From contig CP075365.1 in NCBI GenBank assembly GCA_019454125.1, positions 2,350,218 through 2,414,217 of the forward strand: a DNA stretch of 64,000 bases, read 5' to 3'. The stretch comes from Fimbriimonadaceae bacterium (GTDB lineage Bacteria; Armatimonadota; Fimbriimonadia; Fimbriimonadales; Fimbriimonadaceae). A program made the position numbers and the translations under genes. Positions 1-64,000 of the stretch are shown one piece after another; positions within the stretch are counted from its first letter, which is position 1, and every line of letters begins with the position of its first letter. The notes beneath the pieces are model-generated. The model was not told the DNA's origin and searched no databases. It saw only the letters and a program-made list of their open reading frames with translations.

Positions 1-867
1 TCTGCGAGAGGGCGCTCGGATCTGCCTGCCCTTGAGCCCGGTGCGGTCGCCCTCATGCGCCATTTCGAGGGCGACTTTGCCGATCGGTACATCACTGAAC
101 TGCTGGTCGGTCGGATCCGTCGGACACTCGGCTGGAGCGTCCCCGACAAAAGCAACCTTGCAGAGCTTCTTACCGACCCCTACAAGGCGCTGGCCGCCTT
201 CTATGGCCATTACGCCTTCTCCCGCCGGGGCAAGGAGCGGGACCTTGTCGGAGGACTCGCCATTGGCGCCCTCAACCGCCTAGCCGAACAAACGGGCTTT
301 GAGGAAGCCCTCCAAATGCCGGACGGCTCCAAGCTTTGGGAGGCCTTCTGCAAGGTCTGCGAAGAGAGGGGCAAGAATCCGACCGAAGCCCAGAACCGCG
401 GGCCCATCCAGGGCATGCTGGAGCTTGTTCAAGAGATCCATCGCTTGGATCCTTCGCTCTCCGTGAGCACCTGGGTAGCGAGAGACGTGGAGAAGACCGG
501 GCTCGTGGAGCCCCAGTACCTGCGCATGGTCGATATCCGCGGCCTGGGCCCGAAAGGCACCTCGACCTTCCTGCGAGACATGGTCTGGCTGTACGACGTG
601 GAGGAAAAGGCAAACCCTGCCGAGCGGATCTTCGTCCAACCGATCGACCGGTGGCAAAGACAGATCGTCAAGCACGTCGTCCCGGCCGAAGACCAGGGGG
701 CACGCGCCGATTGGGTGATCGCCGGCAAACTCGCGAAGTACACGCGCCGAGCAGGGGTCAGCGGAGTGCGCTTCAACATGGGCGTGACCTTTTTCGGTCA
801 AAGGATCGTCCACAAGCCGGAGGACTTCGAAGGGGCCGTCCGAACGCTCCTGGTCGGACTTCAGTAA
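1..867 (+). CDS. Putative helix-hairpin-helix (DNA glycosylase-like) protein, 5' end open
   Basis: The frame is open from the first base, so the gene probably begins upstream; the first ATG is at 55. About 270 residues follow it. A stretch around residues 160-185 (LGPKGTSTFLRD) resembles the helix-hairpin-helix of HhH-GPD glycosylases, and a following PIDRW segment could correspond to the region holding their catalytic Asp. I do not recognise a precise family, and no FeS cysteine cluster is visible. It ends 7 bp before the convergent coaX stop with no clear hairpin between. Role in base excision or nucleic-acid binding is inference only. Confidence 0.6.
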   Translation, partial: SARGRSDLPALEPGAVALMRHFEGDFADRYITELLVGRIRRTLGWSVPDKSNLAELLTDPYKALAAFYGHYAFSRRGKERDLVGGLAIGALNRLAEQTGFEEALQMPDGSKLWEAFCKVCEERGKNPTEAQNRGPIQGMLELVQEIHRLDPSLSVSTWVARDVEKTGLVEPQYLRMVDIRGLGPKGTSTFLRDMVWLYDVEEKANPAERIFVQPIDRWQRQIVKHVVPAEDQGARADWVIAGKLAKYTRRAGVSGVRFNMGVTFFGQRIVHKPEDFEGAVRTLLVGLQ

Positions 868-874
868 CCCGGGC

Positions 875-1633
875 TCAACTCATGCGCTCGGCCGCAAGAA
901 GCAACCCGTCCAAAGTCAGATTGCCCTCGAACACGTCGATCCTCTCGCACATCGTGGCGAAGACCTCGCCCAAACCGCCCGTGGCGACGACCTTCGCCCG
1001 GCCACCCAACTCCTGGACGATGCGCGCGGCCACAGCGTCCACCGAACCGGCATAGCCGTACATGACGCCGCTCTCCAGGGCCGCCACCGTGTTGCGCCCG
1101 ATCGCTTCGCCGGGCAGCTTCAATTCGATCGGAGGCAGCTTCGCCGTGTGCTGGGCAAGCGCCTGGACTGCGACCTCGACCCCCGGCATGATCGCGCCGC
1201 CGACATAGCTCGCCTCGGCGTCCACCGTGTCGAACGTCGTCGCCGTCCCGAAATCCACAACGACCACGGGCGTGCCGTACCGCTCGATCGCGGCCAGCGC
1301 GTTCGCCAAGCGGTCTGCCCCGACCGCATGGGGCGGGTTGTAAGTCACGCGGAGCCCCACCTGGTCGCCCCGCTCCAAAAAGCGCGGCTCGACGTGCAGC
1401 CACTTCTGTGAGAGCCGCCGCCAGACCGTGTCCTCGGTCGGTACGACCGACCCGACGATCACCGTCTCCGCCGCGAAGGGTAGGTGCGAGAGCTCGCAAA
1501 GCGAGTGCAAGGTCGCGGCCAAGGCGTCCTCCGTGTGCGCGCCGGTCTCGAGCCGCCACACCGCCCTCCACCCCTGGCCGTCGTGACGGCCGATCACGGT
1601 ATGGGTGTTCCCTACGTCAATCGCCCAGAGCAT
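875..1633 (-). CDS. coaX: Type III pantothenate kinase
   Basis: This enzyme phosphorylates pantothenate with ATP, the first step of coenzyme A synthesis, in the cytoplasm. The 252-residue length is normal for CoaX. The N-terminal phosphate-binding motif DVGNT lies at residues 6-10, the GADR motif at 105-108, and the VVDFGTATTFD motif with Asp127 follows, all expected for the ASKHA-fold type III enzyme. The ATG start overlaps the 3' end of glmM by 17 bp, so it is the last gene of a grpE-glmM-coaX operon and is probably translationally coupled. No type I (CoaA) features are present. Confidence 0.95.
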   Translation of the reverse strand: MLWAIDVGNTHTVIGRHDGQGWRAVWRLETGAHTEDALAATLHSLCELSHLPFAAETVIVGSVVPTEDTVWRRLSQKWLHVEPRFLERGDQVGLRVTYNPPHAVGADRLANALAAIERYGTPVVVVDFGTATTFDTVDAEASYVGGAIMPGVEVAVQALAQHTAKLPPIELKLPGEAIGRNTVAALESGVMYGYAGSVDAVAARIVQELGGRAKVVATGGLGEVFATMCERIDVFEGNLTLDGLLLAAERMS

Positions 1634-2993
1634 AAGTCAGATCGACCCGTCCCACCACTTCCCCGTCCAGCGACTCCACCAGGGCCGCCACCACGCTCTC
1701 TGCCACGGCATCGCGCACGCTGCCCGCGTCCGCCTCGACCATGACCCGGATCATCGGTTGGGTGCCACTAGCGCGGACGTTGATGCGCCCGCGACCGTCA
1801 AGCGCTCCTCGAGCGTCCTCGAGGGCCTGCACGACGCGCGGCGACTGCTCCCAGCCCTCCTTCTGCCCGACCCCGACATTGATCAGGAGCTGCGGCCAGG
1901 GTTCGTAGTCGTCGAAAAACTCGGCGGCCCGCTTGCCTTCGCGTTGCAGGACGCGAAGCAACTCGAGACAAGTGACGAGCCCGTCCCCGGTCGGCAGGTG
2001 CTCGGGAAAGATGATGTGCCCACTCTGTTCGCCACCGATCCTCCCAGAGGTCTCGCCCAGCCTCGCGCTGACGTATTTGTCGCCGACGTCGGTCCGATGG
2101 ACCTCGATCCCGTCGCGCTTCATGGCCTGCTCAAACCCGCCGTTCGTCATGACCGTGCCGACCACGAGCGGCGGCTCCAGGCGACCGTGCTTGCGCCAGT
2201 GATGGCACCAGATGGCCATGGTCCGGTCGCCATTGATAAGGCGGCCCTGGTCGTCGCAGAAGACGGCGCGGTCGGCGTCGCCGTCGAAGGCCACGCCCAC
2301 GGCGCACCCCTCCGATTTCGTCAGCCCGAGGATGGTCTCAGGTTTGGTCGCACCGCCTTCCGCATTGATGTTCACACCGTCGGGCGCGCACCCGGTCGCC
2401 GTGACGCACGCGCCCAGCCGCTCCAGGACCCGTGGGGCGATCTCGTAGGCGGCGCCGTTGCCGGCATCGACCGCGACGGTCAGGCCCTCGAGCCCTTCAG
2501 GCACGAGCGAGACCAGCCAATCTTCATAGGCCGCGCCAAGCTGCTTCGGCTGGGCCAGGTAGCCGATCTCCGGCCCGGTCGGGCGCGTGGCCGGTTCTGC
2601 TCCCATGTGCTCCGTGACCCACGCTTCCATCTCCGCCGATGCCTTGCGGCCGTCAGGGCCGAGCAGTTTGACCCCGTTGTCGGGAGCCGGGTTATGGCTC
2701 GCGGAGACCACCGCCCCGAGCCCAAAACCGCCCTGCCGAAGGATCCAGCTGACGCCGCCCGTCGGGAAAACCCCGATGGCATCGACGTCCTGACCCGAAC
2801 TGCAGAACCCACTCGCCAGAGCAGCGCCCAGCATCGGGCCGCTCCGCCGCGTGTCCCGAGCGATGAGCACCTTGCCTAACCCTTGGCCCGCCATCCTGCG
2901 GCCCGCCGCTTGGCCGATCTGAAACACCATTTCGGGCGTGAGGAACTGGTTGGCGACGCCCCGCACGCCGTCGGTCCCGAAGAGTTTTTTCAA
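1617..2993 (-). CDS. glmM: Phosphoglucosamine mutase
   Basis: GlmM interconverts glucosamine-6-phosphate and glucosamine-1-phosphate on the way to UDP-GlcNAc for peptidoglycan. The 458-residue protein shows the phosphoserine loop SASHNP with Ser99, the metal loop DGDADR, the sugar loop GEQSGH and the phosphate-binding loop RASGTQP near the C terminus, in the order of alpha-D-phosphohexomutases. The N-terminal KLFGTDGVRG is typical of GlmM. The start overlaps the grpE stop by 4 bp. The pathway partner glmS lies in the same window at 51.1 kb but is not linked. Confidence 0.96.
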   Translation of the reverse strand: MKKLFGTDGVRGVANQFLTPEMVFQIGQAAGRRMAGQGLGKVLIARDTRRSGPMLGAALASGFCSSGQDVDAIGVFPTGGVSWILRQGGFGLGAVVSASHNPAPDNGVKLLGPDGRKASAEMEAWVTEHMGAEPATRPTGPEIGYLAQPKQLGAAYEDWLVSLVPEGLEGLTVAVDAGNGAAYEIAPRVLERLGACVTATGCAPDGVNINAEGGATKPETILGLTKSEGCAVGVAFDGDADRAVFCDDQGRLINGDRTMAIWCHHWRKHGRLEPPLVVGTVMTNGGFEQAMKRDGIEVHRTDVGDKYVSARLGETSGRIGGEQSGHIIFPEHLPTGDGLVTCLELLRVLQREGKRAAEFFDDYEPWPQLLINVGVGQKEGWEQSPRVVQALEDARGALDGRGRINVRASGTQPMIRVMVEADAGSVRDAVAESVVAALVESLDGEVVGRVDLTYALGD

Positions 2994-3541
2994 GGTTTTG
3001 TCGTGACCTTCACGCGCGCTGGCCGCACGACCCTGCCGTGAAGCGTGTACCCCGTCTCCAGGACCTCCGCCACAGTGCCCTCGTTATGCTCCTCTGACGG
3101 CAGCTCGGCGAGCGCTTCATGGTGTTCGGGGTCGAACTGGCGCCCGTGGGCATCGATCTGGTTCACCGAGGCGGACTCCAGGGCCCTTCTCAGCTGTCGG
3201 TCGACCGCCCCGACCCCTTCAAGCAGCTTCTCCAGGCTCGCACCTTGCTCGGCCGCACGCATCGTCCGCTCGAGGTTGTCCAGCACGGGGAGAAGCATCT
3301 CCACCAGTGGCAGGACCGCAAACTTCTTGTCCTCTTCGGCTTGGGCCCGGATACGCCTTTGAACGTTTTGGGCTTCTGCCATGGCCCTCAAGAGTTGGTC
3401 TTTCAGAGCCTCCTTCTCAGATTGAAGGGCCGTGACCTGCCGTTTCAGGTCAGTTATCTCTGACGTGGCCCCTTCCGTGAGGCCCTCTTGCGAACTTATC
3501 GGTTCGTTAATAGGTTCGGGAGTTTCCACTCTATTGTCCAC
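2990..3541 (-). CDS. grpE: Nucleotide exchange factor GrpE
   Basis: GrpE releases ADP from DnaK. The protein is 183 residues, with a charged N-terminal tail, a long coiled coil (about residues 25-90) and the C-terminal beta domain with the GTVAEVLETGY and ARVKV segments that mark the family. The start is GTG (3541-3539), chosen because a perfect TATAAT sits 8 bp upstream, consistent with a leaderless transcript, and no better start lies upstream. It heads an operon with glmM and coaX; dnaK and dnaJ are not in the window. Confidence 0.93.
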   Translation of the reverse strand: MDNRVETPEPINEPISSQEGLTEGATSEITDLKRQVTALQSEKEALKDQLLRAMAEAQNVQRRIRAQAEEDKKFAVLPLVEMLLPVLDNLERTMRAAEQGASLEKLLEGVGAVDRQLRRALESASVNQIDAHGRQFDPEHHEALAELPSEEHNEGTVAEVLETGYTLHGRVVRPARVKVTTKP

Positions 3542-3549
3542 GCTTATGT

Positions 3550-3555
3550 ATTATA
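3550..3555 (-). promoter_or_regulatory. -10 box of grpE operon (TATAAT, 8 nt from GTG)
   Basis: Perfect TATAAT on the minus strand; transcription would begin at or within a base or two of the GTG start of grpE. No clear -35 hexamer and no Shine-Dalgarno sequence fit. Confidence 0.7.
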
Positions 3556-3598
3556 CCATTCGGTGACCCTTCGCACCGAGCCGTACCCAGGATGAACG

Positions 3599-4951
3599 CT
3601 AGTCGTCGTACTTCCCTTTGCTCGATCTGGCGATGACCCTTATGGGTGTACCGTCCAATGGGAAAGCCTTCCTGATCCTATTTTCGATGTATCGCAAATA
3701 GGAGAAGTGCACCAACTCCTCGTCGTTCACGAAGAGGATGAACGTTGGTGGACGGGTCTGGGGCTGGGTGCAATAGTACACCTTTAGAGGACGCCCCTTT
3801 CTCGTGAGGGGCCGCTCGAAGACAGCGTCCTGGATCAGTCGGTTGAGCACACCAGTTGAAACCCGGAAGCTCCAGTTTTCCACCGACGAGAAAACCGCAT
3901 TCATGATGCCTTCCATGCCCGAGGTCTCGCTCGCAGAAGTGAAGCGAATCGGCGCATAGCCCATCTCCGGAAGCTCGTTCCGAATCGTCCTCTTGAAATC
4001 CTTCTTAAGGGGCGAGTCCCGACCCAAGTCGCCCGTTGGCGGCTCCTGGAGGTCCCACTTGTTCACTGCCACGACCAGCGGCTTTCCAAGGTCAAAGCTA
4101 CTCTTCGCCACGCGTTTGTCCCCGTCGGTCAGCCCTTCCTTGCCGTCCACCACGAGCAGCGCGCAGTCCGCCCGCTCCATCGCGTTCGTTGCACGAAGGA
4201 CCATGTAATATTCGATCGACCCCTGCACCTTGCCGCGTCGACGTATGCCTGCGGTATCAATTAACCGCACCTTTCGGTTTTTCCACAGGATAGGCGTATC
4301 GATCGCGTCGCGGGTCGTTCCGGGAACGTCGCTGACTATTGCCCGCTCCTCACCCGTAAGGGCGTTAAGCATTGATGACTTTCCAACGTTGGGCCTACCA
4401 ATGATAGCGAGCTTGGTTTCTTCTTCACCTTCTGGTTCTTTATCGGCCCCTTGTAAGCCTTCCGTTGCCTCATCGAGCAACTCCTTAACGCCGCGGCCAT
4501 GAATACCGCTGACAGTAAAGACGTTTCCAAACCCTAAGCTATAAAACTCCTGCGCCTCTGCGGAACGGTCCATATTGTCCGCTTTAGTCGCTACGAGCAA
4601 CACAGGTTGTCGAAGACCGCGCAGTTCCCGCGCAAGGTCCCAGTCGGACGGATTGATGCCTTCGGCTGCGTCGACCACAAAGAGGATTGCGTCCGCTTCT
4701 TCCATAGCGACCTTCGCCTGGACGCGGATCTGCTCGATGAGCGGGTCGTCCGCCGAGAAAAGGATCCCTCCGGTATCGACCAGCCGAAACCGTTGACCTT
4801 TATGCTCAAACTCAGCGTAGAGGCGGTCCCTTGTCACGCCCGGCTGATCTTGAACGACCGCGACGCGCTGGCCAATGATCCTGTTGAACAGCGTACTCTT
4901 TCCGACGTTCGGCCGGCCAACGATCACCAGGGTCGGGAGCCGGTATGTCAT
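3599..4951 (-). CDS. der: Ribosome biogenesis GTPase Der (EngA), double Era-like GTPase
   Basis: Der is needed for assembly of the 50S subunit. The 450-residue protein carries two tandem G domains, each with GRPNVGKS (near residues 10 and 185), DTGG/DTAG switch motifs and xKxD motifs (ATKADN, VNKWDL), followed by the C-terminal KH-like domain. An upstream in-frame extension to 5284 exists but lies antisense to the next gene; the start was placed at the ATG of MTYRLP because the first G domain begins there and the length then matches the family. TACGAT lies 9 nt upstream. It reads divergently from the PagL-like gene. Confidence 0.95.
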   Translation of the reverse strand: MTYRLPTLVIVGRPNVGKSTLFNRIIGQRVAVVQDQPGVTRDRLYAEFEHKGQRFRLVDTGGILFSADDPLIEQIRVQAKVAMEEADAILFVVDAAEGINPSDWDLARELRGLRQPVLLVATKADNMDRSAEAQEFYSLGFGNVFTVSGIHGRGVKELLDEATEGLQGADKEPEGEEETKLAIIGRPNVGKSSMLNALTGEERAIVSDVPGTTRDAIDTPILWKNRKVRLIDTAGIRRRGKVQGSIEYYMVLRATNAMERADCALLVVDGKEGLTDGDKRVAKSSFDLGKPLVVAVNKWDLQEPPTGDLGRDSPLKKDFKRTIRNELPEMGYAPIRFTSASETSGMEGIMNAVFSSVENWSFRVSTGVLNRLIQDAVFERPLTRKGRPLKVYYCTQPQTRPPTFILFVNDEELVHFSYLRYIENRIRKAFPLDGTPIRVIARSSKGKYDD

Positions 4952-4960
4952 GGGAGGGCT

Positions 4961-4966
4961 ATCGTA
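4961..4966 (-). promoter_or_regulatory. Candidate -10 box of der (TACGAT, 9 nt from ATG)
   Basis: Fits the TAnnnT-short gap-start pattern seen before many genes here. No Shine-Dalgarno sequence is visible between it and the ATG. Confidence 0.45.
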
Positions 4967-5001
4967 CCTCCCGAGCCCCCGGGAGCCACCAAACCTTACG
5001 G

Positions 5002-5007
5002 TAGAGT
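5002..5007 (+). promoter_or_regulatory. Candidate -10 box of the PagL-like gene (TAGAGT, 7 nt from GTG)
   Basis: TAGAGT followed by seven pyrimidine-rich bases and the GTG at 5015; no purine-rich ribosome binding site exists, so the mRNA is probably leaderless. This supports the GTG start over starts further upstream that run antisense through der. Confidence 0.5.
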
Positions 5008-5014
5008 CCTCCTC

Positions 5015-5575
5015 GTGGTTCACCACTGGCCCCTGGCCCTGGCCCTTTTCCCCATCGTCGCGTGCGCAGCGCCAGAGACCGACCAGAAAAAAGGCCCGTC
5101 TTGGTACGTGAAGGCAGGGCCCGTTTTTGGGCAGTCCTTCATCGGTTCCGAAGACACTCGGCGAGGGGCAATCTATGCGATAGGCTATGAGAACGAGTCC
5201 GGAATGACCCGCATCAGAAACTGGCGAGGCTCTTATGGGTTCGAGTTCTACTACATGTTCACAAAGGGGGGAGGCTTCGAACACATTCCCGTTAACAACA
5301 TGCGAAGCTACGGGGCCCTTTTTCGGTTAACCTATCCCGTTCGGTTGATACCAAGGCTCCAAACTCACTTGGAACTGGGGTGGGGACTTGTCTACAATTC
5401 CATCACGACACGCGACCTGGACAGCAAACTGAACTCGACCCCCGTCGTCGGCTTGGTCTTTGACGTATCGCCATGGTTGTTCCAAGCCCGCTTCTTCCAT
5501 ATGTCAAACGGGGGCCTTAAGGGCGACAATCAAGGCTCGAACCAGTTTCAGTTCTTGGTCGGTTACCGGTTTTAA
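5015..5575 (+). CDS. Acyloxyacyl hydrolase / lipid A 3-O-deacylase (PagL)-like outer-membrane protein
   Basis: PagL-type enzymes are outer-membrane beta-barrels that remove an acyl chain from lipid A. From a GTG start the 186-residue product begins with a hydrophobic signal segment (LALALFPIVACA), followed by aromatic-rich alternating beta strands and a terminal aromatic FLVGYRF, typical of a barrel. The HMSNGG motif near residue 164 matches the catalytic His-Ser region of the family. Its stop overlaps the tgt ATG by one base, so the two are coupled. If the call is right, it implies an outer membrane with an acylated glycolipid. Substrate is inference. Confidence 0.72.
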   Translation: MVHHWPLALALFPIVACAAPETDQKKGPSWYVKAGPVFGQSFIGSEDTRRGAIYAIGYENESGMTRIRNWRGSYGFEFYYMFTKGGGFEHIPVNNMRSYGALFRLTYPVRLIPRLQTHLELGWGLVYNSITTRDLDSKLNSTPVVGLVFDVSPWLFQARFFHMSNGGLKGDNQGSNQFQFLVGYRF

Positions 5576-6672
5576 TGTCGGTACAGTTTGAACTTCTGAA
5601 GACCTTAGATGGGGGTTCAGCGAGGCTCGGTCTTTTGCACACGCCTCACGGAGTCGTTCAAACCCCGTGCTTTATGCCTGTTGGCACTCAGGGCACAGTT
5701 AAGACCATAGGAAGCGAGGACTTAGAAGGCCTCCGATTCGAGCTGATTCTTTCGAACACCTATCATTTGCTACTCCGCCCTGGACCAGACCTGGTCGAAT
5801 CCCAAGGTGGTTTGCACTCCTTCATGTCTTGGCCGAAGGCCATTCTTACTGATTCCGGTGGCTACCAGGTCATGTCGCTGAGCGACCTTTCTACGTTAAG
5901 CGATAGTGGCGTCGAATTCCGCTCGCACCTTGATGGATCGACCCACAATTTGACCCCTGAGCGCGCCATTACGATCCAAAAGCAATTGGGCGTCGACGTT
6001 TCCATGGCGCTGGACCAGTGCCAGGCCTATCCCTGCACTAAAGACGAGGCCGCCGTTGCGATGACGCGCACTCACAGATGGGCGCATCGCAACCTCGAGG
6101 CGCGTGCGGAAGGTCAGGCAGTCTTCGGTATCGCCCAAGGTGGAGTCTACGAAGACCTTAGGCGCGAGAGCGTCGAATATCTTAGTTCTCTGCCTTTCGA
6201 TGGCTATGCAATCGGGGGCGTCAGTGTCGGAGAACCTACGGAACTTCAGTATCCCGTCGTGCAGTTCACTGCTCCACTCTTACCGGTGGATAAAGCCAGA
6301 TACCTTATGGGTGTGGGCCATCCTTCCGACATCATCCATGCCGTAAAGTGCGGGATAGACATGTTTGATTGCGTTTTACCCACTCGCCTAGCGAGGCACC
6401 ACACCCTTTACACGCTTCAAGGTCGCGTTAACGCCGCCGCCCTGGAGTGGCGTGAAGTGAGCGGACCCCATGACGAAGAGTCGGTATTCCCACAAACTTC
6501 TCGGTATTCAGCGGCATATATCCGGCACTTGTTTAAGTCCGGCGAGTTTCTTGGACTTCGTTTGGCGACTCTGCACAACCTCGCCTTTTTTGGTCGACTC
6601 ATGCGGGAGATCCGCCAGGCGATCCAAGACGACACGTGGCCACAGCTCGAGGCAAGATACGCGCGCGCTTAG
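5575..6672 (+). CDS. tgt: Queuine tRNA-ribosyltransferase (TGT) lacking the zinc cysteines
   Basis: Tgt exchanges guanine for preQ1 at position 34 of tRNAs with GUN anticodons. The 365-residue protein keeps the catalytic core: SNTYHLLLRPG, TDSGGYQV with Asp93, and MFDCVLPTR with Asp265, the expected nucleophile. The region that normally reads CxCxxC and binds structural zinc here reads EESVFPQTSRYS, so the three cysteines are Ser303, Phe305 and Thr308, while the fourth ligand, His334, is kept. Flanking sequence aligns without a gap, so a frameshift is unlikely. It is coupled to the PagL-like gene upstream; queA and other que genes are absent here. Confidence 0.92.
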   Translation: MSVQFELLKTLDGGSARLGLLHTPHGVVQTPCFMPVGTQGTVKTIGSEDLEGLRFELILSNTYHLLLRPGPDLVESQGGLHSFMSWPKAILTDSGGYQVMSLSDLSTLSDSGVEFRSHLDGSTHNLTPERAITIQKQLGVDVSMALDQCQAYPCTKDEAAVAMTRTHRWAHRNLEARAEGQAVFGIAQGGVYEDLRRESVEYLSSLPFDGYAIGGVSVGEPTELQYPVVQFTAPLLPVDKARYLMGVGHPSDIIHAVKCGIDMFDCVLPTRLARHHTLYTLQGRVNAAALEWREVSGPHDEESVFPQTSRYSAAYIRHLFKSGEFLGLRLATLHNLAFFGRLMREIRQAIQDDTWPQLEARYARA

Positions 6673-6980
6673 AACTGAGGCTCGGTGAAGTAACGCTGCG
6701 GGACGCGACCATTTTCAAACAGAATTCCCTCTGATTCCAACAGCCTTCGTTGTTCGATAGCCAAGCGCGGATCTGCCTTGCTAATCGGCAAAACCCCACT
6801 TTGAGAGACGACTCGCCACCACGGAATCTCTGCGGTAACGCGCCGGATCATCCTTCCCACCATCCAACCGCTCGCTGGATGACAAAGGGACGCACCGAGG
6901 GTGCCATAACTGACGACCTGGCCCGGAGGCACTTTCTTGATTAAGCTCTCCAACTCGGCGAGTACGGTCTGCTGGTCCAT
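6669..6980 (-). CDS. Alkyltransferase-like protein (ATL), MGMT family without the acceptor Cys
   Basis: The 103-residue protein matches the DNA-binding C-terminal domain of O6-alkylguanine transferases, with a VPPGQVVSYG segment and the active-site loop PWWRVV where true transferases have PCHRV. Replacement of the Cys by Trp defines ATL proteins, which bind O6-alkylguanine and hand it to nucleotide excision repair rather than removing the group. The ATG overlaps the stop of the upstream pseudopilin gene (TGATG), which decides this start over one 7 codons upstream. It overlaps the convergent tgt end by 4 bp. Confidence 0.88.
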   Translation of the reverse strand: MDQQTVLAELESLIKKVPPGQVVSYGTLGASLCHPASGWMVGRMIRRVTAEIPWWRVVSQSGVLPISKADPRLAIEQRRLLESEGILFENGRVPQRYFTEPQF

Positions 6981-7651
6981 CACTCTAGGTCTGTTGACCA
7001 AGCTTCGCGCAATTGGTCGAAACTCAGCGATCGCACATGCATGTCCCCAAAGAGTGTGTTATATCGGAAACGCGTCACTTTCCCTTCATATCCACCGTAG
7101 AAGTCAGACCGGGTCACGGGGCCGCCATCGCCATGCCAGTGACCAAAGGCGTCGAACAACACGTTGACGTTCGAAGGGAGTTTGAAACGCGTAGAACTAA
7201 AGTATTTGAAGGCGATTTCAGTCCGGAAGAAGTAGCTCGTTTTATAGCCAGAATACATGGTCGGCGCCGTCTTGAACTCGACGTCAGGCTGGTCGTCCAT
7301 AAGTTCCGATCCAGAGTCCGCGGGACAGCGGAACACTTCCGCACTCTTCACGTAAGGCTGGAGCGCCTCGTGCAGCATCGGCATGTCGGGGATACGCGCT
7401 TGAAAATCAGGAAACTCTGACCAAATTTCTGGACGAAACTTATCGACGGGATCGACCGCGCTTGGGAAAATGTCGTCGAAATCCTGCATATAGAGCGAGA
7501 TCGCACCACCGATTTGCTTGAGGTTGCTGATGCAAGCCGTCTTTTTAGCGGAAGCCTTTGCCCGTGCGAACACAGGAAAAATGATCCCGGCCAGGATGGC
7601 AATAATGGCAATCACGACCAGAAGCTCAATCAGCGTAAACGCACGTTTCAC
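6980..7651 (-). CDS. Type II/IV pseudopilin-like protein with prepilin N-terminal signal
   Basis: The 223-residue product opens with a short positive leader and the prepilin motif FTLIELLVVIAIIAILAG, cleaved by prepilin peptidase in known families; the remaining hydrophobic helix anchors it in the inner membrane. A typical cysteine-flanked segment (KKTACISNLKQIGGA) and a C-terminal FGDMHV region follow. The GTG at 7651 is preferred: it sits 6 nt after AAAGG and the signal begins directly after. Proteins of this type are abundant in Armatimonadota and Planctomycetota; their role here (secretion or surface fibre) is unknown. Confidence 0.88.
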   Translation of the reverse strand: MKRAFTLIELLVVIAIIAILAGIIFPVFARAKASAKKTACISNLKQIGGAISLYMQDFDDIFPSAVDPVDKFRPEIWSEFPDFQARIPDMPMLHEALQPYVKSAEVFRCPADSGSELMDDQPDVEFKTAPTMYSGYKTSYFFRTEIAFKYFSSTRFKLPSNVNVLFDAFGHWHGDGGPVTRSDFYGGYEGKVTRFRYNTLFGDMHVRSLSFDQLREAWSTDLE

Positions 7652-7785
7652 GATAAACCTTTTACGCCGGGGACCCTCCCCAGGTTTCCCCAAGGGAACC
7701 GCGAGGCGCACAGGAAAGTTATACACGAGAGGTCGGGACGGCACAGGTGCAGGGCACGGAGCCCTGGTACCTTAACGTGCTCGGT

Positions 7786-8766
7786 ATGACCGTCGCCATG
7801 CGGCAAAATTCTTTCGTCCAAGCGGCAAAGGGGACCCTCTACGTCACGTTCCTGGTCGCGGCACTCGTGGCCGGCTCTCTTTTCGGATGGCTGGGCCGCA
7901 GCAGCATCATGGCCGAAGCTCTTCGGCAAAAGGCCTACGGGACAAAGCCGCAAGAAGTTTTCCGAAACGACCTGAAATCCGACCGCCAATACCTCAATGT
8001 GTTGGTCTTGGGTTGCGACGAAGACTACGTTTACGGGGGCATTGGGGTCACTCGCCACGCCTCGCGTTCCGATATGATGCTTGTCGCGAAGCTGGATTTT
8101 GAGAACAACAAGATTTCCGGTGTTTCGATCCCGCGCGACACGCTTGTGCAATTGCCCGGTTATGAGACCCATAAGATCAACGCCTACCACAAGTATGGCT
8201 ACGACGAGGGCGGACCCGAGAAGGCAAAGGCTTTGGCACAGCAAGCGACCGAGCAAGTCTTGAACATCAAAGTTGACCGCGTCGTCGTCATAAACTTTAA
8301 CGCGTTCAAAGACATTGTGGACATGCTGGGTGGAGTCGACGTGTACGTCCCCAAAAACATGCACTATGAAGACAAGGCTGGTGGCCTCTATATCGATCTT
8401 AAGAAGGGTCGCCAAACCTTGAACGGCTATCAGGCCATGGGATACGTCCGCTTCCGCAAGGCGGATAGCGACTTGGAACGACAGAAGCGCCAGAAGGACT
8501 TCATCATGGCGATACGCTCGAAGGCGGTCCGCCGTTGGCAGGTCAGTCCCGAGCTTATTGACAAATCTATCGAGCTTATGGGCGGCACGTTCACTCCGGC
8601 GGAAGTCGCCTCGCTCGCACTTTTCGGCCAAAGCGTCGGCGCTGACAACATTAAGTTCGATATGGTTCCCGTAAAGGAGGCTGGGCGAGGATCGCTCAGG
8701 GTCGACCAGCCCGCCCTCGATAAACTTTTGAGGGACACCGGCTTTAAAGGACCAGATCCGAGTTAA
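7786..8766 (+). CDS. LytR-CpsA-Psr (LCP) family protein
   Basis: LCP proteins transfer glycopolymers from lipid carriers to the cell wall or other acceptors outside the membrane. The 326-residue product has an N-terminal membrane segment (VTFLVAALVAGSLFGW) then the LCP domain with RSDMMLVAKLD, SIPRDT, and RFRKADSDLERQKRQ, which contain the conserved Arg and Asp residues that bind pyrophosphate and Mg. The ATG at 7786 was chosen; an in-frame GTG lies 13 codons upstream. A possible TACCTT -10 lies 12 nt before the ATG. The next gene starts 3 bp after its stop, so they form an operon. Confidence 0.9.
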   Translation: MTVAMRQNSFVQAAKGTLYVTFLVAALVAGSLFGWLGRSSIMAEALRQKAYGTKPQEVFRNDLKSDRQYLNVLVLGCDEDYVYGGIGVTRHASRSDMMLVAKLDFENNKISGVSIPRDTLVQLPGYETHKINAYHKYGYDEGGPEKAKALAQQATEQVLNIKVDRVVVINFNAFKDIVDMLGGVDVYVPKNMHYEDKAGGLYIDLKKGRQTLNGYQAMGYVRFRKADSDLERQKRQKDFIMAIRSKAVRRWQVSPELIDKSIELMGGTFTPAEVASLALFGQSVGADNIKFDMVPVKEAGRGSLRVDQPALDKLLRDTGFKGPDPS

Positions 8767-8769
8767 GCA

Positions 8770-9621
8770 ATGGCAGGCTCGGAAAGAGAAGATGACCGCG
8801 ATGGGGTCATAGAAGGAAGGCGCGGTACGGCTTACGTTACGAAGCGCGATTTCCTCATTATTCTCGCAGTGGTCATTGTCCTCGGTTTCATGTTCTTTCC
8901 CTTCTACTTAAAAGGTAAGAAGGACGCTGAGTATGCCGAGTGCAAGAGGCACATGCACGAGGTCTGGAACGCCTTGAGCCTCTATGCGACTCAGAACAAT
9001 GACAGTCTCCCCCCGACTCATAACCAGCTGTCAAACGGGTCGCCCGCCTACTTCGGCGGTTACCCGGTCACTTGGGTGTCGCAAATCCGCCCGTTCCTGA
9101 ACGGGGAGGATTCGTTCCGTTGCCCAAGTTCGCACAAAGAGGAGTCTTCCGAGTCACTCTATCTTGAGGACTCCTCACGACCTCTGCACTGTGACTTTGG
9201 GATGTACAGGGGCCTCTCCACCGCGCCAACGAACAAGGTTCCGGATCCAAACTCCGTCGTTCTCATTGCGGAGACCAGCAACTTCGGGGCGATGAAAAGT
9301 TACAACCCCATCCCGTTCCAGGACGAAGAGGGACAGGACGTCACCCAAGACGGGTTTCTCATTGGCTGGGACAACGGAAACCTACAGTTTAATAAGCAAA
9401 CGAAGCGGGTGACCCGCCTCGCCTTTCGCAATACGGCTAACGGCTCTTTCCTTGATCCTTCCGTCGAAGGACGGCACGGCAAGAGCATCAACGCCATCAC
9501 CTTGAGCGGCAGCCTGACGCCCCTGACCGCGGGCGACACCGAGGTCAAACCCCTCGACTATCGGCTGACGGGCACATGGGCTTCCGACCCCGTCCTTATG
9601 GGCGAAGCCAGCTCAAGGTAA
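8770..9621 (+). CDS. Membrane-anchored pseudopilin-like protein (no canonical prepilin cleavage site)
   Basis: The 283-residue product has a 20-residue charged N-terminal tail, a single transmembrane helix (about residues 29-48, IILAVVIVLGFMFFPFYL), and a long exported domain with two cysteines (ECKRHM, FRCPSSH) and a GRHGKSINAI segment, as in DUF1559-type pseudopilins. The FTLIELL signal of its neighbour at 7.6 kb is absent, so processing by prepilin peptidase is doubtful. It follows the LCP gene by 3 bp and is likely co-transcribed. Function unknown. Confidence 0.8.
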   Translation: MAGSEREDDRDGVIEGRRGTAYVTKRDFLIILAVVIVLGFMFFPFYLKGKKDAEYAECKRHMHEVWNALSLYATQNNDSLPPTHNQLSNGSPAYFGGYPVTWVSQIRPFLNGEDSFRCPSSHKEESSESLYLEDSSRPLHCDFGMYRGLSTAPTNKVPDPNSVVLIAETSNFGAMKSYNPIPFQDEEGQDVTQDGFLIGWDNGNLQFNKQTKRVTRLAFRNTANGSFLDPSVEGRHGKSINAITLSGSLTPLTAGDTEVKPLDYRLTGTWASDPVLMGEASSR

Positions 9622-9653
9622 GCCTCGGCCCGCCAAGCGGCGCGGACCGAGGC
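9622..9653. terminator. Inverted repeat between convergent genes, possible bidirectional terminator
   Basis: GCCTCGG (9622-9628) pairs with CCGAGGC (9647-9653) and the interior adds a CGCC/GGCG pairing. It sits right after one stop codon and 15 bp before the convergent stop. There is no T-tract, so intrinsic termination is unproven. Confidence 0.5.
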
Positions 9654-9667
9654 AGGGGTAGCGACCT

Positions 9668-10153
9668 TCAGACCCGTTTTCGACGTGCCGCCAGGGCGGC
9701 CAGGCCCGCGCCGAGCGCCAAGAGAGTCGCGGGCTCGGGAACCGGCGTGATCTGCCCTCGGATTTCGCCGCCCGGATTGATCACCGTGTGTACGTTCACG
9801 TAGTACTGCTCCGAAAGCAGCCTCGCCTCTTGGGTCGCGTCGAGCACGGCCACAAGTTGCTTTGGGTTGCCGACGCCGATGTTGATTTCGACGGGGCCGT
9901 TCACGCCACGGGCGCCGTGGTGGACGTGAGCTGCCGTCTGGTCGCTCGTGAGGTCCCGGAAGGCGATCGTGATGTCGAGGACTTTCGTGACATCGTCGTA
10001 GGTGCCGACAATCGTCCCCGTAGCCGGGCTGTTGTTCGGCGGCACCTCCTGGGAAGCGTCCATCACGTTGTTGATGGTCCAAACGAAGGCTCGCGCCGGC
10101 ACAAAAGCGGCAAGAGCAGCGAGGGCAGCCAGCCCCCTAATGTAGTTTCTCAT
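9668..10153 (-). CDS. CHRD-domain protein with PEP-CTERM sorting signal
   Basis: The 161-residue product has a signal peptide (residues 1-20, LAALAALAAFVPARA), a CHRD domain with the HVHHG and HTVINPGGEIRGQI motifs, and ends in VPEPATLLALGAGLAALAARRKR, a PEP-CTERM tail recognised in other bacteria by exosortase. The start is set by a strong Shine-Dalgarno sequence (AAGGAG) 6 nt before the ATG; an upstream in-frame start lacks one. The protein is probably exported and attached to or released from the surface. The exosortase gene is not in the window. CHRD function is not well established. Confidence 0.88.
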   Translation of the reverse strand: MRNYIRGLAALAALAAFVPARAFVWTINNVMDASQEVPPNNSPATGTIVGTYDDVTKVLDITIAFRDLTSDQTAAHVHHGARGVNGPVEINIGVGNPKQLVAVLDATQEARLLSEQYYVNVHTVINPGGEIRGQITPVPEPATLLALGAGLAALAARRKRV

Positions 10154-10345
10154 GCTATCTCCTTCTGAACAAGGGCGTCCGTCCAGCGACGGATGCCACA
10201 CTCTAGTAATAGCACGAGATTCTTGAATGCGCGCGCTTCTCGCCGATTGTTCAGGTCAAGAGTGGGAAAAAGCTGCCCAGGGGCAAAAGTTCGAGGAAGC
10301 CGGCATCAGCCGCCTCCCTCCGTCGTCGCCTTCAAAGGCGCGATC

Positions 10346-11875
10346 TCACACGAACTTCTGATAGTTCGCGTCGAACTTAGCCTTAAGGTGTGCCGCTTTA
10401 GCGTCGTAGGCCCCCTTGTCGCTCCAAGTAGCGCGCGGGTCGAGGATTTCGTCCGGCACGCCCGGGCACGAGGTCGGCACGGAAAGCCCGAAGACGGGGT
10501 CAGTGCGGAAATCCCTTAGGTCCCCGCGGAACGCCGCGTGGATCAGCGCCCTCGTGTGGGTGAGGCTCATGCGCGAACCGACGCCGTAGGGGCCGCCCGT
10601 CCAGCCGGTGTTCACCAGCCAGACCGTCGCGCCGTGACGCTCAATCTTCTCGCCCAGCAACTTGGCGTAGACCTTCGGCGGCAGCGGCAAGAACGGCGCT
10701 CCGAAGCACGTGCTGAATGTCAGCTGCGGTTCTGTGACGCCCGCCTCGGTTCCCGCGACCTTCGCCGTGTAGCCGTTCAGAAAGTGGTACATCGCCTGCT
10801 CGGCGGTGAGCTTGCTGATGGGGGGCAGGACGCCGCTGGCGTCGCAAGTGAGGAAGCAGATGTTCTTCGGGTGGCCACCGATGCTCGGATGCACCGCGTT
10901 CTCGATGTGCTCCAACGGGTAGGCGCACCGCGTGTTCTCGGTGAGGGTCGTGGCGTCGTAGTCGGGGTGGCGCTTCTCGTCCATCACCACGTTCTCCAGC
11001 ACCGCACCGAATCGGATCGCGTCCCAGATCTGCGGCTCGCCCTCCTTGCTCAACTTGATGCATTTCGCATAGCACCCGCCCTCGATATTGAACACCCCGG
11101 TGTCCGTCCATCCGTGTTCATCGTCTCCGATGAGGCTCCGATCCGAGTCGGCCGAGAGGGTCGTCTTGCCCGTTCCGCTCAGCCCGAAGAAGAGGGCCGT
11201 GTCGCCCTCGATGCCGATGTTCGCGCTGCAGTGCATGCTCAGCACGCCCTTCAGCGGCAAGAGGTAGTTCATGATCGTGAACACGCTCTTCTTCATCTCG
11301 CCTGCGTAGGAGGTGCCGAGGATCAGCACCGCCTTCTCGGTGAAGTTGAGCGCGATCACGGCGTCGCGCTGCTCCCCGTTCTCCTCGCGGAGCCACTGCT
11401 CGCGAGAGAGGTCGACGACCGTCCACTCGGGCTCGAATCCGCGCAGTTCCTCCGCGCTCGGCCGGATCAGGAGCTGGGTGATGAAGTGCGCGTGGTAGGC
11501 GTTCTCCACCACGAACCGGACCTTGATCCGGTGGTCCGGGTCCGCCCCGGCGAAGCAATCGACGATGTAAAGCTGCTTGTTCCCGAGCGAAGACTGGGCG
11601 CGCTGCTTCAGGGTCTCCCAAAGGGCCGGCTCCATCGAGCCGTTGTTCTCCCACCAGATTTTGTCCTTCGTCTCGGAATCGAGCACGACGCGCTTGTCCT
11701 TCGGGGTGCGACCGGTGTACTTCCCGGTGTAGGCGACGAGCGCGCCGTTATCGGCCATGCGGCCTTCACCGTTCTTAATGGCGTGCTCGACGAGTTCGGC
11801 TATGGGCAGGTTGCGGTAGACCGTCTTTGCGCTATCGACTGAAATGAAGGTCGGAACGACGCTCGTGGCACTCAT
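10346..11875 (-). CDS. pckA: Phosphoenolpyruvate carboxykinase (ATP)
   Basis: PckA converts oxaloacetate and ATP to phosphoenolpyruvate, the entry to gluconeogenesis. The 509-residue protein shows the kinase-1a loop GLSGTGKTTLS, the metal motif GDDEHGW, the FNIEGGCYAKC segment and RGDLRDFRTD near the end, all typical of ATP-dependent enzymes. The N terminus begins MSATSVV and the ATG is the only sensible start. The upstream region contains TACAAT 49 bp away and a GAGGA element 6-10 nt before the ATG, so this gene looks conventionally led. glpX and tpiA in the window serve the same route. Confidence 0.96.
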   Translation of the reverse strand: MSATSVVPTFISVDSAKTVYRNLPIAELVEHAIKNGEGRMADNGALVAYTGKYTGRTPKDKRVVLDSETKDKIWWENNGSMEPALWETLKQRAQSSLGNKQLYIVDCFAGADPDHRIKVRFVVENAYHAHFITQLLIRPSAEELRGFEPEWTVVDLSREQWLREENGEQRDAVIALNFTEKAVLILGTSYAGEMKKSVFTIMNYLLPLKGVLSMHCSANIGIEGDTALFFGLSGTGKTTLSADSDRSLIGDDEHGWTDTGVFNIEGGCYAKCIKLSKEGEPQIWDAIRFGAVLENVVMDEKRHPDYDATTLTENTRCAYPLEHIENAVHPSIGGHPKNICFLTCDASGVLPPISKLTAEQAMYHFLNGYTAKVAGTEAGVTEPQLTFSTCFGAPFLPLPPKVYAKLLGEKIERHGATVWLVNTGWTGGPYGVGSRMSLTHTRALIHAAFRGDLRDFRTDPVFGLSVPTSCPGVPDEILDPRATWSDKGAYDAKAAHLKAKFDANYQKFV

Positions 11876-11924
11876 CTTTGAATCCTCGGCGGCCGGTTCT
11901 CCGGAATCGGCTTATCTGGCCTAG

Positions 11925-11930
11925 ATTGTA
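11925..11930 (-). promoter_or_regulatory. Candidate -10 box of pckA (TACAAT)
   Basis: TACAAT on the minus strand, 49 bp before the pckA ATG; gives a leader of about 42 nt with a GAGGA element near the start codon. No convincing -35. Confidence 0.4.
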
Positions 11931-12048
11931 CCGCTGGGACGACGCCGCCGGAGGGGCGCCGAGAAGGTCCGTTAGATCCTTAACGCCCTCATTTTTGAGC
12001 ACATGGACGCACTCTGGCGTCCCCTCGGGGAGGGTCGGGGATGCCGTT

Positions 12049-13368
12049 CTAAACCACCGTCAGAGATTCAAGGTCGCGCATGAAGGTCGGGTAGCTGGTG
12101 CCGACCGCCTCCGCCCCTTCGATCCGCGTCTCGCCTTCGGCCACGAGCCCCGCGATCGCAAAGGCCATGGCGATGCGGTGGTCGCCGTTCGCGTCGATGG
12201 TCGCCCCTTTCAGGGCGACCGGCCCCTCGACGTCCATGCCGTCCGGATAGGTCTCCACCTTCGCACCCATGGCTCGCAACGCCTGCGCCACCGTTTCTAT
12301 CCGGTCCGACTCCTTCACGCGCAGTTCGCTCGCGTCACGGAAGCGCGTCACGCCCTCGCACTGGGTCGCCAGGACGGCGAGGGCCGGGATCTCGTCGATC
12401 AGGCGCGGGACGAGATCGCCCGAGACCTCGAAAGCCTTCAGCCCGCTGTGGCCGCGGACCACCAAGTCCGCCACCGGCTCGCCCATGTGGTCGCGCGGGC
12501 CGTCCAGCCCGATATCGACCCCGGCGGCCTCCAGCACCTCCAAGGCACCGGTGCGGGTCGAGTTGATCCCGACACAGGCCAGCCGCACTTGCGAGCCGGG
12601 CAGCATCGCCGCGCCGACCAAGAAGAAGGTCGCGCTGGAAATGTCGCCCGGCACTTCAAACTCGAAGGGAGGCCATGTCTGGCCGCCGTCCAGGCCCACC
12701 GCGCCGTCCTCTCGGTCGAGCAGCTCGACGCCGAGCGCCTCGAGCATCCGCTCGGTGTGGTCCCGGCTCTGCGCCGGTTCCCGCACCCAGGTGGTGCCGC
12801 GCGCGCGCAGCCCGGCCAACAAGACGCACGACTTCACCTGCGCGCTCGCAACAGGCGAGACGAAGTCAATCCCCTTCAAGGGACGGCCGGCGATCGTCAC
12901 CGGCGGCGTCTCTCCCCGGAAGTCTGCGCCCATCTGGCGGAGCGGTTCGGCAATGCGCCCCATCGGCCGCTTTGAGAGCGAAGCGTCCCCGCTTAGAGTC
13001 GCGACCACTCCGGGGCACGCCGCGATCAGGCCAGAAAGGAGACGGATCGTAGTGCCGCTGTTCCCGCAGTCGAGTGGGATGTCCGGTGAGGCCCATGCCC
13101 GGTTCGGCCACACCATCGTGAAGGGTCGGTCACCCATCTCGCCATCGGGGAAGTGCTCGACCTCCGTGCCGAGTTCGGCCAGGCAATCCAGGGTCCGCTG
13201 GCAATCGTTGGAGTCCAGCGGCCGCGCCACATAGCTCGGCACCCCCGCAGGCTCCGCCATCGCCGCGAGAAGGTAGGCGCGGTGGGTGAGCGACTTGTCC
13301 CCGGGGGGGCGCACCGTCCCGTTCAGACCCGCGATCCGGCCGAGCGTAATTGAGCTGCTGTGCGACAC
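12049..13368 (-). CDS. aroA: 3-phosphoshikimate 1-carboxyvinyltransferase (EPSP synthase)
   Basis: AroA joins phosphoenolpyruvate to shikimate-3-phosphate in aromatic amino acid synthesis. The 439-residue product has GDKSLTHRA near the N terminus, DCGNSGTTIRLLSG, KESDRIE and NGDHRIAMA, in family order. The GNSGTT form of the loop resembles class II enzymes. The frame stays open upstream to 13842 over the divergent gene; the GTG at 13368 (VSHSSSITL) was chosen because the first beta strand starts there and it falls within the 55-bp divergent promoter region. No recognised aro neighbours. Confidence 0.93.
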   Translation of the reverse strand: MSHSSSITLGRIAGLNGTVRPPGDKSLTHRAYLLAAMAEPAGVPSYVARPLDSNDCQRTLDCLAELGTEVEHFPDGEMGDRPFTMVWPNRAWASPDIPLDCGNSGTTIRLLSGLIAACPGVVATLSGDASLSKRPMGRIAEPLRQMGADFRGETPPVTIAGRPLKGIDFVSPVASAQVKSCVLLAGLRARGTTWVREPAQSRDHTERMLEALGVELLDREDGAVGLDGGQTWPPFEFEVPGDISSATFFLVGAAMLPGSQVRLACVGINSTRTGALEVLEAAGVDIGLDGPRDHMGEPVADLVVRGHSGLKAFEVSGDLVPRLIDEIPALAVLATQCEGVTRFRDASELRVKESDRIETVAQALRAMGAKVETYPDGMDVEGPVALKGATIDANGDHRIAMAFAIAGLVAEGETRIEGAEAVGTSYPTFMRDLESLTVV

Positions 13369-13404
13369 GTGCGGCCAGTTTGGCGTATCGGCCCCCTTCT
13401 TTAG

Positions 13405-13410
13405 TAGAAT
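13405..13410 (+). promoter_or_regulatory. Candidate -10 box of the VPS10-like gene (TAGAAT)
   Basis: TAGAAT ends 13 nt before the chosen ATG at 13424, giving a leader of about 6 nt. An alternative ATG at 13409 overlaps the box and would need another promoter. Confidence 0.5.
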
Positions 13411-13423
13411 GCCGCGACAGTCG

Positions 13424-16312
13424 ATGCTCAGCCTCCTCTTCCTCTTCATATCACCGCAAGAGCAAATCCAGCTCAAGCCGCCCATGTCCAAGGTCGCGGA
13501 AAAGCAAAAGTTCCATTTCGAAAAGGTGGCCGGAACTTCGGTGGGCGACCGTGAAAGAAGCTTCGAGGAACGGCGTCGGATGGTGGGCTCGTCGCCGTTC
13601 CGGCAGGTGCCGTGGCGCTCGATAGGGCCCGAGGTCCAGGGCGGGCGCGTCATCGACATCGACTCGCCCCGCAACCGCCCGGAGGAGACCCTTGTCGCCT
13701 TTGCGACCGGCGGCCTTTGGCGGACGCGCGACGATGGCGGCTCTTGGCAGCCGTTGTTCGACGGCCAAGACGCGTTCGGCATCGGAGACTTCTCGGTATC
13801 GGACGATGGCCAGACCATCTGGGTCGGCACAGGCGAGAACAACAGCCAAAGGACAAGTTATGCGGGTTTCGGAGTGTACAAATCCATTGATGGCGGCACA
13901 ACTTGGCGCAACATGGGGCTGCGCGACTCGCACCACATCGGGCGCGTCGCGGTAAACCCCAAAAACCCCAAGGTCGTCTTCGTCGCCTCCATTGGACCTT
14001 TGTACAGTGACGGCGGCGAACGTGGACTTTTCGTGACAAAGGACGGGGGAGAAACGTGGCGCAACGTCCTCCCCGGCGGTGAAGACACCGGTTGCATCGA
14101 CGTCTGCTTTAAACCCGGCGATCCGCGCACGGTCTACGCGACCACCTGGGAGCGCGAGCGCCGCGCATGGAACTTCCGCGAAGGCGGTCCAGGGACCGCC
14201 GTCTACAGGTCCACAGACGGTGGCGAGAACTGGGAACCGATCTTTAAGCCGCAAGAGGATTGGGGCAGGGTCGGCCTCGCCGTAAGCCCGGCAAAGCCTG
14301 ACCGCCTCTACGTCTTTGTCGACAACCAAGAAGGCGACACGGAGTACGAGGACATCGATGAACTTGCACCTGCGGGAACCCTCACCCTTCGCCGTTTTTT
14401 AAGGATGAGCAAGGAAGAGTTCCTCGCCCTAGACGCTTCCATCCGCGACGGATTCTTAGAGCGCAACCTCCCGAGCGCGAAGCGCACGGAAGCGGTCAAG
14501 GATTTCAAGGACGGCAAGCTCACGATGGAAGACTTGGCGAACCTTATCCAAGAGCGAAACCCTAACGCCATGACCCAACCCCTGCGCGAGGCGCAGCTTT
14601 GGGTGAGCGACGACTCAGGCGCCACATGGCGCAATCCGAACCAAGGCCGCCGCATCGGATCGCACGGCGGCTACTACTGGGGAAAGGTCTTTGCAGACCC
14701 GAAGAACGCGGACATTGTCTACACGCTTGGCGTCCTCCTTCTGCGCTCGAGCGACGCAGGTAAATCGTGGCAACATATCGCCCAAAGGACGCACGTCGAC
14801 CACCACGTTGTCTATACCGACCCTCGCGACACCCGCAAAATGTGGCTGGGGAACGACGGCGGACTTTACCGAAGCCTTGATGGCGGAGGGACGTGGCGCC
14901 ACATCGAAAACTTAGCGGTCGGACAAACCACCACGCTCGCAATTGACGACAAGCCAATCTACAACGTCTACGTCGGTTTGCAGGATAACGGAACCTTAAA
15001 GGGCCCCAGCAACTATCGCGCAGGAATCGACGATCCTTCCCGCTGGACCAGCATCGGCGGAGGCGACGGCAGCGCCATCGCCATCGACCCCCGCGGCGGT
15101 GGCGACACCGTCTATATCGCCAGCCAGTTCGGTGCCCACCAGGGCCTCAACCAAACCAACAACCAGCGCTGGAGCGCACGCGCTGCCAACAAGCCGGGAG
15201 AGCCGGAACTCCGTTATAACTGGATCTCCCCGATCACGGTCAGCACACACCATCCTGATATCATCTACCTGGGCTCACAGAAGCTCCACAGATCGTTTAA
15301 CCAAGGCAAGAAGTACGACGATATCAGCCCCGACTTGACCAAAAACCGCGAGCAAGGGGACGTGCCCTTCTCCACTCTCACCGCAATAAGTGAAAGTCCG
15401 CTAAGGTTCGGGCTTATTTACATCGGTTGCGACGATGGCAACGTCAAGATGACGCCCGACGGAGGCTACCAATGGGTGGACATCCCGACCCCACAACCGA
15501 ATAAGTGGGTCACAAGGATCGTTGCGTCCCAGTACGACGAGCAAAAGGTGTACCTTTCGCAGAACGGCTACCGTGAAGACGACTTTAGACCCTATGTCTG
15601 GAAGTCGACCGACGCTGGAAAGACGTGGCAATCCATTGCCGCGGGCCTCCCGCTTGACTGCGTGAACACCGTCCGCGAAGACCCTGTCGTGAAAGGCATG
15701 CTCTGGGTCGGCACCGACATGGGGGTCTACGTCTCGCGCGACGACGGGGCCACGTGGCAGCCCTTCGGGGTAGGAATGCCGAACGCCCCCGTCCATGACC
15801 TTGCCATCCATCCCAAGGCTCACGAGATCGTGGCCGCCACCCACTCCCGCTCGGTCTGGGTCGCCAGCCTGGACCTCGTCCACAAGCTCACCGAAAAGAT
15901 CACCGCAGAGCCCGTCTACATCTGGCCGATCGACGACATGAGCCGCTCCGAACGCTGGGGATTCCCGCGTGGCGAATGGGACTCCGCCACGCCCGATCCG
16001 CCCCAGCTCAGCATCAGCTTCTGGAGCAGCGGCGAAGGGCCCGCGACGATCGAAGTGGCTGACGAGGGCAAGAAAAACGTCCTCACAAAGTCCGTGGACG
16101 CCATCAGGGGGCTGAACTTCGTCAAGGTCGAGCTACAGACCGCGCCTGGCGACCCCTTCGCACCCCGGAACCCGGACGCCAAGGGCACCGACGATCCCTT
16201 CGCCGCGCGCCGTCCCAGCTACCTGCCCCCGGGCAAGTACAAGGTGACGGTGACCGGCGCATGGGGCACCGCCCAAGCCGACTGGAACCTGACCGGAAGG
16301 GCGCGCACCTGA
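13424..16312 (+). CDS. Large secreted VPS10/sortilin-like, BNR-repeat beta-propeller protein
   Basis: The 962-residue product has a short hydrophobic N terminus (LSLLFLFIS) that could be a signal peptide, then at least ten Asp-box/BNR motifs of the type SxDxGxTW (for example STDGGENWEP, SDDSGATWRN, SDAGKSWQHI, SRDDGATWQP), which form a many-bladed beta-propeller as in sortilin VPS10 domains and in bacterial glycosyl hydrolase-like proteins. The C-terminal 130 residues form a different, beta-rich domain. No catalytic residues are assigned. The start at 13424 follows a TAGAAT by 13 nt. Ligand or substrate is unknown. Confidence 0.85.
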   Translation: MLSLLFLFISPQEQIQLKPPMSKVAEKQKFHFEKVAGTSVGDRERSFEERRRMVGSSPFRQVPWRSIGPEVQGGRVIDIDSPRNRPEETLVAFATGGLWRTRDDGGSWQPLFDGQDAFGIGDFSVSDDGQTIWVGTGENNSQRTSYAGFGVYKSIDGGTTWRNMGLRDSHHIGRVAVNPKNPKVVFVASIGPLYSDGGERGLFVTKDGGETWRNVLPGGEDTGCIDVCFKPGDPRTVYATTWERERRAWNFREGGPGTAVYRSTDGGENWEPIFKPQEDWGRVGLAVSPAKPDRLYVFVDNQEGDTEYEDIDELAPAGTLTLRRFLRMSKEEFLALDASIRDGFLERNLPSAKRTEAVKDFKDGKLTMEDLANLIQERNPNAMTQPLREAQLWVSDDSGATWRNPNQGRRIGSHGGYYWGKVFADPKNADIVYTLGVLLLRSSDAGKSWQHIAQRTHVDHHVVYTDPRDTRKMWLGNDGGLYRSLDGGGTWRHIENLAVGQTTTLAIDDKPIYNVYVGLQDNGTLKGPSNYRAGIDDPSRWTSIGGGDGSAIAIDPRGGGDTVYIASQFGAHQGLNQTNNQRWSARAANKPGEPELRYNWISPITVSTHHPDIIYLGSQKLHRSFNQGKKYDDISPDLTKNREQGDVPFSTLTAISESPLRFGLIYIGCDDGNVKMTPDGGYQWVDIPTPQPNKWVTRIVASQYDEQKVYLSQNGYREDDFRPYVWKSTDAGKTWQSIAAGLPLDCVNTVREDPVVKGMLWVGTDMGVYVSRDDGATWQPFGVGMPNAPVHDLAIHPKAHEIVAATHSRSVWVASLDLVHKLTEKITAEPVYIWPIDDMSRSERWGFPRGEWDSATPDPPQLSISFWSSGEGPATIEVADEGKKNVLTKSVDAIRGLNFVKVELQTAPGDPFAPRNPDAKGTDDPFAARRPSYLPPGKYKVTVTGAWGTAQADWNLTGRART

Positions 16313-16329
16313 CAGCGGAGAGCGAGGGC

Positions 16330-17286
16330 CTACTTCTCGTCGCCGTTGTCCATGTGCACCGTTTCGATCCGCCGGATCTTGCGCATCCCGCTGCGCATCA
16401 GGATCGATTCGGTCATGCTATAGCCACGCTTGTAGCGCACGCCCTTCAGCAGGTCGCCGGACGTGATGCCCGTCGCGCAGAAGACCACGTTGCCCCGCGC
16501 GAGGTCTTCCGTCGTCAGCACCCGCTCCGGGTCGCCGTCCATCATCTGCTTGGCGCGCACCTTCTCCTCCTCGTTGCGGAACTTCATCCGCGCCTGCATC
16601 TCACCGCCCGAGCAGAGCACCGCGACCGCCGTCAGGACGCCCTCCGGCGCGCCGCCGATCCCCATCAGCCCGTCGATCCCCGCGTCCGGGTCTAGCGCCG
16701 CAATGGCCACGGAAAGGTCGCCGTCCGGCACCAGGTGCACTCGGCAACCGGTTTCGCGAAGCTCGTGGATCAGCGCTTCGTGCCGCGGCCGGTCCAACAC
16801 GCCGATGATCATCTCGTCGACGTCCTTGCCCAGCGCCTTCGCCATCAGCCGCACGTTCACGCGGGGCGGTAGCGTTATGTCCAAGACACCGACGCACTCC
16901 TTGCCCGCGACCAACTTGTCCATATAGGTGTCCGGGGCGTGCATCAGGTAGCCCTCCCCCTCCACCGCCGCCGCCAAGACGCTGATCGCGTTCGGAGTGC
17001 CGTTCGCGCAGAGGTTCGTGCCCTCCAAAGGGTCGACTGCGATCTGCACCTCGGGCGAGTCGCCACTGCCCAGCTTCTCGCCGATGTACAGCATCGGCGC
17101 CTCGTCCCGCTCCCCTTCGCCGATCACGATCGTGGCGCACATCTCCATCGAGTTGAGCGCCCCCCGCATCGCCTGGCACGCCGCATCGTCCGCCTCGTCC
17201 TTCTTTCCCTTGCCGACCCACTTGCTGGCCGCCAGCGCCGCCTCTTCCGTGACCCTTAAAAAATCGATGTGTCGGTACTGATCCAC
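16330..17286 (-). CDS. glpX: Class II fructose-1,6-bisphosphatase
   Basis: GlpX hydrolyses fructose-1,6-bisphosphate in gluconeogenesis. The 318-residue product has IGEGERDEAPML, the metal motif DPLEGTNLCANG and IGGAPEGVLTA, as in the GlpX family; class I FBPase features are absent. The GTG start at 17286 is decided by an AAGGAG ribosome binding site 6 nt upstream and a TATACT promoter box 20 nt upstream; the frame continues further upstream only because the repeat array lacks stops. It is transcribed away from the array, whose nearest unit begins about 16 bp beyond the -10 box. Confidence 0.94.
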   Translation of the reverse strand: MDQYRHIDFLRVTEEAALAASKWVGKGKKDEADDAACQAMRGALNSMEMCATIVIGEGERDEAPMLYIGEKLGSGDSPEVQIAVDPLEGTNLCANGTPNAISVLAAAVEGEGYLMHAPDTYMDKLVAGKECVGVLDITLPPRVNVRLMAKALGKDVDEMIIGVLDRPRHEALIHELRETGCRVHLVPDGDLSVAIAALDPDAGIDGLMGIGGAPEGVLTAVAVLCSGGEMQARMKFRNEEEKVRAKQMMDGDPERVLTTEDLARGNVVFCATGITSGDLLKGVRYKRGYSMTESILMRSGMRKIRRIETVHMDNGDEK

Positions 17287-17306
17287 GCTGATCTCCTTGT
17301 CAGTCC

Positions 17307-17312
17307 AGTATA
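17307..17312 (-). promoter_or_regulatory. -10 box of glpX (TATACT) adjoining the repeat array
   Basis: TATACT on the minus strand, followed by a 20-nt interval that contains AAGGAG 6 nt before GTG. The -35 position falls inside the first 44-bp repeat, so the array could affect expression of glpX. Confidence 0.6.
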
Positions 17313-17327
17313 CGAGAAATACCAAAC

Positions 17328-18030
17328 CCCCTCCCATAGCCTGGGGAGGGGGCAGGGGGAGGGCAAACAACCCCCTCACCAAGCCTGGGGAGGGGGTAGG
17401 GGGAGGGCAAACAACCCCCTCCCTAAGCCTGGGGAGGGGGCAGGGGGAGGGCAAGCAACCCCCTCCCAAAGCTTTGGGAGGGGGCAGGGGGAGGGCAAAC
17501 AACCCCCTCCCTAAGCCTGGGGAGGGGGCAGGGGGAGGGCAAGCAACCCCTCCCAAAGCTTTGGGAGGGGGCAGGAAAGGGAGCAAACAACCCCCTCACC
17601 AAGCCTGGGGAGGGGGCAGGGGGAGGGCAAACAACCCCCTCCTCAAGCCTGGGGAGGGGGCAGGGGGAGGGCAAACAACCCCCTCCCCAAGCCTGGGGAG
17701 GGGGCAGGGGGAGGGCAAACAACCCCCTCCCCACGCCTGGGGAGGGGGCAGGGGGAGGGCAAACAACCCCCTCCCTAAGCCTGGGGAGGGGGCAGGGGGA
17801 GGGCAAGCAACCCCCTCCCATTGCCTGGCGAGGGAGCAGGAGGAGGGCAAACAACCCCCTCACCAAGCCTAGAGAGGGGGCAGGGGCAGGGCAAACAACC
17901 CCCTCCCCAAGCCTGGGGAGGGGGTAGGGGGAGGGCAAACAACCCCCTCCCCGAGCCTAAGGAGGGGGCAGGAGGAGGGCAAGCAACCCCCTCCCCAAGC
18001 CTGGGGAGGGGGAAGGGGGAGGGGAGGATC
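17328..18030. repeat. Tandem array of sixteen 44-bp G-rich palindromic repeats
   Basis: Sixteen contiguous units of about 44 bp. Each has a C-rich arm (CCCCCTCCC), a 6-bp centre (usually nnAGCC, or AAGCTT in two copies where the palindrome is perfect), a G-rich arm (GGGGAGGGGG), then CAGGGGGAGGG and a CAAACAA or CAAGCAA linker. The + strand of nearly every unit holds four G-runs separated by 1, 2 and 1 bases, a strong predicted G-quadruplex. Copies differ by a few substitutions; units 6, 12, 13 and 15 are most diverged. There are no spacers, so it is not a CRISPR array. Open frames through it on both strands reflect missing stop codons only. Confidence 0.95.
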
Positions 18031-18062
18031 GACCAGCCGCCGATCGGAACACGTGGCTCGGC

Positions 18063-18647
18063 CTACGCTGCTTTCTTCTTCGAACCCGACCCGCTCTCCG
18101 CGACCGAGAACGACACCTGGCTGATGCCGATCGGCTGGATCGTCGCGGCCTGGCCCGTCGTGGTCTTAACGAACCGCACCGCCGCCGCATACCAACCCGC
18201 CGGCACGTCGACATCGGTGCTCAAGCTGCCCGGCAGGAACCGGAAGAACTTCTTCGTGCGGTAAGCGCCCTTCTGCGGGTTGCGGATCTGGCTTGCCAGG
18301 GGCTGGAGCAGGATCTCCGTCGTCACGTTCGACGCGTTCGGCTGGTTCGCCGTGAAGGTCACCTTGCCCGTCGTCGCCGTCGCCGTCACGACCACCGTGT
18401 CGCCCGTGAAAGGAGTCGTGGGCGGGGCCAAGGGCACCGAGCCGCCCGGCGTCGCCTGGAGGAACTTCGTCGACAAAGCGACAAAGGCCTGCATCGCTCG
18501 CTGCTCGTTCGACTTGCCTGTCGCCGCGTCGCACGGCGCGTCGATCGTCTCGATCCGCTGCAGCGGGAGAGGCGAAGTCGGCAGCTTCACCGGCCGCCGG
18601 TTCCCATACTCGTCGTACTTTCCCTCCCACACCAACTCCGTCTTCAT
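18063..18647 (-). CDS. Uncharacterised protein, paralogue of the gene at 23831-24661
   Basis: The 194-residue product has no signal peptide or membrane helix and ends in a basic tail (GSGSKKKAA). Residues around 135-175 (DVDVPAGWYAAAVRFVKTTTGQ) closely match the C terminus of the protein at 24.5 kb (DVDVPVPPGRYAVAVRFVK), and the segment before it also aligns, so the two are paralogues. The middle contains a beta-rich segment (TVVVTATATTGKVTFTANQ). The ATG at 18647 is used; a GTG lies 17 codons upstream. It sits between the 44-bp repeat array and the TIGR04255 cassette. Function unknown. Confidence 0.7.
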   Translation of the reverse strand: MKTELVWEGKYDEYGNRRPVKLPTSPLPLQRIETIDAPCDAATGKSNEQRAMQAFVALSTKFLQATPGGSVPLAPPTTPFTGDTVVVTATATTGKVTFTANQPNASNVTTEILLQPLASQIRNPQKGAYRTKKFFRFLPGSLSTDVDVPAGWYAAAVRFVKTTTGQAATIQPIGISQVSFSVAESGSGSKKKAA

Positions 18648-18764
18648 CCGGCTCAACGGATGCGGATTCCCCGGCCCCCAGCTCGTACTATCGCCCACTT
18701 ATGCTGAGTTTGTCCCAAATCGCAGGAAGAGGTCTTCGGGGCTGTGGCTCGGACAGTGCCCTCC

Positions 18765-18788
18765 CTAGGGCTCACGGGTGGGCCCTAG
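18765..18788. terminator. Inverted repeat at the end of the three-gene cassette
   Basis: CTAGGGC (18765-18771) pairs with GCCCTAG (18782-18788) around a 10-bp loop; the stem includes the stop codon of the last cassette gene. There is no T-tract downstream on the minus strand, so it may mark the cassette edge rather than terminate. Confidence 0.4.
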
Positions 18789-19228
18789 AGTCCCGCTTTC
18801 CAAGTAGGCCGCCGAAGAATCCGCCCCTGGGCCACTCGCACTAGTTCGTCCTGTTGCTCCCTTTCTGGACAGCCTTTGATGCTCCAATGAGCGCTACCGA
18901 ACTCCGGGTCGGCCAAATCCTCCGCCCACTCTAACTCCAGGCCAAGCTCCTCAAGGACGGACGTTTCGAACACGCAGACTCCCGGAACCTGCTTGCTAGT
19001 CTTGTGAGATTCGCAAAGCCGCGTCGAAGCGTCAGGGTCGGCCTCCCATTCGTCCCATCCCGTGACGGACAGTTCGGTTTCTCTGACTCTGACTCCGTCC
19101 CGCAGGATGCTCTTGCACTTGAACGCGCTTGGTCTCAGACTCTGGGAGTCCTCGTCGAAGTCCTCGACAAGGAACCGTCGAGCCAGAAGTCGCGGCCTAG
19201 GCGGGGGTGGAGCCGACCCAGCGGACAT
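18785..19228 (-). CDS. Uncharacterised protein, third gene of the TIGR04255-type cassette
   Basis: The 147-residue product (ATG 19228; further starts at 19243 and 19249) has a proline-rich N terminus and then a mixed alpha/beta sequence with ARRFLVEDFDED, RDGVRVRETELSV and a late SIKGCPE. It resembles from memory small hypothetical proteins encoded beside TIGR04255 genes, which share an N-terminal 'R-F/L-hydrophobic ... SAFK ... LSV' pattern; this is not verified. Its start lies inside the preceding gene (32-bp overlap), which argues for coupled translation and shared function. The inverted repeat at 18765-18788 covers its stop. Confidence 0.65.
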   Translation of the reverse strand: MSAGSAPPPPRPRLLARRFLVEDFDEDSQSLRPSAFKCKSILRDGVRVRETELSVTGWDEWEADPDASTRLCESHKTSKQVPGVCVFETSVLEELGLELEWAEDLADPEFGSAHWSIKGCPEREQQDELVRVAQGRILRRPTWKAGL

Positions 19229-19727
19229 GCTCGCCCCATACATGCTCACTCGGCATGGTCTCCGCTTGGTGGAGTCCCTTTGCCGACTTCCGGATGGTCA
19301 CGGTGCCGCCGTCTTGACTGATGACAACGATCACCCTGCGCTCCCGATCTGCCGAATCCACCATGAACTCAACTTCGCCCTCGTCCGTGGCTCCGGCTGA
19401 AAAGACTAGCCCGGGCCAATCCTGCTTGACCAATTCGAGTCTGCTAGCCCATCTCCTAGCTTGGACGAAGGCTTTTTCACTGGGCTTTAAGGGCTCGTCC
19501 GTTTCAAACTGTCGCAACGACTTCTGCACCCGGTTCAGTAGCCTCTCCGCTAAAGTCACCTCTACGGTTTGGTTGGAGGTTACAATAACTTCTACGGATC
19601 GCCAGGGGATAGTTGAACGACGCGCAGTATGGTCGCTTCGTCGCACGGGACTGACGTCGACGGTATTGGCGCCGGCCTCCCCCGCTAGTGTGGTAGCTGA
19701 CGAGCTATAGGTGTGTCTAAGCGCCAT
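19197..19727 (-). CDS. Uncharacterised protein, second gene of the TIGR04255-type cassette
   Basis: The 176-residue product has a polar N terminus, a helical segment (LAERLLNRVQKSLRQFETDE) around residues 60-80, and C-terminal beta strands (GEVEFMVDSADRERRVIVVISQDGGTVTI). I do not recognise the family. Its ATG lies within the last codons of the TIGR04255 gene (11-bp overlap) and its own 3' end overlaps the next gene, so all three genes are almost certainly one translationally coupled unit. Base composition is visibly less GC-rich than the core genes, a sign of possible transfer. Confidence 0.65.
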   Translation of the reverse strand: MALRHTYSSSATTLAGEAGANTVDVSPVRRSDHTARRSTIPWRSVEVIVTSNQTVEVTLAERLLNRVQKSLRQFETDEPLKPSEKAFVQARRWASRLELVKQDWPGLVFSAGATDEGEVEFMVDSADRERRVIVVISQDGGTVTIRKSAKGLHQAETMPSEHVWGEHVRWVGSTPA

Positions 19728-20466
19728 GCAGACCCCACTCTTTCTTGGCCTCTTGGCTTATCAATTCCGGGAAGAGCTCGTTGAGTCTTTCATGGCACTG
19801 CGCAAGATGACCCGACCAACTTGCTTCGTTAACGAAACTCCCGGCAATCGTCTGAAAGATAAGTCCCGGCTCTGAGTCGAGTTCTTCGACGACACCCGGC
19901 ACCAGCTTGAGCCGTAAGTCCACTCTTTCCTCCCGCCACGCCAGCTCATAATGGTGCACGGAGCTGCCAGCGCCATCAAGCGGCCTTCGAAACCTATCCG
20001 AGAGATACCGAGCGACCCCTCCCGATTCCAGTTGTTGCTTTGTGACGTAATTCATATACGTCATCTGGACAGCTGAGCATGACGGGCTGGGCTCGGTCAA
20101 GGCACCGATCTGATCGAAGCACCAGCTTAGGTTATCCACCAAGGCCTCATACCGCGGGTAGGCTGGCCCCTCTCGTCGATAAATCCAGCGCACCATTAAG
20201 AGGTTTGGCTGAATTACGACCACCATGCTCCGATCTTCCGCTGAAAATGCCACACCGGCCAACTGGAAAGGGTCGAGCACAATCTCGCTCGGCGGCTTAC
20301 CGGGTGCAGCCTCAAGCTGAGACGGCTGGGCGACTTTAGGGAACTTAGCCCCAAAAAGCTTCTGCAGTTCTGTTACGGCTGCGATCGGCATTGGGTTGGG
20401 CAGGTCGAGAGCAAGGCGCACGTCGACCTGCGCGAGTGGTAGTCGGTCGAACTCTAACGAACTCAT
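19717..20466 (-). CDS. TIGR04255 family protein (sporadically distributed, unknown function)
   Basis: The 249-residue protein shows the family layout as I remember it: an N-terminal strand (PLAQVDVRLAL), a central 'IQPNLLMVRWIYRR ... YPRYEALVDNL' segment where a residue-rich beta sheet meets a conserved Y-x-x-Y, then MTYMNYV and a C-terminal acidic helical part. TIGR04255 proteins occur sporadically in accessory regions and have no firm function. It leads the three-gene cassette. A promoter could not be placed; no leaderless-type box is evident before the ATG. Confidence 0.72.
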   Translation of the reverse strand: MSSLEFDRLPLAQVDVRLALDLPNPMPIAAVTELQKLFGAKFPKVAQPSQLEAAPGKPPSEIVLDPFQLAGVAFSAEDRSMVVVIQPNLLMVRWIYRREGPAYPRYEALVDNLSWCFDQIGALTEPSPSCSAVQMTYMNYVTKQQLESGGVARYLSDRFRRPLDGAGSSVHHYELAWREERVDLRLKLVPGVVEELDSEPGLIFQTIAGSFVNEASWSGHLAQCHERLNELFPELISQEAKKEWGLHGA

Positions 20467-20669
20467 CGGTACACTCGATTCATCCTTGACGCGGCTTCAT
20501 TCCAATATTGGCAACCTTTTCCTCCTCCAGACGGGTTCCTGGGCCTAGTCGCCGCACTCCTTTTGTCGACATCAAGCGATCAGTCGTCCGACCTTCTCCA
20601 ACACATCGGGCATCCAAGTCACTGTGCCGGGGCCGTCTCGCGATTGCCCCGGCCAGCGTGTCTGATGCA

Positions 20670-21959
20670 TTACATGAGACTTGGAGCATCGCCTCGTGCG
20701 TGCTCTGTCTCCTCCAGCTGTTCGTCGAACCCGGGCAAGGCCGGCATCTCCTTGCCGACGATGCCTTGCAGGTCTCCTTGGAGGCCGGCAATAGCGGCTA
20801 GGATGCGCTCAATCCGCTTCTCCTGTCGCGCCCACCTTGCCTGCGTCGCCCTCTTCTCCGATTCCAGGTCTTCCTTCAAGTCCTGGAAGGGTCTTGCCAT
20901 GCTCTCCATCACCGTCCTGAACTCCGGCCCCGTCAGGTACGAGTAGAGGAGAGCCTCCTTACTCTCCCGGCCGGTCGCCGCCGCCCTAGCCTGCGCCGTA
21001 GCCTCAAGCCCTTGCCTTAGCGCGATGCAGAGGGCGACCGCGTGGCTCGGTCGCACGACCCAGACCCCTTCGCATTCCGCGAAGTCGCGCACGTCCTTGG
21101 GCAAGACCTCGCTGACGATGACCGCGATGTCCGCTTTGGCCTCTGCCGCGTCCTGCTTGACTTTCGTGCACCAGTCGGTGCCCCAGTTCTGCGCCCGCTT
21201 GACCTCCCAAAGGATCAGGCCCGCGTTTCCGCCCATGTTGCCCAGCACCCTCTGGCGGATGTCCGCGCCGTGGTGGCCCGTCTTCACCGCCTCGATCGTG
21301 TCCCGAGGGAACGACTGGCGCAGCGTGGTCTCGAAATCCACCTCGAGCACCTCGCCCTGGCGCTGCTGGGAGCCGAGCTCCGCCTTGCGTTGTGCCTCCT
21401 TGACCTTCTCATGCATCTCTGCGATTAGCTTGTCCTTCTCCGCGATTTGGAGCTTGTGGGCCGATTCGGCCTCTTGCAAGAGCGTCTGCCTGATCACGTT
21501 CCGCTCGTTGTCGACTTGCCGGGCAACCTCAAGCTCAAGGTTCTTTTCGCGCTCCTCGACGTCACCTTTCTGCTTGCGAAGGGCAAGCTCCGCAGCCTTC
21601 GCCTGGGCCAGTTCGGCCCTCAGCCGGACTTGCTCAGTCTTGGCGGTCTCCAGTTCGGGCTGGAGCTCCTCGACGAGTTGCGCGCGAAGAGCGTTGCGGA
21701 GCGTTTGCCTTTCATGCGCTAAGCGCCGGCTGACTTCGGCCTCCGCCGCCTCCTTCATCTCGGTCGCCTCTCGGATGCGCTCTTCCGCTTCCTGGATGAG
21801 CTTCTTGGCCTCGTCGTGGGCGGTGGTCGCCTGCTTCTGGGCGGCCTCGACCAACTTCTTGGCCTTCGCCTCCGCCTGCTCGACGAAGGGTCGGGCGAGC
21901 CTCTCGGTCACTTCGAAACTATTGCCGCAATCCGGGCACTGAATAGTGTTGTTGAACAT
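20670..21959 (-). CDS. DUF2130 family protein: coiled coil plus PD-(D/E)xK-like domain
   Basis: The 429-residue product begins with a CPDCGNSFEV single CxxC knuckle, continues with an Ala/Glu/Lys-rich coiled coil of about 170 residues, and then a globular domain with GADIRQRV, LILWEVKRA and a following alpha helix. The Asp and the ExK spaced by a strand fit the active site of PD-(D/E)xK nucleases, which is the fold I recall for DUF2130. The start at 21959 is decided by AGGAGAAG just upstream. Nuclease activity and DNA target are inference; its neighbours suggest a defence or repair setting. Confidence 0.85.
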   Translation of the reverse strand: MFNNTIQCPDCGNSFEVTERLARPFVEQAEAKAKKLVEAAQKQATTAHDEAKKLIQEAEERIREATEMKEAAEAEVSRRLAHERQTLRNALRAQLVEELQPELETAKTEQVRLRAELAQAKAAELALRKQKGDVEEREKNLELEVARQVDNERNVIRQTLLQEAESAHKLQIAEKDKLIAEMHEKVKEAQRKAELGSQQRQGEVLEVDFETTLRQSFPRDTIEAVKTGHHGADIRQRVLGNMGGNAGLILWEVKRAQNWGTDWCTKVKQDAAEAKADIAVIVSEVLPKDVRDFAECEGVWVVRPSHAVALCIALRQGLEATAQARAAATGRESKEALLYSYLTGPEFRTVMESMARPFQDLKEDLESEKRATQARWARQEKRIERILAAIAGLQGDLQGIVGKEMPALPGFDEQLEETEHARGDAPSLM

Positions 21960-22034
21960 GGTTCTTCTCCTGTGATCCGAACCGGTCGGTGGGACAAAGT
22001 CACCAGGTTTTCCACACAACCCCTTCTTGCAGCG

Positions 22035-22289
22035 CTGAAAAGCGTCTACAATTCAAGAGTTACGTGCGGCGACTTTGCCCTCGTAGCCTCCAGTGACAGC
22101 TGGAGTACAAAAGACCGTGCTTTGTACCGCTCCGTCTGTGGAGCGGTCAAACGTTGCTTCAACGTACGACTCTGGGATCAAGAAGACTTGGTGCGAAACC
22201 TCCTCGCCGAGTATGAAAATCTCGACGCCGATCTGCGCGCCGAAATCCCGCTGAAGCGCATCTGGACTCTCGCCAGGGGCGAAGAGTAA
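22035..22289 (+). pseudogene. Remnant of an Mrr-type restriction endonuclease (C-terminal part only)
   Basis: About 80 residues are homologous in my recollection to the C-terminal end of Mrr_cat restriction endonucleases: a hydrophobic strand (FALVASSD), then RLWDQEDLVRNLL and DLRAEIPLKRIW, ending EE. The expected N-terminal DNA-binding part and the catalytic half are absent: upstream the frame runs antisense into the DUF2130 gene. The only in-frame start candidates are weak (a TTG near 22120). It is 12 bp before a small gene that usually accompanies such enzymes, so a 5' truncation during rearrangement is likely. Confidence 0.5.
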
Positions 22290-22301
22290 GATCGGTAGGC
22301 A

Positions 22302-22538
22302 ATGGCGACCTACACAGAGATCGACGCCTATGTGAGGCGCACCTATGGCTATGTTCCGAAGCCATGCTGGATCGCGCACGTCAAGGCGCATTACAGGCTC
22401 AACTGCGGCCCGTTCGGCCGGGCGCGGAACCATGAGCGCAAGGTGAAGTGCCCACCCCAGAAATGGCAAGACATCGAGGCGGCGCTCGAACATTTCGGCA
22501 TGGTTTCGCGGTCTGACCGGTCTCGGGCGGGGGCGTGA
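22302..22538 (+). CDS. Small conserved protein often next to restriction endonucleases
   Basis: The 78-residue product has the pattern YVPKPCWIAHVKAHYRL ... KCPPQKWQDIEAALEHFGM. I recall this family as short proteins that follow Mrr-type endonuclease genes in many bacteria, with the CWIAHVK and 'CPP ... IE.AL.HFGM' blocks conserved. Function is not established. It starts with ATG 12 bp after the Mrr-type remnant and ends 6 bp before the next gene, so it remains in an operon-like layout although its partner appears broken. Confidence 0.7.
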   Translation: MATYTEIDAYVRRTYGYVPKPCWIAHVKAHYRLNCGPFGRARNHERKVKCPPQKWQDIEAALEHFGMVSRSDRSRAGA

Positions 22539-22544
22539 TCGCCA

Positions 22545-22883
22545 GTGCCCGACCGCGACTCGCCCCCCTGCCAGGTCACTTTCCGATTTGTGTGCGACAA
22601 GCAGTGGGAAGACCTCGAGGAGGCAAGCGACCCGGCCGTGCGGTTCTGCTCCCAATGCCGAAGGAACGTTTATCGAGCTGCCACCCCTCTTGATGCAATC
22701 AGGCACGCGAAACTAGGCCAGTGCGTCGCTTATGAGCATGAAGAAGTGGTTCTCGTTGGCCATGTGGGCCCCGAATACTTCGGCATCGACGGCGACACCA
22801 TTGCCAAAATGTCGGGAGCGAAGTGGACTCTCAACCGTGGTGAAGACTCCGAAGACACGCCAGGGCCTCAAAGCGGATCCTGA
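22545..22883 (+). CDS. Small cysteine-containing hypothetical protein
   Basis: The 112-residue product starts with GTG, which follows the preceding stop by 6 bp. It contains FVCDKQWEDLEEASDP, then RFCSQCRRNVY and a later QCVAYEH; the three Cys sites and His could bind zinc. Proteins with a 'CDKxWxxL...RFCxxCxxxVY' layout occur in several phyla, in my recollection, without known function. Its C-terminal tail is hydrophilic and overlaps by 16 bp the end of the convergent gene. Confidence 0.6.
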   Translation: MPDRDSPPCQVTFRFVCDKQWEDLEEASDPAVRFCSQCRRNVYRAATPLDAIRHAKLGQCVAYEHEEVVLVGHVGPEYFGIDGDTIAKMSGAKWTLNRGEDSEDTPGPQSGS

Positions 22884-23140
22884 CGCCATTCGGGCGTAAA
22901 GCCGAACGACTGCGACCGTTCTCGCGCGGTCTCTTTCTCCCGGGTGAGGAAGAGGTCGGCGTACTTGGGGTTAAGCACGGTGTTCTCAAGGCTGTGCGCC
23001 AGGAGCCCGATCTCCTTGAGGCGGAGGAGGCCGTACTGGGGGGCGTCTGCTGCCAGGAGCTTCCTTGCCGTGCCGAGCCCCCTGTACTGCTTGAGCATCC
23101 GCCGGAAAAGCGTCGCGTTGTAGCCGCGCTCCTTCGCCAC
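22868..23140 (-). CDS. Conserved hypothetical protein, probably N-terminally shortened
   Basis: The 90-residue product from a GTG start reads 'RGYNATLFRRMLKQYRGLGTARKLL ... LLRLKEIGLLAHSLENTVLNPKYADLF', a pattern of a widespread small bacterial family that resembles a helical peptide-binding or tail domain. Homologous-looking residues (DEFEAELWAID) continue upstream of the GTG until a TAA stop, so either the start is upstream-lacking or a mutation has cut off the N terminus. The region between 23141 and 23227 has no other gene. Possibly decaying. Confidence 0.5.
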   Translation of the reverse strand: MAKERGYNATLFRRMLKQYRGLGTARKLLAADAPQYGLLRLKEIGLLAHSLENTVLNPKYADLFLTREKETARERSQSFGFTPEWRQDPL

Positions 23141-23227
23141 CTCGTCGATCGCCCAGAGTTCAGCTTCGAACTCGTCTTACAGTTTGCCCGTCCGCCTCTC
23201 AAAATTACCCGGCGGGGCTGGCGGCCG

Positions 23228-23677
23228 TTACTCTTCAAAAACTTCGTCGGCGGCTTGTTTCTGCGACTTTGCGAGGCGGTTGGCGAGGTGTTTTGGTAGG
23301 GGGGCGAACAGGAGTTCGATCTCTTGTGGGATTCGGCCGCGCAGCGCCTTCTCTGCGCAAAGAAGCTCGTACATCTCGGGATCGGTCAAGACCATGAGCC
23401 TTTGTTCCGCCTCTGCGATCAGCAGGAAGTAGAGGTCCGCCCGGTACTTGTTCATCTTCTCGTTGCCGAGCTTCCCGCTTGCCGTCCTGGCTCGACTGGT
23501 GATGACGCTGCCGACGACTTTGCCGTCTTCGCTGACAAAGGAGAAGTGGTAGGTGCCGCCGCTGCGCAGCCTCACGCGCCGGTGGACGAACTTCAGGTCG
23601 AGTTTCGCGGGCAGGAAGGTGTCCCTGACCCAGTTGGCGACGGCGCTTTGCGCGGTCGTGTCCGCCATGGCGTCCAT
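23228..23677 (-). CDS. Uncharacterised 149-residue protein of the accessory region
   Basis: The product begins MDAMADTT and contains 'WVRDTFLPAKLDLKFVHRRVRLRSGGTYHFSFVSEDGKVVGSVITSR', a beta-rich core, then helices 'MNKYRADLYFLLIAEAEQRLMVLTDPEMYELL'. I do not recognise a named family, though the layout of an antiparallel sheet followed by helices with a Glu/Lys pair resembles restriction-endonuclease-like folds only superficially. Two ATG starts are possible (23677, 23668). Upstream the frame is open for 190 codons but shows only GC-rich noise. It lies 150 bp from the divergent gene at 23831. Confidence 0.55.
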   Translation of the reverse strand: MDAMADTTAQSAVANWVRDTFLPAKLDLKFVHRRVRLRSGGTYHFSFVSEDGKVVGSVITSRARTASGKLGNEKMNKYRADLYFLLIAEAEQRLMVLTDPEMYELLCAEKALRGRIPQEIELLFAPLPKHLANRLAKSQKQAADEVFEE

Positions 23678-23818
23678 TCCTACCCGAAAACGCCCTCGCT
23701 TTTCAGGCGGCAGCCCAGGGCGTTGGCACGGCTGTGGCACGGCTGTGGCACGGGTGAGGCACGGGCGGGGCCCTGCCGAGCTTGGGGGACGGGTGAGGAA
23801 AGCGGGCGCGGGCGCCGA

Positions 23819-23824
23819 TAGTCT
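23819..23824 (+). promoter_or_regulatory. Candidate -10 box (TAGTCT, 6 nt from ATG at 23831)
   Basis: Fits the leaderless pattern: TAnnnT, a 6-nt gap, ATG. No ribosome binding site is present. Confidence 0.45.
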
Positions 23825-23830
23825 GCTTGT

Positions 23831-24661
23831 ATGGCCAAGCTGAAGACGGGTGTCGGGATCGCGGGTTTGAGCGGCACGAGCGGGGGGGCGGTGTTCGTCG
23901 AGCGGCGCGACGGTTCGGTGCTCCTGCGCGAGCGGCCGGTGCAGCGGGGTCAGGCGACGGAAGCCCAGTCCGAGGCGAAGCGCTTGTTCCAGTCGGCGGC
24001 GCGGTCGTGGTCCGGGCTCACCGCGCAGGAGCAACGGGCCTGGCTCGCCTGGGCCCGGCAGGCGGACCCCTTTGCAGGGGCGCCGGGGGCGGCCAACGCG
24101 TACGTCTCGCTCACGGTGCGGTGGCTGGCGGCGAACGCTCCTGCCGAGTGGCTCCTCCCCCAGTCCCCTCCTCATTTGACTGGTCACGAGGAGGCGCGGT
24201 CCGAAGGGAGAGGGGGCTCCGGAGCAACAACCCCCAGCCTTCGGGGACAAGGCGCGGGAAGTGGGCCGTCAAGCCGGCCAATCCAGAGCGGCGTCGAGCC
24301 GCCGCACTCCGGGGGGGCGATGCTCGAACCTCCGCGGCTCCCCCCGGCGTCTCCATTTGGTGGTGACGCGGTGGCGGTGACGGTCGCGGCCCTGCCCGAG
24401 GCGCTACGATACGCTGCAGACCGCGCGAACGCGGAGGGCGTCGTGACGGAGCTGATGGCGGCGCGGGTGCGTTCGGCGCTGGCGGAGCCCCGCGACCGCG
24501 ACTACCGCATCCTCGGTCGCGCGAGGTTCGTCGAGGGCGGCCTGGATGTGGACGTGCCGGTGCCCCCGGGACGGTATGCGGTGGCGGTGCGGTTTGTGAA
24601 GATCGCGACCGGGCAGGCCTCGGCGGTGCTCCGGCTGGGTACGGCCTCGGTCGGCGGCTAG
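23831..24661 (+). CDS. Uncharacterised protein with low-complexity insert; paralogue of 18063-18647
   Basis: The 276-residue product starts with 'MAKLKTGVGIAGLSGTSGGAVFVERRDG', then RSWSGLTAQEQRAWLAW around residue 60, a layout I associate with small phage- or plasmid-linked proteins. A Pro/Gly/Ser-rich stretch (about residues 110-178) is encoded by GC-rich, hairpin-containing DNA that looks like an in-frame insertion. The final 45 residues (DVDVPVPPGRYAVAVRFVK) match the protein at 18.1-18.6 kb. The two paralogues point away from each other and bracket the accessory region. Function unknown. Confidence 0.65.
   Translation: MAKLKTGVGIAGLSGTSGGAVFVERRDGSVLLRERPVQRGQATEAQSEAKRLFQSAARSWSGLTAQEQRAWLAWARQADPFAGAPGAANAYVSLTVRWLAANAPAEWLLPQSPPHLTGHEEARSEGRGGSGATTPSLRGQGAGSGPSSRPIQSGVEPPHSGGAMLEPPRLPPASPFGGDAVAVTVAALPEALRYAADRANAEGVVTELMAARVRSALAEPRDRDYRILGRARFVEGGLDVDVPVPPGRYAVAVRFVKIATGQASAVLRLGTASVGG
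24158..24360. repeat. GC-rich, hairpin-containing insert within the coding sequence
   Basis: About 200 bp encoding a Pro/Gly/Ser-rich stretch absent from the paralogue at 18.1 kb. It contains CCTCCTC/GAGGAGG (around 24172-24197) and GCGGC-gtcga-GCCGC (24288-24302), and a run 'AACAACCCCCAGCC' reminiscent of the 44-bp array. Likely a small repetitive element that inserted in frame; the boundaries are approximate. Confidence 0.4.
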
Positions 24662-24739
24662 CGGGCGCACGTCTCAATGCGCAGCGCGCAGCCCCACCGT
24701 GAACGGCCGCACGTGGCCCTTCCTGAACGTGGAGCCCTG

Positions 24740-25708
24740 CTAGCCCGCGCCGTCGCTCTGAGCGAAGACGACGGGAAGGCCGCCCGTGTGCCAGAAGAGC
24801 ACCGCACCCGACACCTCGTTCGCCGCAGCCAGGTCGAGGAGGGCGGCGAACGCCTTCGACGTATAGACCGGGTCCAGGAGGAGTCCCTCGGTGCGGGCGA
24901 GGCGCTTGATGGCTTCCCGGCCCTTGCCGCTCGGTACGTTATAGCCTGGGCCGACCCAGTCGCGGCGCACGTCGAAGTCGGCAACGGACATGGCTTTCCG
25001 TTCGCCCACGAGATCATCCAGCGAGACGGCGACGGCGGCGATATCGTCGGCGAGGTCTGGTTCGGGGTCGGCGGAGACGCCGATCACGTGGGGGCGGCGA
25101 CCGTGCCAGGCCCAGCCCAGCCCGGCTTGGGTGGAGCCGCTGCTGGTGGCGACGACCACGAAGTCCCAGTCTTCGCCGACCTCCCGCGCCGCCTGCGCGA
25201 AGGCGTAGGCGCCCAGGGCGGAGCTGCCCCCCAGCGGCACGAGCCACACCTGCTCCCCCGCCTCCTCGTGCTCGCGGGCGGCGGCTTCGGCCGCGGCGGC
25301 GAGCTGTTCCCAACTGCCGTCCGGCACGCGGCGGATCTCGACCCCGAAGAGCAGGTCGAGGAGTTGGTTGCCGCCGGTCGAGGGCACGGGGCCGACGGGA
25401 GGGCCGAAGGCGGCGTCATAGGGCAGGCGCATGACGACCGCCGTGCACGCGATGCCGAGCACCGAGCACGCCGCCCCGATCTGCCGCACGAAGTTCGACT
25501 GCAACGACCCGCTGCAGACCACGCGCTGCACGCCCTTCGCCTTGGCCTCCGCCATCAGGTATTCGAGCTTGCGGCCCTTGTTGCCGCCTCCGGCGAAACC
25601 CGTGAGGTCGTCTCGCTTCACCCAAAGGTCGAGCCCGAGCTCTGCGCCCAGCCGAGGCAAGGGGTGGCAGGGCGTGGGAAGACAGCAGAGGGGGACGCGG
25701 GCGAACAC
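24740..25708 (-). CDS. PLP enzyme of the D-cysteine desulfhydrase / ACC deaminase family
   Basis: The 322-residue product has the family core: KRDDLTGFAGGGNKGRKLEYL, with the Lys of GGGNKGRKLE expected to bind pyridoxal phosphate, and a C-terminal FWHTGG segment near residue 308. Members cleave D-cysteine to pyruvate, sulfide and ammonia, or act on 1-aminocyclopropane-1-carboxylate; the residues that separate these cannot be read safely here. The GTG start at 25708 is preceded by CAGAAT with a 6-nt gap, a one-mismatch leaderless-type box. It diverges from scpA. Confidence 0.82.
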   Translation of the reverse strand: MFARVPLCCLPTPCHPLPRLGAELGLDLWVKRDDLTGFAGGGNKGRKLEYLMAEAKAKGVQRVVCSGSLQSNFVRQIGAACSVLGIACTAVVMRLPYDAAFGPPVGPVPSTGGNQLLDLLFGVEIRRVPDGSWEQLAAAAEAAAREHEEAGEQVWLVPLGGSSALGAYAFAQAAREVGEDWDFVVVATSSGSTQAGLGWAWHGRRPHVIGVSADPEPDLADDIAAVAVSLDDLVGERKAMSVADFDVRRDWVGPGYNVPSGKGREAIKRLARTEGLLLDPVYTSKAFAALLDLAAANEVSGAVLFWHTGGLPVVFAQSDGAG

Positions 25709-25769
25709 GGCCCCATTCTGACGTCGTGGGACGGTGCGAAGGACGCCCGGCCCTCGTCTTTACCCCGAG

Positions 25770-26552
25770 ATGGCAGCGGCGGTCCTGGAGCGGCAAGGCG
25801 CGGTCGAGGGGCTCGGCTTAGTCGCGCCGCCCGACATCCGGATCGAGTGCGCGGGCTTCACGGGTTCGCTCGGCACCCTGTTCCGGCTGGTGCGCGACCA
25901 TCGGGTCGACCTGCTCGGGGTGCCGATGGCGCCCGTCTGCTCCGCCTACCTCTCTTACCTGCTGGAGTCGCACGAGCTGGACCTGGACGAGGCGGGAGTC
26001 GCGCTGGCGGCGCTGGCCTACCTGCTGGAAAGGAAGTCCTGGGCGCTGATCCCCGCCGCGGCCGCCCCGGAGGAGCCTGGGGACGAGGCCGAGCTTCCCG
26101 ACCCCTGGGTCAGCGAGTTCAAGCCGGTCATCTCGGCCCTGGGCGCGCTGGCCGGAGAGCGCGAGCTTGTCTTCTTCCGCACCCCGGACGACAGCCCGTA
26201 CGAGTTGCCCTTCGACCCTTGCGGCGTACAGCTGACCGATCTCGCCCGGGCCCTGGAACGCCTGCTCTCCCGAGCGGCCCCAGACCCGCCCGACGCCTTC
26301 CGCAAGCCGGTCCGCTCGCTCAGCGACCAGATCGTGGTGGTGCTGAGGGCCTTGGGGCCGGATCCGCGGCCGCTCGACGCGCTTGTGGTCGGCGACTTCA
26401 CCCGGGCCGAGGTGGTGTGGTGGTTCCTCGCCCTGTTGGAGTTGATCCGGCTGGGGCAGGCGCGGGTCACGCTCGGCGAGGACGGCGAGCCGTGCTTCGC
26501 CCGGGACGCGAGGGTGTCAGAATCCGCTTCGGGCCAGCCCCACCTCGCCTGA
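25770..26552 (+). CDS. scpA: Segregation and condensation protein A
   Basis: ScpA is the kleisin that bridges SMC heads with ScpB in chromosome condensation. The 260-residue product has the ScpA N-terminal pattern FTGSLGTLFRLVRDHRVDLLGVPM, a helical linker and a C-terminal winged-helix (about residues 210-250). A GTG 12 codons upstream exists; the ATG at 25770 is chosen because conservation starts there. scpB follows 6 bp after the stop, the usual arrangement. The smc gene is not in the window. Confidence 0.9.
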   Translation: MAAAVLERQGAVEGLGLVAPPDIRIECAGFTGSLGTLFRLVRDHRVDLLGVPMAPVCSAYLSYLLESHELDLDEAGVALAALAYLLERKSWALIPAAAAPEEPGDEAELPDPWVSEFKPVISALGALAGERELVFFRTPDDSPYELPFDPCGVQLTDLARALERLLSRAAPDPPDAFRKPVRSLSDQIVVVLRALGPDPRPLDALVVGDFTRAEVVWWFLALLELIRLGQARVTLGEDGEPCFARDARVSESASGQPHLA

Positions 26553-26558
26553 CCGCCC

Positions 26559-27110
26559 ATGAACGTCCAACGAGCCGTTGAAGCCCTGCTCTTCATGGCC
26601 GATTCTCCTGCCTCGCCCGAGGAGCTGGCGCGGGCGATCGGCGTGGCCGTCTATGCCGTGGAGGAGGCGCTCGAAAAGCTGGGCGGGCGGCTCCACCATG
26701 AGTCCGGCCTCCAGCTCTTGCGCATCGCCGGCGGCTACCAACTCTGCACCAAGCCCGAATATGCGGAGGCCGTGGCCCGCTTCACCCAGCCCCAGCAGCA
26801 CCGCATGTCGCGGAGCCTGATGGAGGTCCTCGCCATCGTCGCCTACCAGCAACCCGTCACGACGGCGGAGATCGATTCCGTGCGGGGCGTGGACAGTTCG
26901 TACGCCATCCGCCAGCTTGTGGAGCGGCGGCTGATCACCGAGGTCGGACGTAAGAAGTCGCCTGGGCGACCGATGCTCTACGGCACGACGCAGCAGTTCC
27001 TCCACGCCTTCAAACTGGACGACCTCTCCGCGTTGCCCCCGCTCGAGAGCCACAAAGCCCTCACCGTGGGCGGGCACTTGCCGCCGGACCAATCCCAGTT
27101 CGACCTTTGA
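26559..27110 (+). CDS. scpB: Segregation and condensation protein B
   Basis: ScpB is a dimeric winged-helix protein that binds ScpA in the SMC complex. The 183-residue product shows RAVEALLFMADSPAS at the N terminus, LMEVLAIVAYQQPVTTAEID near the middle, and GRPMLYGTTQQFLHAF at the end, each a hallmark of the family. It starts 6 bp after scpA. A TAGACT 20 bp past its stop opens a new promoter for the D,D-carboxypeptidase gene. Confidence 0.94.
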   Translation: MNVQRAVEALLFMADSPASPEELARAIGVAVYAVEEALEKLGGRLHHESGLQLLRIAGGYQLCTKPEYAEAVARFTQPQQHRMSRSLMEVLAIVAYQQPVTTAEIDSVRGVDSSYAIRQLVERRLITEVGRKKSPGRPMLYGTTQQFLHAFKLDDLSALPPLESHKALTVGGHLPPDQSQFDL

Positions 27111-27129
27111 CGCCTTGCCGCCTTCCGCG

Positions 27130-27135
27130 TAGACT
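27130..27135 (+). promoter_or_regulatory. Candidate -10 box of the D,D-carboxypeptidase gene (TAGACT)
   Basis: TAGACT lies 40 nt before the ATG at 27176, giving a leader of about 33 nt that lacks an obvious ribosome binding site. Same hexamer as before serA and the E1 gene. Confidence 0.4.
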
Positions 27136-27175
27136 AGTCGGCACAGGCGTCCGTCAAATCGTCTTGTCACTCCCC

Positions 27176-28270
27176 ATGGCCTTTCGCGCACTGCCCCTGT
27201 CCCTGCTCCTCTTCCCCGCCATTGCTTCGGCGCAGGCCCCCGTCACGGTGCGCGCGGCCAGCGCCATCGTCGTCGATGCGGAGACGGGCGCCGTGCTCTA
27301 CTCCAAGAACGCCGACCTGAAGCGGCCCCCGGCAAGCTGCACGAAGATCATGACGGCCCTGCTGCTCCAGGAGAACACCCTGCCGAGCGACCCCATAACC
27401 GCCCCGCCCGGGACGAAGAAGGTCGGCGGTTCCCGGCTCAACCTCGCCCCTGGCGAGACACTCACCGCGGCCGAGATGCTGGACGCCTTGATGATCAAGA
27501 GCGCCAACGACGTGGCCCACGCGATCGCCACCAAGATCGCGGGCGGCGACGCTGGCTTCGCGCGGCTGATGAACCGGCGCGCCAAGGAGCTCGGGTGCCG
27601 CAACACCAACTTCTGCAACCCGCACGGCCTGCCGAACCCCAACCACTATACGACCGCGGCCGACTTGGCCACCATCGCTCGGGCCGCTATCCGCTATCCC
27701 GAGATCGCCGGCGCCTCCACCGCAGACGTGCGCGTCCTGAACAGGCGCGGGGGGACGGCCACCACGGTCCTGAAGAACCGGAACCCTTGGATCACCAAGA
27801 CGGACGGCGCCATCGGCCTGAAGACAGGGTGGACGACCGCGGCCGGCCACTGCTTCGTGGGAGCGGCGAGGCGCGGCGAGATGGCGATCGTCACCGTCGT
27901 CTTGAAAAGCCCGGACTGGGTGGGCGACACGGCCCGGCTGGTGGACTGGGCTTACGAGAACTTCGAGTCGCGACTGGTCGCCACCAAAGGCGAGAAAGTG
28001 GCGGAGGTCAAGGTACAAGGCGGCGATTCGCCCTCCGTCGCCCTGGTCGCGAGCCGGGACGTGCGGATCGTCGTGCCCCTCTCCCAGCCGACCCCCGAGT
28101 GGCTGCTCCCCGAAGCCGTGACCGCGCCCATCGCAAAGAACCAGACTGTGGCGACGGGCAGGCTCACCCTCTTCGACGGGACTTCCTGGGAAGTCGGGCT
28201 GTACGCGGGCGAGGCCGTGGCCCTCCCGCACGGAGCCGCCGGGCTGGACAGAATGAGACAGGACAAATGA
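27176..28270 (+). CDS. D-alanyl-D-alanine carboxypeptidase (PBP5/6 family)
   Basis: This enzyme trims the terminal D-Ala of peptidoglycan stem peptides outside the inner membrane. The 364-residue protein has a signal peptide (LSLLLFPAIASAQA) and the three serine peptidase motifs: SCTK (SxxK), SAN (SxN) and LKTGWT (KTG). The C-terminal beta domain ends about residue 350; a membrane-anchoring amphipathic helix is not evident. The ATG at 27176 starts the signal peptide; an upstream TTG would add 23 non-signal residues. The next gene overlaps the stop (ATGA). Confidence 0.93.
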   Translation: MAFRALPLSLLLFPAIASAQAPVTVRAASAIVVDAETGAVLYSKNADLKRPPASCTKIMTALLLQENTLPSDPITAPPGTKKVGGSRLNLAPGETLTAAEMLDALMIKSANDVAHAIATKIAGGDAGFARLMNRRAKELGCRNTNFCNPHGLPNPNHYTTAADLATIARAAIRYPEIAGASTADVRVLNRRGGTATTVLKNRNPWITKTDGAIGLKTGWTTAAGHCFVGAARRGEMAIVTVVLKSPDWVGDTARLVDWAYENFESRLVATKGEKVAEVKVQGGDSPSVALVASRDVRIVVPLSQPTPEWLLPEAVTAPIAKNQTVATGRLTLFDGTSWEVGLYAGEAVALPHGAAGLDRMRQDK

Positions 28271-28986
28271 GGATCCACCGCTACATCGCGTCTTCCGGGC
28301 TTTGCTCGCGCCGGAAAGCTGAGGAGATGATCCGCGAGGGGCGCGTGACCTTGAACGGCTCCCTCGTGGTCGAGTTGGGCGTGCCCGTGAAGGATGGCGA
28401 CCAGGTCGCCGTCGACGGGCAGGCCGTCCGCCCCGCCTCGCTGCAATACATCGTGCTGAACAAGCCCAAGGGCGTCGTCACAACCTTGACCGACCCCCAG
28501 CGCCGCCCCACCGTGGCGAGCTTCATGCCACCCTCGGCGATCGGACTCAAGCCAGTCGGCCGGCTCGATATGGAGACCGAGGGGCTGCTCATCCTGACAA
28601 ACGATGGCGAACTGGCCATGCGGCTGACGCACCCGCGCTACGGGGTCGAGAAGGAATATGAGGCCCAGGTGGCGGGCGTGCCGGACGAGGCCGCCGTCAA
28701 CAAGCTCCGGAAGGGCGTCTTCGTCGACGGTCGAAAGACCGCGCCCGCAAAAGTCGACCTGCTCGGCCACGACGGCACCACCGCACGGCTCTCCATCACG
28801 ATCCACGAGGGCCGCAAGAGGCAGGTCCGCCTCATGTGCATGGCCGTCGGGCACCCGGTCCAAGAGCTGCGCCGCGTGCGCATCGGCCCCCTGCGGCTGA
28901 AGGGCATGCGCCCCGGCGAGGCGCGCGTGATCGGGGTGCAGCAAGTGCGGACCCTCCAGAAGCTGGTCGGCCTGGCCGACGGGTAA
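28267..28986 (+). CDS. rRNA pseudouridine synthase, RluB/RsuA family
   Basis: The 239-residue product carries an N-terminal S4 RNA-binding domain (RIHRYIASSGLCSRRKAEEMI) and the catalytic domain with GRLDMETEGLLILTNDG, whose Asp is the catalytic residue, plus HEGRKRQVRLM. It converts specific uridines in 23S or 16S rRNA to pseudouridine; RluB (23S position 2605) is more likely than RsuA by general resemblance, but this cannot be proven here. The ATG overlaps the preceding stop as ATGA, so it is coupled to the D,D-carboxypeptidase gene. Confidence 0.9.
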   Translation: MRIHRYIASSGLCSRRKAEEMIREGRVTLNGSLVVELGVPVKDGDQVAVDGQAVRPASLQYIVLNKPKGVVTTLTDPQRRPTVASFMPPSAIGLKPVGRLDMETEGLLILTNDGELAMRLTHPRYGVEKEYEAQVAGVPDEAAVNKLRKGVFVDGRKTAPAKVDLLGHDGTTARLSITIHEGRKRQVRLMCMAVGHPVQELRRVRIGPLRLKGMRPGEARVIGVQQVRTLQKLVGLADG

Positions 28987-29027
28987 CTTGGCCCGATCCG
29001 GCGCTCCTCGCCCCGTAACCGTCAGTT

Positions 29028-31109
29028 ATGAACCGCCTCGCCCAATCTCCTTCGCTCTACCTGCGCCAGCATGGCGAGAACCCCGTCGACTGGTACCCCT
29101 GGGGCGAGGAAGCCTGGGAACGCGCCCGGCAAGAGAACCGTCCCGTCTTCCTCAGCGCCGGCTATTCAAGCTGCCACTGGTGCCACGTCATGGCGCACGA
29201 GTCTTTCGAGGACGCCGAAGTCGCCGCCGCCCTGAACCAGGACTTCGTCTGCATCAAGCTCGACCGCGAAGAGCACCCACAGGTGGACGAAGCCTACATG
29301 ACCGCCGTGCAGATGGCCACCGGCCACGGCGGTTGGCCCATGAGCGTCTTCCTCACGCCGGACGGCGACCCCTTCTTCGCGGGCACCTACTTCCCGCGGG
29401 ACGGACGGCGCGGCACACCCGGCTTTCTGACCATCGTGCAGAGCCTTGGCCGTGCGTGGCGCGACCAGCACCAGGACGTGGTCTCTTCTGCAACCGAGTT
29501 TGGCAAGGCCCTGAGGGAAGGGCTCGCCCGAGACCTGCCCGCCGAAGGCCAGATCGGCCTCGACCATGTCGACCATGTGGTGGAAGCCCTGCACGCCGAG
29601 TTCGACCCGGACCAAGGGGGCTTCGGCGATAAGCCCAAGTTCCCGCCCCATGCGGCCCTGCGCTTCCTTCTCAGGTACGCGGAGCTGCGCCCCGCCCTGC
29701 CCGGCGAGGCACCGAGCGAACTGGCCCGAGAGATGGCCGTATCCACCCTTGAAGCGCTTTGCCAAGGCGGCATCCACGACCATGTCGGCGGTGGCTTCCA
29801 CCGCTATTCCACCGACGAAGCGTGGCGGCTGCCCCATTTCGAAAAGATGCTCTACGACAATGGCCAACTCATGGGCGCCCTTGGCGCGGCCCCTCGGGAT
29901 TTGCTTCTCGATCAAGCTGTCGACCGGTGCGTGGCCTGGCTTAAACGGGAGATGTCTTCACCATCCGGTTGGCTTTATAGCGCGATCGATGCGGACAGCG
30001 ATGGTGGCGAGGGGAGCTTCTATGTCTGGCGGATCGATGAGGCCCAGGCCGTGCTCGGCACGGACTCCGACTTCCCCGACCGCTACCAGATGGCCGCCGA
30101 GGGCAACTTCGCGGACGAAGCGACGGGAGAGCGCGACGGCACGAACGTGCTCCACCTGGCCCGGGGGAAGGCGCCAGCCTGCTCCGCAGAGCTGGATTCC
30201 TTGCTCGCTGCGCGCGGGCTTCGCCCCCACCCCGCGACGGACGACAAGGCGATCGCGGCTTGGAACGCGTTGGCCGTGACGGGACTCGTCGCGGTCGGAC
30301 GTCGCGCTGAGGCCGAGGCGGTCGCCACCAAATGGGCGGCTTTCGGCACTGAGCTCCCCCACATGGTCGTACAGGACTCACCTTACGGTGAGGGTCTCTT
30401 GGATGACTTTGCCTTCATGGCGAATGCTTACCTGGATCTATCTTTGGCTCCAGGCGACCTTTGGTGGGAGCGTGCCGAAGCGATCATCGACCACATAGTG
30501 GTTCACTTTGCCAGCCCCGGAGGATTTCGCTATGCCCGCGGCAATGGGCTCTTCAGCCTTTCCCGCCCCTTTGTGGATAATGCGACTCCGAGCCCAAACG
30601 GGCTCGCAGCCCGGATCCTCCGCCGCTTGGGACGGAACGACGAAGCGTGGGAGACGCTCCAAGCAGGCGCGGGCTGGCTCGAACGGTTGCCCCAAGCCTG
30701 CCCCAGCATGGCCCTCGAGGTCCTCGAGCTCTTGGCGGCGGGCGTCGCCGCCCCCCCTCGAATCGCGAGGCCCCGACCCGTCGCCACGCTATCCCTCGAT
30801 CCAAGCGTGATAGCGATCACACCAGAAGGTTGGGGACACGCCATAGTCATGCTCGCCGTCCCGGACGGGTTCCACATCGATATGTCCAGGGGAGGAGGGA
30901 TCAGCCTGGAACTGACAGGCGCCTATGGCGAGGCAAGTCTTCCATCGGAAGGAGAACAACTGCAGGGCACCGTCGAAATCCCTCTGAGAATTCAACCACG
31001 TGGTGGGGGGGCGGACTTTAGGATCAAGGTCTTCTACTCGCTCTGCACCCAAAGCGAGTGCCTGCCGCCCCAGTCCGCCGAGGTCTCGGGCGTCCTTTCG
31101 CGCCCCTGA
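29028..31109 (+). CDS. YyaL/SSP411 (DUF255) thioredoxin-fold protein with DsbD-like C-terminal domain
   Basis: The 693-residue protein starts with a thioredoxin-like domain ([25 protein letters not shown] with a CxxC near residue 48), followed by a large all-helical barrel typical of the SSP411/YyaL family. Around residues 600-693 comes an extra domain, 'GTVEIPLRI ... [18 protein letters not shown]', which strongly resembles the N-terminal domain of DsbD. No signal peptide or membrane helix is present. The family's activity is unclear; a redox role is inferred from the motif. It follows the pseudouridine synthase by 41 bp. Confidence 0.85.
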
Positions 31110-31111
31110 TG

Positions 31112-31117
31112 TAGACT
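31112..31117 (+). promoter_or_regulatory. Candidate -10 box of serA (TAGACT, 9 nt from ATG)
   Basis: TAGACT, then GGGAGCGTC and ATG. The GGGAG could act as a weak ribosome binding site if a longer leader were made; as placed, transcription would start almost at the ATG. Confidence 0.5.
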
Positions 31118-31126
31118 GGGAGCGTC

Positions 31127-32332
31127 ATGAAGGTGCTCGTCGCGGATAAGTTTGAGAAGAGCGGCCTGGACGGGCTCAAGGCCCTGGGTTGCGACGTCGT
31201 ATCGAATCCTGACCTCGGCGGCGAGACCCTTGCCGCCGCGATCAAGGAGCTCGCTCCGGACGTCTTGGTCGTGCGCTCGACCCGCGTCGAGGGCCCAATG
31301 CTAGAGGGCTCCTCCCTCTCGCTCATTATTCGCGCGGGCGCCGGTTACAACACGATCGACGTGGCGGCGGCGAGCGCCAACGGCATCTATGTCGCGAACT
31401 GCCCAGGCAAGAACAGTGTGGCCGTAGCCGAACTCGCCTTCGGCCTGATCACCGCACTGGATCGACGGATTCCCGACAACGTCATTGAGTTCCGCCAGGG
31501 CAAATGGAACAAGAAGACTTACAGTAAAGCTAAAGGCATTTACGGCTCGACGCTCGGCATCGTTGGTATGGGACAGATCGGCCAAGAAATGATCCCACGC
31601 GCTAAAGCTTTCGGCATGCACGTCATTGCCTTTAGCCGTTACCTTACGCCCGAGGTGGTCGCCGCACTAGAGATTGGTAAGGCTGAGAGCCTAGAGGAGT
31701 TAGCGTCGCAATCGGACTTCGTCTCCGTACACACCTCGCTCCGACCCGAGACGAAAGGGTTGGTCGGCAAGGCCTTCTTCGATGCTATGAAGCCAGGCGC
31801 GTGTTTCATCAATACCAGCCGGGCAGAAGTCGTCAATGAAGCCGCCCTTGTGGAAGCCGTGAAGTCGGGCAAGATTAGGGCTGGCCTGGACGTCATGAAC
31901 AGTGAGCCCTCTTCGGGAGAAGGAAGCTATGAAGGTGCACTCAAGGATCTCCCCGGCGTTTACTGCACCCACCATATTGGGGCCAGTACCGACCAAGCTC
32001 AAGAGGCGGTCGCCGCAGAGACCGTGCGGATCGTTAAAGAGTACAAGGAGACCGGAGTGGTCCCGAACGTCGTTAACGTGCAAAAGGGCGAGATCGCGAC
32101 CCACCTCGTCGTCGTCCGCCATCTTGATAAAGTCGGCGTCCTTGCTAGCGTCCTGGGCCACCTAAAGGACGATGGAGTCAGCGTGCAGGAAATGGAGAAC
32201 GTCGTCCTCGGGGGGGCCAAAGCGGCCATCGCACAGATTGCTGTAGACCGCCTGCCTTCGGAGAGCATCCTTTCAGCAATCCGTACTTTGCCGGACGTGA
32301 TGTCCTCCAACGTGGTAGGACTTAACAAGTAG
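31127..32332 (+). CDS. serA: D-3-phosphoglycerate dehydrogenase
   Basis: SerA oxidises 3-phosphoglycerate with NAD, starting serine synthesis. The 401-residue protein has the substrate and nucleotide domains with the Rossmann motif GIVGMGQIGQEM, INTSRAEVV with the catalytic Arg near 230, and the catalytic His in CTHHIGAS. The C-terminal ~75 residues (THLVVVRHLDKVGVLASVLGHL) form an ACT domain, which in other SerA proteins binds serine. The long intervening domain of larger SerA types is absent. serC is not adjacent. The convergent alr stop is 1 bp away. Confidence 0.92.
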   Translation: MKVLVADKFEKSGLDGLKALGCDVVSNPDLGGETLAAAIKELAPDVLVVRSTRVEGPMLEGSSLSLIIRAGAGYNTIDVAAASANGIYVANCPGKNSVAVAELAFGLITALDRRIPDNVIEFRQGKWNKKTYSKAKGIYGSTLGIVGMGQIGQEMIPRAKAFGMHVIAFSRYLTPEVVAALEIGKAESLEELASQSDFVSVHTSLRPETKGLVGKAFFDAMKPGACFINTSRAEVVNEAALVEAVKSGKIRAGLDVMNSEPSSGEGSYEGALKDLPGVYCTHHIGASTDQAQEAVAAETVRIVKEYKETGVVPNVVNVQKGEIATHLVVVRHLDKVGVLASVLGHLKDDGVSVQEMENVVLGGAKAAIAQIAVDRLPSESILSAIRTLPDVMSSNVVGLNK

Positions 32333-32333
32333 T

Positions 32334-33446
32334 TCAATAGTGATAGCGGCGCGGGACCCGCGACATGATGCGGGTGACGATCTCGTGCGAGTTCGTCTCA
32401 GCGCGTTGGGCAAGCTCGGCGACCGTCACGTTGGGCCCGATCAACTCGACTTCGTCGCCGACTTCCACGCCCGGGATCCCGGTTACGTCGAGGAGCAGTT
32501 GGTCCATGCACACCAGCCCGACGACGTCGGCTCGCGATCCGCGGACGCCCACCACGCCGCGGTTGCTCAAGGTGCGCGGGTACCCGTCGCCATAGCCCGC
32601 TCCCACGGTCGCGATTTTGGACCGGCGGCTCGTGCGGAACGTCCCGCTATAACCAATTGGTTCGCCACTTTCAACTTCGCGCAACGATGTCACCCGCGAC
32701 GTCCAGCTTAGAACGGGCCTGGCTTCTCCCTCCAAAAGGTTAAAAGGGTCGATCCCATATCCAATGATCCCGATCCGCACGATGTCGCCCTGGACGTTCG
32801 GACAATTGGTCACCCCGGCCGAGTTCGCCGCGTGACGATATCCGAACCGCAACCCTGCCGCGGCACAAGCTTCCAGCACCGCGAGCCAAGCCTGGGCTTG
32901 CCGTGCCGTGTACTCCGCATCGCGCGAAGAGTCGGCAAAGTGTTGACAAATGCCCACGAGTTCGGCCGAAGGCAGCTGGCTCGCAGCCAATCCCAGCTCC
33001 ACCGCCTGGTCGGACGTCACCCCGAAGCGATGAAGGCCAGTATCCACCTTTAGGTGGAGAAACGCCGTCTTGCCAAGCACCTCTGCAGCCGCGCTAAGGT
33101 GGCGAGCTGCCTCGAGCGACTCGAACAGCACGTGCAAACCGTAGAAGACGGCCTGCTCGGACTCAATCGGCAGGATCGGCGAAAGCACCATGATCGGCGC
33201 ATCGACCCCCGCGTCGCGCAAAGCAATCCCTTCTTGGACCGTCGCCACAGCCGCCCACCCCGCCCCGTTGCGCAGTGCGAAGCGCCCGACGGGCACCAGG
33301 CCGTGACCGTAGGCGTCCGCCTTCACCACCAGTGCGATCTCGGTGGATGGTGAAAGGAGGCGCTTTCGCACCGCCGCCAGGTTGTGCGCAAGCTTGAGCA
33401 AGTCGATTTCCGCCCAAGTGCGCGGATAGGGCTGCACGTCGTGCAT
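32334..33446 (-). CDS. alr: Alanine racemase
   Basis: Alr makes D-alanine for peptidoglycan. The 370-residue protein has the PLP motif VVKADAYGHG near residue 40, IGYGIDPFNLL, and a C-terminal beta domain with RVTSLREVESGEPIGYSGTF, VGAGYGDGYPR and CMDQLLLDV. It is transcribed divergently from a TetR gene across 80 bp. A TATGGT lies 12 nt before its ATG and an AGAGG element lies between, so it may have a very short or a normal leader. Confidence 0.94.
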   Translation of the reverse strand: MHDVQPYPRTWAEIDLLKLAHNLAAVRKRLLSPSTEIALVVKADAYGHGLVPVGRFALRNGAGWAAVATVQEGIALRDAGVDAPIMVLSPILPIESEQAVFYGLHVLFESLEAARHLSAAAEVLGKTAFLHLKVDTGLHRFGVTSDQAVELGLAASQLPSAELVGICQHFADSSRDAEYTARQAQAWLAVLEACAAAGLRFGYRHAANSAGVTNCPNVQGDIVRIGIIGYGIDPFNLLEGEARPVLSWTSRVTSLREVESGEPIGYSGTFRTSRRSKIATVGAGYGDGYPRTLSNRGVVGVRGSRADVVGLVCMDQLLLDVTGIPGVEVGDEVELIGPNVTVAELAQRAETNSHEIVTRIMSRVPRRYHY

Positions 33447-33490
33447 TTTGGCCTCTTGACCATAAACTTCCGGGGACTAAGACCAAAAGG

Positions 33491-33520
33491 TTGACACTCC
33501 GGCCGCCTGCCAGCCACAAT
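33491..33520 (+). promoter_or_regulatory. Promoter of the TetR gene: perfect TTGACA, 18 bp, CACAAT
   Basis: TTGACA at 33491-33496 and CACAAT at 33515-33520 with an 18-bp spacer, 7 nt before the ATG. This is the clearest two-hexamer promoter in the window and supports a leaderless start. Confidence 0.7.
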
Positions 33521-33527
33521 CCACCAA

Positions 33528-34079
33528 ATGAAGGAGAGACGGCAAGAGATCCTTGCAGCGGCCTATGGCCTCATGGGTACCAAGGGGTTAGAAGCGGTGC
33601 ACGCGCGGACGGTTGCAACGGCGGTCGGCGTAAACCACGCCACCGTCCACTACTATTTCCCGACCCGGTCCGACCTTTTGGTCGGGATCGCGGAGTATGC
33701 AGAGCAGATCCTCGAAGACGACCGACGCCGCTTTCAAAAGGACGCAAAGACCCCGCGCGAGTTCGTCGAGAACGAGATCGCCCTCGTTGAGGCGTACTGC
33801 CGCAAGAACAGCCGCTTCTTCAAGGTCTTGGCGGGCCTCTATGTCGCAGCGATCGGCGAGCCTGCGGTAAAGAAGCGACTTAAGCCCATTTGGCAGGCGT
33901 TCTCAAGGGTGGTCCACGAACAAGTGCCGGGCGCGAAGCTCAAGAAGGACTCACCCTTCGCCGACCCGGAGCTCCTAGCGGAGACCCTGGCCGGCGTCGG
34001 CTTTATCAGCCATCTGCTGGACGGCGCCAATGCACCGCTCAGCCGTTTGGACGGAATCCTGGCCGCGACCTTTAACTAA
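33528..34079 (+). CDS. TetR/AcrR family transcriptional regulator
   Basis: The 183-residue protein has an N-terminal helix-turn-helix (RRQEILAAAYGLMGTKGLEAVHARTVATAVGVNHATVHYYFPTRSDLL, residues 3-50; shown in parts), in which the recognition helix ends in VNHATVHYYFPTRSDL. The remainder is an all-helical ligand domain of unknown effector. It diverges from alr, which it may regulate together with itself, and overlaps the convergent stop of the PA14-type gene by 4 bp. No operator palindrome was firmly identified in the 80-bp intergenic region. Confidence 0.88.
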   Translation: MKERRQEILAAAYGLMGTKGLEAVHARTVATAVGVNHATVHYYFPTRSDLLVGIAEYAEQILEDDRRRFQKDAKTPREFVENEIALVEAYCRKNSRFFKVLAGLYVAAIGEPAVKKRLKPIWQAFSRVVHEQVPGAKLKKDSPFADPELLAETLAGVGFISHLLDGANAPLSRLDGILAATFN

Positions 34080-34828
34080 GATCCGCCACCCGGGCGCTGA
34101 CGGATCGGAGTCCGCATCAGCTTGTTCTGCGGGATGGGCTGGCCATCCTTGCCGGGAAGGCCCATGCGCAGGTCGAGCACGGGCGTGCCGGACCGGTTGA
34201 ACCATTCCAGCCGCACCGAGTGCAGCCCCTTGGCCAGCGGTGCGAAACCCTGCTTGCGCGCGTGCCCGCTTGTGCCGTCGTTGTCGATCACCATCTGCCC
34301 CTCGATAAAGAGGCGCGAACCTTCCGATGAACCGAGCCAGAAGGAGTACACCGCGGTCTCGTCCACATCCAGGAACGCCTCGTAAACCAACCCCGTCGCG
34401 GTCGTGCCTTTCTCCGGCAGCCCGAAGGTCTGAACCGCTTCGGCCGGGGGCCGGCGCGTCCCGTAGAAGTCGCGCACCGAGGAAAACTCGCCAGCGAATC
34501 GCAGGAGGGCGACGCCCGGCTCGGAGCGTCGCGGCTTTGCCGCGGCCCACGGAAGCACCTTGGAGAAAGACTCCGAGACCGGAGCGGCCTTGCCGTTTCC
34601 AAAGGAGGCGGCTGTGACCTTCGCCGTATCCTTGAGCGTGATCGGGCCGGAATAGCGGGGGGACCGGGCGGTCGGCTCCGTGCCGTCGGTCGTGTAGCGG
34701 ACGTCTTTCCCGCCTTCGATCTTCACCTGCAACGAATCCAGGAAGATCGGGGCGTCCGCGACGATCTTCAGGTCTGCGGGGGCGGGGCGGGGGTTCGACA
34801 GGGCAAGGGCGGCCAGGATCAACGTCAT
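34076..34828 (-). CDS. Secreted protein with chitobiase-like and PA14 domains
   Basis: The 250-residue product starts with a signal peptide (LILAALALSNPRPAPA), then a chitobiase/hexosaminidase C-terminal-like domain (VRYTTDGTEPTARSPRYSGPI, about residues 40-75), then a PA14-type domain with TGLVYEAFLDVDETAVYSFWL, the 'DNDGT' calcium-loop-like segment and a 'LHSVRLEWFNRSG' strand. These domains bind carbohydrates or other ligands at the cell surface. No catalytic domain is attached. The start at 34828 begins the signal; an upstream in-frame GTG adds charged residues only. Confidence 0.78.
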   Translation of the reverse strand: MTLILAALALSNPRPAPADLKIVADAPIFLDSLQVKIEGGKDVRYTTDGTEPTARSPRYSGPITLKDTAKVTAASFGNGKAAPVSESFSKVLPWAAAKPRRSEPGVALLRFAGEFSSVRDFYGTRRPPAEAVQTFGLPEKGTTATGLVYEAFLDVDETAVYSFWLGSSEGSRLFIEGQMVIDNDGTSGHARKQGFAPLAKGLHSVRLEWFNRSGTPVLDLRMGLPGKDGQPIPQNKLMRTPIRQRPGGGS

Positions 34829-35176
34829 GATTTCTCTCGAGCGGGTCGCAGTCTGCTTTCCCATACGTCGCACAGCCGCCGGAGGGTTCAGCCGTTTTGC
34901 GGACAGGTTGGAACGGGAGTCCCAGGAAATTACCCGTCTTCGCCCCGTTTTAGGGCGGCCCTGTCACAACATGTTTACTTTTAGCCAATAGGTCACCGAA
35001 AGAGCCTGAGGAACCTCCCTCTGGCCGACCGACGGTGACACTATGCGACTTCTTCACACTGCTAACGGCTCGAACCCGGTTTGGATCCTGACTGCCCGCT
35101 GTGGCGAAGGCAACGTCCCTATAGAGTAAGGCGCCTCGCGGTTCAGTTCCTCGTTAGGGTGGGGCGCAGGCATCGG
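34829..35176. other. 348-bp intergenic region with a nested hairpin; no gene seen
   Basis: The region between the PA14-type gene start and the thioesterase stop. GTCACCG (34992-34998) pairs with CGGTGAC (35033-35039); inside lie AGAG/CTCT and GAGG-AA-CCTC. A structured RNA or a terminator for the thioesterase operon is possible, but no T-tract follows and no known riboswitch or sRNA consensus was matched by eye. The rest has no open frame with coding character. Confidence 0.4.
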
Positions 35177-35725
35177 CTAGAGCCCTTCCGCAAGCATCGC
35201 GTCTAACTCTGCATCCGAGGCGGTGTCTAAACGGCCCGTCATCTCCTCGTGCTCTTGTCGTCGGCGGTCGCGATAGCCCCGCCGCAACCGACCGAGGAGG
35301 AAGGCGGCTTTCTCTTCCCGCGTTTCGCAGATCAGCTTCGGCACCGGCACCGGACGGCCGTCTTCGATCGCGACCATGGTCACGCGGGCGGTGTTCGTGT
35401 GCCGCGTCTGCCCCGACCGCAGGTCGGTCGCCCAGATGTCGATCGTCACCTCGACGCTCGTCCGCCCGGCGAAGCTGACGTGGCCCTTCAACGTCACCAA
35501 CTCCCCCACCTCGATCGGCTCGTGGAAATCGACCCGGTCAAAGGCGGCCGTGACGCAGACCCGCCCTGCGAACTTCTGCGCCGTCGCCGAGGCGGTGAGG
35601 TCGATCAAAGAGAGGACCGAACCGCCGAACACCTTCCCCAAGATGTTCGCGTCCGTCGGGGTCATGATCTGGGCGAGCGTGGTATGGGTCTCCGCGACCC
35701 GCTTCGCGAGAGGGGCCTCGCTCAC
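35177..35725 (-). CDS. Acyl-CoA thioesterase (hotdog fold, YciA/BACH-like)
   Basis: The 182-residue protein has the hotdog signature LAQIMTPTDANILGKVFGGSVLSLIDLTA, in which the Asn-Asp area forms the active site, and RVCVTAAFDRVDFHEPIEVGELV. It would hydrolyse acyl-CoA thioesters in the cytoplasm; chain-length specificity cannot be inferred. A basic helical C terminus (RRGYRDRRRQEHEEM) is an extension beyond the hotdog domain. Its start overlaps the tpiA stop by 4 bp, so it is the third gene of osmC-tpiA-thioesterase. Confidence 0.86.
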   Translation of the reverse strand: MSEAPLAKRVAETHTTLAQIMTPTDANILGKVFGGSVLSLIDLTASATAQKFAGRVCVTAAFDRVDFHEPIEVGELVTLKGHVSFAGRTSVEVTIDIWATDLRSGQTRHTNTARVTMVAIEDGRPVPVPKLICETREEKAAFLLGRLRRGYRDRRRQEHEEMTGRLDTASDAELDAMLAEGL

Positions 35726-36507
35726 GCCGCCGCTATGATCCTCGCGAAGGTCTGCGCGTCGAGCGACGCACCGCCGACCAAGCCGCCGTCGATCTCCGTT
35801 TGTGAGAACAGAGCCCCGGCGTTATCCGGCTTGACACTCCCGCCATAAAGGACGCGGCAGGCGCCCGGGGCCGCATCCCCCGCCGCGCGCGCCACCGCCT
35901 TCCGGACGACGCCGCAAACGCGGTTTGCCTCGTCCGGGCCGCACGTCTTGCCCGTGCCTATGGCCCAGACAGGCTCATAGGCCAGCACCATCCGGGCCAC
36001 ATCCGTCGGCTCGATGTCCTGCAGGGCTCGCGCCACTTGGCCCTGCACCACCGCATCGGTCCGCCCTTCTTCGCGCTCGGCCTCGGTCTCGCCGACGCAG
36101 ACGATGGGGACAAGGCCGTGCCGCAGGCACGCCCGGGCTTTCAGGTTCACAGTCTCGTCGGTCTCCGCGAAAGCGGCGACCTGGCTCGCGGGGAGGTCGG
36201 CCGAGCCGAAGCGGCCGCGCGTCTCCGAGTGGCCAAGGACACAATGCGTCGCTCCCGCCGCCTTCAGCATGGCCGCGCTCACCTGGCTCGTGTAGGCGCC
36301 TTCGTCCAGCCAGAAGGCGTCCTGGCCGGCGACCCCTACCTTGGTCCCTGCGCAGGCTTCGACCGTCGCGGGCAGCGCCAGGTACGGCGGGCATAAGACC
36401 ACGTCCGCATCGCCGGAAAGAAGCGGAAGAAGCGCCGCGACCATGTCCCGCGCCTCGCCTGCGCTCTTGTACATCTTCCAATTGCCGGCGACGAGTTTCT
36501 TGCGCAT
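35722..36507 (-). CDS. tpiA: Triosephosphate isomerase
   Basis: TpiA interconverts dihydroxyacetone phosphate and glyceraldehyde-3-phosphate. The 261-residue product has KLVAGNWKMYK, LGHSETRG with the catalytic His, and AYEPVWAIGTGKTC with the catalytic Glu, and ends with the phosphate loop GGSVKPDN/GLVGGASL. The ATG at 36507 overlaps the osmC stop (TGATG), which decides it over the GTG one codon upstream. It sits between osmC and the thioesterase without gaps, so the three are co-transcribed; pgk and gapA are not nearby. Confidence 0.95.
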   Translation of the reverse strand: MRKKLVAGNWKMYKSAGEARDMVAALLPLLSGDADVVLCPPYLALPATVEACAGTKVGVAGQDAFWLDEGAYTSQVSAAMLKAAGATHCVLGHSETRGRFGSADLPASQVAAFAETDETVNLKARACLRHGLVPIVCVGETEAEREEGRTDAVVQGQVARALQDIEPTDVARMVLAYEPVWAIGTGKTCGPDEANRVCGVVRKAVARAAGDAAPGACRVLYGGSVKPDNAGALFSQTEIDGGLVGGASLDAQTFARIIAAA

Positions 36508-36968
36508 CACGCCCGCACGATGGTCGGCTCGACCACGATTTCAACCTTGCCCCGGATCGCGTTCGTGATGATGCAGTAGGCGTCCGCCTTGTGCGCCATG
36601 TCCTCGGCCATCTTCACCTGGTCGTCCGTGGCCTCCGCCGCCAGCTTGATCGTGGGGCGGACGGTGACCTTCGTATACGTGAAGTTCGGACCGTTCTCCT
36701 CGACCTCGCCCACCGCCTTTACGTCAAGCCCGACGTAGGGCAGCTTGCGGTTGACCGCGATGATGCCGAACGTGATCGAATAGCACGCGGTGACCGCCGC
36801 CGTGAGGAGCTCCTCCGGATTGGTCCCCGCGCCGCCTTCGCTTCCGCCATATTCCGGCGGGACGGAAAGGTCAATATCCACCTTCGTCCTGTCTGCGTGG
36901 ACCCGCCCGCTCCCGTCTCGCCCCCCGTGCCATTCCAGCGACACCGGATATTCGTGCATCTTCGCCAT
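36507..36968 (-). CDS. OsmC/Ohr family protein
   Basis: The 153-residue product matches the OsmC family, which reduces organic hydroperoxides with two cysteines. Both are present: the first in the helix TAAVTACYSITFG, the second in AYCIITNAIRG. The GTNPEELL segment before the first Cys is typical. The start at 36968 is preceded by CAGAAT with a 7-nt gap, a leaderless-type promoter, and heads the osmC-tpiA-thioesterase operon. Whether it is OsmC-, Ohr- or YhfA-like cannot be decided. Confidence 0.88.
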   Translation of the reverse strand: MAKMHEYPVSLEWHGGRDGSGRVHADRTKVDIDLSVPPEYGGSEGGAGTNPEELLTAAVTACYSITFGIIAVNRKLPYVGLDVKAVGEVEENGPNFTYTKVTVRPTIKLAAEATDDQVKMAEDMAHKADAYCIITNAIRGKVEIVVEPTIVRA

Positions 36969-36975
36969 CAAGGCT

Positions 36976-36981
36976 ATTCTG
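36976..36981 (-). promoter_or_regulatory. Candidate -10 box of the osmC operon (CAGAAT, 7 nt from ATG)
   Basis: One mismatch from TAGAAT; same short spacing as other leaderless candidates. No Shine-Dalgarno sequence. Confidence 0.4.
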
Positions 36982-37091
36982 GCAGGCAGGGTCGAGTGGC
37001 CGGGTCGGCGAGCCAGGGCCGATTGGGGCCCATGGCGGCGCGAGCCTGGGAAACCCAGCCGGAACGCCGCGTATTACAGAATTGAGGCAGC

Positions 37092-37478
37092 TTGGTCTGG
37101 ACGCTTTATTACGACGGGGAATGCAACCTTTGCCACGGGTCACAGCTTCGAGTGGTCCAGTGGGCTAAGGCGGCTGGCCAACCCATCGAGACCGAAATCC
37201 TGCAGGCCCCCGAAGCGGTGGAGAAAGGCTATGGCGGGAACATGGTGCTGGAGGCCGGACAGGTCTTCCACGGCCATCGGGCGTGGTTGAAGCTGATGGA
37301 GGTCGCGCCGTGGTATTTGCGCTGGGTCTCGGCGGTAGGCCGTTTCCCCCTGCTTGAGCCGTTCTTCGCGCTGGGCTATGGCCTCGTCGCCCGCTACCGC
37401 AAAAAGTGGTTCGGGAAGCGCGCCTGTCCGCTCCCCCAACGGCCCCCCAAGTCGGGCGGCGGTCATTCGCCCTCCTGA
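37092..37478 (+). CDS. DCC-family (DUF393) thiol-disulfide oxidoreductase-like protein
   Basis: The 128-residue protein begins LYYDGECNLCHGS, with the DxxCxxC (DGECNLC) motif that gives the family its name. The rest, including 'WYLRWVSAVGRFPLLEPFFALGYGLVARYR', is typical of DUF393. A redox function is inferred only. The likely start is TTG at 37092, preceded by CAGAAT with a 9-nt gap; ATG is not available near the motif. tRNA-Cys follows 29 bp after its stop. Confidence 0.8.
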   Translation: MVWTLYYDGECNLCHGSQLRVVQWAKAAGQPIETEILQAPEAVEKGYGGNMVLEAGQVFHGHRAWLKLMEVAPWYLRWVSAVGRFPLLEPFFALGYGLVARYRKKWFGKRACPLPQRPPKSGGGHSPS

Positions 37479-37507
37479 TCGGAGACTGGTATAGTCCCGT
37501 CACTCCC

Positions 37508-37583
37508 GGCGCCGTACCCAAGTGGTTAAGGGAAGGGTCTGCAAAACCCTCATCCAGCGGTTCGAATCCGCTCGGCGCCTCCA
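37508..37583 (+). tRNA. tRNA-Cys (anticodon GCA), with encoded CCA
   Basis: The acceptor stem GGCGCCG pairs with CGGCGCC, the discriminator is T as expected for Cys, and CCA is encoded. The anticodon stem AGGGT/ACCCT encloses CTGCAAA with GCA at 37541-37543. The T arm reads CAGCGGTTCGAATCCGCT. It is read by the same promoter region or by an upstream promoter not located. Confidence 0.96.
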
Positions 37584-37636
37584 GACCCCTTTTGGCCAAG
37601 GTCCGCGGCCTTTCGCCCCGTCGTGACGGCCTGTAG

Positions 37637-37642
37637 TAGACT
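37637..37642 (+). promoter_or_regulatory. Candidate -10 box of the E1 gene (TAGACT)
   Basis: TAGACT, 30 nt before the ATG at 37673; the leader contains GAGGCGGA about 4 nt before the ATG as a ribosome binding site, so this gene is conventionally led. Confidence 0.45.
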
Positions 37643-37672
37643 CCAGAGACAGGAACGCAACGAGGCGGAACG

Positions 37673-39640
37673 ATGTCAGTGACCCCAACCACAACCCGGA
37701 TGACGAAGCTTGAATACCTACGCTTGATGATGCTCAGTCGCGAGGGCGACAGGCGCGAGGCGATCCTCCTGCGACAGAGCAAAGGGTGGTTCCACGTCGG
37801 CGGGACCGGTCACGAGACCCTCGGGGCAATGGCGCTCCACCTCAACGAGGACGATTGGATTTATCCCTACTACCGCGACCGGGCCATCATGCTCACGCGC
37901 GGGCTCACCACATATGACCTCGCCCTCGCCTATTTCGCCAAGCGCGAGAGCAGCAGCGGTGGGCGCCAGATGCCGGGCCACTACAGCAGCCCGGAGCACA
38001 ACGTGATGAGTGTCTGCACCCCCACCGGCGGGGGTCTCATCCCCGCGGCGGGCACGGCATGGGGCTTAAAGCTCCAGAACAAGGACAACGTCGTGATCGC
38101 CACCGTCGGCGACGCCGCCATGCGCCAGGGCGAGTTCTATGAAGCCTGGGCGTTCGCCGTCCAAGAAAAGCTCCCCCTCATCCTCGTCATCGAGGACAAC
38201 AAGTACGGCATTTCCACCCCGACCGCCCACTTCATGGCCCTCAACCTGCCCGGCATCGTGAGCGAGGAACTCGTCGTCAAAATGGACGCTCGCCACTTCG
38301 ACGAGGTCCTGGAAAAGTCGGGAGCGGCCATCGAGAAGGCGCGCACCGGCGAGGGCCCGACCCTGATCTGGGCCGACCTTGACCGCCTCTCCAGCCACAC
38401 GAGCAGCGACGACCACCGCGTCTACCGGGCTCCCGAAGACATCGAAGAGATGTTCACGCGCGACCCGATCAAGCTCTTGGCCGATGAGCTCATCGCCGCA
38501 GGCGAGCTCACAAAGGAACAGTTCGAGGCGATGCAGGAAGAGCTGGTCGTCCAAGTGCGCGACGACTACGACCGCGCCGAGACGGCCGAGGATCCCCGCG
38601 GCGACGAGCTCTTCAAAGACTGCTGGGGCGAGGAGCGCCCCGCCCAGAAGCCGCCCATCGAACCGGGCGAGATGACGATGGTCGAGTCCATCAACAGGAC
38701 CTTCGATAAGGCGCTCGAGAACGACCCCAACGTGATCTTCTTCGGCGAGGACATCGAAGACCCCAAAGGCGGCGTCTTCGGCATGACCAAGGGCCTCTCG
38801 GACAAGTTTCCGAACCAGGTCTTCAACTCGCCGCTGGCCGAGGCCACCATCATCGGCGTCGGCGTCGGCATGGCCAGCATGGGCATGAAGCCGGTCTTCG
38901 AACTCCAATTCATCGACTTTTTCGGCCCCTGTTTCAACCAGATCATCACGAACCTCTCGACGACGCGCTGGCGCTCCTTCGGCGGTTGGAAAACCCCGAT
39001 GGTGGTCTACGCTCCCTATGGCGCCTACTTCGGCGGCGGTTCCCTCTGGCACAGTCAGTCGAACGAGGCGTTCCTCGCCCACATGCCGGGGCTCAAAGTC
39101 GCAGTCCCCTCCACCCCGCAGGACGCTGCCGGGCTCTTCTGGTCTGCGATCCATAGCGACGACCCCTGCTTCGTCCTCGTGCCGAAGCACATCTTCCGAA
39201 AGCGGGTGGACGTCAAGACGGTCGAGCCGGTCCCGTTCGGCAAGGCGAGGATCGCCCGCGAGGGCAGCGACGTCACCATCGTCGCCTGGGGCAACACCGT
39301 CCACCTGGCTGAGGAAGCAGCGGAAAAGCTCGCGGGCGAAGCCAGCGTCGAAGTCATCGACCTGCGAAGCATCGTGCCTTGCGACTACGAGACCATCGTG
39401 AAGTCGCTGGAAAAGACGGGTCGCCTGGTCGTCGTGCAGGAGGACACCCGGACTTGCGGCTTCGGCCAAGCCGTCATCGCCGAGATCACCGGGAACCCAG
39501 ACTGGTTCTCGCTCCTCTTCAGCGCTCCACAACTTTGCTCGCGACCGGACGTCCACATCGGCTTTCACCCAGCCTATGAGTTCGCGGCGCTTGCGTCGCT
39601 CGACGACGTGGTCGCAGCCTGTCGCACGACACTGGCATAA
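37673..39640 (+). CDS. Fused alpha-beta E1 of a 2-oxoacid dehydrogenase complex (branched-chain or pyruvate type)
   Basis: The 655-residue protein joins both E1 subunits. Residues 1-325 are the alpha part with thiamine diphosphate site GDAAMRQGEFYEAWAFAVQEKLP and ENKYG-like EDNKYGIST; residues 340-655 are the beta part with FFGEDIEDPKGGVFGMTKGL and PSTPQDAAGLFWSAI. The complex decarboxylates a 2-oxoacid and passes the acyl group to lipoyl E2. Fused E1 proteins are often annotated as branched-chain type, which I favour weakly. E2 and E3 are not adjacent. A GAGGCGGA ribosome binding site precedes the ATG. Confidence 0.88.
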   Translation: MSVTPTTTRMTKLEYLRLMMLSREGDRREAILLRQSKGWFHVGGTGHETLGAMALHLNEDDWIYPYYRDRAIMLTRGLTTYDLALAYFAKRESSSGGRQMPGHYSSPEHNVMSVCTPTGGGLIPAAGTAWGLKLQNKDNVVIATVGDAAMRQGEFYEAWAFAVQEKLPLILVIEDNKYGISTPTAHFMALNLPGIVSEELVVKMDARHFDEVLEKSGAAIEKARTGEGPTLIWADLDRLSSHTSSDDHRVYRAPEDIEEMFTRDPIKLLADELIAAGELTKEQFEAMQEELVVQVRDDYDRAETAEDPRGDELFKDCWGEERPAQKPPIEPGEMTMVESINRTFDKALENDPNVIFFGEDIEDPKGGVFGMTKGLSDKFPNQVFNSPLAEATIIGVGVGMASMGMKPVFELQFIDFFGPCFNQIITNLSTTRWRSFGGWKTPMVVYAPYGAYFGGGSLWHSQSNEAFLAHMPGLKVAVPSTPQDAAGLFWSAIHSDDPCFVLVPKHIFRKRVDVKTVEPVPFGKARIAREGSDVTIVAWGNTVHLAEEAAEKLAGEASVEVIDLRSIVPCDYETIVKSLEKTGRLVVVQEDTRTCGFGQAVIAEITGNPDWFSLLFSAPQLCSRPDVHIGFHPAYEFAALASLDDVVAACRTTLA

Positions 39641-39741
39641 ATACTTAGATAGATAAAAGTGCTGGCCGAATTCGGTCGGGACGCCGACAATTTCCACGGC
39701 CCGCTGTCCGTTGTGACAGGGGGCGTTTCGAGTGGAAAGCT

Positions 39742-40935
39742 ATGCACAAAGTCATTGGCGTCCTGTCCGCGCTCGCCGTCGCCGCCACCGTGGGCGCCGC
39801 CGACCTGGGCAAGTTCCTTTACGTCGGCGATTCCATCACGGCCGGCGCCCCCATTCGCCGCAACCAGCGCTGGCAAGTCCAAGAGATGATGCAAGCGGCC
39901 GGATATGGCTTCACTTTCGTCGGCAGCAAGACCGGCGGCTCCTATCCCGGCATCCTCGATCCCTGGCACGAGTGCCACCAGGGCTGGTCTTCCGAAGAAC
40001 TCGGCAAGGGCCGACTCACCGAACCCGCTGAAGGCAAGCTGGCCTACTGGCTCCAGAGGTACCAGCCTGATTGGGTCTATGTGATGACCGGCACGCCGGA
40101 CACCTATCCGTGGCTCTCCTTACAGCAAGTCCGCGCGCGCCTCGGCTACCTCGCAGACCAGATCGAAACCTACACGCCCAACGCAAAGGTGGTCTGGGCG
40201 AACCTGCCCGACCAGAAGAACTCCGAAGACGCCTGGCAGATCCCGGCCCACCGCCGCAACGTCGACCTTGTGGTCGACGAGCTCGCCGCCCGGTTCAAGG
40301 CGCAGGGCCGGCAGTTTGTCAAACTTGACTTCCTCCGCACGCTCTCCCCCGGCCCCGACCTCTTTGACAACGTCCACCCGAACGAGCTTGGCCATACGAA
40401 GATGGCCCTGCTGAACTACGACGCCATCAGGCGCATCCAGCTCCGCCCCACCCTGGAGGTGCTCCGGCCGGAAAACGTCGCGATCAATCGGGGGACCCTG
40501 GTCGACGGCGACTCGGGCTGCCTCGCGGACCAGGACGGGGTCGAACTGGTGGTCAAGCGGTTCATCGTCCCCAACCAGACCGCCGCGCCCATCGAGCTAA
40601 GCGTCACCGCCGCCGTGCGGGACCGGAGCGCCGCGTTCCTCGATGCGTGGGTCGTCGCCAGCATGCACAGCTATGGCGACTTCGTCCTGAACCTGGACCT
40701 CTACGACTATTCTGCGGGGAGTTACGACACTTTGTGCGCGGTCCACGATTCTCTCGGCATAGCCCCGGCCCGCATCCCGATCACGGCGACCGGCGACGTT
40801 TCCCGGTTCGTCAGTTCCCAAGGGACGACGAAGTTGAGGATCAGGGCGCGGACGGCTAAGCCCTCCGCGAGCTACGCTTGGTCGCTTGGCATCGACCAGG
40901 TCGCCTGGCGCGTGGACACCCCCGTCCGCCCCTAA
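39742..40935 (+). CDS. Secreted SGNH/GDSL hydrolase with C-terminal beta domain
   Basis: The 397-residue product has a signal peptide (VIGVLSALAVAATVGAA) and a GDSIT block I motif with nucleophile Ser near residue 32, then block V DNVHPNELGH holding catalytic Asp and His. The block III region reads TGTPD, where many members have GTND, so the usual oxyanion Asn is replaced by Pro. About 155 C-terminal residues form a separate beta-rich domain of unknown role. It likely acts on exported carbohydrate esters, but substrate is unknown. Convergent rmlA overlaps its stop by 4 bp. Confidence 0.82.
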   Translation: MHKVIGVLSALAVAATVGAADLGKFLYVGDSITAGAPIRRNQRWQVQEMMQAAGYGFTFVGSKTGGSYPGILDPWHECHQGWSSEELGKGRLTEPAEGKLAYWLQRYQPDWVYVMTGTPDTYPWLSLQQVRARLGYLADQIETYTPNAKVVWANLPDQKNSEDAWQIPAHRRNVDLVVDELAARFKAQGRQFVKLDFLRTLSPGPDLFDNVHPNELGHTKMALLNYDAIRRIQLRPTLEVLRPENVAINRGTLVDGDSGCLADQDGVELVVKRFIVPNQTAAPIELSVTAAVRDRSAAFLDAWVVASMHSYGDFVLNLDLYDYSAGSYDTLCAVHDSLGIAPARIPITATGDVSRFVSSQGTTKLRIRARTAKPSASYAWSLGIDQVAWRVDTPVRP

Positions 40936-41996
40936 GGGATCGCGACCGAGCTGTTGTCGCCCATCACGAGTTGCAGCGCGCGCGGCCTTCCCACGGAAGC
41001 GCGCGCCGTCACTCCCCGCCCGATCAGCGACGCTGAAACCCGGTGCGGCAGTTCTTCGATCTGACAGGAGCGCATCACGATGCTGTACTCGATCTCCGTC
41101 CGGTCGATGGTCGTTTCGTCGTCGATCGCGGTGAACGGCCCGATATAGCTGTCCTTGATGGTGCAGTTCCGGCCGATCACGATGGGGCCCCGCAGCACGC
41201 TGTTCTCGATGCGCGTCCCCGCGCCGATCCGGACCCGGCCATTGAGCGAGCTCCGGTCGTCGACCTCGCCCTCGCTGTAACCGGCCAGGTCCTCCAAGAT
41301 CAGCCGGTTGGCCTCGAGCATGGCCTCCACCGTGCCCGTGTCCTTCCACCACCCGTCCACGATGTGGCTCCGGACGGAGCAGCCACCGTCGATCAGCCCC
41401 TGGATCGCGTCGGTGATCTCGTACTCGCCCCGCCGGCTTGGCTTCAGCTTCGCGATAACGTCGTGGATGCGGTGGTCGAAGAGGTAGACCCCGACGAGCG
41501 CCAGGTTCGACTTAGGGTCGCGCGGCTTTTCTTCTAGCCGTGTCACTTGGCCCTCCTCCATCTCCGCCACGCCAAAGTCGCTGGGGTTCGGCACGGGGGT
41601 CAGCAGGATCGTCGCGGCCGGGCGGTTGTTGTCGAACTCCTCGATCAGGGCGTCAAGCGACGCCTTGATCATGTTGTCGCCCAGGTACATCAGAAAGTCC
41701 TCGTCGCCCAGGAACGTGCGCGCCGTCTTCACGGCATGGGCGAGGCCGAGCGGATCTGGCTGCGGGATGTAGGTCAGGCTCACCCCCCAGCGGGAACCGT
41801 CGCCGAGAGCCAGCATGACCTCCTCGGCGGTATCGCCGACGATGATGCCGAACTCCCGGATCCCGGCCTGCTGCATGGCTTCCAACCCATATTCGACCAC
41901 CGGCTTGTTCGCCACCGGCACAAGCTGCTTGGCCATGCTGAAGGTTATGGGTCGGAGGCGGGTGCCCTTCCCTCCGGCCAGGATCAGTCCTTTCAC
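40932..41996 (-). CDS. rmlA: Glucose-1-phosphate thymidylyltransferase, long form with hexapeptide domain
   Basis: RmlA joins dTTP and glucose-1-phosphate. The 354-residue protein has the nucleotide loop LAGGKGTRLRPIT and a DNMIK metal motif, EEKP, and GWWKDTGT. The last 110 residues (for example GRVRIGAGTRIENSVLRGPIVIGRNC) form a left-handed beta helix, a feature of the longer GlmU-like branch of sugar nucleotidyltransferases. The GTG start is preceded by TACAAT with a 6-nt gap. rmlB lies upstream on the same strand and its stop is 33 bp away. Confidence 0.92.
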   Translation of the reverse strand: MKGLILAGGKGTRLRPITFSMAKQLVPVANKPVVEYGLEAMQQAGIREFGIIVGDTAEEVMLALGDGSRWGVSLTYIPQPDPLGLAHAVKTARTFLGDEDFLMYLGDNMIKASLDALIEEFDNNRPAATILLTPVPNPSDFGVAEMEEGQVTRLEEKPRDPKSNLALVGVYLFDHRIHDVIAKLKPSRRGEYEITDAIQGLIDGGCSVRSHIVDGWWKDTGTVEAMLEANRLILEDLAGYSEGEVDDRSSLNGRVRIGAGTRIENSVLRGPIVIGRNCTIKDSYIGPFTAIDDETTIDRTEIEYSIVMRSCQIEELPHRVSASLIGRGVTARASVGRPRALQLVMGDNSSVAIP

Positions 41997-42002
41997 CGCT
42001 CC

Positions 42003-42008
42003 ATTGTA
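42003..42008 (-). promoter_or_regulatory. Candidate -10 box of rmlA (TACAAT, 6 nt from GTG)
   Basis: TACAAT within the rmlB-rmlA gap, giving a leaderless rmlA transcript separate from rmlC-rmlB. Confidence 0.55.
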
Positions 42009-42029
42009 CGACCCCGGACCTGAACGCCG

Positions 42030-43055
42030 TTAAAGGTCGTCGCCAAGCGAGGGGCCATAGAAGGAGGAGACGAAGGCCCCGTAGCCTTGGTCCGAGACGA
42101 TCGGGCGCCACCACCACTCGTTCGCGGCGTACCACTCCGCCGTCTCCGCCATGCCTTTCTCAAACTCGACCCTCGGCGCCCAGCCCAGAGCGCCCCGGGC
42201 TTTAGAGGAGTCCATGGAATAGCGCGCGTCGTGCGCGCCCTTCCGCGGGTCCGGGATCTGCTTCACGAACGAGGAGTCCCGGTGAGTCAGCGCGAGCAAT
42301 CCATCGACCGTCTGCCGGTTCGTCCGCTGGTTCGTATCGCCGATGTTGTAAACCTCGCCGGGCTCCCCGCGCAGCAACGCGGCCCAAACCCCGGCGGCAT
42401 GGTCCTGGACGTGGATCCATTCCCGCACCTGGCTCCCTTCGCCATAAAGGGGGACCTTCTTGCCTTCGATAAGGCGCGTCAAAAAGAACGGAACGAGCTT
42501 TTCTGGATATTGGTAAGGCCCGTAAGTGTTGCCCCCGCGCGTGACCACGACCGGCGTCTTAAACGCCGTGAAATGAGCCCGACAGAGCAGGTCCCCGCCT
42601 GCTTTCGACGCCGCATAAGGCGTGTTCGGTTGCAACGGGCTCAGCTCGCTAAACTCGCCCGAAAGAGTCGAACCGTACACCTCGTCCGTCGAGACCTGGA
42701 CAAACCGTTCCAAGCCGTGCTTACGGCACGCGTCGAGCAGGACCTGCACGCCAAACGTGTTCGTCATCACGAAGTTGCCGTTGTCCTGGAGCGAGCGGTC
42801 ATTGTGGCTTTCCGCCGCGAAATTCACCATATGGGTGATTTTTTCGACGGTCAGAATGTGGGACACCATGTGCGCGTCCTGCACCACCCCAGGATAGAAG
42901 CGGACCCGCTCCCAAAAATCTTGCATGGTCGAGAGATTGCCGGAATAGCGCAGTGCGTCGAGCACCACGATCTCGGCGTCGGGCCCTTCCCGCAGCGCGT
43001 GCCGCACAAAGTGCGAACCGATGAACCCGGCCGCGCCGGTCACGAGGATCTTCAT
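42030..43055 (-). CDS. rmlB: dTDP-glucose 4,6-dehydratase
   Basis: RmlB converts dTDP-glucose to dTDP-4-keto-6-deoxyglucose with bound NAD. The 341-residue product has the Rossmann motif VTGAAGFIGSH, the STDEVYG segment with the Asp-Glu pair, and YAASKAGGD, whose Tyr and Lys are catalytic. It overlaps the rmlC stop by 4 bp. An rmlD (reductase) is not in the window, so the final step to dTDP-rhamnose must be encoded elsewhere or another 6-deoxysugar is made. Confidence 0.94.
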   Translation of the reverse strand: MKILVTGAAGFIGSHFVRHALREGPDAEIVVLDALRYSGNLSTMQDFWERVRFYPGVVQDAHMVSHILTVEKITHMVNFAAESHNDRSLQDNGNFVMTNTFGVQVLLDACRKHGLERFVQVSTDEVYGSTLSGEFSELSPLQPNTPYAASKAGGDLLCRAHFTAFKTPVVVTRGGNTYGPYQYPEKLVPFFLTRLIEGKKVPLYGEGSQVREWIHVQDHAAGVWAALLRGEPGEVYNIGDTNQRTNRQTVDGLLALTHRDSSFVKQIPDPRKGAHDARYSMDSSKARGALGWAPRVEFEKGMAETAEWYAANEWWWRPIVSDQGYGAFVSSFYGPSLGDDL

Positions 43056-43516
43056 AGCAATTTGAACTTCGAGTCAGGGTCGTTCTCGTGACGGATCTCG
43101 TCGACAGGCTCCTGCCGTCCCTTGCCCGCATAGAGCTTGTCTGGAAAGTTCAGGACGAAGGCCTCGCTCTCGCCCACGTTCCGATAGGCGTGGACGACTC
43201 CCGGAGGGACAAGCACCATCGTCGGCGCGGCCGCGCCCACTTCGAAGACCTGCGCGTCCCAGGGGCGACCGGGGCGGTTTTCCCACAGGTGGAGCTCATA
43301 GGCCCCGTCGAGAAAGGCGAAGCCGTCCGTCTGGAGGGCGTGCTCGTGGGGGCCGCGCGCCACCCCGGGCTTCGTATAGCTGATGTAGGCCATCGCCGGG
43401 TCGAACCCCTCTGGCAGTTCGTCACGCCGAAAGAGTTCGGACAACCAACCACGGTCGTCCTCGTGACGCCGGAGCCGGCGGACCACGACGCCAGGCATCG
43501 GCTCCCAATCGCTCAC
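43052..43516 (-). CDS. rmlC: dTDP-4-dehydrorhamnose 3,5-epimerase family protein (short)
   Basis: RmlC epimerises dTDP-4-keto-6-deoxyglucose at C3 and C5. The 154-residue protein has the cupin core with GWLSELFRRDELP, GVARGPHEHALQTD with the catalytic His near residue 58, and VPPGVVHAYRN. At 154 residues it is shorter than the usual ~180 of canonical RmlC, so a single-epimerase relative is possible. The GTG start is preceded by TAGAAT with a 6-nt gap. It heads an operon with rmlB. Confidence 0.85.
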   Translation of the reverse strand: MSDWEPMPGVVVRRLRRHEDDRGWLSELFRRDELPEGFDPAMAYISYTKPGVARGPHEHALQTDGFAFLDGAYELHLWENRPGRPWDAQVFEVGAAAPTMVLVPPGVVHAYRNVGESEAFVLNFPDKLYAGKGRQEPVDEIRHENDPDSKFKLL

Positions 43517-43522
43517 TCTGCT

Positions 43523-43528
43523 ATTCTA
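43523..43528 (-). promoter_or_regulatory. Candidate -10 box of rmlCB (TAGAAT, 6 nt from GTG)
   Basis: TAGAAT within the 68-bp divergent region shared with recG; no ribosome binding site between it and GTG. Confidence 0.6.
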
Positions 43529-43576
43529 CGCGCTGAGAGCCCCGCCGGGGGCGACGCTCGAACGTCTTGAAGGACG

Positions 43577-43582
43577 TACTTT
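43577..43582 (+). promoter_or_regulatory. Candidate -10 box of recG (TACTTT, 7 nt from second ATG)
   Basis: TACTTT ends 1 nt before an ATG at 43584 but 7 nt before the in-frame ATG at 43590. Spacing in the other leaderless genes favours 43590 as start. Confidence 0.5.
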
Positions 43583-43589
43583 AATGGCG

Positions 43590-45740
43590 ATGGTCGAAAA
43601 AGCGAGCGGGCTGGACATGGAAGTCCAGTTTCTGAAAGGGGTCGGTCCCCGGAACGCCATGTTGCTCGCGAAGCTGGGCATCCAAACGGTGCGCGACGCC
43701 CTTTGGTACTTGCCCCGCCGCTACGAAGACCGGCGCGAGATCCCGCCGCTCATGTTCCTCAAACCCGGCCGCCACGGCACCGCACGCGGCCGCCTCATCG
43801 ATGTCGACACCAAGCGGCTTCGCGGCGGCAAAGTCTTGCTCCAGGCGAAAATCCAGGACAAGACCGGCCAGGTCATCCTCCAGTGGTTCAACCAGCCGTG
43901 GCTGGGCAAACAGCTCCAGAACCTTGTCGGCCGCGACCTCATCGCCTACGGCCTGGTCCGAGAGGGGTTTAGAAGCGAGCTCGAGATGTCCTCCCCCGAG
44001 TGGGAAGCGATCGAGGACGACGAGGTCGAGGAGTTCGCCCGCATCGTCCCCGTCTACGCCCTCTCCGAAGGGGTGCCCCAGCGGGCCGTCCGTAAGGCGT
44101 GCAGGTCCGCCGCCGAACTCTTTGCGGACCTCGTCCCGGACCCGCTTCCCGAAGACTTCCGCAAGGCCCACAAGCTCCGCAAAGTCGGCTGGTGCCTGCG
44201 CCAGCTCCACCTGCCCGAAACGGACGAAGCGCGGTCCGAGGGTCGGCGCCGCCTCGCCTTCGAGGAGTTCCTCTACCTGCAGCTCGCCTTGCAACTGAGG
44301 CGTAACGAGGCGAAACAGGTGGCGGGTATCACCTTCCCCATCTCCCGACTCTCGGGACAATCGGTCTCCGGGGGGACCCTCTTCGCACCCGAATCCGCGG
44401 TTCCCGCCGGGGGCTCGCTCTGGGACGAGGTCGCCGCAATGCTTCCTTTCGAGCTCACCGGCGCCCAAAGGCGCGTCATCGACGAGATCTGGAAGGATAT
44501 GGAGCGGCCCCAGCCTATGAACCGACTCGTCCAAGGCGACGTCGGCAGTGGAAAGACCGCGGTGGCCGCTTGCGCCATGCTCGCCGCGGTTCGCTGCGGC
44601 TACCAAGCCGCGCTCATGGCGCCGACCGAGATCCTCGCCGAGCAGCACGCGTTCAATCTGAGCCGCCTGTTCGATCCCCTTGGGATCAATGTCAACCTTA
44701 TGGTTGGCAAGCTGAACGTCAAGCAGAAGCGGAAAGCCCTCGAGCAAGCCGCGAACGGCGAGGCCCAAATCTGCGTCGGCACCCATGCCCTGATCCAGGA
44801 AGGCGTCAACTTCCTCCGGCTCGGACTGGCCGTCGTGGACGAGCAGCACCGCTTCGGCGTCATGCAGAGGGTTGCGCTGCGCGATAAGTCCGACCTCAAC
44901 CCGGACGTGCTCGTCATGACTGCGACGCCCATCCCGCGCACGCTCACAATGGCGATCTACGGCGACCTCGACCTCTCCGTGATTGACGAGCTCCCCCCGG
45001 GGCGCAAGCCCGTCCGCACCCATTGGCGACGGCCGAACGAACGATCCAGGGTCTACGAGGGCGTGCGAAAACTCCTCGACGAGGGGCGGCAGGCGTACTT
45101 CGTCTGCCCCGCGATCTTCGAGAGCGAAAAGCTGCAGACCCAAGCGGCCGAAGACCTTTTCTACCGACTGAGCCAACTCGAGTTCCCCGACCGCCGCGTC
45201 GGCTTGCTCCACGGCCAGCTCAAGCCGGCGGAGAAGCAAGAGGTCATGGAGGCGTTCCGCGCGCACCGGCTCGACGTGCTCGTGGCGACCGTCGTGATCG
45301 AGGTCGGGGTCGACGTGCCGAACGCAAGCGTGATGGTCATCGAAGACGCCAACCGGTTCGGACTCGCCCAGCTGCACCAGTTGCGCGGGCGCGTCGGCCG
45401 AGGCGACACCCAGTCGTTTTGTGTGCTCGTCGCGGATTCGCGGAGCGAAGACACGGAGCGCCGCCTCAGCGTGCTCGTGGAAACGACCGACGGCTTCCGG
45501 ATCGCGGAAGAAGACTTGGACATCAGGGGCCCGGGCGACATGATGGGCACCCGGCAGCACGGCTCGCTCGACCTGCAGGTCGGCGACCTCATCAAAGACG
45601 CCGACCTCCTGGAAAAGGCCCGCCAAGCCGCGATCGACGTGCTCGAGAATGACCCTCAGCTGGAGCGGCCGGAGTGGTCGCCAGTGGTCGAGAGGCTCCG
45701 CGAGCGGCGCGCGAAAGAAGCCCTCATCATGGTCTCCTAG
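43590..45740 (+). CDS. recG: ATP-dependent DNA helicase RecG
   Basis: RecG remodels stalled replication forks and Holliday junctions. The 716-residue protein has the wedge OB-domain (GHRVRALDVDTKRL-like start KGVGPRNAMLLAKLGI, residues 13-28), then the helicase motifs: VQGDVGSGKTAVA (Walker A), APTEILAEQHA, DEQHRFGV (motif II, DEQH), TATPIPRTL and VATVVIEVGVDVPNA, and the C-terminal QLRGRVGRG. A typical RecG N-terminal region of about 40 residues is missing compared with long forms. It reads divergently from rmlCB, across a 67-bp region. Confidence 0.95.
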   Translation: MVEKASGLDMEVQFLKGVGPRNAMLLAKLGIQTVRDALWYLPRRYEDRREIPPLMFLKPGRHGTARGRLIDVDTKRLRGGKVLLQAKIQDKTGQVILQWFNQPWLGKQLQNLVGRDLIAYGLVREGFRSELEMSSPEWEAIEDDEVEEFARIVPVYALSEGVPQRAVRKACRSAAELFADLVPDPLPEDFRKAHKLRKVGWCLRQLHLPETDEARSEGRRRLAFEEFLYLQLALQLRRNEAKQVAGITFPISRLSGQSVSGGTLFAPESAVPAGGSLWDEVAAMLPFELTGAQRRVIDEIWKDMERPQPMNRLVQGDVGSGKTAVAACAMLAAVRCGYQAALMAPTEILAEQHAFNLSRLFDPLGINVNLMVGKLNVKQKRKALEQAANGEAQICVGTHALIQEGVNFLRLGLAVVDEQHRFGVMQRVALRDKSDLNPDVLVMTATPIPRTLTMAIYGDLDLSVIDELPPGRKPVRTHWRRPNERSRVYEGVRKLLDEGRQAYFVCPAIFESEKLQTQAAEDLFYRLSQLEFPDRRVGLLHGQLKPAEKQEVMEAFRAHRLDVLVATVVIEVGVDVPNASVMVIEDANRFGLAQLHQLRGRVGRGDTQSFCVLVADSRSEDTERRLSVLVETTDGFRIAEEDLDIRGPGDMMGTRQHGSLDLQVGDLIKDADLLEKARQAAIDVLENDPQLERPEWSPVVERLRERRAKEALIMVS

Positions 45741-46252
45741 CCCGACTTGGCATCGCCCAGGGCCCCGTCGACCCGGACCTCACGCCCCTTAGCCTTCGGG
45801 CCTGTCGCCGAGTTCCATTCCAACCCTTCCGACTGCCAGACCAGCGGCGTCTCGCCGGGGAGGTCGTCAGGGTGCTTCCCTGCCACAGCCGGGTTCAGCG
45901 CGAACCCATAGTCCGACTCGCCCTTCGCGCGCGAAGGGTCGCGCAGTTTCTTCTTCGCCTCCTCCTTGCTCATGTCCCCCGACTGTAACCGGAGCCAAGC
46001 GGCGTCCATCCAGCTCTCGCGAGGCGGGAACGCCCCTTCGCTATCGACATAGAGCAGCAGGGCGGCTCGGATCGCAGTAAGGTTCGCGTCCACCGAGCCC
46101 TGGTACTTCCGCTCTTCGCCCTGCTCCAAGAACCCCGCCCGTTGGAAATCGCGAAAGGCGGCGACAACCTGGACCATCCACGGCAACGCCAGAAGAAAGG
46201 CCAAGACCACAATCCCCACCCCGATCTGGCAACCGCGCTTTCGCTTCAGCAT
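45737..46252 (-). CDS. Membrane-anchored pseudopilin-like hypothetical protein
   Basis: The 171-residue product opens with [37 protein letters not shown]; the hydrophobic helix (residues 11-28) anchors it as a single-pass membrane protein, and the remainder resembles the C-terminal part of other short membrane-anchored pseudopilin-like proteins. No FTLIE motif is present. The start at 46252 has GGAGAGG just upstream as ribosome binding site; upstream in-frame sequence is GC-rich noise. It overlaps the convergent recG stop by 4 bp and diverges from GH130. Confidence 0.7.
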
Positions 46253-46333
46253 CGCCTCTCCAGACGTATGGAGGGCCCAGGCAGGGTTCACGGTCTCGGG
46301 CCTCGCCCTGCGACCGGGGAGCGTCCCAATCGC

Positions 46334-46339
46334 CATACT
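46334..46339 (+). promoter_or_regulatory. Candidate -10 box of GH130 gene (CATACT, 6 nt from ATG)
   Basis: One mismatch from TATACT; gap of 6 nt to the ATG at 46346. No Shine-Dalgarno sequence. Confidence 0.4.
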
Positions 46340-46345
46340 TGGTCC

Positions 46346-47338
46346 ATGCGCCTCGTCGGACCTCCGCTTCCAAAAATGCCGTGGCAGGACAGGCCCGCGG
46401 ACTGTCGGCAGCCGGTCTGGCGCTATGACCGCAACCCCGTCATCCCGCGGGACGCCACGCCCACCAGCAACAGTGTCTTCAACAGCGCCGTCGTGCCGTT
46501 CGGAGCGCAAGCGCCCTCGTCCGCGAGCTTCGCCGGAGTCTTCCGGTGCGACGACCGCCGCCGCGAGATGCGGCTCCACGCCGGGTTCAGCGACGACGGC
46601 CTATCCTGGAAAATCGAACCGCGACCGATCGAATGGGTGTTGGACGACCCCGGCCTTGAACCGCCGGACTATGGCTATGACCCGCGCGTGACTTGGATCG
46701 AGGACCGCTACTGGGTCACCTGGTGCACCGGCTGGCACGGGCCCACCATCGGCATCGGCTACACCCACGACTTCCGGGAGTTCCACTTGGTCTCGAACGC
46801 CTTCTTGCCGTTCAACCGCAACGGCGTGCTCTTTCCCCGCCGCTTCGAAGGCGACTGGTTGATGCTGAGCCGTCCGAGCGACCCGGGGCATACCCCTTTC
46901 GGCCAAATCTTCCTGAGCCGAAGCCCCGACCTCGTCCACTGGGGCCGCCACCGCTGGGTGATGAAGGGCGAGCAGCCCTGGGAAAGCACCAAGATCGGCA
47001 CTGGCCCCATCCCTATCGAGACCGACGAAGGTTGGCTCATCTTCCACCACGGCGTCCTCACGAGCTGCAACGGGTACGTCTACCATTGGGGTGCGGCCCT
47101 GCTAGACATCGAGCAGCCCTGGATCGTCCGGGCCAGGACGCGCGAATACCTGATGTCTCCGCAAGCGCCCTGCGAGTTGATGGGCGACGTGCCGAACGTC
47201 GTCTTCCCCTGCGCGGCCCTGGCCGACCCGCCCACCGGCCGCATCACGGTCTACTACGGCGCGGCGGACACGGTCACGTGCCTGGCCTTCACCACGGCCG
47301 ACCTCGTCTGGGAAAGCCTTTCTATGGGGGCGCGCTAA
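46346..47338 (+). CDS. GH130 family glycosidase/phosphorylase
   Basis: GH130 enzymes phosphorolyse or hydrolyse beta-mannosides. The 330-residue protein has a five-bladed propeller pattern, with 'NPVIPRD', '[14 protein letters not shown]', '[17 protein letters not shown]' (Asp-Arg at the active site), '[14 protein letters not shown]' and '[20 protein letters not shown]'. These blocks match the family, including the Asp that would act as proton donor. No signal peptide is visible, so the enzyme is probably cytoplasmic and would release mannose-1-phosphate. No neighbouring transport or mannan genes support a specific substrate. Confidence 0.85.
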
Positions 47339-47346
47339 GGCGGCCC

Positions 47347-47664
47347 TCAGCAGGCGCCGAACGTGGCCGCAGTCGCGCCGCAAGCCTCGAACGCTTCGCG
47401 AACGCACGCCTCGACGGCCTGCGTGGTCTCGTCCTTCGGCTGGCCCGCAAACCACGGCACCCGAAGCACGTGCGAGACGTTGTCCGGATCCGGCCCGTTC
47501 AGTTCCTGGTAACCCATGTCCAGCGTGATGCGGAACGAGTCGCCCGCCCGCTCCCGCACCTCGTTCACGAGCGAGGCGATATGGGGCCGGAGCTCCTCAA
47601 GGCTCTGGGCGTCGGACTCGGCGACGTAGAGGTTGCCGAACTGGTCTGTGGCCTGCCACTCCAT
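47347..47664 (-). CDS. Hypothetical protein, 105 residues
   Basis: A small acidic, soluble protein with no signal peptide; central part 'FRITLDMGYQELNGPDPDNVSHVLRVPWFAGQ' and two C-terminal Cys. No family recognised. The ATG at 47664 is preceded by GATAAT with a 6-nt gap, a promoter of the leaderless type, which supports it as a real gene. It ends 8 bp from the convergent GH130 stop. Confidence 0.6.
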   Translation of the reverse strand: MEWQATDQFGNLYVAESDAQSLEELRPHIASLVNEVRERAGDSFRITLDMGYQELNGPDPDNVSHVLRVPWFAGQPKDETTQAVEACVREAFEACGATAATFGAC

Positions 47665-47670
47665 GCCCGC

Positions 47671-47676
47671 ATTATC
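47671..47676 (-). promoter_or_regulatory. Candidate -10 box (GATAAT, 6 nt from ATG)
   Basis: One mismatch from TATAAT with the same short spacing. Confidence 0.45.
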
Positions 47677-47729
47677 CCCTCCGCTTGGCCCCGGATAGCC
47701 TGTGCCCGTCAGGCGCGGGGGCGCGCCGC

Positions 47730-48728
47730 TCAGTCGGCCGTGCCGCCGGCCGCCCCAATTTGCCGCGACATGTCTTCCGGCACCAGCCAGCAGGCGGCAC
47801 GGTGCGCCTCGCTAGGCGGCATCAGGGTCGGATCGGCGTCGCACGGGTTGAACCGGTGGGCGCACCGGGGGGCGAAAGGGCAACCGACCGGCAGGTCGCC
47901 GAAGCGCGGCGGCTGTCCGGGAATGGACTGGAGCCGGTCCACCCCGATCGTCGGGATCGACCCGAGCAGCCCCTGTGTGTAGGGGTGCATCGGGCGCCGC
48001 AGCACCGCTTCCGCGGGGCCCGTTTCCACCACCCGCCCCGCATAGAAGACCGCGATCTCGTCCGCCACCGATCCGATCACGCCGATGTCGTGCGAGATGA
48101 TCAGCACCGCCGTGCCTGCCTCCTCCTGAAGCGCCTTCAACAGCCGCAAGATTTGGGCCTGCAGTGTGACGTCCAACGCGGTCGTGGGCTCGTCCGCGAT
48201 CAGCACCTTGGGCCGGCTGGCGAAGGCGGCGGCGATGACCACGCGCTGGCGCTGGCCCCCGCTCATCTGGTGTGGGTACTTGCGGGCCGAGTCCGCCGGT
48301 GCGGGCACGCCGACGTGGCCGAGCAACTCCACCGCCCGCGCGCGGGCCGACCTCCAACCCATCCCCTTGTGCAGCACCAGGACCTCCGCGATCTGGTCGC
48401 CCACGCGCATCATCGGGTTCAGCGAGGTGAAGGGGTCTTGCATCACCATCGACACCTCCTGCCCCCGCACGTCGAGCCAGTCCTTTGGCCGGAGCCCGGT
48501 GAGGTCGCGCCCCGCGAGCTCGATCTTTCCCCCCACCACCTTGCCGCCCAAGGGCAACATCCCCATCACCGCCAGCCCGGTCATGCTCTTGCCGCACCCG
48601 GACTCGCCGACGACCCCGAGGGTCTTGCCCGGTTCGAGGCTAAAGCTGACGCCATGAAGAATCCGCGTCCCGCGGATTTCGACGGTCAGACCGCTGACTT
48701 CAAGCAGGGGCATGGGCAACGCCGTCAT
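47730..48728 (-). CDS. Oligopeptide/dipeptide-type ABC transporter ATPase (OppD/DppD family)
   Basis: The 332-residue protein has Walker A GESGCGKSMTG, Q-loop VMQDPFTSLNP, signature QMSGGQRQRVV, Walker B VLIADEPTTALD and the H-loop ISHDIGVIG, followed by the Opp-type C-terminal extension GCPFAPRC with Cys residues. It would power import of peptides, nickel or sugars. The start is ambiguous between 48728 and the ATG at 48713 (MPLLEV), which is 13 nt after CATAAT. No permease, substrate-binding protein or partner ATPase is adjacent, so it is an orphan here. Confidence 0.87.
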   Translation of the reverse strand: MTALPMPLLEVSGLTVEIRGTRILHGVSFSLEPGKTLGVVGESGCGKSMTGLAVMGMLPLGGKVVGGKIELAGRDLTGLRPKDWLDVRGQEVSMVMQDPFTSLNPMMRVGDQIAEVLVLHKGMGWRSARARAVELLGHVGVPAPADSARKYPHQMSGGQRQRVVIAAAFASRPKVLIADEPTTALDVTLQAQILRLLKALQEEAGTAVLIISHDIGVIGSVADEIAVFYAGRVVETGPAEAVLRRPMHPYTQGLLGSIPTIGVDRLQSIPGQPPRFGDLPVGCPFAPRCAHRFNPCDADPTLMPPSEAHRAACWLVPEDMSRQIGAAGGTAD

Positions 48729-48838
48729 TATGGTGCCCTTGGAGACAGGTCCGGCCTCACGACCAGAACGCTCGCTTTCCCGACCCATAAACGCCGCCCC
48801 GGACCGCGGCCCATCGGATGGGCCGATCGATTGCTCGG

Positions 48839-48844
48839 TACAGT
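48839..48844 (+). promoter_or_regulatory. Candidate -10 box of the DUF5996 gene (TACAGT, 5 nt from ATG)
   Basis: TACAGT, five bases, ATG; shortest gap among the leaderless candidates. Confidence 0.4.
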
Positions 48845-48849
48845 AAGCC

Positions 48850-49764
48850 ATGACTCGACCGCTCCCCGAACTGAACATCCAGGACTGGCAGGACACCTAC
48901 ACCACCCTGCACATGTGGACGCAGATCGTCGGCAAGCTCAGGCTAGAGCAATGCCCGAGCCAAAACCATTGGTGGCATGTGGCCCTCTACGTCACCGCCG
49001 AAGGGCTCACTACGATGCCGATTTCGAGCGACGGCGGCTTTTACGAAGTCCAGTTCGATTTTCTTCGCCACCGGATGCGGATCGCGACTTCGGACGCTCG
49101 TGAAGAGTTCGTTCCGCTACGACCGGTGACCGTCGCGGACTTCTACCGGGAGCTCATGGAGGCGCTAAAGAAGCTGGACATCGATGCGAAGATCACGACA
49201 ATGCCTCAGGAGGTCGAGAATCCGATACCCTTCGACCAAGACACGGTCCATGCGTCTTACGACAAGGAAGCGGTCGGTCGGTTCTTTCGGATCCTCTCGT
49301 TCACAAACGAGGCGATGCAAAGGTTCCGGTCCGGCTTTTTGGGCAAGGTGAGCCCGGTCCACTTCTTCTGGGGGAGCTTTGACATGGCGGTGACGCGCTT
49401 CTCCGGCCGTCAGGCTCCGCCGCACCCCGGCGGCGGCCCGCTTCCTCTGCACATCACCCAAGAGGCGTACTCCCACGAGTGCTCGAGCTGCGGTTTCTGG
49501 CCGGGCGGCAGTGGGGTGGAAGCGATGTTCTACTCCTACGCCTACCCCGAACCCGCCGGGTTCGACCGCGCCGCAGTCGGCCCAGACGGTGCGTTCTACG
49601 ACCCGGGGATGAAAGAGTACTTCCTGCCCTACGAAGACGTCCGCAGGGCCGACGATCCAATGGTCGCCCTCCAAAGCTTCTTTGAAACGACCTACTCTGC
49701 CGCCGCGACCCTTGGCGGTTGGGACAGGCTCTCGCTTGAGCGCGCAAGAGTTGGGACCGAGTAG
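48850..49764 (+). CDS. DUF5996 family protein
   Basis: The 304-residue protein matches DUF5996 as I recall it, from 'WQDTYTTLHMWTQIVGKLRL' at the N terminus, through 'NHWWHVALYVTAEGLTT', to 'VHFFWGSFDMAVTRFSGR' and 'YSYAYPEPAGF' with a FYDPGMKEYFLPYED end. Function is unknown; the family is widespread in bacteria and conserved residues are Trp, His and aromatic. It is divergent from the orphan ABC ATPase and precedes a NarL-type regulator with a separate promoter. Confidence 0.85.
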   Translation: MTRPLPELNIQDWQDTYTTLHMWTQIVGKLRLEQCPSQNHWWHVALYVTAEGLTTMPISSDGGFYEVQFDFLRHRMRIATSDAREEFVPLRPVTVADFYRELMEALKKLDIDAKITTMPQEVENPIPFDQDTVHASYDKEAVGRFFRILSFTNEAMQRFRSGFLGKVSPVHFFWGSFDMAVTRFSGRQAPPHPGGGPLPLHITQEAYSHECSSCGFWPGGSGVEAMFYSYAYPEPAGFDRAAVGPDGAFYDPGMKEYFLPYEDVRRADDPMVALQSFFETTYSAAATLGGWDRLSLERARVGTE

Positions 49765-49835
49765 TCGGCCGGAACCATCGACGCGCAGAATCTTCGGATT
49801 CTCCTTGGGTTCGTGCACGTTCCTCTTAGCCTGTG

Positions 49836-49841
49836 TATACT
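49836..49841 (+). promoter_or_regulatory. -10 box of the NarL-type regulator (TATACT, 7 nt from ATG)
   Basis: TATACT then seven bases and ATG at 49849; decides that start over an upstream ATG at 49813. Confidence 0.6.
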
Positions 49842-49848
49842 CAGGCCT

Positions 49849-50511
49849 ATGTCCACGACCATCCGAGTCGTCATAGCGGATGACGAGCCCGGGTACCGGA
49901 ACGCGATCCAGCGCACGCTGACCTTAATGCCGGAGTGCGAGATCATCGGCGTCTGCAAGGACGGCCAGGAGGCCCTCGACACTTGCCTGGCCGACCCGCC
50001 CGACGTCGTCCTCACCGACATCAACATGCCGCGGATGGACGGCATCGAACTGATGCGCCGCCTTCTCAAGAAGGAAAAGGACGTCAAGGTCGTCGTCCTC
50101 ACCGTCAACGAGGAAGAAGAGATCGTCTTCGAGGCGATCCGGGCAGGCGCCATGGGCTACATGCTCAAGACCAGCACGCCGCAAGAGGTCATCGAGGCGA
50201 TCCGGCTGGCCCATAGGGGAGAGGCAAAGCTCACGCCGAAGATCGCGGCCAAGGTCATCGAAGACTTCCGCCGGGTCAAAGACGACGACGAGTCGGACGA
50301 CAGTGAACTTTACGTGCTCAGCGACCGCGAGACCGAGATCCTCGAGCTCATCGCCAAGGGCATGCGCAACAAGGAGATCGCCAGCCACCTCTCGATCGCC
50401 GAAAAGACCGTGAAGAACCACGTCAGCAACATCCTCAAGGCGTTGCAGGTGAACTCGCGGACTGAGGCAGCCATGAAGGCCGTCAGGGCAAAGTTGGTCC
50501 AGGGAAACTGA
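49849..50511 (+). CDS. NarL/LuxR-family response regulator
   Basis: The 220-residue protein has a receiver domain with ADDEP (acidic pocket), VVLTDINMPRMDG with the phosphoacceptor Asp near residue 55, VVLTVNEEE and YMLKTSTP with the conserved Lys, and a C-terminal LuxR helix-turn-helix (LSDRETEILELIAKGMRNKEIASHLSIAEKTVKNH in parts, residues ~160-200). No histidine kinase gene is nearby, so partner and targets are unknown. DinB-like and glmS genes follow, but a promoter for glmS is separate. Confidence 0.9.
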   Translation: MSTTIRVVIADDEPGYRNAIQRTLTLMPECEIIGVCKDGQEALDTCLADPPDVVLTDINMPRMDGIELMRRLLKKEKDVKVVVLTVNEEEEIVFEAIRAGAMGYMLKTSTPQEVIEAIRLAHRGEAKLTPKIAAKVIEDFRRVKDDDESDDSELYVLSDRETEILELIAKGMRNKEIASHLSIAEKTVKNHVSNILKALQVNSRTEAAMKAVRAKLVQGN

Positions 50512-50538
50512 TCGGCGACGGCGGGTCTTAAGAAAGGC

Positions 50539-51060
50539 GTGGACCAACGAGCCTTTCTTGAAGAGCATCGTGGGCGCTTTCGAGCCGCCGTCGCATCCGG
50601 CGAGGCCGTCCTGGGCATCCGCTCCTGGGACGACCTCCAATCTTCAAAGGTCGCGGGGCTCTGGAGCCCGGCCCAAGTGGTCCACCACTTGGTCGTCTCA
50701 CACCGGGGCTACCTTTCGGCCATGTCCGAGGCCCTCAGCGCCCCTTCCACGCCAGAAGGCGTGAAGACCACCTTTATGGGACGGCAGATCGCGCTCTTCG
50801 CAGGGCCGACCAAGAAGAACACCCCTGTCCCGCGCGGCCTCCCCGACCCGCCATCGAACGTCCCAGCGGATATCTTGGCCGAGTGGCGAGCCCAGAACGC
50901 GGCCTTCGAGAAGCTGTTCGAGGCGGCCGAGACGCGTAGCCTCGCCACGAAGTACACCAACCCGGTGGTCGGCTTTTTGCGAATGACGGTCGCGGACGGC
51001 TTCGCCATAGTCACCGGCCACACGGAGCGACACGCCGCGCAGATCGTCGAGAGAAGCTAG
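50539..51060 (+). CDS. DinB-like metal-binding hydrolase family protein
   Basis: The 173-residue all-helical protein has 'PAQVVHHLVVSHRGYLS' with a His and a later GHTERHAAQI, three His positions typical of DinB/DUF1569 proteins, which bind a metal and often act on thiols or other small molecules. The start is GTG at 50539 with AAAGG upstream. It follows the response regulator by 27 bp, probably in one operon. Activity is not known for most members. Confidence 0.7.
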   Translation: MDQRAFLEEHRGRFRAAVASGEAVLGIRSWDDLQSSKVAGLWSPAQVVHHLVVSHRGYLSAMSEALSAPSTPEGVKTTFMGRQIALFAGPTKKNTPVPRGLPDPPSNVPADILAEWRAQNAAFEKLFEAAETRSLATKYTNPVVGFLRMTVADGFAIVTGHTERHAAQIVERS

Positions 51061-51098
51061 ATGGAAGCCCGCCCCCGGGACGGGTGCGAACCATCCGG

Positions 51099-51104
51099 TA
51101 CCCT
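51099..51104 (+). promoter_or_regulatory. Candidate -10 box of glmS (TACCCT, 6 nt from ATG)
   Basis: Weak TAnnnT match with the same spacing; no ribosome binding site. No glmS ribozyme consensus was seen in the preceding 50 bases. Confidence 0.35.
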
Positions 51105-51110
51105 GGCAGA

Positions 51111-53006
51111 ATGTGCGGGATCGCGGGCTATGTCGGCCCTCGCAATGCCGTAGACGTCGTCTACGACCAGCTCAAGCGCCTGGAGTACCGCGGCTATGAC
51201 AGCGCCGGAGTCGCCTACCTGAACGGAGGCGGGGCGATCCACGTGGTCAAGCGCGCCGGCAAGCTGAGCGAACTCGGGAAACTACTTTCCGCCGCGCCCT
51301 CTCCGGTTGCGGAAGAGACGCCTGGGGACAGCCCCGAGCCTGCCGACCAGCTTCCCCCGCGGCACGCCTCCCACCTAGCCATCGCCCACAGCCGATGGGC
51401 CACGCACGGCGCCCCCACCGACCTCAACGCCCACCCCCATTTCGACCAGTACGCGGACATCGCGCTGATCCATAACGGCATCATCGAGAACTATCTCGAA
51501 ATTAAGCAAGAGCTCGCGCGCGCGGGCCACAGCTTCCAGAGCGAGACCGACACCGAGGTCGCCGCACACCTCATTGGTCGCGAGCACGCGGCCGGCCTTC
51601 CCCTGGACGAAGCCGTCCGGCGGGCCGTCCGCCGCCTGCGCGGAGCCTTCGCCTTCGTCGTCTTCAGCCGGCGCGAGCCAGACCGCTTCGTCGCCGCCCG
51701 CAACGCCAGCCCCCTCATCGTCGGGCTCGGCGAAGGGGAGAACATGGTGGCGAGCGACGTTCCCGCGCTTCTCCCCTATACGCGCGAGGTCCTCGTGATC
51801 GAGGACGACCGCGTCGCCACCATAAGCCGTGACGCGGTCACGGTCACCGATCTGGACGGCAGGCCGGCCGAAATCCAACCGATGCACGTCGATTGGGACA
51901 CGGCCGCCGCCGAAAAGGGCGGATATGAACACTTCATGCTCAAAGAGATTTTTGAGCAACCGGACGTCGTGCGCCAAGCCCTGGCGGGCCGAATCGATGC
52001 TAAGGGCAAAGTCCAGCTCGACAACATCTTCAGCGACCACGTCTGGCAAGAGATCGACCGGGTCAACGTGATCGCCTGCGGGACGGCGTACCACGCCGGG
52101 CTGATGGGCAAGTTTCTCTTCGAGAAAATGCTGCGGCTGCCCACCGACGTCTTCTACTCTTCGGAGTTCCGGTACGGCGACCCGCTCCTGAGCGAGAGGT
52201 CTCTGGCGGTCTTCGTGAGTCAGAGCGGCGAGACCGCCGACTCCCTGGCCGCCCTGCGGCTCTGCAAGGCGCGGCGGATCAGGACTCTAGGCATCGTGAA
52301 CGTCGTCGGGTCGAGCATCGCCCGCGAATGCGACCGCGTGGTCTTCACCCAAGCCGGCCCCGAGATCAGCGTGGCCTCGACCAAGGCTTACATGGCGCAG
52401 ACCCTCGTCCTGATGCTGTTGGCCCTGCAGATCGCCCAAGTGCGCGAAATGCCCGGGGTCCGCGTGGAAGAAGCGGTCTCAGACCTGCGACTCTTCGCCG
52501 ACCGCGTGCAAGAAACCCTGGGCCTCGAAGAACAGGCCAAGGAACTGGCCGAAGCGAACAAGGACGCAAAACTGGTGTTTTTCTTAGGCCGTAACGCGGA
52601 CGCACACGTCACGAGAGAGGCTGCCTTAAAGCTTAAGGAGATCGCCTACGTCCCCACCCAAGAGTGCCCGGCGGGCGAAATAAAGCACGGCCCCCTGGCC
52701 CTCGTGGAGAAGGGGACTCTGGCCGTTTTTGGCGCGACCGACGCGGAAGTCCGCGACAAGCTCGCGAGCAGCGTCCGAGAGGTCCAAGCCCGCGGCGGCG
52801 TCGCCCTCATCGTCACCACAAGCGAAGACACCACGCTTGACGAATATGGCGACCGGGTGCTGAAGGTGCCGAAGACGAAGGTGCCCTATCTGGACGCGCT
52901 CCTCTCCGTCGTCCCGCTGCAGCTTTTGGCCTACCACATGGCCCGCGCCCGCGGTTGCGAGATCGACCAGCCCAGGAACCTCGCCAAGTCTGTGACGGTC
53001 GAATAA
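51111..53006 (+). CDS. glmS: Glutamine-fructose-6-phosphate aminotransferase
   Basis: GlmS makes glucosamine-6-phosphate from fructose-6-phosphate and glutamine. The 631-residue protein starts MCGIAGY, so Cys2 is the glutaminase nucleophile, has RWATHG and HNGIIENY, and the two SIS isomerase domains with VIACGTAYHAGL, SQSGETADSLAAL and STKAYMAQ; the end PRNLAKSVTVE is standard. A Pro/Glu/Ser-rich insertion of about 20-25 residues lies after residue 60, before the RWATHG motif. The ATG at 51111 is fixed by Cys2. glmM at 1.6 kb is the next step. Confidence 0.97.
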   Translation: MCGIAGYVGPRNAVDVVYDQLKRLEYRGYDSAGVAYLNGGGAIHVVKRAGKLSELGKLLSAAPSPVAEETPGDSPEPADQLPPRHASHLAIAHSRWATHGAPTDLNAHPHFDQYADIALIHNGIIENYLEIKQELARAGHSFQSETDTEVAAHLIGREHAAGLPLDEAVRRAVRRLRGAFAFVVFSRREPDRFVAARNASPLIVGLGEGENMVASDVPALLPYTREVLVIEDDRVATISRDAVTVTDLDGRPAEIQPMHVDWDTAAAEKGGYEHFMLKEIFEQPDVVRQALAGRIDAKGKVQLDNIFSDHVWQEIDRVNVIACGTAYHAGLMGKFLFEKMLRLPTDVFYSSEFRYGDPLLSERSLAVFVSQSGETADSLAALRLCKARRIRTLGIVNVVGSSIARECDRVVFTQAGPEISVASTKAYMAQTLVLMLLALQIAQVREMPGVRVEEAVSDLRLFADRVQETLGLEEQAKELAEANKDAKLVFFLGRNADAHVTREAALKLKEIAYVPTQECPAGEIKHGPLALVEKGTLAVFGATDAEVRDKLASSVREVQARGGVALIVTTSEDTTLDEYGDRVLKVPKTKVPYLDALLSVVPLQLLAYHMARARGCEIDQPRNLAKSVTVE

Positions 53007-53074
53007 CCCCCCGGGGGCATTAGATCGGTCAAGCGCTCGTGATCGGCGACATGGGACAGGGCGACGAATGCACC

Positions 53075-53080
53075 CACAAT
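53075..53080 (+). promoter_or_regulatory. Candidate -10 box of the DUF454 gene (CACAAT, 7 nt from ATG)
   Basis: Same hexamer and gap as in the TetR promoter at 33515, but without an obvious TTGACA. Confidence 0.45.
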
Positions 53081-53087
53081 AGAGGGA

Positions 53088-53561
53088 ATGCGGCTGGTAC
53101 GCCCAATCTGGACTGCGCTTGGCTCGATGAGCGTCGTATTGGGCGTGATCGGCCTGTTCGTCCCAGGTTGGCCGACCACGATCTTCATGATCCTGGCCCT
53201 CTATTGCTTCAAAAAGGGCAGCGCGAGACTGGAAAGGTGGCTGCTGGAACACAGGCACTTCGGCCCCACCCTTCGAGATTGGGAAGAAAACGGCACCATC
53301 AAGCTCCGCACGAAGCGGATCGCGGTCGGGACGATGTGGACCGCGATCGCCTTTTCCGCTCTTGTGCTGTATGCAAAGCCGGCGGTCTTGGCCGTGGTCG
53401 CGGCGCTGGGCGCGTTCGGCACTTGGTACATCCTTTCCCGTCCGACCACGGTCGAGGATGACCTCACGCGAGCCGCAATCGAGGAAGAGGGCGAGACGCC
53501 CAGTCCAATGAGTCCGCATCGAGAAACCGCCACGGCGTCGACTCCCCCCGCCCTGCGCTGA
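53088..53561 (+). CDS. DUF454 (YbaN-like) small membrane protein
   Basis: The 157-residue protein has 'RPIWTALGSMSVVLGVIGLFVPGWPTTIFMILALYCFKKGSARLERWLL' (shown in parts), which is diagnostic for DUF454, with a membrane pair at residues 8-45 and 80-115. The C-terminal 40 residues are polar and Pro/Thr-rich. Its stop lies 98 bp inside the convergent mpg gene, so the tail is read antisense to mpg. Function unknown. Confidence 0.82.
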   Translation: MRLVRPIWTALGSMSVVLGVIGLFVPGWPTTIFMILALYCFKKGSARLERWLLEHRHFGPTLRDWEENGTIKLRTKRIAVGTMWTAIAFSALVLYAKPAVLAVVAALGAFGTWYILSRPTTVEDDLTRAAIEEEGETPSPMSPHRETATASTPPALR

Positions 53562-54072
53562 GCCCGACGCGGACGTCCGTCACCACCCTCGCGATCGGTG
53601 GCCCAGGCTCCAGCACCAACGGGCCCTCCCCCAAGAGGTCCACGGCGTAGAACCGCGAATCGATGCCAAAGGCGGCGGCAAGCTTTCCTGGGCCGGACAG
53701 AAGGTCTTTGTCCGTCTTCGCTTTCGGACGCCGGGCGCGCATGGATTCTAAACCGGTGAGCGGCTGCGCAGCACGGATGAGGAGCGCGGAGGCCACCCCC
53801 GCCGGTGCGGCCGTGACGTTCAGCATCCAGTGGTTGCCGTAGGTAAAGTAGACATACGTATACCCTGGAGGGCCGTACATGACTTGGTTGCGAGGCGTTC
53901 GACCGCGCCAGGCATGACTTCCTGGGTCGCGCTCCCCCGCATAAGCTTCGACCTCGACGATCCTCGCCGAGCACTCGTGCAACCTAAGTATGGCGCCCAA
54001 AAGGTGAGGCGCTGCCTCTTCGACCGGTAATTCTGCGAGAAGTGTCCGCAGGGTTGATCTATATGTAGACAT
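53464..54072 (-). CDS. mpg: 3-methyladenine DNA glycosylase (MPG/AAG family)
   Basis: MPG-type glycosylases remove alkylated purines. The 202-residue protein has EVEAYAGERDPGSHAWRGRTPRN, whose Glu activates water, MYGPPGYTYVYFTYGNHWMLN and LLSGPGKLAAAFGID. The C terminus ends after the family motif. A long in-frame extension upstream overlaps the imuB start; the ATG at 54072 was chosen since the protein begins here and TATTAT lies 7 nt upstream, sharing a palindromic -10 with the divergent imuB-like gene. It complements the alkyltransferase-like gene at 6.7 kb. Confidence 0.93.
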   Translation of the reverse strand: MSTYRSTLRTLLAELPVEEAAPHLLGAILRLHECSARIVEVEAYAGERDPGSHAWRGRTPRNQVMYGPPGYTYVYFTYGNHWMLNVTAAPAGVASALLIRAAQPLTGLESMRARRPKAKTDKDLLSGPGKLAAAFGIDSRFYAVDLLGEGPLVLEPGPPIARVVTDVRVGLSAGRGESTPWRFLDADSLDWASRPLPRLRLA

Positions 54073-54078
54073 CCGACG

Positions 54079-54085
54079 TATAATA
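54079..54085. promoter_or_regulatory. Shared divergent -10 region of mpg and the imuB-like gene
   Basis: TATAAT on + (54079-54084) and TATTAT on - (54080-54085) overlap almost completely, 11 nt from the imuB-like ATG and 7 nt from the mpg ATG. Flanking direct repeats GACGTATA at 54075 and 54089 could bind a regulator. Confidence 0.55.
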
Positions 54086-54095
54086 GTGGACGTAT

Positions 54096-55286
54096 ATGGT
54101 CTATACGCTCTTCGTCTCGCTCGATTCATTCTACACCTCTACGCTCCTGAAGAAGCGGAACGAGCTCGCCGGACGCGCCTTCCTGGTCCATCGCGAAAAG
54201 CGGGTCCTGGATTCCTCCCGAGAGGCAAGGGCCCGCCAGGTCTATCCCGGGATCCCCCTTTCCGAGGCTAAAGCGATCCTGCGCGAAGAGGGCACGTATG
54301 TGCCTTACGATCCTGACGATTATCTTTCCGCCAGGAACCATTGGCTAGACATCTGCGCCTTGTACAGTTCGGTGGTCCAACCCGACATGCCCCACGAGGC
54401 GTGGATCGGGCTCGACGGCCACCCTAATCCCTCTGCGACCGCCTTCGAACTGGCTTCTGACGTCGCCCATGCCCTCGCCACACCCGTGCGCGCCGGCCTT
54501 TCGAAAGCAGCCTGGGTGTCCAAACTTTCGGCGATCGAAATTGACCCTTATGACGCTTCGTCATTGATGGTGGTCGACGACATCCCTTTTTTTCTTAGAA
54601 GTTTGCCGACCTCCCTGCTCACGCCGATTCCGCCTGAAGACCGGCAAAGGCTTGAGTTTCTGGGTTACAGGCGGGCGGGATCGCTGTTGGACGCTTCGAA
54701 CAGCGCCCTAAAGTCGCAGTTTAAAGCTAATGCTTTCCTCATCACACAAGTTGTAAAGGGAAAATGGAGGGATTACCCTGAAGCCCTTTACCCTTTACAC
54801 AGTCTCACCGAACGCATAGTCTTCGACTCCCCTGCTGACAACTCTCTTATGATCCAAGAGGGCATTGCGACTCTAGCCAACCAGCTCGCGAACCAGCTTT
54901 CTTCCCAAGACTCGTCTGCAGAAAGCATCACTCTCTATCTGGAATATGAGAATGGCAAGATGACACGCTTTACTCGCAAATTGACAAAGACCGTCCAAAC
55001 ATCAACGCAGTTGCGCACGATCTTAACGACTTTGCTCAAGCTGCCCTGCACACCCCCTATCGCCCTCCGGTGCACGCTTGCTTCTTTACGTCATTCAGCC
55101 CGTTCACAAAAGAGTTTTGAAGCCACAGCATCGACGAAAGAGAGACGACTTTGCGCGGATTCTGCGATCGGTACCATGCTTTCAAGCTTCGGCACGAACT
55201 CGATCGTAACAGCTTCACGCATGCAGACCGACCGCCGCACACGACTCTTGCGACACTGGCGGCACTGCACCGGATGGAAGGGGTGA
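54096..55286 (+). CDS. ImuB-like Y-family polymerase homologue, catalytically degenerate
   Basis: The 396-residue protein follows the Y-family layout: FVSLDSFY at the N terminus, 'SREARARQVYPGIPLSEAKAI' and PHEAWIGLDG at the second site. The first catalytic Asp of FVxLDxFY is Ser8 and the Asp of the S-x-D-E motif is His100 (PHE101), so polymerase metal binding is lost, as in ImuB. This fits an accessory or bridging role in mutagenic repair. The dnaE2-like gene starts 4 bp after. ImuA, the RecA-like third partner, is absent. Codon use and GC are lower than in neighbours. Confidence 0.75.
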   Translation: MVYTLFVSLDSFYTSTLLKKRNELAGRAFLVHREKRVLDSSREARARQVYPGIPLSEAKAILREEGTYVPYDPDDYLSARNHWLDICALYSSVVQPDMPHEAWIGLDGHPNPSATAFELASDVAHALATPVRAGLSKAAWVSKLSAIEIDPYDASSLMVVDDIPFFLRSLPTSLLTPIPPEDRQRLEFLGYRRAGSLLDASNSALKSQFKANAFLITQVVKGKWRDYPEALYPLHSLTERIVFDSPADNSLMIQEGIATLANQLANQLSSQDSSAESITLYLEYENGKMTRFTRKLTKTVQTSTQLRTILTTLLKLPCTPPIALRCTLASLRHSARSQKSFEATASTKERRLCADSAIGTMLSSFGTNSIVTASRMQTDRRTRLLRHWRHCTGWKG

Positions 55287-55290
55287 CCAG

Positions 55291-58200
55291 GTGACGGAAC
55301 GAAAACTGATTTCCAAATGGCGCGAGGCAGGTTCTTGGTGGGAAGGTGAGCCGCCGCGCGAGTTTGTCCAGTGGCGCGACGAGAAAGGGATCAAACGTGA
55401 AAAGTCGCGTGTCCTTCCTAGGTTAAATACCCCAGCAAATAGCAAACCATACGAGGAAAACCATAAGGAAGAAGCTTCCTTACGGCCGCGAAAGACTCGG
55501 GACGAGAAAGTGTCCAAAGCCTGCGGATACACGCAGGATTTGCATCCTATCGTCCGGAACAAGCCATTCGTCTCCACGTATTGTCCGCTTCAACTTAACT
55601 CAGGATACTCCTTCGGAAGAAGTGTCATGCTAGCGAAAGAAATCCCTAGACGTGCGGCCGCTATGGGAATCGGCTCTGCTTGCCTCGCCGACCGGTTCGC
55701 GCTCATCGGCGCGATGGAGTTCCACCGTGAAGCCCACGAAAACGGGGTGAAACCGCTCATCGGCGCAACCCTGGATCTTGAAGAAGGGGGAGATCTTATC
55801 CTTATCGCACGGGACAAACATGGATATCAACAGCTGTCCCAACTTATCACGGCGTGTCATCTAGAGGAACCTCGCCTGTTTCCACTGGCCAACCGCACGC
55901 GACTTGAGCGCTATTCGCGTGGGCTGCTCGTGGTGACAGGTGGTGACAATGGCGTCTTATCGAGACTTCTTCTCCAAGGACAATTTGAGAAGGCGAATGA
56001 AACCCTCGCATTCTTGGCTAGCCTGTATGGACAAGAGAATGTATTCCTTGGTATCGAAAGAACGTTTCTTCCGTGGGGATCAATGGTGGAACACCACTTG
56101 CTTCACCTCGCCAGGCTACACAGGGTTTTGCCTGTCGCATGCAACCCCATGCTCCACAGTACACCAGAAGCTTTTCCCGCACAGGACGTCGCCCTATGTG
56201 CAGAGTCACTGTGTACTGTCGAAGAAATCGTGGGCCGTAAACCATTACGCCATGCCTCTCAACTCGCCGCTAATGAACGGCCACTGCGATCCCTCAATCA
56301 GGAGCGCTACTTTAGAGCACCGTCTGATATGGCTGGGCTTTTCAGCGACAAACCAGAATTGTTGGAAAATACCCTGCGCGTCGTTGAACGTTGTGAATCG
56401 AACGTCATGCCTGCCCGCACTAAGCTTCCAAGCCACTTCGGAGACCCCGGTAGCGCACTTCACGAGCTTGTTAAGTGCCTGGCCCGAGAAAGGCACGGCA
56501 CTATGGCGAAAGGGCTGAAATCTAGGATCGACATGGAACTGGAAAGAATCACACGAATGGGTTATGCCGACCATTTCCTTGTTGCCTGGGACACGTGCAA
56601 CTGGGCTCGCAAGCAAGGTGTTTCCTTCTCGGGACGGGGCTCGATGGTGGATTCTGCCGTGGCTTATTGCTTGGGCATGAGCCGCATTGATGCATATAAG
56701 CACAACCTCCATTTTGATCGATTTATGCCTGAAGACGGCAGCAAGAGACCAGATATCGATATTGACTTTGAGGCGCACAGGCGCGAAGATATCCGCAACT
56801 ACTTGACGAATAAGTATGGTAAAGAGAAAGTCGCCACAGTCGCAGCAATTGGCGCCTATTGCGTCAGAGGTATTGTCCGAGAAGTCGGTAAGGCTCTTGA
56901 ACTTCCACAAGAGGCGATTTCTTTCCTGGCAAAACGGCTTCATGGCGGAGTCTCGCCGGAGCATCTAGAAGAAGCGTTGGCTAAGAAGCCCGAACTTAGA
57001 GGAAGCAACATACCAAGGGAAAGGCTCCACTGGCTCTTCAAGTTGGCAGAGGCCCTGGCCGATGTGCCACGCAATATGCGCGCCCACTCTTCTGGGGTCG
57101 TCATCAGTGACCGGCCGATAGCAGAGACGGTCCCAGTAATGCACTCTGCGTCGGAGACAGACACAGACCCTGACGGTGCCAGCCCTTGTCTAAGGATAAT
57201 CCAATGGGACAAGAGGAGCGCAAAGCATGTCTTCGACAAATTCGATGTGCTTTGCCTTCGTGGCCACGACGTCCTATCTGGCGCAGAAGAACGGATCAAA
57301 GTTCATGAGCCCAACTTTCGATCCGAAGATGTGCCAGCCGACTGTGTTGAAAACTATAGGACAATGCGCTCTGGTGAGCTGATTGGGATCCCTCAATCCG
57401 CTTCTCCAGCAATGCGCCAGGCACATATGCGATTGGAGACTCGCGACCTTCACGATGCGAGTCTAGTCCAAGCTGGTATTCGCCCTGGCGTCGGTGGAGC
57501 AGTAAAGATTAACGAACTTATTGCTCGGCGTCGAGGCTTAAAACCCTACACTTTCGACCATCCTGACTTAGAGGCGATCTTAGGGCATTCTTATGGGATC
57601 GTCGTGTTCCAAGAGCAAATCGACCAACTTCTCCAGGTCTTCTGTGGTTATTCGAGCGGAGAAGCTGAGGACATCCGTGACGAGATCCATAAGAGGAGGC
57701 GGGAGGACTATGGAGAGAGCCTGAAACATGTCCTGATTTCAAGGGCAATGGAGAAGGGCTACTCGGCCGATGTTGCGAATCAAGTTTATAAGTATGTCGC
57801 TGAATTTAAAGGTTATGGGTTCGCGCAAGGGCACGCCCTTGCCTTCGCTGAAATTTCACTTAGGAGCATCTATTTGCAACAAAACTACCCTGCTCCATAT
57901 TTTGCCGCGTTACTGGACGCACAGCCCGCAGGATATTACGGACCTTGCACAATTGTGAACGAAGCGAGATCCAGAGGGGTCTCTATCTTGCCGCCGTGCA
58001 TCAATAGGAGTCATATGAAGTGGCTCGTCGAGGATACAATAAGCGCGATAAGGGACACTCCAGAACTTGTTCGACGTGCGCATACAAAGGCACGGCAAAC
58101 AATAAGCCCTACAATAAAGCTCACTGTTCCTAGTTCAGCGATCAGGGCACCTCTGGTCAGCGTACACGGACTTTCCGCTAAGGTTGCGGAGAAGATCGCC

Positions 58201-58884
58201 CTAGAAGTCACGAAACGTCCGTTTTCTAGCCTTTATGATCTTTGCGTACGTGTGAAACCGAGTCGCGACGAGCTTGAGAGCCTTATTTTGTGCGGTGCCT
58301 GCGATTCTATATGCGCGAACCGTCGAGCCTTACTTTGGGCCGTCGTCCCCACGCTTGATGCTAGCAGAACACAGAAAGGAAAACTTGATCTTGGAGGCAT
58401 TGAACCAACGATAGACCTCTCCGTCGAAGATTTTTCCGATGCAGAAAAGTCAATAAGAGAACGTGCAATATTGGGAGTGGACATAACCAGACATCTCATG
58501 GCATTCGAGCGAGAGCGTGTGGCGGACAGAGGAGGGATAACTGCCTCTGAAGCGAAGCGTATGGAACCGAACAGGAAGGCCATCGTGGTCGGAAACCCAA
58601 TACGACTGAGGTTTCCCCCGACCCCAAGCGGCAAGCGAGTGGTCTTCTTCGATCTGGAAGATGAAACCGGACTGTTAAATGTAACATGCTTTGACCGTGT
58701 GTACCAAAAGGACGGCCACTCGATCGTTTGCTCGCCCTATGTGACGATCATCGGGAGGAGCCAGTGGCGCGATGGTCACACGGCGTTCCTGGCAGAGCGC
58801 GTTTTCCCCTACAACCCTCTCATCACCACGCTTGCCGACACGACACAACTCCCCATCACGACTTCCGACTTTCTAGTCGGTTAA
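55291..58884 (+). CDS. dnaE2: DnaE2-type (ImuC) DNA polymerase III alpha with extra N-terminal region and degenerate PHP domain
   Basis: The 1197-residue protein is a C-family polymerase. It has RPDIDIDFE (catalytic aspartates near 490), FSGRGSMVDSAVAYCLG, 'HALAFAEISLRSIYLQQNYP' and a C-terminal OB-fold. Residues 1-90 resemble DUF6504 (SKWREAGSWWEGEPPREF), seen elsewhere next to imuB genes. The PHP active site is degenerate: L-H-x-H-S is LQLNS (residues 100-104), and LTDH is LADR. A third catalytic Asp is seen in KFDVLCLRG. It starts with GTG 4 bp after the imuB-like gene. Lower GC than neighbours suggests transfer. Confidence 0.85.
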   Translation: MTERKLISKWREAGSWWEGEPPREFVQWRDEKGIKREKSRVLPRLNTPANSKPYEENHKEEASLRPRKTRDEKVSKACGYTQDLHPIVRNKPFVSTYCPLQLNSGYSFGRSVMLAKEIPRRAAAMGIGSACLADRFALIGAMEFHREAHENGVKPLIGATLDLEEGGDLILIARDKHGYQQLSQLITACHLEEPRLFPLANRTRLERYSRGLLVVTGGDNGVLSRLLLQGQFEKANETLAFLASLYGQENVFLGIERTFLPWGSMVEHHLLHLARLHRVLPVACNPMLHSTPEAFPAQDVALCAESLCTVEEIVGRKPLRHASQLAANERPLRSLNQERYFRAPSDMAGLFSDKPELLENTLRVVERCESNVMPARTKLPSHFGDPGSALHELVKCLARERHGTMAKGLKSRIDMELERITRMGYADHFLVAWDTCNWARKQGVSFSGRGSMVDSAVAYCLGMSRIDAYKHNLHFDRFMPEDGSKRPDIDIDFEAHRREDIRNYLTNKYGKEKVATVAAIGAYCVRGIVREVGKALELPQEAISFLAKRLHGGVSPEHLEEALAKKPELRGSNIPRERLHWLFKLAEALADVPRNMRAHSSGVVISDRPIAETVPVMHSASETDTDPDGASPCLRIIQWDKRSAKHVFDKFDVLCLRGHDVLSGAEERIKVHEPNFRSEDVPADCVENYRTMRSGELIGIPQSASPAMRQAHMRLETRDLHDASLVQAGIRPGVGGAVKINELIARRRGLKPYTFDHPDLEAILGHSYGIVVFQEQIDQLLQVFCGYSSGEAEDIRDEIHKRRREDYGESLKHVLISRAMEKGYSADVANQVYKYVAEFKGYGFAQGHALAFAEISLRSIYLQQNYPAPYFAALLDAQPAGYYGPCTIVNEARSRGVSILPPCINRSHMKWLVEDTISAIRDTPELVRRAHTKARQTISPTIKLTVPSSAIRAPLVSVHGLSAKVAEKIALEVTKRPFSSLYDLCVRVKPSRDELESLILCGACDSICANRRALLWAVVPTLDASRTQKGKLDLGGIEPTIDLSVEDFSDAEKSIRERAILGVDITRHLMAFERERVADRGGITASEAKRMEPNRKAIVVGNPIRLRFPPTPSGKRVVFFDLEDETGLLNVTCFDRVYQKDGHSIVCSPYVTIIGRSQWRDGHTAFLAERVFPYNPLITTLADTTQLPITTSDFLVG

Positions 58885-58931
58885 GCTAGCAAATCCTAAG
58901 CATCATTTGCCAATATGTTCAGCAGTGCCCG

Positions 58932-59702
58932 ATGCTTTCCCTGCTTTGCTTGATCCTCGCCCACCAGCCAGATCCGCTCGAACTCGCATGTGACACGGTC
59001 GACCAAATCCGTGCCCTTCACGGCTTGCCTGCCATCGTCCGCGACCTCAGCTTAGATTCCGCCGCCCAGGGACAAGCCGACTACATGGCGGCGAACAAAC
59101 TCGTCTCCCACACTCAGGACCCCAAGCTCCCAAAGGCGACGAAAGCCAAGCTGGAAGACCGCGTGAAAGACGCTGGCTACGACGGCCCGACTTGGGAGTT
59201 GCTCGGATATTCAAGCTCCTCGGTCGTCGACAGCGTCGTCGCGATCTTCGCCTCGCCCTATCACCGCACGGCCTTCCTCACCCCCGGCGAAGTCCGCGCC
59301 GGAGTGGGCGTGCGCAGCAACTACGTCTGCCTCCTCTTCGGCGAAGGCCCGAAGAACCAGATCATCCTTTCCCCCCCAGACCGGGCCGCAGCGATCCCCG
59401 TCAACTGGCTGGGTGGAAGCGGCTTCGAACCGGCCAAGGGACCCTATGGCTACCCGGTCGTCGCGAGACTAGGCGCCCCGGAAGAAATGCTGGATTCGGC
59501 CACGATAACCCTCGCCCGTCAAAGTCAACCTATCGACATCATCATCCAACGCGGCAGCGACAGTGGAATGCTGAAAGGCTGCCTTGTGGCCGTCCCGCGG
59601 GCACCCCTCAAGAAGAACTCGACCTACAACGCAAGCCTATCGATCAGGTTGAAGAGCGGCCAGTCGCGAACGATCGACTGGTCGTTCTCCACCGAGCATT
59701 GA
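58932..59702 (+). CDS. Secreted CAP/SCP-domain protein
   Basis: The 256-residue product has a weak N-terminal signal (LSLLCLILAHQP) and a CAP domain with 'LDSAAQGQADYMAANKLVSHTQD', 'GPTWELLGYSS' and 'SPYHRTAFLTPGEVRAGVGVRSNYVCLLFG'. The remaining 100 residues form an additional domain. Bacterial CAP proteins are extracellular with uncertain function. TATGTT lies 12 nt before the ATG. It is transcribed in the same direction as dnaE2 and kbl, each with own putative promoter. Confidence 0.8.
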   Translation: MLSLLCLILAHQPDPLELACDTVDQIRALHGLPAIVRDLSLDSAAQGQADYMAANKLVSHTQDPKLPKATKAKLEDRVKDAGYDGPTWELLGYSSSSVVDSVVAIFASPYHRTAFLTPGEVRAGVGVRSNYVCLLFGEGPKNQIILSPPDRAAAIPVNWLGGSGFEPAKGPYGYPVVARLGAPEEMLDSATITLARQSQPIDIIIQRGSDSGMLKGCLVAVPRAPLKKNSTYNASLSIRLKSGQSRTIDWSFSTEH

Positions 59703-59728
59703 CCGAACTGCCCCTCAGCACAACTAGA

Positions 59729-59734
59729 TAAACT
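59729..59734 (+). promoter_or_regulatory. Candidate -10 box of kbl (TAAACT, 6 nt from ATG)
   Basis: TAAACT, six bases, ATG; no ribosome binding site. Confidence 0.5.
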
Positions 59735-59740
59735 GCGCGC

Positions 59741-60940
59741 ATGAACGAGACCCTCCAGGGTTGGCTCGCCGATGAGATCCAGAAGCTGCACGACCAGCAC
59801 CTTTATAAAAGGCCACGGACCTTGCAGTCGGCCGCCGGCGGACGCGTCCGCATGGACGGAAAGGACGTGGTCAACATGTCCAGCAACAACTATCTCGGGC
59901 TCGCCAACCACCCGCGCGTGCGCGAAGCGGCACTCCGCGCGGTCGAAGAGTGGGGGGTCGGCGCGGGTGCGGTCCGCTGGATCGGCGGCAACATGGCCGT
60001 CCACGACCAACTTGAGGAGAGGCTCGCCAAGTTCAAGAAGGTCGAGGCGGTCCTCGTTTTCAGCAGCGGATTCACGGCCAACAGCGGCTGCATCCCGGCC
60101 GTCACGACCGCCGACGACGTCATCATCAGCGATGAGCTGAACCACGCCTCGATCATCGACGGCGTCCGCCTCTCCGCAGCCGCCTACAAAAAAAGCGAGG
60201 GCTGGGTCTACCAGCATAAAGACATGGACGCCCTAGAGGACTGCCTCAAACGCTCCCAAGGCTTCCGGAAGAGGATGGTCATCACGGACGGGGTCTTCAG
60301 CATGGACGGCGACATCGCGCCCTTGCCGGATATCGTCGCCCTGGCCGAGCGGTACGACGCGTTCGTCATGGTCGACGACGCCCATGCCAGCGGCGTGCTC
60401 GGCAAGAACGGTGCCGGGACGGCCTCGCACTTCGACCTTTATGGCCGCGTCGACATCCAACTCGGGACCCTCAGCAAGGCGCTCGGTGTCGTCGGCGGCT
60501 ACATCGCGGGCAGCGCGAAGCTCAAAGAGTGGCTGATCAACCGTGGCCGGCCCTATCTCTTTTCAACCGCCCACCCCCCGATGGTCGCGGCCGCGCTCGT
60601 CGCGGCGCTCGACGTCATGGAGAACGACCCAGAACCCATGCGGCGGCTCTGGGAGAACGCGCGCTGGTGGAAAGAGGCGCTAAAGGGCCAAGGGTTCGAC
60701 ACCATGGGAAGCGAGACCCCGATCACCCCCGTCTACGTCGGCGACGAAGCCGCCGCCCAAGAAATGGAACGCAGGCTTTGGGACGAGGGCGTCTACGCCC
60801 TCAGCATCGTCTACCCGACCGTGCCGCGCGAAAGAGCACGGATCCGCACCATGCCCTCCGCCGCCCATTCCCAAGAGGACCTGGACTTCGCGTTGCAAGC
60901 GTTCGTCAAGGTTCGCGACCAGGTGGCAGCCCGGGCTTGA
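59741..60940 (+). CDS. kbl: Glycine C-acetyltransferase (2-amino-3-ketobutyrate CoA ligase) family
   Basis: The 399-residue PLP enzyme of the alpha-oxoamine synthase family has SSNNYLGLANHP, DELNHASIIDG, DDAHASGVLGKNGAG and GTLSKALGVVGGY, whose Lys forms the PLP Schiff base. Family members include Kbl, BioF and sphingoid base enzymes; Kbl is chosen by the overall resemblance and length. Kbl cleaves 2-amino-3-ketobutyrate to glycine and acetyl-CoA in threonine degradation. A threonine dehydrogenase (tdh) is not adjacent, so the role remains tentative. Confidence 0.82.
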   Translation: MNETLQGWLADEIQKLHDQHLYKRPRTLQSAAGGRVRMDGKDVVNMSSNNYLGLANHPRVREAALRAVEEWGVGAGAVRWIGGNMAVHDQLEERLAKFKKVEAVLVFSSGFTANSGCIPAVTTADDVIISDELNHASIIDGVRLSAAAYKKSEGWVYQHKDMDALEDCLKRSQGFRKRMVITDGVFSMDGDIAPLPDIVALAERYDAFVMVDDAHASGVLGKNGAGTASHFDLYGRVDIQLGTLSKALGVVGGYIAGSAKLKEWLINRGRPYLFSTAHPPMVAAALVAALDVMENDPEPMRRLWENARWWKEALKGQGFDTMGSETPITPVYVGDEAAAQEMERRLWDEGVYALSIVYPTVPRERARIRTMPSAAHSQEDLDFALQAFVKVRDQVAARA

Positions 60941-61289
60941 CTCGCCTGGGCCAACGCATCCACCGCGTTCGTAATCTGTGGACCGAGGAACAAGCCCATA
61001 CGAGGATTTGCTCCCTTTTGTGCTGCGGGCCACTCCCATTTTAGGCGCGTCCCGAGCGACGGTTCCCGAGATTCCACAGGTTGAGCGGAGCCAGCGCGGT
61101 GCTGTCCTAGGACTTCGCTCGTCAGAAACGTTATTCATCTGTTTTTTGGAACAGGAAAACCGTGACCGCCGTCTGAGCTAGCGCAAGAGGCGACTGCAAA
61201 GCCGAGAGCAAGGGGTTCTGAAAACACCGATGGCACTAAGCGAGAATTCAAGGACGGAACGGCTAGTTTTCTTGCATGGGGGAGGAGCA
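60941..61289 (+). other. 349-bp intergenic region; no gene seen
   Basis: Non-coding stretch before the LuxR-PAS gene. A GACTGCAAAGCC segment near 61190 resembles part of a c-di-GMP-I riboswitch, but the upstream half of that motif is missing (see rejected items). Near its end GGGGGAGGAG forms a strong ribosome binding site for the following ATG. No T-rich hairpin terminator for kbl is obvious. Confidence 0.5.
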
Positions 61290-61943
61290 ATGACTTACGA
61301 CAATGACACGCGGTTCACGAAGGGATTTGATGACCGCATCACGCCTAGGGAAGCCTCAATCTTGAGCCTTGCGGCCGAAGGGATGACCGACAAGCAAATT
61401 GCACTTGAACTAAAACTTAGCGTTGGCACAGTGCGCACCTACTGGAGTCGGATAAGGATCAAGCTTCGCGCACTGACCCGAGCCCAAGCGGTCGGCGTTT
61501 TCTCGCGGACACGCGGCCTGAGGCAGCAAGAAGAAGACTCGGCCGCGTCCGAGTACCGCACTCTCTCCAAACTCGCATGCAGCTTCTGGGGAACCTGTTC
61601 CTTCAGCGTTAGGCCAGCTGACGGTTTGGTCACCTTCTTGGACGACCAGGCCGAAGAAGCCCTGGGCGTCACTGAGGAAGGTTTACAGGGACGCCAAGCG
61701 GGCTGGATCTCAATCTTTGAAGAAGAACAGCGGCCCCACCTCCGCAAAATCGTCCAAAAGGCTTTGGGCAGTGCCGAAAGCATCATGTTCGTGACGCGAG
61801 CCGGATCCAATGTTTCAAGGGGCAAACGCGTCGCCCTCGTCCACCGCTCGCCCGAGGACGCCGAGCAAGTCGTCTTCGTGCTCTTCCCCGAGCAAGAGGC
61901 GAACGGCTCCAAACCTCCAGAATTCGCGGCGACAGCCCACTAG
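61290..61943 (+). CDS. LuxR-type helix-turn-helix protein with C-terminal PAS-like domain
   Basis: The 217-residue protein has a LuxR helix-turn-helix first (ITPREASILSLAAEGMTDKQIALELKLSVGTVRTYWSRI in parts, residues ~16-55) and a PAS-like domain after (GLVTFLDDQAEEALGVTEEGLQG ... about residues 100-200), the reverse of NarL order. It is probably a one-component sensor regulator. A strong GGAGGAG ribosome binding site precedes the ATG at 61290; an in-frame ATG at 61230 lacks one. The target genes are unknown; pxp genes follow on the other strand. Confidence 0.75.
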   Translation: MTYDNDTRFTKGFDDRITPREASILSLAAEGMTDKQIALELKLSVGTVRTYWSRIRIKLRALTRAQAVGVFSRTRGLRQQEEDSAASEYRTLSKLACSFWGTCSFSVRPADGLVTFLDDQAEEALGVTEEGLQGRQAGWISIFEEEQRPHLRKIVQKALGSAESIMFVTRAGSNVSRGKRVALVHRSPEDAEQVVFVLFPEQEANGSKPPEFAATAH

Positions 61944-61947
61944 ACCC

Positions 61948-62814
61948 TCATAAAGACTTCGCGGAAAGTCTACGGATTAACGATAAGACTTTCCGTGATT
62001 CTTCCTCCTCCAAAGCTGCCGCCCGCTCGTGGGCACAAGGACGAAGGACGACCTCTGTTCCCGGCGGAGCTTGGCTGAGCCGCGCACGCGAGAACGCGGG
62101 CAGAAACCCTAGCGGCTCATAACCCCCGATCGTGGGCCCGTCCGGGCCGATCACGATCAAGCTGCGGGCGTCCGGGACTTGGATCGTCCCCGGCGTGATC
62201 GGACGACTCAGCCCCGTGCGCTCGCCCACAGGCAAATTGCTCCCTGCGCTCAGTCGGACACCCTCCCTGCTGATCATCGTCCCGACCGTCGCCTCCACCT
62301 CGAAGCCAGGCGGCGTCGCGGCCAGATAGGGCAGGTCCAGCACGCCGTCTCCGATCCACCAGGGCTTCACCCGTTGCGCAAAGCGCCGCCCCGCGGAAGG
62401 GCCTTCGGTCGCAAACTCCGCCCCCGGCTCAATCGACCCCACCGGCCCCGAGGCCAAGCCCGGGTCTGTGGCAATGGCAAGCCGCAACCCCCACCGGGCC
62501 GGCCGGACACGGATCCGAGACCCCGAGCCGACCGCGACCGCCGACCCCGTTGGGACGCTCTGCGAATCGACCCAGACCTCGTGCCCGCCCCCGACGAACG
62601 CCACCGCTCCGGGCTCCCTCACCTCGACATCGAGCGAAGCCATCGTCAGCTCAAGCGTCGGCCCGGCTGTGGCGTGGCCCAACAACGCCCTCGCCAAACG
62701 GGCGGAATCGGGGTCGCACCAGCCGCCCGGCGGCACCCCGAAATGCCGCAAGCCGAACCGGCACCCAGCCACCAAGCGGACGTCGCCGCCCACCTCCGCC
62801 ACCCGGAGGGTCAA
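61948..62814 (-). CDS. pxpC: 5-oxoprolinase subunit C (biotin-dependent carboxyltransferase fold)
   Basis: PxpC is the subunit of the ATP-dependent 5-oxoprolinase (PxpABC) with an allophanate-hydrolase-subunit-2-like fold. The 288-residue product has RFGLRHFGVPPGGWCDPDSARLARALLG, then 'LELTMASLDVEV', 'VPTGSAVAVGSGSRIRV' and ITPGTIQVPDA, and ends with the 'GPTIGGYEPLGFL' segment. The start is TTG at 62814, overlapping the pxpA stop as TTGA; the frame stays open far upstream but matches PxpA in another frame. With pxpB and pxpA it forms one operon. Confidence 0.88.
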   Translation of the reverse strand: MTLRVAEVGGDVRLVAGCRFGLRHFGVPPGGWCDPDSARLARALLGHATAGPTLELTMASLDVEVREPGAVAFVGGGHEVWVDSQSVPTGSAVAVGSGSRIRVRPARWGLRLAIATDPGLASGPVGSIEPGAEFATEGPSAGRRFAQRVKPWWIGDGVLDLPYLAATPPGFEVEATVGTMISREGVRLSAGSNLPVGERTGLSRPITPGTIQVPDARSLIVIGPDGPTIGGYEPLGFLPAFSRARLSQAPPGTEVVLRPCAHERAAALEEEESRKVLSLIRRLSAKSL

Positions 62815-63488
62815 GCCCCGACCTCGTAGCCAGCCCCGACAAGGGCCGCGCGCACGCGGTGCAAGGTCTCGGACGCCTGCGGGCCATCGCCGTGGACGCA
62901 GAGAGAGTCCACGCCCGCAGCAAGACGCACCGCCTGCGCGGCCGCTTCGGCCGGTGCGAGCATCGCCCCCGGCCCTCCGCGAGGCAAGAGCCGCCCTCCT
63001 TCGCCATAGCCACGGTCGGCGAACCCTTCGCGGAAGAAGCCAACCCCCACGCTCTCCGCCGCCGATTCGTGGGCCGTCGCCGCCAAGCCCAAGAGAGGCA
63101 AGCCTGTCTCCCGAAGGCATGCGCAAAGACACTCGAAAGCCCACCCCTCGCTCGCCGACTCGTTGTAGAAGGCTCCGTGAGGCTTCAAATACGCCGCGCC
63201 CTCGGCCATGCCAAAGCGGCACTGGTCCAGCAGCGAGGCGCGGACCAGGGTCGGGTCAAGCCCTGTGGCACCAATCCCCACCCGGCCAAAGTTCGCCCGG
63301 TCCGGATAGCCCGGGTGGATGCCCACGCGCAAACACGCCTCTCTCGCCAGCGCCATCGTCTCCAGGGCCAGCACGCGCGATCCTGCATGCTCCCCCGCGC
63401 AGACGTTCGCACTGCTCGCGAGGGCCATCAGGCTCTGGTCGTCCGGAGAACCCTCGCCGAGATCGACGTTGAGGTCGATCCGCTTCAC
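62811..63488 (-). CDS. pxpA: 5-oxoprolinase subunit A (LamB/YcsF family)
   Basis: The 225-residue protein has IDLNVDLGEG at the N terminus (usual: DLNCDMGE), SSANVCAGEHAG, 'GIHPGYPDRANFGR' and 'FYNESASEG', typical of the LamB/YcsF family, and ends 'LCVHGDGPQA'. It is slightly shorter than the usual ~250. The set converts 5-oxoproline to glutamate with ATP. It overlaps pxpB by 4 bp and pxpC by 4 bp. Gene order here is B-A-C, unlike the common A-B-C. Confidence 0.92.
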   Translation of the reverse strand: MKRIDLNVDLGEGSPDDQSLMALASSANVCAGEHAGSRVLALETMALAREACLRVGIHPGYPDRANFGRVGIGATGLDPTLVRASLLDQCRFGMAEGAAYLKPHGAFYNESASEGWAFECLCACLRETGLPLLGLAATAHESAAESVGVGFFREGFADRGYGEGGRLLPRGGPGAMLAPAEAAAQAVRLAAGVDSLCVHGDGPQASETLHRVRAALVGAGYEVGA

Positions 63489-64000
63489 AGCCGCTGCCCC
63501 TCCAGGTCGTGAAACTCGTCCGGGCGGATCGGCCGGAAGACGACCGTGTCACCCGCTTCGATCGGGAAATAGCCCTCGGCCGGGTCGCAGACCACGAGCG
63601 GAGTGCGTCCGATCAACCGCCACCCGCCGGGGCTCCGCCCCGGATAGATCCCGGTCTGTCTCCCCGTCACCCCCACCGCCCCAGGCAAGACCGCGGCCCG
63701 TGGCGAGGGGAGACGGCCCAAGCCGCAAAGCCGTTCCGGCAACCAACCCAGATAGGGAAAGCCGGGCTGGAACCCGATGGCATAGCACGTATAGGCCGAC
63801 CCGGAGTGGAGGGCGACGAAGTCGCTTTCGCTGAGCCCCAGTTCCCCTGCCGCCTCGGCCAGGTCTGGTCCGAGCTCATAGCAGCAGGGCACGGTCAGAT
63901 CCTTAGTCGTGCCCTCTTCGGGAACCACGAGGCCATCGAGAAGCCCCTCAAGCTCCTCGGCTATGATAGTGTCGCTATAGTAAAGCCCCAGCGCGTCGTA
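63485..64000 (-). CDS. pxpB: 5-oxoprolinase subunit B (allophanate hydrolase subunit 1-like), 5' end beyond window
   Basis: The visible 171 residues contain YYSDTIIAEELEGLL, then CYELGPDLAEAAGELGLSESDFVALH, CYAIGFQPGFPYLGWLP, and GGWRLIGRTPLVVCDP, the family core with the glycine-rich phosphate or substrate loop. The frame is open at the window edge, so the N terminus lies outside. Start not seen. First gene of the pxpB-pxpA-pxpC operon. Confidence 0.9.
   Translation of the reverse strand, partial: YDALGLYYSDTIIAEELEGLLDGLVVPEEGTTKDLTVPCCYELGPDLAEAAGELGLSESDFVALHSGSAYTCYAIGFQPGFPYLGWLPERLCGLGRLPSPRAAVLPGAVGVTGRQTGIYPGRSPGGWRLIGRTPLVVCDPAEGYFPIEAGDTVVFRPIRPDEFHDLEGQRL

Follow-up and report, generated by a model that had tools for sequence, protein, structure and literature searches.

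The window analysed here, a stretch of DNA of 64,000 nucleotides, contains a tandem array. About 40 bp away on either side lie glpX and a hypothetical gene, both encoded on the minus strand. The features of the locus are listed below (Y, pyrimidine; R, purine).

16330..17286, minus strand: glpX (class II fructose-1,6-bisphosphatase; PF03320, E 1.8e-125), with a GTG start near 17286 and AAGGAG upstream
17325..18023, plus strand: array of 16 head-to-tail units of 44 bp; the class II strand (Y arm - R arm - third R tract) is the plus strand
17327..17363, plus strand: core of the first unit, nearest glpX, with Y arm, loop, R arm, 2-nt spacer and third tract; 9 of 9 triads
17545..17588, plus strand: decayed unit with a one-base shift and the third tract GGAAAGGG; 6 of 8 triads, without the G-quadruplex pattern
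17987..18024, plus strand: core of the last unit, distal to glpX; 10 of 10 triads, third tract GGGGGAGGGG as in dispersed copies
18063..18698, minus strand: hypothetical gene upstream of glpX, member of a multicopy orphan family; its N-terminal half fails to align

The nearest named relative of the glpX gene is that of Fimbriimonadaceae bacterium ACE_ARM1 (84% identity), which places the host in the Armatimonadota and probably in the Fimbriimonadaceae. The glpX reading frame of the window stays open upstream into the array as far as a TTG at 17586 (16330-17586, minus strand, 418 aa), so that an automatic annotation could wrongly place the start inside the repeats. The hypothetical gene at 18063-18698 (minus strand) is, judging by its alignment, possibly a truncated copy of the orphan family. 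Another member of this family lies in the window at 23831-24661 (plus strand) and a further one in the stretch L027 at 2499-3197 (minus strand), where a BoxC-type element is found in frame inside the coding sequence. The family has 26 matches in the relative G001, 12 in the relative G008 and 18 in the relative G016, and no Pfam or NCBIfam match over the cut-off.

Tandem Repeats Finder reports one array at 17325-18023, with a period of 44, 15.9 copies, 88% matches and a score of 1102, and direct reading of the sequence gives 16 units in head-to-tail arrangement. The sixteen tandem 44-bp repeats that the original prediction had placed beside glpX are thus real, and the palindromic nature of the unit and its non-coding period were borne out as well. 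Tandem arrays are prone to mis-assembly, and the copy number, or the entire array, might be an artefact of this kind. We regard this as extremely unlikely. The array sits in a single 2.65-Mb contig, 11 other loci carry similar arrays, and the first 15 units comprise 13 different sequences, which neither collapse nor false expansion creates.

On the plus strand, the order of the unit is CCCCCTCCCC-aagcct-GGGGAGGGGG-ca-GGGGGAGGG-caaacaa, with C5TC4/G4AG5 arms; the last unit (17987..18024) has not retained the linker. Arms, third tract and linker are conserved to roughly the same degree within the array. This fits an array that was amplified recently and does not point to structural selection within it. 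The compensatory centres that had been described earlier did not withstand this analysis: they are confined to the innermost pair, where there is one two-sided change (C-G to A-T), and this is within chance. Of 500 shuffles, 112 equalled the overall pairing of the array and 187 equalled the two-sided change; neither thus provides evidence of selection inside the array. Higher-order blocks of units were not detected in the array (p 0.34).

In each unit, a pyrimidine arm is followed by a purine arm and then by a third purine tract that mirrors the purine arm. Because the last G tract is such a mirror, it could lie antiparallel on the purine strand of the hairpin and form G*GC and A*AT triads. 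This order matches the layout of class II intrastrand triplexes as defined by Holder et al. 2015 (PMC4666352). The ITxF definition of this class (PMC4666352) comprises consecutive tracts Y-R-R' with a stem of 6-15 and at most one mismatch from stem 7 up, a third tract that runs antiparallel to R, with G*GC, A*AT or T*AT, and loops of 1-6 nt. The three tracts were found with a stem of 9 in 12 of the 16 units and with a stem of 10 in nine units. With the 10-bp stem, the loop of 6 (aagcct) and the spacer of 2 (ca) fall within the permitted range; with the 9-triad stem, the first loop counts as 8. When 9 triads with at most one mismatch are taken as the rule, the 12 positive units compare with a mean of 0.03 hairpin-plus-third-tract motifs in shuffled arrays. 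No 9-triad motif occurs in the rest of the window or in control stretches that total 400 kb of this genome and were picked away from known element loci.

The mirror arrangement is also seen beyond the array. In 44 elements from relatives and this genome, the mirror register was better than the direct register in 17, equal in 27 and worse in none, and in a second set of 33 elements, which includes other families of the phylum, it was better in 10 and worse in one; the elements are related and the sets overlap, so these counts are not a strict probability. The search pattern used for the elements is slightly biased, as it permits T in the third tract at a single position. When third tracts were exchanged among the elements of the 33-element set, the observed triad number was never reached in 2000 trials. 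In the genomes searched, the class I order, i.e. the same pattern backwards, yielded very few matches, as opposed to hundreds for class II. BoxC-type elements of this genome, such as CCCCCTCTCC...GGAGAGGGGG-TT-GGGGGTGAGG, carry changes in all three tracts and keep their triads (10 of 10 by reading). On sequence grounds, the unit is probably best described as a class II intrastrand-triplex motif of the BoxC/PIT/TM type, and not as a hairpin combined with a G-quadruplex. Similar motifs fold as triplexes in vitro and have been linked to local genome variability (PMC4666352). For the E. coli motif, the triplex fold was shown in vitro, and in vivo DMS probing revealed no stable triplex (PMC4666352). 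We infer that the fold of the unit studied here forms in the cell.

With a covariance model of the unit, 145 matches were obtained in the genome at E 0.01. After removal of opposite-strand reads of the same hairpin, about 75 near-full-length copies remained (38 plus-strand, 37 minus-strand), distributed over 23 clusters. As the array served as query in the search for these clusters, loci with several copies may be over-represented. The unit thus belongs to a dispersed family, a possibility the original prediction had proposed to check. The wider class II pattern is patchy: it is present in 25 of 61 genomes of relatives and in 82 of 201 genomes of the phylum. In one relative (G008), the class II matches are markedly uneven between the strands of the whole contig, with 110 versus 17 raw matches, overlaps counted apart. 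In the genome under study, dnaA lies at 298 kb; the GC skew was too weak to place origin and terminus, and the orientation of the elements relative to replication was dropped from the analysis.

Among known repeats, TM_ECO (BoxC, PIT element; PMC4666352) shares with the window units the order of pyrimidine arm, short loop, purine arm, short spacer and mirrored third purine tract. It is likewise dispersed, with very uneven copy numbers among close relatives and loci that differ between relatives. However, the window units have C5TC4/G4AG5 arms, their effective loop is longer, and 16 of them are joined head to tail, an arrangement that contrasts with the singles and inverted pairs reported in the paper. 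The strict consensus of TM_ECO/BoxC, CCCTCNCCC N3-6 GGGNGAGGG N3 GGGNGAGGG, can be reached only with at least 3 substitutions in the window and at least 2 elsewhere in the stretches read; exact matches to it are present in the relatives G005 and G078. The GTAG- or CGTC-tagged REP/BIME clusters (Di Nocera et al. 2013, PMC3733652) are also short, palindromic and dispersed, and some large ones are reiterated in tandem with flanking DNA of variable length. Unlike these, the window family has no GTAG/CGTC tag and possesses a third purine tract, and head-to-tail neighbours, which are rare as pairs among the tagged REPs, dominate in it. A third group, the recurrent potential G-quadruplex sequences of Methanomicrobiaceae (PMC8044849), is dispersed and intergenic and combines G tracts with a C tract, so that hairpin, triplex or G-quadruplex is possible. 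In those sequences, the C tract is 3' of the G tracts, whereas in the window units it is found 5', as in E. coli. A literature search with the consensus letters of the unit returned only unrelated primer sequences. The array is real and built from a known kind of dispersed DNA repeat. As far as the searchable papers go, there appears to be no earlier report of intrastrand-triplex repeats in Armatimonadota.

The locus was compared with the one available same-genus genome, which contains no members of the family. The start of glpX and a TATACT hexamer upstream of it are conserved there, and there is no array at its glpX locus. Homology to the window breaks off at 17316, 9 bp short of the array, and upstream of glpX the same-genus genome has a different gene, cyclophilin-like by sequence. 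The right flank of the array (18785-22100) has no match in that genome. Since glpX is conserved and the other flank is absent from the sister genome, the array lies at the junction between a conserved gene and DNA that is not found there.

Two explanations would assign the array a function in the expression of glpX. In one, the four G tracts of each unit are predicted to form a short-loop parallel G-quadruplex that tunes expression. The G-quadruplex potential and the G tracts spaced 1, 2 and 1, both part of the original prediction, hold on paper for 12 of the 16 units, which read GGGG-A-GGGGG-CA-GGGGG-A-GGG and fit G3+N1-7 four times, and for similar archaeal repeats a potassium-dependent switch among hairpin, triplex and quadruplex has been described (PMC8044849). 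However, a G-quadruplex is not supported as the defining feature of the element. Four G tracts of at least 3 are not kept across the copies: they are lost from the units at 17545, 17809, 17853 and 17941, and the three BoxC-type elements of the genome have no canonical G-quadruplex pattern. The quadruplex also leaves both the complementary pyrimidine arm and the mirror placing of A/T in the third tract unexplained, and NMR on the related E. coli motif gave a triplex, not a quadruplex (PMC4666352). We rank the triplex above the quadruplex as the architecture conserved in these sequences, because of the mirrored third tract and because the BoxC-type elements keep their triads without the G-quadruplex pattern, and consider the quadruplex improbable as an explanation of the array. 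By analogy with the archaeal repeats (PMC8044849), triplex and quadruplex may compete in isolated single strands. The other explanation is that the hairpins are predicted to end or attenuate transcription from the upstream gene and thereby shield glpX. The minus-strand RNA is strongly folded (z -12.4), which makes an insulating or terminating effect on read-through into glpX possible; the glpX-proximal unit fits a terminator-like pattern, and a GC-rich inverted repeat occupies the corresponding place in the same-genus genome. Nevertheless, terminator-like sites are no commoner than in shuffles (2 versus 2.2), E. coli PIT elements showed no terminator or promoter activity (PMC4666352), and one hairpin would suffice, which leaves 16 unexplained, so that transcription control is an unlikely account as well. 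Nor did the proposed position of the first unit at the glpX -35 hold: unit 1 does cover the place 17 bp upstream of TATACT, but this falls in a G tract, and GGGAGG there is unlike TTGACA. A promoter scan near glpX gave no sigma-70-type match and no -35 match. The array thus seems to have no dedicated role in glpX control, although insulation of glpX from the upstream gene may be an incidental effect of its hairpins; any regulation of glpX by the array would be a side effect at most.

The spread of the units could also be ascribed to mobilisation, if they were REPs distributed by a REP-associated tyrosine transposase (RAYT). Two RAYT proteins (NF047646) are present in the genome (100 and 81 bits, curated cut-off 80), and one BoxC-type element lies about 300 bp upstream of a RAYT, inside a neighbour gene. 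Moreover, a Y1 transposase is found in 14 of 14 relatives with at least 10 motif hits versus 28 of 47 others (p 0.002, uncorrected for relatedness). However, the hairpin carries no unpaired GTAG or CGTC tag at the end of the palindrome, where the flanks are CAAACAA and the G tract. The motif was found in the fetched flank of only one of 30 RAYT loci searched in the order, with a strict regular expression that missed the element of L027. In the same-genus genome, the elements are missing even though there are several RAYT matches. As the tags are missing, the elements are rarely near RAYT genes and they are absent from a RAYT-bearing genome of the same genus, mobilisation by RAYT is not supported, and we consider it quite unlikely.

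Of the leads from this analysis, the one of greatest interest is that tandem amplification has recurred around the element, in a form specific to each locus. Tandem arrays coincide with 12 of the 23 element clusters, with periods of 43-138 bp that each include the locus's own flank. The control sequence (400 kb) has two tandem arrays, and a related hairpin is present in one of them. Neighbours within a cluster have the same orientation in 44 of 52 cases, and the relative G008 shows same-orientation series too, e.g. three units 51 bp apart. The loci share the core but differ in period, which is most simply read as amplification that followed the arrival of the element and occurred independently at each locus. 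REP clusters reiterated together with flanking DNA have already been described (PMC3733652), and the phenomenon of tandem amplification is thus not new in kind.

Several further observations were made. Multiples of 11 bp, a value near the DNA helical repeat, account for six of the 12 element-array periods (121, 88, 44, 66, 99 and 44; G000 C1 at 183.8k, 377.4k, 728.2k, 729.3k, 1275.0k and 2367.5k); this was spotted after the fact and is possibly due to chance, and some spacings inside those arrays vary. In L024 (G000 C1, 1521.2k and 1527.0k), tandem units of 95 and 138 bp hold the class II element interleaved with a second hairpin repeat of the ACCTCCCCCGAAGCATCGGGGGAGG type. A CRISPR-like array with the repeat GTTTCAATCCTCATCCCCCCGTTAGGAGGGATGCGAC is located in L020 (G000 C1, 717823-718393).

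Taken as a whole, the array is best explained by a dispersed class II triplex element that settled by glpX and was then amplified locally by slippage or unequal recombination. We assign this a probability of roughly 0.7. The comparison is with one same-genus genome in about 20 contigs, and the order, insertion before amplification, is inferred. The G/C-rich class II element would have arrived between the hypothetical gene and glpX in this lineage. Its purine-rich strand would fold into a Y-R hairpin, with the third purine tract running antiparallel along the purine arm, and this fold would stall replication and drive duplications. Local multiplication would then have taken in some 7 bp of adjoining sequence as well as the element, with slippage of replication at the structured strand and unequal recombination between the copies as the most likely mechanisms. 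The broader notion that tandem amplification is nucleated by class II triplex elements, each with its own flank and a period set by the locus, is possible but considerably more doubtful.

The array represents a naturally long, diverged example of class II triplex repeats, and the 82 of 201 genomes extend intrastrand-triplex repeats to the phylum Armatimonadota. An element that is associated with arrays of many periods gives the proposed link between such motifs and genome instability a concrete, testable form. If the elements do act as nucleation points, they would generate minisatellites and disrupt synteny quite generally in Armatimonadota.
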